Below, piece by piece: positions 1 to 22,161 of a DNA stretch of 22,161 nucleotides; position 1 is the first letter of the stretch; every line of letters begins with the position of its first letter. Source of the stretch: a bacterium (lineage in GTDB: Bacteria; B130-G9); contig JAGHCW010000025.1 in the NCBI GenBank assembly GCA_021160245.1, positions 1 through 22,161 on the forward strand. The letters are read 5' to 3'. Both the position numbers and the translations under genes were made by a program. Under the pieces are notes generated by a model, which was not told the origin of the DNA, searched no databases, and was given only the letters and a program-made list of their open reading frames with translations.

Positions 1-1
1 A

Positions 2-2320
2 CAACGCCGCGCTTTTCAGTGTGTCGGTCAGACTGTCTGGGGCAGTGTCATGCTAGCTGCGCTCTTCCCCGGCGCCGACCGAAAGTCCGAGTCGAGTGGC
101 GTCTCGCTCATCATCGGGCTTCATCATGCAAGGGAGATAATCACAACCGAGGTCGTCTTACACGCCATGGACTACCTGCTGGAGCAGTATGGTCAGGACG
201 CAAGAATAACCACTCTCTTGGACAATCGCCGTGCCTGGTTTATTCCGATGCTCAACCCGGACGGCCACATCAGAGTCGAGAACGGCCTGGATTGGCGCAA
301 GAACATGCGCGACAATCAGGGTGGCTCGTTCGGCGTTGACCTAAATCGCAACTATAGCTATATGTGGGGCTGCGACAACTACGGCTCGTCACCTAGCAGC
401 TGGTCTGAGACCTACCGAGGCCCAAGTCCAGTGTCGGAACCCGAGACGCGGGCGATTCGTTCCTTTAGAGAGGATGAAAACTACCGGGTCTCCCTCTCTT
501 TTCATAGCTACGGCAACGTGATCTTCTACCCCTGGGCCTATTCGGACGGCTTCACCGATGACCAGAAGCGCTACTCAAGGCTTGCGAGCGTCATCTCCGC
601 CCAGAGCGGCTACAACTGCGGCAATACGTCAATTCTCTCATTCTATCCGGCCAATGGCGAATTCGATGATTGGAACTACGCCGGACTAGGGGAGGAGAAC
701 AAAGCATTTGGCCTGACGTTTGAGGTCGGCGATAGTTTTTACGAGCCTGACGAGAGAATAGAATCGCTCTGCGGGGAGAACCTAGAAAGTTGCATTGCCG
801 CCATCTGCGCCGCCGGGCCCTGGCTGGAGCTTACGCAATATAAAATCGAAGAGGATGAGCCGGACGGTATCATTCGGGCGGACGAGACGTTCTTCATCGA
901 TCTGCGTTTGCAGTCGTTCTTTGTGGATGAGACCGGGCCAACGACTGTGCGAGTCATCTCAGATTCTCCTCTTATATCCATCGCCAATCCGGAGATTTTC
1001 GTGGATTTCATTCTGCCTCTATCGTCAGTCGGACCTGAAGTCCTGTCGTTTGAGATGCAGGCTATTCTTGGCGAGGCGTTTGAGGAGATCGTGCCGATTG
1101 GTATCGAGGTCCAGACGGAGGGCTTCTTGCGGCGGTTTGAGCTCTTTGTCCCCGTGGGGCTCGAGATGAATGAAGGCTTGATTGAATGGGACCTTGAGGA
1201 ACAGGCTGGTTGGCAGAATAGTGGACTTTGGCAGCTAGGAATGCCGACGGGACGAGGTGGGAGCATGAACGGTAATCCCGGGCCGGCAGCGGCCTGCTCG
1301 GGCCAAAACGTGTTCGGCACGAATCTGCAGGGCGATGTTTATGGACCGGCGGACCGCTCATTCCTTCTCTCGCCAGAATTCTCCTGCGAGGGTTTTACAT
1401 GCACGCGGCTCTCATTTATGAGCTGGTTGAACATCGGCGTGCCGGAGAACTATCGCGCCTCAGTCGATATATACGTCAACGGGCGTTGGCATGGAGTTTG
1501 GCTGAGCCTCGAGGAACACACCGATTCCGAGTGGAAGGTCAACTCGTTCGATATATCGAGGTGGGCAGATGACTGCGCAAACTTGCGGCTCAGATTCTCC
1601 CTGCTTGCCAACGGTGTTGCGCCGTACAGCGGCTGGTATATCGATGATGTGGCGATAACAGGATGCCGGGCGCTATCGGCGGGGGACACAGAGCAGAAAG
1701 TGCTGCCCTTCGTGCTCTCGTCTCCGGACAGACGGTGGGACACAATCATAATCGCCCAGAACAGGACGGAGCAGAGCAAGCATCTTTCGATGCGCTACCA
1801 ATGCGATGACGGAAGGGACGCTTCAAGCTCCAAAATCATCCAACCATTCGGCCTTTCGACGTTTTTCGCGAGTGATGCGATGGGCTCAGGTCTTGGCTCC
1901 GCCACGCTTGAGATGGCCGCTCTTTCAGACCTCAATATCTCGGCCTTCCTTGTTGACCTGGACAGTTTGCAGCTTTCATCCATTGATCTGTTGCCTCAGG
2001 AGACGGAATCTGTTGATCTGCATCTCTATTACTCGGATATTAACGAATGCTCGGAATCGTTCCTTGTGTTATCGAATCATTCGGAGCCGGAGGCAGCGAT
2101 GTCAATCAGTGTATCGGGTTTTGACCCCAACGGGGACGAGTTTGGCTCATTTGATGTCTCTCTTGCGCCTCTTGGCGTAAGGACGATCGATCTGAGGGAG
2201 TCGTTTGGCGCAAACCTTGGCTGGCTAAGGGTCGAGGGTGAAGAGGGACTGTCTGCCGCCGGATTACTCAGCTTCTCTCAGGGCGCCCATCTGCAGATGA
2301 TGAAAGCATTCCCCAGGTGA
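2..2320 (+). CDS. Secreted M14 zinc carboxypeptidase with C-terminal beta-sandwich domains, 5' truncated by window edge
   Basis: The frame is open from the window edge, so the real start, signal peptide and propeptide lie upstream; the ATG at 50 is internal. Numbering from that ATG, all M14 (carboxypeptidase A family) landmarks are present: HARE (zinc ligands H26 and E29), NPDG at 69-72, WRKNMR with the expected substrate arginine R87, DLNRN (N99, R100), third zinc ligand H152 in HSYGN, and general base E225 in TFEVG. The family removes C-terminal residues from peptides, here probably outside the cytoplasm. Residues about 375-545 resemble a MAM/jelly-roll module (a SGQNVFGTNL-like motif, then GWYIDDVAI), and about 550-756 is another beta-rich domain without a recognised family. 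Cysteines are frequent, as expected of an exported protein. There are 4 bases between its stop and the next start, so it is probably co-transcribed with the sensor kinase-like gene. Identification of the peptidase domain is secure; the tail domains are less so. Confidence 0.92.
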   Translation, partial: QRRAFQCVGQTVWGSVMLAALFPGADRKSESSGVSLIIGLHHAREIITTEVVLHAMDYLLEQYGQDARITTLLDNRRAWFIPMLNPDGHIRVENGLDWRKNMRDNQGGSFGVDLNRNYSYMWGCDNYGSSPSSWSETYRGPSPVSEPETRAIRSFREDENYRVSLSFHSYGNVIFYPWAYSDGFTDDQKRYSRLASVISAQSGYNCGNTSILSFYPANGEFDDWNYAGLGEENKAFGLTFEVGDSFYEPDERIESLCGENLESCIAAICAAGPWLELTQYKIEEDEPDGIIRADETFFIDLRLQSFFVDETGPTTVRVISDSPLISIANPEIFVDFILPLSSVGPEVLSFEMQAILGEAFEEIVPIGIEVQTEGFLRRFELFVPVGLEMNEGLIEWDLEEQAGWQNSGLWQLGMPTGRGGSMNGNPGPAAACSGQNVFGTNLQGDVYGPADRSFLLSPEFSCEGFTCTRLSFMSWLNIGVPENYRASVDIYVNGRWHGVWLSLEEHTDSEWKVNSFDISRWADDCANLRLRFSLLANGVAPYSGWYIDDVAITGCRALSAGDTEQKVLPFVLSSPDRRWDTIIIAQNRTEQSKHLSMRYQCDDGRDASSSKIIQPFGLSTFFASDAMGSGLGSATLEMAALSDLNISAFLVDLDSLQLSSIDLLPQETESVDLHLYYSDINECSESFLVLSNHSEPEAAMSISVSGFDPNGDEFGSFDVSLAPLGVRTIDLRESFGANLGWLRVEGEEGLSAAGLLSFSQGAHLQMMKAFPR

Positions 2321-2324
2321 CGCC

Positions 2325-4277
2325 TTGACAGAGCACCAACTCGTTCTGAAGGATTTGCATGGTGATTTGCTGCTGTTTGATATCCCGTTAGGCTCAACCG
2401 TTCTTGGGCGGGGACACACCGCGGACATCCGAATCGAGGATGCTAGCGTCTCCCGTCTGCATGCGATGATACAGAATGACGGGGATGGTCTTAGTATCCG
2501 GGACCTCGGCAGCAGGAACGGCACCTTCGTCAATGGGGAGCCTGTCATGAAGGTGAAGCTCTTTCCTAACGATGCTATAATGCTCGGAACCCAGCATCTT
2601 GAGCTCAAGGAGAAGGCCACGCGGCCAGAAACCCCTGTAACCAACAGAGTCGCTACAGGCCGGCTTGCCGGCAACGCGTTTACAGGCTCTCCAAAGGAGC
2701 TCATTAGACAGATTGAGGCGATCAGCCCTTTCTCTTCTGAAGATTCGTCGAAATCGCACGGCGGCTCAAAATCCAAGACAATAAAAGAACGATATGAGGC
2801 CATGAGATCGTTGTTTAGGATATCGACGGTTTTAGCCTCTGAGAGCGACATTGCAGTGAAGCTTCAGCTCTCTCTGGACGAGGTGGTTCATCAGCTCGGG
2901 GGAGAATGCGGGTACATTTTACTCACAGACGAGAAGACCGGGCGCCTGGTGCCTCTTTACAGCTGCTCATTGACGCAAGGCAGGGCCGCAATCAGTAAGT
3001 CGCTTGTGGACAAAGTCGCTGGCGAGCGACTGTCAATTCTGACGGGTGACGCCATGACAGATTCCCGCTTCCTCTCGTCGGAGAGCGTAAGCAATTTTGG
3101 CATCCATTCGGCGGTTGCGGTTCCGATCTTCGCTGAGGATGATCTCTTGGGCGTTCTCTACATCTCGCATCACGACAAAACCGGTTGCTTTAAGAAGAAG
3201 CATCTAGAGTATGCGAGCGCTGTGGGCCGGCAGATGGGCGTTGCGGCCAGAAGGGACACGTTGCACCACAAGAACAGGGCACTTCTGAAGCACCTTGGGA
3301 ATGCCAGGAAGGTCCTTGAGCAAAGAGGTCAAAAGCGAGAGGAGGCCTTGCAGCGTGCGCTTGCACAGAGGGAAACAGCGATGCGAGAGCTCTTGTCGGC
3401 GGAGAAACTGAGCGTTATTGGCCTATTGTGCAGAAACGTCACCGAGTCGACCGATCAATCTCTGGCGATGATCAAACCGCGCGTTAGATTTCTTGAGAAG
3501 TACGTCGAATCCCTTGAGACCGCATGCGCGAGCCTGGAAGCCATTCCGTCGTCTGTCTGGGTCAGTCACAAGGCAGGACCTAGTGGGCCGGAGGTATTTT
3601 TCGACCCTCTTAAGAAGATCAGAGAATCGCTCTCTGTCCTCAAACCTGAGCTGGAGGAGATCGACCAGACATTGAGGAACCTGCAATCGTACAGCAAGAG
3701 GGCTGAGCAGCAGCTAGACGAGTTGGATATTGACCAAATCCTCGATACATTGCTGGCGCTTCTTAGGCCCGAGATGCGGCGTCACTCAATTGAGGTCCTA
3801 AGAAATGGCAAGCAGGGCATTCGGCTCTTCTGCGATGTCCCGGCTTTCAACCAGACTATGCTCCATATAATCTTAAACAGCATAGAATCGCTGGCTGCAA
3901 GGCCACCTGTAAAAGGGCATTCCAGGAGTATCTGGATAACGACGGAGACAAATGGCGAAGATGTCATCTTGACAGTGCGCGACAACGGAACCGGCATCGC
4001 TGATGAGGACTTGCCCAAGCTCTGCGACCTTTTCTTTACCACCCACAAGGGCAAAGGGCAGATTGGATTGGGCCTTTACAAGGCTCGTGATTTTGCGATG
4101 AGGCACAGGGGCAAGATCGAGATTCGAAGAGTTAAGGGCAATCAGACGGAGGTTCGGCTGATTCTCCCATTGAATCTCACGAGAGGTGATCTTGCAGTCG
4201 AGGATATAGACGCACCAGATGGAGAAGAGAGTTGCGAGAGCGAGATAACCATACTGCCAGACTTCCTGTCGCGATAG
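2325..4277 (+). CDS. FHA-GAF-histidine-kinase-like protein lacking the phosphoacceptor histidine
   Basis: 650 aa from a TTG start; AGGTGA at 2314-2319 overlaps the upstream stop and serves as ribosome site. Domains in order: FHA phosphothreonine-binding domain at about 5-95 (GRG at 28-30, SRLH 43-46, SRNGTFVNG 63-71); a Ser/Lys-rich linker; GAF sensor domain at about 165-310; coiled coil at about 320-365; a DHp-like helix at 361-395; and a HATPase_c domain at about 470-615 with N-box N518, G1 box DNGTGI 553-558 and G2 box GLGL 581-584. No membrane segment or signal peptide is visible, so it is cytoplasmic. The helix aligning with the usual G-x-L-A-x-x-V-A-H-E motif reads [10 protein letters not shown], putting E374 where the phosphorylated His should be. 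ATP binding looks intact but standard autophosphorylation does not. It could be a scaffold, an allosteric partner of another kinase, or an ATPase switch. No response regulator is adjacent. Domain calls are confident; activity is inferred. Confidence 0.9.
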
Positions 4278-4717
4278 CGAAGCATCTGAAGAGGCTGAAA
4301 GACGCGATAGAAACGCAGATGGCGTACAAGAACCCGATACCGACTGTGGATATCATAATAGAGCTCGAGAGCGGCGGTATAGTTCTGATAGACAGGGCAA
4401 ATCCGCCGTTTGGGTGGGCAATTCCGGGGGGATACGCAGAATACGGCGAGAGCTTGGAGGACTGCGCCGTGCGTGAGGCGAAGGAGGAGACTTCCCTTGA
4501 CGTTGTCCTTAAGAGTCAGTTTCACACGTATTCAGACCCGAGTCGCGACAAGCGCCATCACTCCATCACGACAGTTTATGTCGCAACTGCGAAAGGGACG
4601 CCTGTCGGAGCGGATGATGCTAAAAGGGCCGCCGTCTTCCAAGAGGACAGCTTGCCCGACAACATCGCATTTGATCATAGGGATATATTGAGCGACTACT
4701 TCAGCAAGCGGTATTGA
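4232..4717 (+). CDS. Nudix hydrolase
   Basis: The Nudix box is complete in its catalytic part: GYAEYGE, seven residues, then REAKEE, followed by TSL where the consensus has a glycine (G to S). The core beginning [10 protein letters not shown]...GIVLIDR...GWAIPGGY resembles small ADP-ribose or nucleotide-sugar pyrophosphatases, which hydrolyse a nucleoside diphosphate linked to another moiety with Mg2+; the exact substrate cannot be read from sequence. The start is uncertain. TTG at 4232 has a good upstream GGAGAAG and would overlap the kinase-like gene by 46 bases (161 aa). The in-frame ATG at 4319 gives 132 aa and begins close to where the conserved fold starts, but has a poor ribosome site. 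The gene ends 38 bases from the convergent miaA stop. It is probably co-transcribed with the FHA protein. Confidence 0.88.
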
Positions 4718-4739
4718 AAAACCCCTGCCTCTTAAGAGG
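4717..4739 (-). terminator. Weak candidate terminator between convergent Nudix and miaA genes
   Basis: The 38-base convergent gap holds a perfect 12-base palindrome CCTCTTAAGAGG at 4728-4739. Read on the minus strand it is followed, after about six bases, by five T residues (complement of 4717-4721), so it could end the miaA transcript. The stem is short (four pairs with a TTAA loop) and the T run is offset, so this is tentative. Confidence 0.25.
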
Positions 4740-4755
4740 GCGGCGCCACCGCGAT

Positions 4756-5721
4756 CTATGGCCTGAGGCGGCTCTCGTCAATGGATTTACAGCTCGAAAG
4801 CACACGATTGACATTCGATTCAAACTCCTCCGCATCGAGAAACTCAAAGCCCCAGTCCTGTTTCATCCACTGCAACTGCTTCTTCGCATAGCGCCTCGTT
4901 CGCATCTTCGTGGCATTGATGGCGTCATTCAGTGTCATTTTTCCGCTTAGAAACTCCATGACTTCACGATAGCCCAGCCCCGAGAGGGAGTTCAACGACG
5001 GGTCATATCCGGCCTTTAGAAGGTGTTTCACCTCATCCACGAATCCGATTTTGAACATCAGCTCTACCCTCGCGTCTATGAGCGGATTGATCTTGTCCCG
5101 CGTAGCCGATAGCGCAAAGATAACGGGCGCAATCGGACGTTCATCGGACTCCTGTTGTATTCTCTTAAGCTCAGAGACGGTTCGACCGGACGTCTCACAG
5201 ACCTCAAGCGCCCGTATGAGTCTGACCTGGTCATTCGGATGAATAGACTGGGCGGTTATGGGATCGATTCTCGTGAGTTCATCGTGTAAAGCCGCGCTTC
5301 CCCTAGACTCGGCGAGCTCACTTAATCTCTGCCGAACCGCGGGAGATCGACCCGGAGCATCGAAGAATCCAAAAAGCAAGGCTTTTAGATATAGGAATGT
5401 CCCACCAACCACCACCGGAATCGAGCCTCGACCGTAAATGGCGCGAATGATCGAAAGGGCGTCCCGCGCGAAGTCCGCGGCGCTGAAACTCTCATCGGGG
5501 GAGAGGATGCTTATCAAGTGATGCGGCACTCGGGACATTTCCTTTGGACAGGGCGTTCCGGTGCCGATGTCCATAAAGCGATATATCTGCCGGGAATCCG
5601 CGCTGACGACCTCGATGGGAATTCGGTTGGCGAGCTCAAGCGCGAGCCGGGTCTTGCCAATTGCTGTTGGACCGCAAATGACGACCGCTGGGATGCCGCT
5701 CAAGATCTGGTTATCCTGCAT
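4756..5721 (-). CDS. miaA: tRNA dimethylallyltransferase MiaA
   Basis: 321 aa from ATG 5721. It transfers a dimethylallyl group to N6 of A37 in tRNAs reading UNN codons, in the cytoplasm. Visible motifs are the P-loop GPTAIGKT at 17-24, DSRQIYR at 42-48 with the catalytic Asp, the GGTFLY segment and the ALEV helix typical of the family; length is normal. A longer in-frame ORF reaches 5778, but the ATG at 5721 is preceded by AGGTAAGA and places the P-loop at the usual distance from the N terminus, so I prefer it. It then overlaps the upstream CorC-type gene by 11 bases, indicating translational coupling at the end of the thiL operon. Confidence 0.95.
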   Translation of the reverse strand: MQDNQILSGIPAVVICGPTAIGKTRLALELANRIPIEVVSADSRQIYRFMDIGTGTPCPKEMSRVPHHLISILSPDESFSAADFARDALSIIRAIYGRGSIPVVVGGTFLYLKALLFGFFDAPGRSPAVRQRLSELAESRGSAALHDELTRIDPITAQSIHPNDQVRLIRALEVCETSGRTVSELKRIQQESDERPIAPVIFALSATRDKINPLIDARVELMFKIGFVDEVKHLLKAGYDPSLNSLSGLGYREVMEFLSGKMTLNDAINATKMRTRRYAKKQLQWMKQDWGFEFLDAEEFESNVNRVLSSCKSIDESRLRP

Positions 5722-7003
5722 TCTTACCTGACGACGTCTTGATACGCTCCGATATCCGCTTCTTCCCTGATGTGTCATCGATTATTCTAACGCGCTTCAC
5801 ACTGCGCTCATCTGCTTCGAATATGATGAACCGTCTATTGCCAAATGGAATGGACGTCCCAATCGGGGGTATAGCGCCATAGCGCTCGATCAAAAAGCCG
5901 GCGAGCGTCTCATATCTTCCTGATGGGAGTGTGATATCGAGCATTGATCTTAATTCGGAGATACCGATGTAGGCGTCAACATCAGCAAGCCCCTGTTCTG
6001 GATGTGTTTCAATGCGAGGCGAGCGGTCGAATTCATCACGTATTTCGCCAAACACTTCCTCTATCAGGTCCTCGAGGGTAACTATACCGACGCAGGCCCC
6101 AAACTCGTTGACAACGGCAGCCATCTGGATATGGAGCGATTGCATTTTCTTGAGCACGCTGCTGCCTCTTTCGGCCTCCGCCACGTAAAGCAACTCGCTC
6201 ATCACGCTCTCGACAGTGCTTCCGGCCGCGGCCGCGTGTAGCGAGGAGACGTGGACAAATCCGATCAGATTGCTTATACGGCCGGAATGCACAAGAAGCC
6301 TGGATAATCCCCTATCAAGAGTCATATTCATCGCGCGGGTCGTTGTCATATCCGGCGAGACGGAGAATACTTGACTCACATCGACCATAATGTCTTCCAC
6401 TCTTTTCTCCGAGAACTGGATCACTCTAGAAAGCGCCCTCGGACCTATCCGCCTCAGCGAGCTCAGGCCGACTTGGCTGTCACATGCCAGTTGGTCTCTT
6501 GTGATCAGGACCGCTTCAGAAGCTCGGCCGTTTTCGCCCAACTTACCTGTCAGCCGGCGCTGCAGCAGATTTAGGATGAGAGTAACAGGGCTCATGACAA
6601 TTTGGGTGAACCGTAGAGGCCCGGAAATCGCCAGAGCAAGCCTATTGGCCTTCTGTTGGGAGTATATTTTCGGCAGAAGCTCACCAAAGAAGAAAACCAA
6701 AGGCCCAAGAATCAGCGTAACGGCCGCTGGGGCCGCAATCCCGAGATGCTCGCTCGCGAATACTGTAAGCAACATCGAGTTGGACACTACGCAGAGATTC
6801 GTCCCTAAAAGCGTTGTGGCAACGATCTTGTCGGGTTTTGAGAGCATTTTGTGCAGACGGCGCGCTCGACGATTTCTCAGATTCGCGAGGTGCGCTACGG
6901 CCACCTTATCACAAGACAACATCGCCGCCTCCGCTCCCGAGAAGAACGCCTCAACCGCAATAATCGCGAATACAATGAGAGCGAGCATGATTATAGAGAG
7001 CAT
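5711..7003 (-). CDS. CNNM/CorC-HlyC family membrane protein with CBS pair, second of tandem pair
   Basis: 430 aa. Residues 1-145 form a DUF21/CNNM transmembrane module (hydrophobic segments near 3-25, 60-85, 90-110 and 125-145, with FFSGAEAAML at the start). It is followed by a CBS pair at about 205-325 (VEDIMVDVSQV at the start, GIVTLEDLIEEVFGEI at the end) and a CorC_HlyC C-terminal domain at about 345-415. Related proteins are inner-membrane Mg2+/Co2+ efflux or ion-homeostasis factors, sometimes annotated haemolysins. The CBS motif is less canonical than in its upstream paralogue (NEFGACVG instead of DEYGGTEG), suggesting functional divergence. The start ATG overlaps the previous stop by one base (TAATG), so the pair is co-translated. 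Transport substrate is not determinable here. Confidence 0.92.
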   Translation of the reverse strand: MLSIIMLALIVFAIIAVEAFFSGAEAAMLSCDKVAVAHLANLRNRRARRLHKMLSKPDKIVATTLLGTNLCVVSNSMLLTVFASEHLGIAAPAAVTLILGPLVFFFGELLPKIYSQQKANRLALAISGPLRFTQIVMSPVTLILNLLQRRLTGKLGENGRASEAVLITRDQLACDSQVGLSSLRRIGPRALSRVIQFSEKRVEDIMVDVSQVFSVSPDMTTTRAMNMTLDRGLSRLLVHSGRISNLIGFVHVSSLHAAAAGSTVESVMSELLYVAEAERGSSVLKKMQSLHIQMAAVVNEFGACVGIVTLEDLIEEVFGEIRDEFDRSPRIETHPEQGLADVDAYIGISELRSMLDITLPSGRYETLAGFLIERYGAIPPIGTSIPFGNRRFIIFEADERSVKRVRIIDDTSGKKRISERIKTSSGKNAG

Positions 7004-8277
7004 TATTGGAGCTTCCCCTTAACCTCGGCCGGTGTCTTATTGACCTCCACTCGAATAGCCACAATTCTCGACTTCTCAGTTCTCAGTATTTCAAGATGAA
7101 GCCGGCCCTCATCAACCCGTTCGCCTCCGTCAGGAATTGTTCCAAGCCTAGCTATTATGAAACCTGCAACCGTGTCGTAATCTCCTTCCGGCAATTGACA
7201 GCCGACCTTCTCCGCGAATAGGTCAAGTCTGGTTGATCCAAGAACCTCGAACGTGTTCGGCGCGATTCTAATAACCTCTTGAATCTTCTCGTCCTTTTCG
7301 TCAACGATCTCGCCGACTATTTCCTCCAAGACATCCTCCAAAGTCACAATCCCCTCAGTGCCACCATATTCATCGATGACGACGGCCAGATGGGCGTGTT
7401 CAGCTACGAGCGAGGCAAGCAGTTTGTTTGCTCTCTTGGTTTCAGGTACCAGCGGAACTTCCCGCAAGAATCTCTTGATCTCGCGGCTCTTCATCTTTGT
7501 CCTAGCCGCCTTCAGTAGGTCTTTTGCCAAGACGACGCCCTTGATTTTGTCAATCGAATCTTCGTATACCGGGATTCTGGAGAAATAGTTGCTCTTCAAA
7601 GCCGTTACAGCCTCCGACAAGGTCGTGTCCTGAGGCATGGCGAGCACCTCCGTCCGAGGCGTCATCAGCTCTTTTGCCGTGAGGTTGCGGAGCAGAAGTA
7701 TGCGGCGCATCAATTCCGCCTCGTCTTTTCTGTAGATTCCCTCGTCAAGGCCGTGTTCTATTAGGCTCTCGAATTCCTCGTCAGAAATCGCGGCCGCGTC
7801 ATCACCCTCTGCCCGATCTGAAACGGGCAGAATAAGCCCTGCAATGCTTTGAACGGCTATCCGAATGGGCTTCAAGGCTAGGTAGAAAAACCTGAGCGGA
7901 TGAACCGCAGCAAGCGCGAAATCCTCCGGGTATCGAAGCGCGAGTGATTTGGGAACCAACTCACCAAAGAGAATCAGAAGACCGAGAGACAAGGCGAACG
8001 AAGTGGGCGTTCCCACTCTCTTGCCCAGTGCTAAAACAAAAACGGAGGCCATGACGGATGAAAACGCCACGTTCACGAACTCGTTCCCAATGAGGAGCGT
8101 CGTGATCAGTCCTTTGATATCCGTCAATAGCTTCCCGACCGCCTCGGATGCCAGTATCCGGTCCGGCCCTTTGCTTCTAAGTCGCATTCTCGACAGATAC
8201 AGCATCGCTGCCTCACTGCCGGAGAAGAAGAAGGAGAGGATGAGGAGGATGGCTATTGGGAGTAATTGCGCGTGCAT
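7003..8277 (-). CDS. CNNM/CorC-HlyC family membrane protein with CBS pair, first of tandem pair
   Basis: 424 aa. It has a DUF21/CNNM membrane module at about 1-150 (FFFSGSEAAML near the N terminus, GELVPKSLALRYPE in the last helix region), then a CBS pair at about 200-320 (AKELMTPRTEV at the start; DEYGGTEGIVTLEDVLEEIV at the end, fully canonical). A CorC_HlyC transporter-associated domain at about 340-415 (GDYDTVAGFI) ends the protein. The family is linked to divalent-cation export or homeostasis in the inner membrane, with CBS domains binding Mg-ATP-like ligands. The gene lies 12 bases after the DUF2062 gene and shares one base with its paralogue. No strong ribosome site is visible before ATG 8277. 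Confidence 0.93.
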   Translation of the reverse strand: MHAQLLPIAILLILSFFFSGSEAAMLYLSRMRLRSKGPDRILASEAVGKLLTDIKGLITTLLIGNEFVNVAFSSVMASVFVLALGKRVGTPTSFALSLGLLILFGELVPKSLALRYPEDFALAAVHPLRFFYLALKPIRIAVQSIAGLILPVSDRAEGDDAAAISDEEFESLIEHGLDEGIYRKDEAELMRRILLLRNLTAKELMTPRTEVLAMPQDTTLSEAVTALKSNYFSRIPVYEDSIDKIKGVVLAKDLLKAARTKMKSREIKRFLREVPLVPETKRANKLLASLVAEHAHLAVVIDEYGGTEGIVTLEDVLEEIVGEIVDEKDEKIQEVIRIAPNTFEVLGSTRLDLFAEKVGCQLPEGDYDTVAGFIIARLGTIPDGGERVDEGRLHLEILRTEKSRIVAIRVEVNKTPAEVKGKLQ

Positions 8278-8289
8278 TTCTATATTCTG

Positions 8290-8784
8290 CTATTCGGAAT
8301 CAAGCTTCAACCTCGCTCGTCTGGCGTCTCTTAGACGTCTGTATCTGGCGATGAACCATTTGAAGACGAAATAAGAGGTTACCGACACAGCGGTGGCGGA
8401 GATGAAATTACCGACAAAAAATGCTCTCAGGAATTCACTCAAATCGCCAAACACCTCATCGATCGAAAAATGCCTGATTGCCGAGGCGTTTATGTGGATA
8501 TCGTAACCCAAGACTAACGAGCCGATATAGGTGCCGAACGTGTAAATCTGGACGAACGTGAACGGGTTAGATACCAGCGTTCCAACTACTGTGGCGAGCT
8601 TGTTGAGCCTGAACACTAACGCGAAAGCGAGGGCCATTCCCGTCTGCAAACCGAGAAAAGGTGGGCTGACGGGAGACATGCCCCAAAATATCCCTATCGC
8701 AAATGCCGCCGCAGTTCGTCCCGGCGTATCGCCAAGATGAAGCAGCTTCAGCAGCGCGACCTTGTATCCTCTCCAGGATCTCAA
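8290..8784 (-). CDS. DUF2062 family membrane protein
   Basis: 164 aa from a TTG start that overlaps the thiL stop in a TTGA junction; GAGGA lies nine bases upstream. The sequence matches the DUF2062 pattern: GDTPGRTAAAFAIGIFWGMSP, then LGLQTGMALAFALVFRLNK and VGTLVSNPFTFVQIY, with hydrophobic stretches near 22-38, 43-60, 64-92 and 120-145, and an Arg/Lys-rich C terminus. Members are small inner-membrane proteins of unknown function, sometimes fused to or near glycosyltransferases. Coupling to thiL and to the CorC-type genes suggests shared expression rather than a demonstrated shared pathway. Confidence 0.85.
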   Translation of the reverse strand: MRSWRGYKVALLKLLHLGDTPGRTAAAFAIGIFWGMSPVSPPFLGLQTGMALAFALVFRLNKLATVVGTLVSNPFTFVQIYTFGTYIGSLVLGYDIHINASAIRHFSIDEVFGDLSEFLRAFFVGNFISATAVSVTSYFVFKWFIARYRRLRDARRARLKLDSE

Positions 8785-9872
8785 ACGCCCAAGTCCTCGC
8801 CTATTTCTGCGAAATGGTCAAAGCCATCAATGCCTGAAACCCCGGAGCCCGATGCGTCAACGAACCTCATTCCCTCGACGGCTCCGGTTATCCGTCCGAT
8901 TCTGGTTATCTCACAAAAGCCCTTCTTGTGAAAAAAGTCTCTTAATCGAGACTCGTCGCCCCGATTAACGGTGAAGAGAAGTTCGAAATCCTCACCGCCT
9001 TGAATCAAAGGATTAAGTAAGCCAGATTCCCCGGGCATTTCAAGCACTTCCGCGCCCTCAAATAACGGAAGCGCAGTAACATCGATTGAGGCGCCGACCT
9101 TGCTCTCATCGCATATCGCCTGAAGGTCAGAGCCAATCCCATCACTTATATCGATCATTGATGTGCAGAAGTTTTGCTCGGAAAGAGCGAGCGACTCCTG
9201 TGCGCGAAGAGTTGGCATGAAGAGCTCCTTCAGAAGACGAGTTGCGATTGGATGCTCAAGACCCATCTCTTCACTCGCACATCGTGCAAAGAGAACATGG
9301 TGGGCGTCCTTGATGTCACTTTCACAGAATCGCCCATTCAACAGACAGTGGGTCGCAACCGCGGCTCCCCCAAGCCTTCCGGTAACGTATATGCTATCTC
9401 CGACCTTTGCCCCGCTCCTCTGCGCGATAGTATCGGCATTGGCGAAACCGGTTACAGATGTCGATATAAACAGCTCACGAGAGCGGGAGATATTGCCTCC
9501 GACGGTCTCTACTCCAAGCTCCGCGCCCGCTTTCACTAGGCCGTCGAAGAGCTCATCGATGAATGCTCTGGTGGTTCTACTCGTCGGGAGCCCCAAGCTG
9601 CAAAGAGACGTGTTGGGTCTTGCGCCCATGGCGTAAATGTCGCTCACAGCAGCAAGAAATGACTTGTAGCCCAGGAGGTATGCCGAAACCCAGTCGCTTT
9701 TGAAATGGACATTCTCAACAATTGTGTCCGTTGAGAGAACAAGGGCCATTCCCGAGCCGATGTCAATCGCCGCCGCATCGTCCCCCGGCCCGATTATGGT
9801 CGTGCCCAGCGAGCTCACGGAGCCCAACTTTCGCCTTATGAGCGAGACCATCTCTCTTTCATTAAGTCGCAT
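8781..9872 (-). CDS. thiL: Thiamine-monophosphate kinase ThiL
   Basis: 363 aa. It phosphorylates thiamine monophosphate to thiamine pyrophosphate with ATP, the last step of cofactor synthesis. Family motifs are clear: GPGDDAA at 28-34, STDTIVENVHF at 47-57, SDIYAMGA at 77-84, VGGNISRS, ISDGIGSDL and GGEDFELLF; the fold is that of the PurM/HypE superfamily. The ORF is open to 9932, but ATG 9872 has AAGGAG at 9880-9885 at the ideal distance and starts the conserved MRLNEREM segment, so I chose it. It is the first gene of a minus-strand operon with DUF2062, two CorC-type genes and miaA. No other thiamine genes are present in the window. Confidence 0.95.
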   Translation of the reverse strand: MRLNEREMVSLIRRKLGSVSSLGTTIIGPGDDAAAIDIGSGMALVLSTDTIVENVHFKSDWVSAYLLGYKSFLAAVSDIYAMGARPNTSLCSLGLPTSRTTRAFIDELFDGLVKAGAELGVETVGGNISRSRELFISTSVTGFANADTIAQRSGAKVGDSIYVTGRLGGAAVATHCLLNGRFCESDIKDAHHVLFARCASEEMGLEHPIATRLLKELFMPTLRAQESLALSEQNFCTSMIDISDGIGSDLQAICDESKVGASIDVTALPLFEGAEVLEMPGESGLLNPLIQGGEDFELLFTVNRGDESRLRDFFHKKGFCEITRIGRITGAVEGMRFVDASGSGVSGIDGFDHFAEIGEDLGV

Positions 9873-10282
9873 GAAACCACTCCTTCTTATTAGCCCATTA
9901 AAATGCTGAATGAACCTAACTACAATAGTCACTTAAAAAACAGCTTGACATTCTCATTTGAAGCGTCCAGTGTATTCTTCTGGTATGCAATAGTCGTGCC
10001 CTCCCATGCGCTGGAAGTCGTGATATGTGGGATGCGCCGGGCCTAGGCTCAATGTCTTGATTGTCAAGGTCCATAACCCAATACTATAATCCGGTAAAAT
10101 GGCTCGCACATCAATTGCGTGATTCCTCGGTTTGGCTCTTTGTGGGCTGAGGAGACACGGAAGTATCGGCCGCGGTTTCTGTTCAAGACCATAATCGGAG
10201 ACGCCTCGCAAACCTGGGGCACAGCTGAATCCGGTCTTATTGTCAACATGCAATCACATCAGAGCAACTAGAGGAAGCAAAC
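9873..10282. other. Divergent intergenic region between thiL and rho (410 bases)
   Basis: No supported gene. The thiL ribosome site (complement of 9880-9885) lies at the left edge and the rho ribosome site GAGGAAG at the right edge. A good plus-strand promoter at 10061-10090 would give rho a leader of about 185 nt. Within that leader, CCTCGG and CTGAGG can pair across about 16 bases, and the first codons after the predicted start site read as a 7-codon ORF (ATG 10099). Both are weak. Short minus-strand ORFs here lack ribosome sites and recognisable content. A TTGACA at 9945-9950 has no matching -10 at proper spacing. The minus-strand promoter of the thiL operon is not obvious. Confidence 0.6.
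10061..10090 (+). promoter_or_regulatory. Candidate sigma-70 promoter for rho
   Basis: TTGTCA at 10061-10066, an 18-base spacer and a perfect TATAAT at 10085-10090. Transcription would start near 10097, leaving a leader of about 185 nt before the rho TTG. Long rho leaders are used for autogenous attenuation in other bacteria; whether that applies here is inference. Confidence 0.6.
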
Positions 10283-11689
10283 TTGCCTAGAATTACCAAA
10301 GGCCCGAAAACCACAAGAACAAGCAGACCTCCTCGGAAGAGGAGAAGAACTGAGACGGCCGTCGTAAATCGACCCGAGGCCGAGGAATCGGAGGCGCGGG
10401 AATCGTCGAAGGTTCCGCGGTCGTCGCGACCCACAATGAATCTGGTCGAGCTGAAGGCCAAATCGATAACGGAACTGCACGAACTTGGCCTGGAGTTGGG
10501 TGTGGCCAATCCATCGACGCTGAAGCGCCAGGACCTAGTATTCAAGGTCATGCTTGCTCAGATCGAGAACGAGGGCTTGATCTACGCTGAGGGCGTTCTG
10601 GAGACGTTGCCGGAGGGCTTTGGGTTCCTTCGATCTCAGGACTCCAACTACCTCCCCGGGCCGGACGACATATACGTCTCACCCTCGCAAATCCGCAAAT
10701 TCGGCCTAAGAAAGGGCGACACCGTGGCCGGTCTCATCAGACCACCGAAGGAAAACGAGCACTATTTCGCTCTTTTGAGGGTGGAGACAATCAACAATCA
10801 GGACCCTAATGACCTTAGGGATATCGTGAATTTCGACAACCTGACCCCTCTTTTCCCTGAACAGAAGATAGACCTAGAGACGGATGACAACAACCTCTCG
10901 ACGCGCATCATGGACCTTATCACACCAATTGGTCTTGGCCAGAGAGCGCTCATTGTAGCGCCTCCCAGAACCGGTAAGACCATGTTGCTCCAGGCAATCG
11001 CCCACAGCATCACGCAAAACCATCCGGAAGTGATACTGATTGTGCTGCTTATAGACGAGCGTCCAGAAGAGGTTACTGACATGCAGCGGTCGGTTGACGC
11101 CGAGGTGATAAGCTCCACGTTTGACGAGCCGGCCGACCGACATGTGAAGGTGGCGAGTATGGTGCTTGAGAAGGCCAAACGACTTGTTGAGCAGGGATAT
11201 GATGTCGCCATCCTCCTCGACAGCATCACTAGGCTTGCAAGAGCGCACAACTCAGTTGCTCCGCCTAGCGGAAAGGTCCTTTCAGGCGGCCTCGACTCAA
11301 ACGCGCTGCAGAAACCCAAACGCTTCTTCGGCGCGGCGCGGAATATCGAAAATGGCGGCAGCCTAACTATCATTGCGACCGCGCTCGTGGATACCGGTAG
11401 CCGAATGGACGACGTCATCTTCGAGGAGTTCAAGGGCACGGGCAACATGGAGCTTCACCTAGATAGAAGGCTGGTTGACCGGAGGATATATCCCTCGATC
11501 AACTCGGAGAAGTCCGGTACCAGAAAAATCGAGCTTCTTATCCCCAAAGAGCAACTCCAGAAGCTCTGGATTCTCATGCGATTCCTGCAGCAGAATTACG
11601 ATCCGGTTGAGGCGATGGACTTTCTGATCGGCAAGGTCTCCAAGACGAAGACCAACGCCGAATTCCTAGACTCCATGAATAGGCTCTAA
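10283..11689 (+). CDS. rho: Transcription termination factor Rho
   Basis: 468 aa from TTG 10283, preceded by GAGGAAG at good spacing. Rho is the hexameric RNA-dependent ATPase helicase that ends transcription at untranslated RNA. Residues 1-51 are an extra Arg/Lys- and Glu-rich disordered segment. The usual Rho N-terminal domain begins at M52 (MNLVELK...ITELHEL), followed by the cold-shock-like RNA-binding fold ([10 protein letters not shown], then [18 protein letters not shown]). The ATPase core has Walker A APPRTGKT at 226-233, Walker [12 protein letters not shown], the Q-loop region [20 protein letters not shown] and the R-loop region [11 protein letters not shown]. An ATG at 10436 would give the short classical form but has no ribosome site, so the longer form is preferred. 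The glycosyltransferase gene follows 15 bases downstream. Confidence 0.97.
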
Positions 11690-11704
11690 CGGTTTTATAG
11701 AACG

Positions 11705-12700
11705 ATGGCCGTCGATATGGGAAGGCCCAAGCTCATTTCCATCAACGTGCTTACCACGAATGAGCGCCAATGCCTGAGGCGGTGCCTTCAGTGTATTCAG
11801 GGCCAAACATACCCGGAAATCGAGGTGATAGTCATCGACAACGCCTCGACTGACGGGACCGCTGAGATGCTAAGAAATGAGTTCTCGCACGTTGAGGTCA
11901 TCACAAACTCTGCGAATCTCGGCTACTGCAAGAGCCACAATATAGCCATCCGCGCGTGCCGAGGCGCACTTGTAATGCCACTCAACGCAGACGTCTTCAT
12001 GGAGCCAACCTTTGTTGAGGCGAAGGTGAAGGCCATTGAGCACTCTCCGAATGTCGGGATGGTGGAAGGCAAACTGCTCAGAATAGCTGCCCCAGATGCC
12101 GAGTTGCCCGACAAGAAGATCATTGACGGCACAGCGACTGTTGTAACAAGGGCAAGGAGAAATTTTGAACGGGGCCAAACCGAGCCGGACATCGGTCAAT
12201 TCGATCAGCGGGAATTTGTCTTTGGCGCGTCGGGAGCAGCTCCGCTCTATCGGCGTGAAATGCTCGATGATATACGGCTACTCGGCGAGTATTTTGATGA
12301 GGACTTCTTCATCTACAGGGATGAGGTTGATTTAGCGTGGCGAGCGCAGTGGCTCGGGTGGAAATGTGTCTATACGCCCGACGCCGTGGCCTATCACGTT
12401 AGGGGATACGCGCCCGACAAGAGAAAGAAAGTACCAAAGCGATTCCGCCAGCTGCAGCTTCGCAATCGCTACCTGATGATCGTCAAGAGCGCCTCGATAC
12501 GCAACTTAATTCGAGACCTGCATCACATTCTCTGGTTCGAGATTCGACAGTGGGGATATGTGCCAATCTTTGAGCCGCATCTTCTCCGCGGCCTCGCCGG
12601 CGCGATCAGGCTTCTCCCCAAAATGCTCAAGAAGCGAAAGATCATCCGAAAAGGTCGCCGGGAGACGCCTGACTACATTCACTCTCTATTTCAGCCATAG
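11705..12700 (+). CDS. Family 2 glycosyltransferase, rhamnosyltransferase-like
   Basis: 331 aa. The GT2 (GT-A fold) signature is clear: ISINVLTTNE strand, VIVIDNASTDGT at 42-52, NLGYCKSHNIAI at 71-82, PLNADV at 92-97 as the DxD-like metal and nucleotide-binding site, and the acceptor region DEDFFIYRDEVDLAWRAQ with the acidic catalytic pair. Close relatives transfer rhamnose or other sugars from nucleotide donors to lipopolysaccharide, O-antigen or exopolysaccharide at the inner face of the membrane; donor and acceptor here are unknown. The C terminus is basic (KMLKKRKIIRKGRRE), which could help peripheral membrane contact. It starts 15 bases after rho without a clear ribosome site (a second in-frame ATG is at 11717), so readthrough from rho is likely. 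Confidence 0.9.
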   Translation: MAVDMGRPKLISINVLTTNERQCLRRCLQCIQGQTYPEIEVIVIDNASTDGTAEMLRNEFSHVEVITNSANLGYCKSHNIAIRACRGALVMPLNADVFMEPTFVEAKVKAIEHSPNVGMVEGKLLRIAAPDAELPDKKIIDGTATVVTRARRNFERGQTEPDIGQFDQREFVFGASGAAPLYRREMLDDIRLLGEYFDEDFFIYRDEVDLAWRAQWLGWKCVYTPDAVAYHVRGYAPDKRKKVPKRFRQLQLRNRYLMIVKSASIRNLIRDLHHILWFEIRQWGYVPIFEPHLLRGLAGAIRLLPKMLKKRKIIRKGRRETPDYIHSLFQP

Positions 12701-12790
12701 GCGGTTCAGGAGGTCGCCGAGGCCTGATCCGATCTAGCGCATTGCTGCCCCAATGGAAGTCCCGGGCAGTCCGGAAAGCTCGTGGTTGGG

Positions 12791-12819
12791 TTGACATTTA
12801 TCGCCATTCGGGTTATTAT
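12791..12819 (+). promoter_or_regulatory. Near-consensus sigma-70 promoter upstream of the six-gene operon
   Basis: TTGACA at 12791-12796, a 17-base spacer and TATTAT at 12814-12819. This is the best promoter match in the window by eye. Transcription would start at about 12826 and the first plus-strand gene with a ribosome site starts at 13212, so the leader would be nearly 390 nt. Confidence 0.65.
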
Positions 12820-12942
12820 CTTTGTATGAGGTCTAGCTCGGACCCTGATGGCGTTAAAGATGAGCTTGCGCAGAGCTAGGGGCATGGCTCGATAGCGGTT
12901 GCGAATCTGAAAGACCCGGGGCAAAGCTCGGAGCTGCTACAA

Positions 12943-12959
12943 GGCGGCTTCTGGCCGCC
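12943..12959 (+). other. GC-rich hairpin in the predicted leader
   Basis: GGCGGC and GCCGCC form a perfect 6-pair stem around a 5-base loop TTCTG. It has no T run after it, so it is not a standard intrinsic terminator. It may be part of a folded leader RNA. Confidence 0.4.
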
Positions 12960-13211
12960 AAGAAAGATGGTAAGAGGAGGGTCCGGGCTCTTCATATCTC
13001 CCACCTTAAGATTCTGCTTGAGCTCCCCATAACTCTGCCTGATGGGAACTGTACGCCTCGACATCAGACTCATGGCGATTTTTGCTGGACATGTTCCTCG
13101 CGACGATTGGAACCACGCGATGGGACAGGTAGTTTGTACAGTGAACGCGCAGGTGACAAAAGCGAGACATCATTCCTCGTGAAGGCGGCTAGCTCGGAGA
13201 GTAGAGGATCA

Positions 13212-14288
13212 ATGCATAAGACTTTGGGGTCGGTTTTTTTTGGTCGGATAATCTACCACTTTAGTAGATTTACTCTTGCAGCCCGCATGGGGCCTGTTGT
13301 CATGTCGATCATAGTCTTCCTTGCTGTGCCATCTCAAGGCGCCACTGATCCCCTTTATGTGGAAGTGAACCTCATCGGGGGATACTCATCAACCGAACGT
13401 TGGCTTGGAAGGAGCATGTCGCAGAAGAACGCGCTCGGCTTTGAGTACTTCCGCAAGTTCTCGAACGAATATGGTGATTATTTGACCGGTGACTTTCAGC
13501 TTCGGCTTGCCTACGACCCGACCTATTCCCGTCGAGACGCCTGGGCTATCGAGGTTCACAATGCCTGGGCCGAATACAAAATCGGCTTAGGAAAGAAGCT
13601 CAGAGCAGGCCATTTTGCGCCGGCGTTCGGGCTGGAGCCGCTCATCGACACTCATGGCACAATTCTCCAGACGCTTGCCCCAATGAACATCGGCTTCAAG
13701 AAGGATTGGGGGTTAGGGTTCTCGGGGATTCTTGGCGCCTATGACTATCAGCTTGCCGCACAGATAGGTTCTGGGATGGGTCTTAGGCGCAGAGACTCAA
13801 GCTGTCTGTTTTCTGGCCGAATCGGATCGCCGGCCGGCAATGACCTGCAATACGGGCTGAGCCTGCTCTACGGCGCGACGCTGAAGGCGAAAAGCATGAG
13901 CACAATTCCGCGTCCCGATCTCGTCCAGGATGATGCGGTCCTCAAAAAACGGGTCGGCTTGGACGCGCAATACATCTTTGGTTCCTACGTGTTCAAAGCC
14001 GAGGGAGTCTTTGGCGAGAATGACGGGATGGAGGTTGCGGGAGGACTTTTCGAGGTGGATTACACCGTGCCTGATCTTCAGGAACTTGAGCTCCAATTGC
14101 AGGCCAGCCTCTGGGACAATGACCCATCAGACGGTGAAACTGAGAACACCTCAATGACCGTCGGCCTGGAATATGCGATCAATTCGGACCTGACGCTCCG
14201 GGCAGCATGGTCCACAGACTGCCTTTCCGATAACAGCACGCAAAAGGACGAAGCGTGTCTTCAGGTTTACTATTTCGCACCTTTCTAG
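13212..14288 (+). CDS. Predicted outer-membrane beta-barrel protein, porin-like
   Basis: 358 aa from ATG 13212, which follows AGAGGA; the ORF is open upstream to 13107 and a further ATG lies at 13287. An N-terminal basic segment followed by MGPVVMSIIVFLAVPSQGA (start of the hydrophobic stretch at residue 26) looks like a signal peptide cleaved before TDP. The mature part alternates short polar and hydrophobic beta strands with aromatic ends, contains a porin-like stretch (KLRAGHFAPAFGLEPLID) and ends in phenylalanine (QVYYFAPF), the usual recognition signal for barrel assembly. Similarity is to porin P/OprO-type diffusion channels, but only at the pattern level. First gene of a six-gene envelope operon, nine bases ahead of the next. 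A run of eight T residues sits in the signal region. Substrate is unknown. Confidence 0.75.
   Translation: MHKTLGSVFFGRIIYHFSRFTLAARMGPVVMSIIVFLAVPSQGATDPLYVEVNLIGGYSSTERWLGRSMSQKNALGFEYFRKFSNEYGDYLTGDFQLRLAYDPTYSRRDAWAIEVHNAWAEYKIGLGKKLRAGHFAPAFGLEPLIDTHGTILQTLAPMNIGFKKDWGLGFSGILGAYDYQLAAQIGSGMGLRRRDSSCLFSGRIGSPAGNDLQYGLSLLYGATLKAKSMSTIPRPDLVQDDAVLKKRVGLDAQYIFGSYVFKAEGVFGENDGMEVAGGLFEVDYTVPDLQELELQLQASLWDNDPSDGETENTSMTVGLEYAINSDLTLRAAWSTDCLSDNSTQKDEACLQVYYFAPF
13234..13270 (+). repeat. T8 homopolymer followed by a 7-bp inverted repeat
   Basis: Eight T residues at 13234-13241 lie in the first codons of the barrel gene, followed by AATCTAC at 13250-13256 and its perfect complement GTAGATT at 13264-13270 around a 7-base loop. 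The tract could permit polymerase slippage, or mark that translation really begins at 13287 and this is untranslated leader. Confidence 0.55.
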
Positions 14289-14297
14289 GAGAGAAGG

Positions 14298-14972
14298 ATG
14301 AACAAGAAAACGGCTGCTGGCATCTCGATAATCGTGTTAGCCCTGCTTCTATTGCAGACTATAGAGCTTCAAGCCGCGGTGGGTTGCTCCCTAAACGACC
14401 CGGACCGCGACATCAAACGGATATTCCCGAAATCGACGGGTTACAGGTCCGAGTTCATATCAATTGCTGAACGAGGCGGACAGTCGCTTCTGAAACAGAT
14501 AGAGGCAAAGCTCGGAGACAAGTTCGATACGGAATACGAGGCGATTGACGTGCCATACTCTTACTACGTGGTTCTCACGGGCAAGGAAGTCATCGGATAC
14601 GTTCACGGGGTGAATCAGAAGGGCATGTTCGGTGGCATGCAGATAATCCTGGCGACCAGCCTTGATGGCGAGCTTCTGGACATGTACTATCAGAAGGTCT
14701 CGTCGCCCGAATCGCGGAAGTTCAGGGACAAGTCTTTCACAAAGCAGCTTGTGGGACTCTCGCTTTCGGACTTCTACCATCATGACGAGATGCAGGGGCG
14801 CACATGTCCATCAGATAGAGTAGGGGCCATCAAGGACCCCACCAAGAAGAGCCACGATGACTTTGTGGCGACGCTACGGGGCATAAAGAAGAACCTGATA
14901 CTGCACAGCATTTTTATTCTAAAGAGAAGCATTGATGACCCCCACAAGACCGTCAAAGGAGAAAAGCGATGA
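14298..14972 (+). CDS. Exported FMN-binding-domain-like protein (RnfG/NosR-related pattern)
   Basis: 224 aa, ATG preceded by AGGAGAGAAGG. A signal peptide or single anchor is at 1-26 (ISIIVLALLLL, then ELQAAVGC). Residues about 95-200 follow the FMN_bind pattern seen in RnfG, NqrC and NosR: a YVHGVNQKGMFGGMQIILAT core strand pair, DGELLDMYYQKVSSPESRKF in place of the usual E/H-rich turn, and VGAIKDPTKKS at 175-185, which aligns position for position with the D-A-x-S-G-A-T-x-x-S flavinylation motif; T182 would be the threonine that carries FMN by phosphoester bond. The flanking residues differ from consensus, so covalent flavin is only possible, not shown. Such proteins pass electrons on the periplasmic side. 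Its stop overlaps the next start in ATGA. Confidence 0.65.
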   Translation: MNKKTAAGISIIVLALLLLQTIELQAAVGCSLNDPDRDIKRIFPKSTGYRSEFISIAERGGQSLLKQIEAKLGDKFDTEYEAIDVPYSYYVVLTGKEVIGYVHGVNQKGMFGGMQIILATSLDGELLDMYYQKVSSPESRKFRDKSFTKQLVGLSLSDFYHHDEMQGRTCPSDRVGAIKDPTKKSHDDFVATLRGIKKNLILHSIFILKRSIDDPHKTVKGEKR

Positions 14973-15343
14973 ACTTGAGAGGCAAGACTATAAGAATGGG
15001 GCTGCTGGTTTTGATCGGCGCATTGCTTGCCGGCTGCGGAGGCGGCGGTGAGAGATTCGGCAAAGAGATCGTGATTGATACTACCACCCAGGCACGCGAC
15101 ATCCTCTCTCGTCCGGACGAGTTCAACGGCAAGACCGTCAGGATGGAGGGGGAGATAACACGAGAATGCCCCACCGGCTGTTGGCTCGACTTGAAGGATG
15201 AGACGGGAGTGGTATTCGTTGACTTGGCCCCATCGGGTCTCGCCATCCCGCAGAAAGTGGGGTCAAAAATAGTCATCGAGGGTAAGGTTGTCAAACGCCG
15301 AGAAAAAACCATGATTATCGCGAAAGGTGTTGAAATCAAATGA
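14969..15343 (+). CDS. Lipoprotein with OB-fold-like domain
   Basis: 124 aa. The signal has a basic N region, a hydrophobic core and lipobox LLAGC with lipidated C23; the +2 residue is Gly rather than Asp, so outer-membrane sorting is expected. Residues 45-124 look like a small OB-fold barrel (FNGKTVRMEGEI, WLDLKDETGVVFVDL, GSKIVIEGKVVKR), reminiscent of tRNA_anti-like or DUF4920 lipoproteins. A CPTGC pair (C67, C71) sits in the loop after strand 2 and could bind metal or form a disulfide. Coupled by ATGA overlaps to both the FMN-binding-like gene and the permease gene, suggesting a periplasmic partner of that ABC complex. Function is unknown. Confidence 0.75.
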   Translation: MNLRGKTIRMGLLVLIGALLAGCGGGGERFGKEIVIDTTTQARDILSRPDEFNGKTVRMEGEITRECPTGCWLDLKDETGVVFVDLAPSGLAIPQKVGSKIVIEGKVVKRREKTMIIAKGVEIK

Positions 15344-16524
15344 AACTTCTAATGATAGCGTTCAAGAATCTCAAGCGCAGAAAGCTCCGCTCATTGTTCA
15401 CGATAGGCGGTGTAGCGATAGCGGTGGCCGTTCTCGTCAGTCTCTTAGGCTTCAGCGCGGGCTACAAGAAGGCCTTGACGAACGACATTGACAAAATGGG
15501 CTATCAAGTCTTGGTTACGGCAAAAGGGTGCCCCTACGAGGCGGCCACGCTGATGTTAAAGGGTGGAGGCGGGCTCCGCTATATGGAGCAAGATGTCTAT
15601 AATGGCATCGTATCCGATGAGCGCATCGACAAGGCTACGCCTCAGTTGATCCACACTGTTTACGACCCCGACCGGCTGGATGGCCGCGGAGGATTCGCAT
15701 TATATGTGGGGATCATGAAGTCGCATCTTGAACTCAAGCCCTGGACAAAATTCAAATCAGGCAAGTGGTTCACAAAGGACGACGCTGACGAGGTCATCAT
15801 GGGATTTGAGGCGGCCGAGCTCGAGCAGCGCTCTGTAGGCGACAAGATATTCATTCCCGGTATCGAGAAGATTCTGACAGTAGTCGGCATTTTCGAGAGG
15901 ACCGGGACGCAGGATGACGGAGTGATCTTTCTTCCGCTCAAGAGTGCTCAGCAGCTCTTTGACCTGAAAGACAAGATCAGCGGTATCGGCATAAAGCTCA
16001 AGAACATCGAGGAGTTGGGGCAGTTCGAGGAGGACATGTATGAGGTTCCGGGCACGCAAGTCATAAGCATGGCTCAGGTTAAGGGAACGTTTTTGAACCT
16101 CGTCTCAAGCGCCAAGGTCCTTGTAACCTCAGTCGCCATTATCGCGGTCTTTGTGGCGGCCATCGGCGTCGTCAACACCATTCTGATGTCGGTATTTGAG
16201 CGGACACAGGAGATCGGCGTCATGAAAGCCATCGGAGCGTCCAAGCTCGACATCTTCCGCCTCATCTGGATGGAGACCATCCTAGTCTGCACACTGGGCG
16301 GGATCGCAGGCAATATCGGCGCACTACTGGGAGGCAGCATTGTGGAACGCGTCGTGAAGGGCCTGCTGCCGTACGCGCCAGAGGGCCAGATTGTTCTCAT
16401 CACGCCGACTGCTCTGCTCACATCGCTCATCGGAGCAATCATTCTGGGGCTCGTCGCCGGCATCTATCCTGCATATCGCGCCTCGTCAATGCGTCCGATT
16501 GAGGCGATCAGGAGCGGGGAGTAA
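15340..16524 (+). CDS. MacB/FtsX-type ABC transporter permease
   Basis: 394 aa. Topology is that of MacB/LolC/FtsX-family permeases: one N-terminal helix at about 18-40, a large periplasmic domain at about 41-260 (MacB_PCD), and a C-terminal FtsX domain with three helices near 265-290, 310-340 and 360-385, containing the coupling region FERTQEIGVMKAIGAS. These proteins are mechanotransmitters or lipoprotein/substrate extractors that work from the periplasmic side, usually as a dimer with two ATPases. One cysteine, C64 in KGCPYEAAT, lies at the start of the periplasmic domain. Only one permease gene is present although two ATPase genes follow. ATGA overlap with the lipoprotein gene; the next start is four bases after its stop. 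Confidence 0.92.
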   Translation: MKLLMIAFKNLKRRKLRSLFTIGGVAIAVAVLVSLLGFSAGYKKALTNDIDKMGYQVLVTAKGCPYEAATLMLKGGGGLRYMEQDVYNGIVSDERIDKATPQLIHTVYDPDRLDGRGGFALYVGIMKSHLELKPWTKFKSGKWFTKDDADEVIMGFEAAELEQRSVGDKIFIPGIEKILTVVGIFERTGTQDDGVIFLPLKSAQQLFDLKDKISGIGIKLKNIEELGQFEEDMYEVPGTQVISMAQVKGTFLNLVSSAKVLVTSVAIIAVFVAAIGVVNTILMSVFERTQEIGVMKAIGASKLDIFRLIWMETILVCTLGGIAGNIGALLGGSIVERVVKGLLPYAPEGQIVLITPTALLTSLIGAIILGLVAGIYPAYRASSMRPIEAIRSGE

Positions 16525-16528
16525 TGCG

Positions 16529-17221
16529 ATGAGTGATGCAATCATCAATGCCCAAAAGCTGAAGAAGGTTTATGAGCTTCCGGCTGAGAAGATCGTCGCG
16601 CTAGACGAGATCGACGTCGGTATCAGAAAGGGCGAGTTCGTTGCCATTATGGGTCCGTCCGGGGCGGGAAAGACGACGCTATTAAACCTCATCGGCTGCC
16701 TCGACGGGCCGACGGCGGGGTCGCTCAACGTCCTTGACCACAATCTATCCCAACTGAAGGAGAGGCAACTGGTGTTGCTGAGGCGAGGGAACATCGGCTT
16801 TGTCTTTCAGGACTTTTTTCTTGTATCGAGCCTGACTGCGCTCGAGAATGTGGAGCTTCCGCTTGTCTTCGCCAGGATGCAGCATAAAAACGGCAAGGCT
16901 GCTGACCTCTTAGATAAAGTGGGCTTGAGCCATCGGCTTAACCACAGGCCATTCGAGCTATCAGGTGGCGAGATGCAACGCGTCGCCATAGCTCGGGCGC
17001 TTTCCACGTCGCCCCAGATACTGCTTGCTGACGAGCCAAGTGGCAATCTTGACATGAAGAATGCAAGGTCAATCTTCGATTTGTTCAGGCGCTTCAACGA
17101 GGAGGAAGGGGTTACCGTGCTCGTTGCGACCCACAATGCGAGGCTTGCCCACACTGCGGACAGAGTAATCCACCTTGCGGACGGCAAGATTGAGAGTGAG
17201 GAGGTGTTGAAGAATGGTTAA
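16529..17221 (+). CDS. ABC transporter ATPase, canonical MacB/LolD type
   Basis: 230 aa from ATG 16529, preceded by GGGGAG at good spacing; the frame is open upstream but overlaps the permease. All nucleotide-binding motifs are intact: Walker A GPSGAGKTT at 42-50, Q-loop Q94, signature LSGGEMQR at 144-151, Walker B LLADEP at 165-170 with catalytic Glu, D-loop GNLD at 172-175 and switch His at 202. The family drives MacB/LolCDE/FtsX-type permeases. It overlaps the second ATPase gene by 8 bases. Confidence 0.94.
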   Translation: MSDAIINAQKLKKVYELPAEKIVALDEIDVGIRKGEFVAIMGPSGAGKTTLLNLIGCLDGPTAGSLNVLDHNLSQLKERQLVLLRRGNIGFVFQDFFLVSSLTALENVELPLVFARMQHKNGKAADLLDKVGLSHRLNHRPFELSGGEMQRVAIARALSTSPQILLADEPSGNLDMKNARSIFDLFRRFNEEEGVTVLVATHNARLAHTADRVIHLADGKIESEEVLKNG

Positions 17222-17903
17222 GGTGATAGAGGCGAGCGGGGTAAAGAAGCATTACCAGCGAGGACCGGAAACGGTTAGGGCGCTCGATGGCGTCGATTTT
17301 GGTATCTCGTCCGGGGAAATGGCCGCCATCGTGGGACCATCTGGCTCAGGCAAGACGACGCTTATGAATCTCATCAGCTGCCTCGACTCGCCAACATCCG
17401 GCATGTTGGAAATAGCTGGTCAAGATGTGACCGGATTCTCTGAGTCGCAACTTATCGAGATTCGCCGCAAGAACATCGGCTTCATCTTTCAGCGGCCTCA
17501 TCTGATTCCAACTCTAACTGCAAGAGAAAACGTCGAGCTGCCGTTTATTTTCAGCAAGCAGAAGATGAATGGAGACGTCATATCCCAGAAGTTGGACGTT
17601 GTTGGGCTGAGAGGCAGGAACCATATTCAGGTCAGGATGCTCAGCGGAGGAGACATGCAGCGGGTTGCGATTGCCCGGGCGTTGGTTCTAAATCCGAAGG
17701 TCCTGATAGCGGATGAGCCGACTGCCAGATTCTCAACCCGGGTGCGAATTGGCATGACAGAGCTCTTCAGGCAATTGGTTAGGTCGGGCCTTGCGGTGTT
17801 CATCGCCACGCACGACCTCGATCTGGCCGGAAGCTGCGACAGAATGATCCACCTTCAGGACGGTGTCATCGTGCCAAAAGAAATGTCCAGCCTCTACGCG
17901 TGA
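17214..17903 (+). CDS. ABC transporter ATPase with altered D-loop
   Basis: 229 aa from ATG 17214, with GAGGAGG upstream. It belongs to the same MacB/LolD-type family as the preceding ATPase, with Walker A GPSGSGKTT at 41-49, Q-loop Q93, Walker B LIADEP at 164-169 with Glu and switch His at 200. Two departures are visible: the signature reads LSGGDMQR (143-150), and the D-loop, normally GNLD or SALD, reads ARFS at 171-174 (bases 17724-17735) with no change in length or frame. The Asp of the D-loop, which contacts the opposite nucleotide site, is therefore missing. With one permease gene and two unlike ATPases, a heterodimeric ATPase pair with one weakened site is likely, but a homodimer of the first ATPase is also possible. 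Confidence 0.92.
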   Translation: MVKVIEASGVKKHYQRGPETVRALDGVDFGISSGEMAAIVGPSGSGKTTLMNLISCLDSPTSGMLEIAGQDVTGFSESQLIEIRRKNIGFIFQRPHLIPTLTARENVELPFIFSKQKMNGDVISQKLDVVGLRGRNHIQVRMLSGGDMQRVAIARALVLNPKVLIADEPTARFSTRVRIGMTELFRQLVRSGLAVFIATHDLDLAGSCDRMIHLQDGVIVPKEMSSLYA

Positions 17904-17915
17904 GGAGGTTTTGGT

Positions 17916-17927
17916 CACAGATCTGTG
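17916..17927. repeat. 12-base perfect palindrome after the envelope operon
   Basis: CACAGATCTGTG, a perfect palindrome 12 bases after the last stop of the operon. It could be an operator half-site pair for the downstream beta-helix gene or chance. It is not a terminator, since no T run follows. Confidence 0.35.
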
Positions 17928-17966
17928 TCAAATCGCTCCGATTCCATGAGGCGTATTGCGTGCTAT

Positions 17967-17997
17967 TTGGTTCGATTGGAATGCAATCGCAGTCCAA
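17967..17997. repeat. Inverted repeat upstream of the beta-helix gene
   Basis: CGATTG at 17973-17978 and CAATCG at 17984-17989 form a perfect stem around GAATG, extended by outer TTGG (17967-17970) and CCAA (17994-17997) with an internal asymmetry. It may be a regulator site or hairpin end of the upstream operon; no T run follows. No good promoter was seen between here and 18063. Confidence 0.35.
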
Positions 17998-18062
17998 CCG
18001 GCTTATGTGATAGTGTCTAAGCAAGCGCCATCATAATCCTGTCAAATCGAATGGAGGGAGAC

Positions 18063-19991
18063 ATGAGAGCAGCAATAGTATGCATCATCGTGTCCTTTGC
18101 GTTGCTGCCCATCGTAGCGACCGCCCAGCCAACAATCACCATTTACACCGACGCCGACGCGTATCAATCCGGCGATACAATCGAGGTTAGTTTGTCTGCT
18201 GAGAATCTTGGCGAGGGAATGGCAGTTGGGGTCTATGTTGGCCTTCTGACGCCCGACGGCGGTATATACGCTGTTCAATGGGACGGATGGAGCGGCAGCC
18301 TCGAGCCCTGGATACCTGACATTCATGTCCCCGCCCGGTTCAGCATGGACTCGACGCCGTTTTGGTGGTTCGACCTGCCCAGCTCAATGCCACCAATAGA
18401 GGAACCAGGCGACTACAACTTCGCAGTCGTCCTAACGCTTCCGGGCGCCCTGCACTGGGTAAGCGAGCTGAGCCTCGCCCCCTTCACAGTTGACGCCTCG
18501 CCCGGCTCGCATTGCTACATCAACGAGCAAACGGGCAGCGATGGCAACAATGGGTCTGAAGTCTCCCCGTGGAAAACGATAACCCACGCTCTCAATTCGG
18601 TGGACGCCTCCGAGAGCGATCCCGTGACTATTCACGTCGCTGCCGGCACATATTCCGCCTCGACCAACGGCGAGACCTTTCCGCTGAATATGAAGAGCTG
18701 GGTCTCGCTGTCCGGTGAGGATCGAGATAGCACGATACTCAACGCAGAGAATGAGGCATATCATGTGATCTGCTGTGAGAATGTGATGCAGCTCACGATA
18801 GAGGGTCTCACAATAGCCGGTGGGAGAGCAGACACCAAATGGCCGCCCGACGCTGATTGCCTCGGCGGGGGCATATACTGCTCAAACTGCCAAGGAGGCG
18901 ACTCGCTAGCGATTCAAAACAACAGGATTTCAGGCAACTCAGCGGACAGCGGCGGTGGGATATGCTGCAGGTTTAGTCTGCCGCTGATTTGGAACAACAT
19001 TATTGAAGGCAATCTTGCCGACTCAAGCATTACGGCGGCCGGCGCCGGCATATTCTGCACTGAATACAGTTCACCGACCATCACAGACAACAAGATTTCA
19101 GACAACTCTGCTAACTTTGGCGGCGGTATATCGTGCCTCAAAGGGAGTTCGCCGACCATCGAAGACAATATCATAATTGGTAACTCGGCAGATTTTAGTG
19201 GTGGTGCAATAAACTGCTATGATTCACCGATGATTCTGGACAACCTGATCTCGGGCAACTCCGCGGGAGCAGGAGGCGGGATATACTGCAACGGCTCGGC
19301 GACGATTCAGAACAATAGCATCTCGGAGAATACCACAACCGGGCATGGAGGCGGTATTCACTGCGACTGGTCCGACAAATCAACCATAATTGACAATATG
19401 ATCACCAGCAATTCTGCCGTGTGGTTCGGACATGGAGGCGGCATATACTGCACTGAATACAGCTCTTCGATGATCTTTGGCAACGCAATTATCATGAATT
19501 CCGCATCTCATAAGGGTGGCGGCGTGCATTGCTCTCAGAACAGCTGGCCTGATATTCTGAATAATGTCATTGCTAGCAACCTCGCCGAAGACGGCGGAGG
19601 GATTTACTGCTATGGATGTCCGCAGGTTATCGGATTCAACACAATCACAGGTAATACGGCCAGCTCAGATGGCGGAGGGATTTACTGCGACTCCTCGGTA
19701 CTGCCGACGATCATCGATTGCATCATCTGGGGTAACGGAGACGATCTGTATCACTGTTCGGCCACGTATTGCTGCATTGAGGACAACGATGCCGGTGAGG
19801 GCAACATCCACGAGGATCCGATCTTCGTTCCGGGGCCGTTCGGAGATTACTATCTTGACCCTTCAAGCCTCTGTATAAACGCCGGCAGCAGGATGACAGT
19901 CGATGCTGACCTCTCTGACCGGACAACTCAGGCCGACGGCACGCCCGACACCGGGACGGTAGATATGGGCTTCCACTATCCGATTCCGTGA
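18063..19991 (+). CDS. Exported right-handed beta-helix protein with cysteine in each turn
   Basis: 642 aa from ATG 18063, chosen because GGAGGGAG at 18053-18060 precedes it and it starts directly at a signal peptide (MRAAIVCIIVSFALLPIVATAQ). Residues about 22-145 are an Ig-like beta domain. A DUF1565-type start (YINEQTGSDGNNGSEVSPWK) follows, then a parallel beta-helix with eleven turns, each ending in GGGIYC or a variant, interleaved with PTIxDNxISxNSA. The C terminus (DPIFVP...DYYLDPSSLCINAGS, then DTGTVDMGFHYP) matches the closing segment of choice-of-anchor-Q beta-helix proteins. No membrane anchor or sorting domain is visible. Such helices often bind or cleave polysaccharide, but no catalytic site is recognisable. 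Likely surface or secreted; expressed separately from the upstream operon. Confidence 0.88.
   Translation: MRAAIVCIIVSFALLPIVATAQPTITIYTDADAYQSGDTIEVSLSAENLGEGMAVGVYVGLLTPDGGIYAVQWDGWSGSLEPWIPDIHVPARFSMDSTPFWWFDLPSSMPPIEEPGDYNFAVVLTLPGALHWVSELSLAPFTVDASPGSHCYINEQTGSDGNNGSEVSPWKTITHALNSVDASESDPVTIHVAAGTYSASTNGETFPLNMKSWVSLSGEDRDSTILNAENEAYHVICCENVMQLTIEGLTIAGGRADTKWPPDADCLGGGIYCSNCQGGDSLAIQNNRISGNSADSGGGICCRFSLPLIWNNIIEGNLADSSITAAGAGIFCTEYSSPTITDNKISDNSANFGGGISCLKGSSPTIEDNIIIGNSADFSGGAINCYDSPMILDNLISGNSAGAGGGIYCNGSATIQNNSISENTTTGHGGGIHCDWSDKSTIIDNMITSNSAVWFGHGGGIYCTEYSSSMIFGNAIIMNSASHKGGGVHCSQNSWPDILNNVIASNLAEDGGGIYCYGCPQVIGFNTITGNTASSDGGGIYCDSSVLPTIIDCIIWGNGDDLYHCSATYCCIEDNDAGEGNIHEDPIFVPGPFGDYYLDPSSLCINAGSRMTVDADLSDRTTQADGTPDTGTVDMGFHYPIP
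18863..19692 (+). repeat. Eleven degenerate coding repeats (beta-helix turns with GGGIYC motif)
   Basis: Repeats of about 22-33 codons, each containing Gly-Gly-Gly-Ile-aromatic-Cys or a close variant (GGGICC, GAGIFC, GGGISC, GGAINC, GGGIHC, GGGVHC). The DNA is diverged between copies, so these are old structural repeats and not recent duplications. Confidence 0.85.
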
Positions 19992-20019
19992 TCTTTCGCC
20001 AACATCGCATTCGGCGAAC

Positions 20020-20049
20020 TTGACCCCGCCTCGCTCGGGCTGCTATAGT
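20020..20049 (+). promoter_or_regulatory. Candidate promoter for the uracil-DNA glycosylase gene, giving a leaderless mRNA
   Basis: TTGACC at 20020-20025, an 18-base spacer and TATAGT at 20044-20049. The start of transcription would fall at about 20055-20057, only a few bases before ATG 20060. No ribosome-binding sequence precedes that ATG, which fits leaderless initiation. Confidence 0.5.
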
Positions 20050-20059
20050 CGTTGGCGAT

Positions 20060-20746
20060 ATGAATGAGATTGCCGAGATTGTGAAAGAGATTAAGAACCT
20101 GCTTGAGTTTCAGGCCGTTTTGGGCGCGAAGAATTATCCAAAGGAGCTCCTAACCTTGATGCCAAGAGGCAAGAGACCGCTCGCGGAGCAGGCCGCCGAG
20201 AGGGCCGATTGCAGGCTTTGTGGCCTTCATGAGAGTCGCAACAAGGTAGTCTTTGGGGCGGGCGATCCGAACGCGAATCTCCTAATCGTGGGCGAGGCGC
20301 CCGGGGCGGAGGAGGACAGGATGGGCATTCCGTTTATCGGGCGTGCCGGCGGTCTTCTCACAAAGATACTCGCCTCGATAAACTTCACTCGCGATGAGGT
20401 CTATATCGCAAACGTGCTCAAGTGCCGTCCGCCCGGGAACCGCGACCCGCAGCCTGCTGAGGTCGAGGCGTGTGAGCCGTTTTTGAAGGAGCAGATAGAG
20501 ACGATACAGCCGAAACTGATTTGCGCGCTTGGGGCCCATGCCGCTCGGACGCTTTTGAAGCTTGGCTCCAGCACGTCGATCGGCTCGCTGAGGGGCGCTT
20601 TGCATAACTATCACGGCGTGCCTCTGATCGCCACATATCATCCTGCTTATCTTCTGCGGTCGCCGGGCAAGAAGCGGGATACTTGGGAGGACGTTCAATT
20701 TCTGCGCCGGGAATACGATCGCATCATGTCTGGTGACGCAAAATGA
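20060..20746 (+). CDS. Family 4 uracil-DNA glycosylase (iron-sulfur type)
   Basis: 228 aa. It removes uracil from DNA in base-excision repair. Motifs of the thermostable iron-sulfur family are all present: GEAPGAEED at 78-86 (uracil-binding and catalytic loop), GIPFIGRAG at 89-97, [13 protein letters not shown] at 118-130 and HPAYLLR at 194-200 with the conserved His. Four cysteines, C51, C54, C122 and C138, have the spacing expected for the 4Fe-4S cluster. Residues 1-40 are an extra helical segment. ATG 20060 has no ribosome site; an internal ATG at 20159 has AAGGAG 12 bases upstream but would remove this helix. The stop overlaps the next start (ATGA), so the two are translationally coupled. 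Confidence 0.95.
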
Positions 20747-21153
20747 CAAAAGTGTCCGGCGAGCCACTGAACGAGGCGCAGCAGCAGGTTATAGAGAAGT
20801 TGGCGGCAAAGATCGTGAAGTGGCGAGCGACTATTCCGGCGATATTCACGTTGGAGTCGATGAAGCCTCTTAGTTTCGTCGGAAGTCAGTTTCTCATCGC
20901 GATTGGGCCATTTGCTCAGATACTATTCAATCCTGACGAGTATGACCAGTTTGCGCTTGCAATGGAGAACAGGGACAACGTAGAGTATTTTTTGCGCCGA
21001 ATAGAATCGCTTGACGCGAAGGCGTTGGACGAGGAGAGGGCTATGAGGAAACGGGCTAAGGAGCTCCGCAAGGCTCGGCGCGAGGAGCGTCGGCAGAGGA
21101 AGCTTGCTGCGAAGGGTGAATCGACGACGGGGCCAGCTGCGAAGAACGAATGA
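20743..21153 (+). CDS. Small conserved basic protein of unknown function
   Basis: 136 aa. I do not recognise a named domain. Residues 10-95 are compact and look conserved (WRATIPAIFTLESMKPLSFV, then GPFAQILFNPDEYDQFALAM and a predicted helix ending RRIESLD). Residues 95-125 are a highly charged Arg/Lys/Glu helix, possibly coiled coil or nucleic-acid binding, with a disordered end. The start lies inside the glycosylase stop codon region (ATGA), so it is made together with the repair enzyme. No signal peptide, and the hydrophobic stretch at 48-62 is too short and mixed to be a clear membrane segment. Confidence 0.75.
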   Translation: MTKVSGEPLNEAQQQVIEKLAAKIVKWRATIPAIFTLESMKPLSFVGSQFLIAIGPFAQILFNPDEYDQFALAMENRDNVEYFLRRIESLDAKALDEERAMRKRAKELRKARREERRQRKLAAKGESTTGPAAKNE

Positions 21154-21183
21154 TGGCTCGATCGCAGACCATTTTGTAGATTG

Positions 21184-21231
21184 AGAGACGGGACTTGCAT
21201 GAGTGCAAGTAGTTGATGTATCTTAGTCTCT
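21184..21231 (+). terminator. Nested inverted repeat, possible end of the glycosylase transcript
   Basis: ACTTGCA at 21193-21199 and TGCAAGT at 21204-21210 form a perfect 7-pair stem with loop TGAG. They are enclosed by AGAGAC at 21184-21189 and GTCTCT at 21226-21231. There is no T run, so a standard intrinsic terminator is doubtful; it may be a Rho-dependent end or a regulator site. Confidence 0.35.
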
Positions 21232-21264
21232 TGAGAATGGATGCGGCAGGCTGGGCGCGGACAG

Positions 21265-21292
21265 TTGACAGGCGTTCACCATGCGCTATCAT
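21265..21292 (+). promoter_or_regulatory. Candidate sigma-70 promoter for the GlmL/MutL-like gene
   Basis: TTGACA at 21265-21270, a 16-base spacer and TATCAT at 21287-21292. Transcription would start near 21299, about 33 bases before ATG 21332, leaving room for the AAGGTGAG ribosome site. Confidence 0.55.
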
Positions 21293-21331
21293 CAAGCGAT
21301 TATTAGACTGTCTTTTGGAATAAGGTGAGAA

Positions 21332-22161
21332 ATGGTCAAGGGTAGCGAAAAAAAGAAAGCAGCGGTTAAGCGGGACAGCGCGGCCGTCAAGGTTAAGCAG
21401 CCTGCAGCCCACGAGGGGAAGAGGATTCTCGATAAAGAAAAGATCACATCGATACTCGCGACGGACTGCGGCAGCACGACGACGAAGGCTATCCTGATCG
21501 AAAAAAGGGATGGCGAGTTCAGACTGATGGTCAGGGGCGAGGCGCCGACCACTGTTGAGGCGCCGTTTGAGGACGTAACAATGGGAGCCCTGAACGCGAT
21601 AGCAGAAGTAGAGGAGCTCGCTGGCAGGAAGATACTGGATGGCGAAAAGATCCTCTCTCCGCGGACTGACGAGAAGACCGGTGTTGATATTTACATATCG
21701 ACTTCGAGTGCGGGTGGCGGCCTTCAGATGATGGTTGGCGGCGTCGTCAAGAGCATGAGCGTGGAGTCGGCTCAGCGCGCGGCCCTTGGAGCAGGCGCTA
21801 TTGTGATGGACGCTATTGCGTCGAACGACGGCCGGCAGGCTCATGAGAAGATCGAGCGCATTAGGCAGCTTCGACCGGACATGATACTGCTTTCTGGTGG
21901 CATAGACGGGGGCACGACCTCACATGTTGTCGAGATAGCGGAGCTCATCGCCGCCGCGGACCCCAGACCGCGCCTCGGGATGTCATATAAGCTACCTGTG
22001 ATTTACGCAGGTAACATAGAAGCACGGGCAGCGATCAAGGAGCGACTTGACGAAAAGACAGACCTCTCGATGGTGGCCAATATCAGGCCGATTCTTGAGC
22101 GTGAGAACCTGATACCGGCCAGGAACAAGATACACGACCTGTTCATGGAGCACGTCATGGC
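21332..22161 (+). CDS. GlmL/MutL-family protein (ASKHA ATPase linked to B12-dependent mutases), 3' truncated
   Basis: The frame runs open from ATG 21332, after AAGGTGAG, to the window end (276 codons plus 2 bases). The phosphate-binding motif DCGSTTTKA at about 45-53, the SSAGGGLQMMVGG segment, the ALGAGAIVMDA helix and the LLSGGIDGGTTSH motif with the following YAGN match the MutL/GlmL family, actin-like ATPases encoded with glutamate mutase and other coenzyme-B12 carbon-skeleton mutases and thought to reactivate or assist them. The first 37 residues are Lys/Ala-rich and likely disordered, longer than usual. The mutase subunits, if present, should lie just beyond the window. A role in anaerobic amino-acid fermentation is an inference from the family only. 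Confidence 0.85.
   Translation, partial: MVKGSEKKKAAVKRDSAAVKVKQPAAHEGKRILDKEKITSILATDCGSTTTKAILIEKRDGEFRLMVRGEAPTTVEAPFEDVTMGALNAIAEVEELAGRKILDGEKILSPRTDEKTGVDIYISTSSAGGGLQMMVGGVVKSMSVESAQRAALGAGAIVMDAIASNDGRQAHEKIERIRQLRPDMILLSGGIDGGTTSHVVEIAELIAAADPRPRLGMSYKLPVIYAGNIEARAAIKERLDEKTDLSMVANIRPILERENLIPARNKIHDLFMEHVM

What the first reader, a model, noticed from the sequence alone, without database searches (positions are those of the whole stretch)
13212..17903. Six-gene envelope operon joining an outer-membrane barrel, FMN-binding-like protein, OB-fold lipoprotein, one permease and two unlike ATPases
All junctions are 9 bases or shorter, three are ATGA or 8-base overlaps, and the products span every envelope layer: outer-membrane barrel, periplasmic redox-like protein, lipidated OB-fold protein, inner-membrane MacB-type permease, cytosolic ATPases. 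MacB-type systems normally pair with an adaptor and TolC, neither of which is here. The FMN_bind-like protein and the Cys-containing lipoprotein suggest redox or cofactor handling, such as metal, haem or flavin traffic or maturation of an extracytoplasmic enzyme. I know of no named system with exactly this set; partial parallels are RnfG/NosR-linked operons and the P19-FTR1 iron locus with FtsX-like permeases.
Basis: partly seen in the sequence, partly recalled or inferred. Interest (0 to 1): 0.72.

Follow-up and report, generated by a model that had tools for sequence, protein, structure and literature searches.

The report
Conserved metal-linked MacB-like envelope operon
Six adjacent genes encode an apparently undescribed ATP-driven machine spanning both cell membranes; near-identical gene sets occur in about twenty bacterial phyla, often beside a copper-type metal sensor and its DNA switch, so it probably handles copper or a similar metal in the cell envelope.

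Summary
In detail: six same-strand genes with junctions of 9 bases or fewer. The operon is not an accident of packing. Searches with the permease alone gave about 90 related loci, nearly all ordered porin, FMN_bind-like, (OB lipoprotein), permease, ATPase. In 372 genomes all 13 strong hits of the FMN_bind-like family lie beside this permease; the porin is dedicated. The permease is a distinct MacB/Lol-type subfamily with a GCPxExA motif in 97 of 98 copies. The FMN_bind-like protein has the RnfG/NqrC fold but lacks the flavin-attachment site in 76 of 76, and keeps one invariant Cys, as does the OB protein. Neighbours in relatives include CsoR repressors with type-2 operators ATACCCC-N3-GGGGTAT (13 seen, 0.35 expected), YtkA-like, YHS and cupredoxin proteins and P-type ATPases. 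Best reading: ATP-driven handling, probably export, of Cu(I) or another soft metal in the periplasm. Metal and direction are inferred; the window's own genome has no CsoR. I found no named system like it.

The parts
13212..14288 (+). g1: dedicated outer-membrane porin (Porin_O_P-like barrel with signal peptide)
   Evidence: Pfam PF07396 E 1.4e-4; family found once per genome, at the operon
14298..14972 (+). g2: periplasmic FMN_bind-fold protein without flavinylation site
   Evidence: AlphaFold pLDDT 91; RnfG/NqrC Z 10-13; 0 of 76 with flavin motif
14385..14387 (+). codon of invariant Cys30 of g2, just after the signal peptide
   Evidence: invariant column in 60 sequences
14969..15343 (+). g3: lipoprotein (lipobox Cys23) with OB fold
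   Evidence: model pLDDT 90; OB-fold matches incl. YgiW
15167..15184 (+). CPTGCW of g3 (motif ECPxGCW): Cys67 invariant, Trp72 nearly so
   Evidence: alignment of 27 sequences
15340..16524 (+). g4: MacB/Lol-type (type VII ABC) permease
   Evidence: MacB_PCD + FtsX above cut-off; profile hits to MacB, Lol, FtsX structures
15526..15546 (+). GCPYEAA: subfamily motif GCPxExA (G63-A69) of g4
   Evidence: 97 of 98 permeases; invariant columns
16529..17221 (+). g5: LolD/MacB-type ATPase with canonical signature and D-loop (NLD)
17214..17903 (+). g6: second ATPase, signature LSGGD
17721..17735 (+). altered D-loop TARFS of g6 (Asp replaced)
   Evidence: same kind of change in the second ATPase of the other two-ATPase loci

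Best explanation
The six genes encode a two-membrane, ATP-driven system for handling a soft metal, most likely Cu(I), outside the cytoplasm. The ATPases drive the MacB-type permease, which by precedent does mechanical work on the periplasmic side rather than pumping across the inner membrane. Metal taken at the permease Cys motif (GCPxExA) is passed to Cys-bearing periplasmic partners (the tethered OB protein g3 and the FMN_bind-fold protein g2) and leaves through the dedicated porin g1. Shown: operon, conservation, co-inheritance, folds of g2 and g3, conserved cysteines, loss of the flavin site, CsoR and operator linkage in relatives. Inferred: the metal, the export direction, the order of hand-over, and that the window's operon does what its relatives do.
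For: Gene order conserved in about twenty phyla; distance matrices of the families correlate at r 0.70-0.90, null maxima 0.18-0.32; strong g2 hits lie only at the permease locus. Invariant Cys in g2 and g3, GCPxExA in g4. CsoR-family repressor upstream in 10 loci by Pfam, 13 by clustering; nine aligned keep C-H-C ligands and eight of nine have a palindrome ATACCC(C)-N-GGGTAT that fits the type-2 CsoR operator of PMC3902906; 13 such sites in 1.26 Mb against 0.35 in shuffles, 12 of them 325-835 bases before the first core gene. YtkA, YHS, Cupredoxin_1, CDF, P-type ATPases and Cys-rich secreted proteins nearby. The set lies behind an ArsR/SmtB gene on a plasmid from mine tailing. MacB-type permeases act by mechanotransmission (PMC5985334).
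Against: The window's genome has no CsoR-family gene and the window no such palindrome, so its metal link is by orthology. CsoR-family sensors can also answer nickel, cobalt, persulfide or formaldehyde. Only a minority of loci carry CsoR or a P-type ATPase; FeoAB, ArsP_1 and CDF also appear. A porin is not a proven exit duct, and no adaptor is present. Single cysteines could serve thiol chemistry instead. No experiment exists.
Confidence: 0.5

Rival explanations
1. Metal delivery rather than export: the system loads copper or another metal into extracytoplasmic enzymes or brings it in through the porin, as NosDFY-NosL is thought to do for nitrous oxide reductase.
For: YtkA/FixH-like and cupredoxin neighbours also fit metalloenzyme supply; a porin can serve uptake; the MacB-like FetBCD transporter supports iron uptake in Campylobacter (PMC10783030).
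Against: CsoR repressors are relieved by metal excess, which fits detoxification better; no metalloenzyme gene recurs at the loci.
Confidence: 0.25
2. Haem or another tetrapyrrole is the substrate: Cys-Pro pairs in g4 and most g3 resemble haem-binding CP motifs, and HrtBA is a MacB-type haem exporter.
For: GCP invariant in g4; ECP in most g3; HrtAB is named as a MacB homologue (PMC5985334).
Against: Neighbours are metal-ion sensors and metal-binding proteins, not haem genes; g2 has no CP pair.
Confidence: 0.1
3. Thiol, persulfide or disulfide traffic: the cysteines do redox chemistry, and the CsoR-family sensor is of the CstR (persulfide) kind.
For: One conserved Cys in each of three envelope proteins; TlpA or DsbD-type genes next to some loci; CstR belongs to the same sensor family (PMC10318464).
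Against: The sensors keep the His of the metal site; g2 lost its flavin site, so no electron carrier is evident; no rhodanese or sulfur genes recur.
Confidence: 0.1
4. A lipid, lipoprotein or envelope-maintenance exporter of the Lol/MacB kind, with the metal neighbours incidental.
For: The permease and ATPase are nearest to Lol and MacB.
Against: Lol cut-offs not reached; dedicated porin and Cys motif; operator enrichment in front of the operon.
Confidence: 0.05

Closest known systems
MacAB-TolC and other type VII ABC systems (LolCDE, FtsEX, HrtBA)
   Same: Permease with MacB_PCD and FtsX domains and LolD/MacB-type ATPase; probably the same mechanical principle.
   Different: No adaptor or TolC in the operon; dedicated porin, FMN_bind-fold and OB partners; GCPxExA motif; NCBIfam Lol cut-offs not reached.
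Campylobacter FetMP-FetABCDEF and Salmonella FetMP-Fls iron systems
   Same: MacB-like permeases and ATPase beside periplasmic metal or redox proteins (PMC10783030, PMC6083913, PMC7285068).
   Different: Permeases beside DUF2318 lack GCPxE and score far lower; Fet comes with DUF2318, FTR1, P19 and thioredoxins and, as described, no porin, FMN_bind-like or OB gene.
RnfG/NqrC FMN_bind proteins
   Same: Same fold as g2, Z 10-13; the g2 profile reaches RnfG.
   Different: No flavinylation motif; N-terminal Cys motif instead.
YgiW (BOF) and DUF4920 OB-fold proteins
   Same: OB fold of g3; YgiW matches by sequence profile and fold; weak DUF4920 hit.
   Different: Lipid or membrane anchor and invariant Cys in ECPxGCW; below the Pfam cut-off.
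CsoR-CopA / CusCBA copper efflux; NosDFY-NosL copper delivery
   Same: CsoR control and copper-type neighbours in relatives; envelope location.
   Different: ABC-driven with a porin rather than an RND pump with TolC-like exit; NosD and NosL were not specifically tested.

Membership tests
Type VII ABC (MacB superfamily) | MacB_PCD periplasmic domain plus FtsX C-terminal domain | tested here: met
   Pfam above cut-off; profile hits to MacB, Lol and FtsX structures
Type VII ABC (MacB superfamily) | LolD/MacB-type ATPase | tested here: met
   ABC_tran above cut-off; best NCBIfam models LolD and MacB
MacAB-TolC tripartite pump | MacA-type adaptor and TolC encoded with the permease | tested here: not met
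   no such gene among the six ORFs; not among the most frequent neighbour families. Copies elsewhere in the genome were not searched
LolCDE | NCBIfam equivalog cut-offs for LolC/E and LolD | tested here: not met
   88 bits vs 362 (g4), 231 vs 308 (g5)
FMN_bind (RnfG/NqrC) proteins | FMN_bind fold | tested here: met
   Z 12.4-13.1 to RnfG; Foldseek E 1e-5
FMN_bind (RnfG/NqrC) proteins | S/T-G-A-T flavinylation site | tested here: not met
   0 of 76 family members; RnfG ITGATIS aligns with a lost motif
Fet (FetMP-FetABCDEF) system | DUF2318/FtrD-like partner | tested here: not met
   no PF10080 hit in the window's genome
Fet (FetMP-FetABCDEF) system | permeases of the Fet type | tested here: not met
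   permeases beside DUF2318 lack GCPxE and are distant; FetB/FetC themselves were not fetched
CsoR-controlled metal operon | CsoR-family gene with C-H-C ligands and a type-2 operator in front of the operon | tested here: inconclusive
   met in relatives; absent from the window and its genome
CsoR-controlled metal operon | induction by Cu(I) | not testable with these tools
   needs experiment
Haem exporter HrtBA | HrtBA-type sequence and haem binding | not tested
   no HrtBA model was compared directly
NosDFY-NosL | NosD and NosL partners | not tested
   not specifically searched

The most novel reading that the evidence does not exclude
A new, widespread class of metal system: a type VII ABC machine uses ATP-driven movement to pass Cu(I) or another soft metal through a chain of single-cysteine periplasmic proteins, one of them a former flavoprotein that lost its flavin, to a dedicated outer-membrane porin, with no adaptor or TolC.
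Probability: 0.35. Interest if true: 0.85.

Novelty: new variant of a known kind. Interest (0 to 1): 0.68.

Why it matters
If true, many little-known and mostly uncultured phyla carry an envelope metal system built on the MacB principle without adaptor or TolC. It would widen what type VII ABC machines do, show a flavoprotein fold reused without flavin, and give a testable function to families now annotated only as hypothetical or MacB-like.

Tried and rejected
FMN redox role: rejected, the flavin site is absent. General porin: rejected, found once per genome at the operon. Membership in the Fet iron system: rejected. Pelobacter and Vibrio plasmid permeases are outgroup relatives without GCPxExA. 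A look-up of a guessed accession for a Fet-bearing Salmonella plasmid found no record; I did not pursue that plasmid. Literature searches (DUF2318/FtsX/copper, MacB-like/CsoR, YtkA/FixH, flavinylation/porin, FtsX-like/csoR, DUF4920/MacB) returned no description of this set (open-licence papers only). The eLife flavinylation survey does not mention MacB or ABC transporters. Rough pattern searches for ArsR and multicopper oxidases in the flanks gave nothing. Two loci (L030, L031) have g3-g4-g5 without g1 and g2. Profile search of solved structures with the porin family gave no match.

Full report
Observation. g1 is a Porin_O_P-like barrel, g4 a MacB_PCD + FtsX permease, g5 and g6 ABC ATPases. 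g2 gives no Pfam FMN_bind hit alone, and g3 only a sub-threshold DUF4920 hit.

Conservation. The window's phylum is represented by only four genomes; two of them hold the operon, and G001 has all six genes in order. A search of 386 diverse genomes with the permease found 15 with a relative at E 1e-50 or better. Flanks of 14 loci show porin, g2, permease and ATPase together in most. A scan of 84,980 species genomes, made with a C-terminal permease pattern that does not involve the GCP motif, gave 80 loci; nearly all with enough flank carry porin-g2-(g3)-permease-ATPase in that order. The reverse test agrees: a g2 profile in 372 genomes gives 13 genomes with strong hits (E 3e-28 or better), all at the permease locus, then a gap, then weaker FMN_bind relatives including this genome's own RnfG-like protein. 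The porin is found once per genome, at the operon, apart from a hit on another contig in G304 and one weak extra hit in G228. Distance matrices of the families correlate at 0.70-0.90 against null maxima of 0.18-0.32; shared species history contributes to this. A permease tree has two main clades: 29 rows including the window (mostly with g3) and 51 rows (without g3, and often with a YtkA-like protein upstream), with phyla mixed in both. That fits transfer as a unit, though binning errors cannot be excluded for single loci. The set also lies on a Massilia plasmid from mine tailing.

What the parts are. Permease: profile hits are MacB, YtrF, LolF/E/C and FtsX structures, but the Lol equivalog cut-offs are not reached. 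A GCPxExA motif, shortly after the first predicted membrane helix and so probably periplasmic, is present in 97 of 98 copies, the exception being a fragment; permeases beside DUF2318 and the Pelobacter plasmid relative lack it. g2: confident model (pLDDT 91); RnfG and NqrC structures lead the fold search with Z 10-13. The flavin-attachment site is absent in 76 of 76, while Cys30 after the signal peptide is invariant in 60 aligned sequences. g3: OB fold, nearest by sequence YgiW, with invariant Cys67 in ECPxGCW and a lipobox or a membrane anchor. g6: in the two-ATPase loci the first ATPase has a normal D-loop (NLD) and the second an altered one (xLE, or RFS in this phylum) with a signature of the LSGGD, LDGGD or related kind, so an unequal ATPase pair is a recurrent feature.

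Function. Upstream genes include CsoR-family repressors (10 by Pfam among 79 neighbours, 13 by clustering). Nine were aligned; all keep Cys, His and Cys at the metal positions, and eight of nine have an ATACCCC-N3-GGGGTAT-type palindrome near their start. The published type-2 CsoR consensus is ATATACCCCTNAGGGGTATAT (PMC3902906). Over all loci there are 13 such palindromes against 0.35 expected from mononucleotide shuffles, and 12 lie 325-835 bases before the first core gene. Other neighbours: YtkA-like (16 by Pfam, 28 by clustering), YHS (5), Cupredoxin_1 (2, one with CsoR), CDF, ArsP_1, P-type ATPases, TlpA, and small Cys-rich secreted proteins. Together these point to a soft metal, copper first. 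Export is favoured because CsoR repressors are relieved by excess metal, which is established knowledge of the family. The mechanical principle, work in the periplasm rather than transport across the inner membrane, is taken from MacB (PMC5985334).

Limits. The window's genome has no CsoR gene and the window no palindrome, so its metal link is by orthology. Metal identity, direction and hand-over order are untested. Complexes of the proteins could not be predicted here, and topology was not computed. Most loci come from metagenome bins. The literature search covers open-licence papers only, so 'undescribed' means not found there.

Noticed in passing
L180 (G041:C48) 3249-7859: Weak g1-like porin, FMN_bind-like protein without flavin site, a His-containing YtkA/FixH-like protein and a Cys-rich small secreted protein, with no permease detected: perhaps a related metal locus.
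   Followed up: partly
L030 and L031 (G278, G141): g3-g4-g5 without g1 and g2; the L030 copy lies beside type II secretion or pilus-like genes.
   Followed up: partly
L110, L113, L114, L115: Variant with two permeases in tandem, and two ATPases where the locus is complete (WOR-3, Armatimonadetes and an unnamed bacterium).
   Followed up: partly
L117 (Pelobacter plasmid pPRO1) 686-7839: CsoR-type regulator, P-type ATPase, HMA protein, DUF2318, FtsX-like permease and ATPase in a row: a different MacB-like permease in a copper-type cluster.
   Followed up: partly
G000:C235:2632-3236: Two adjacent FMN_bind domains elsewhere in the same genome.
   Followed up: no
window 18051-19991: Downstream gene for a secreted, repetitive protein that looks like a right-handed beta-helix; probably unrelated.
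   Followed up: no
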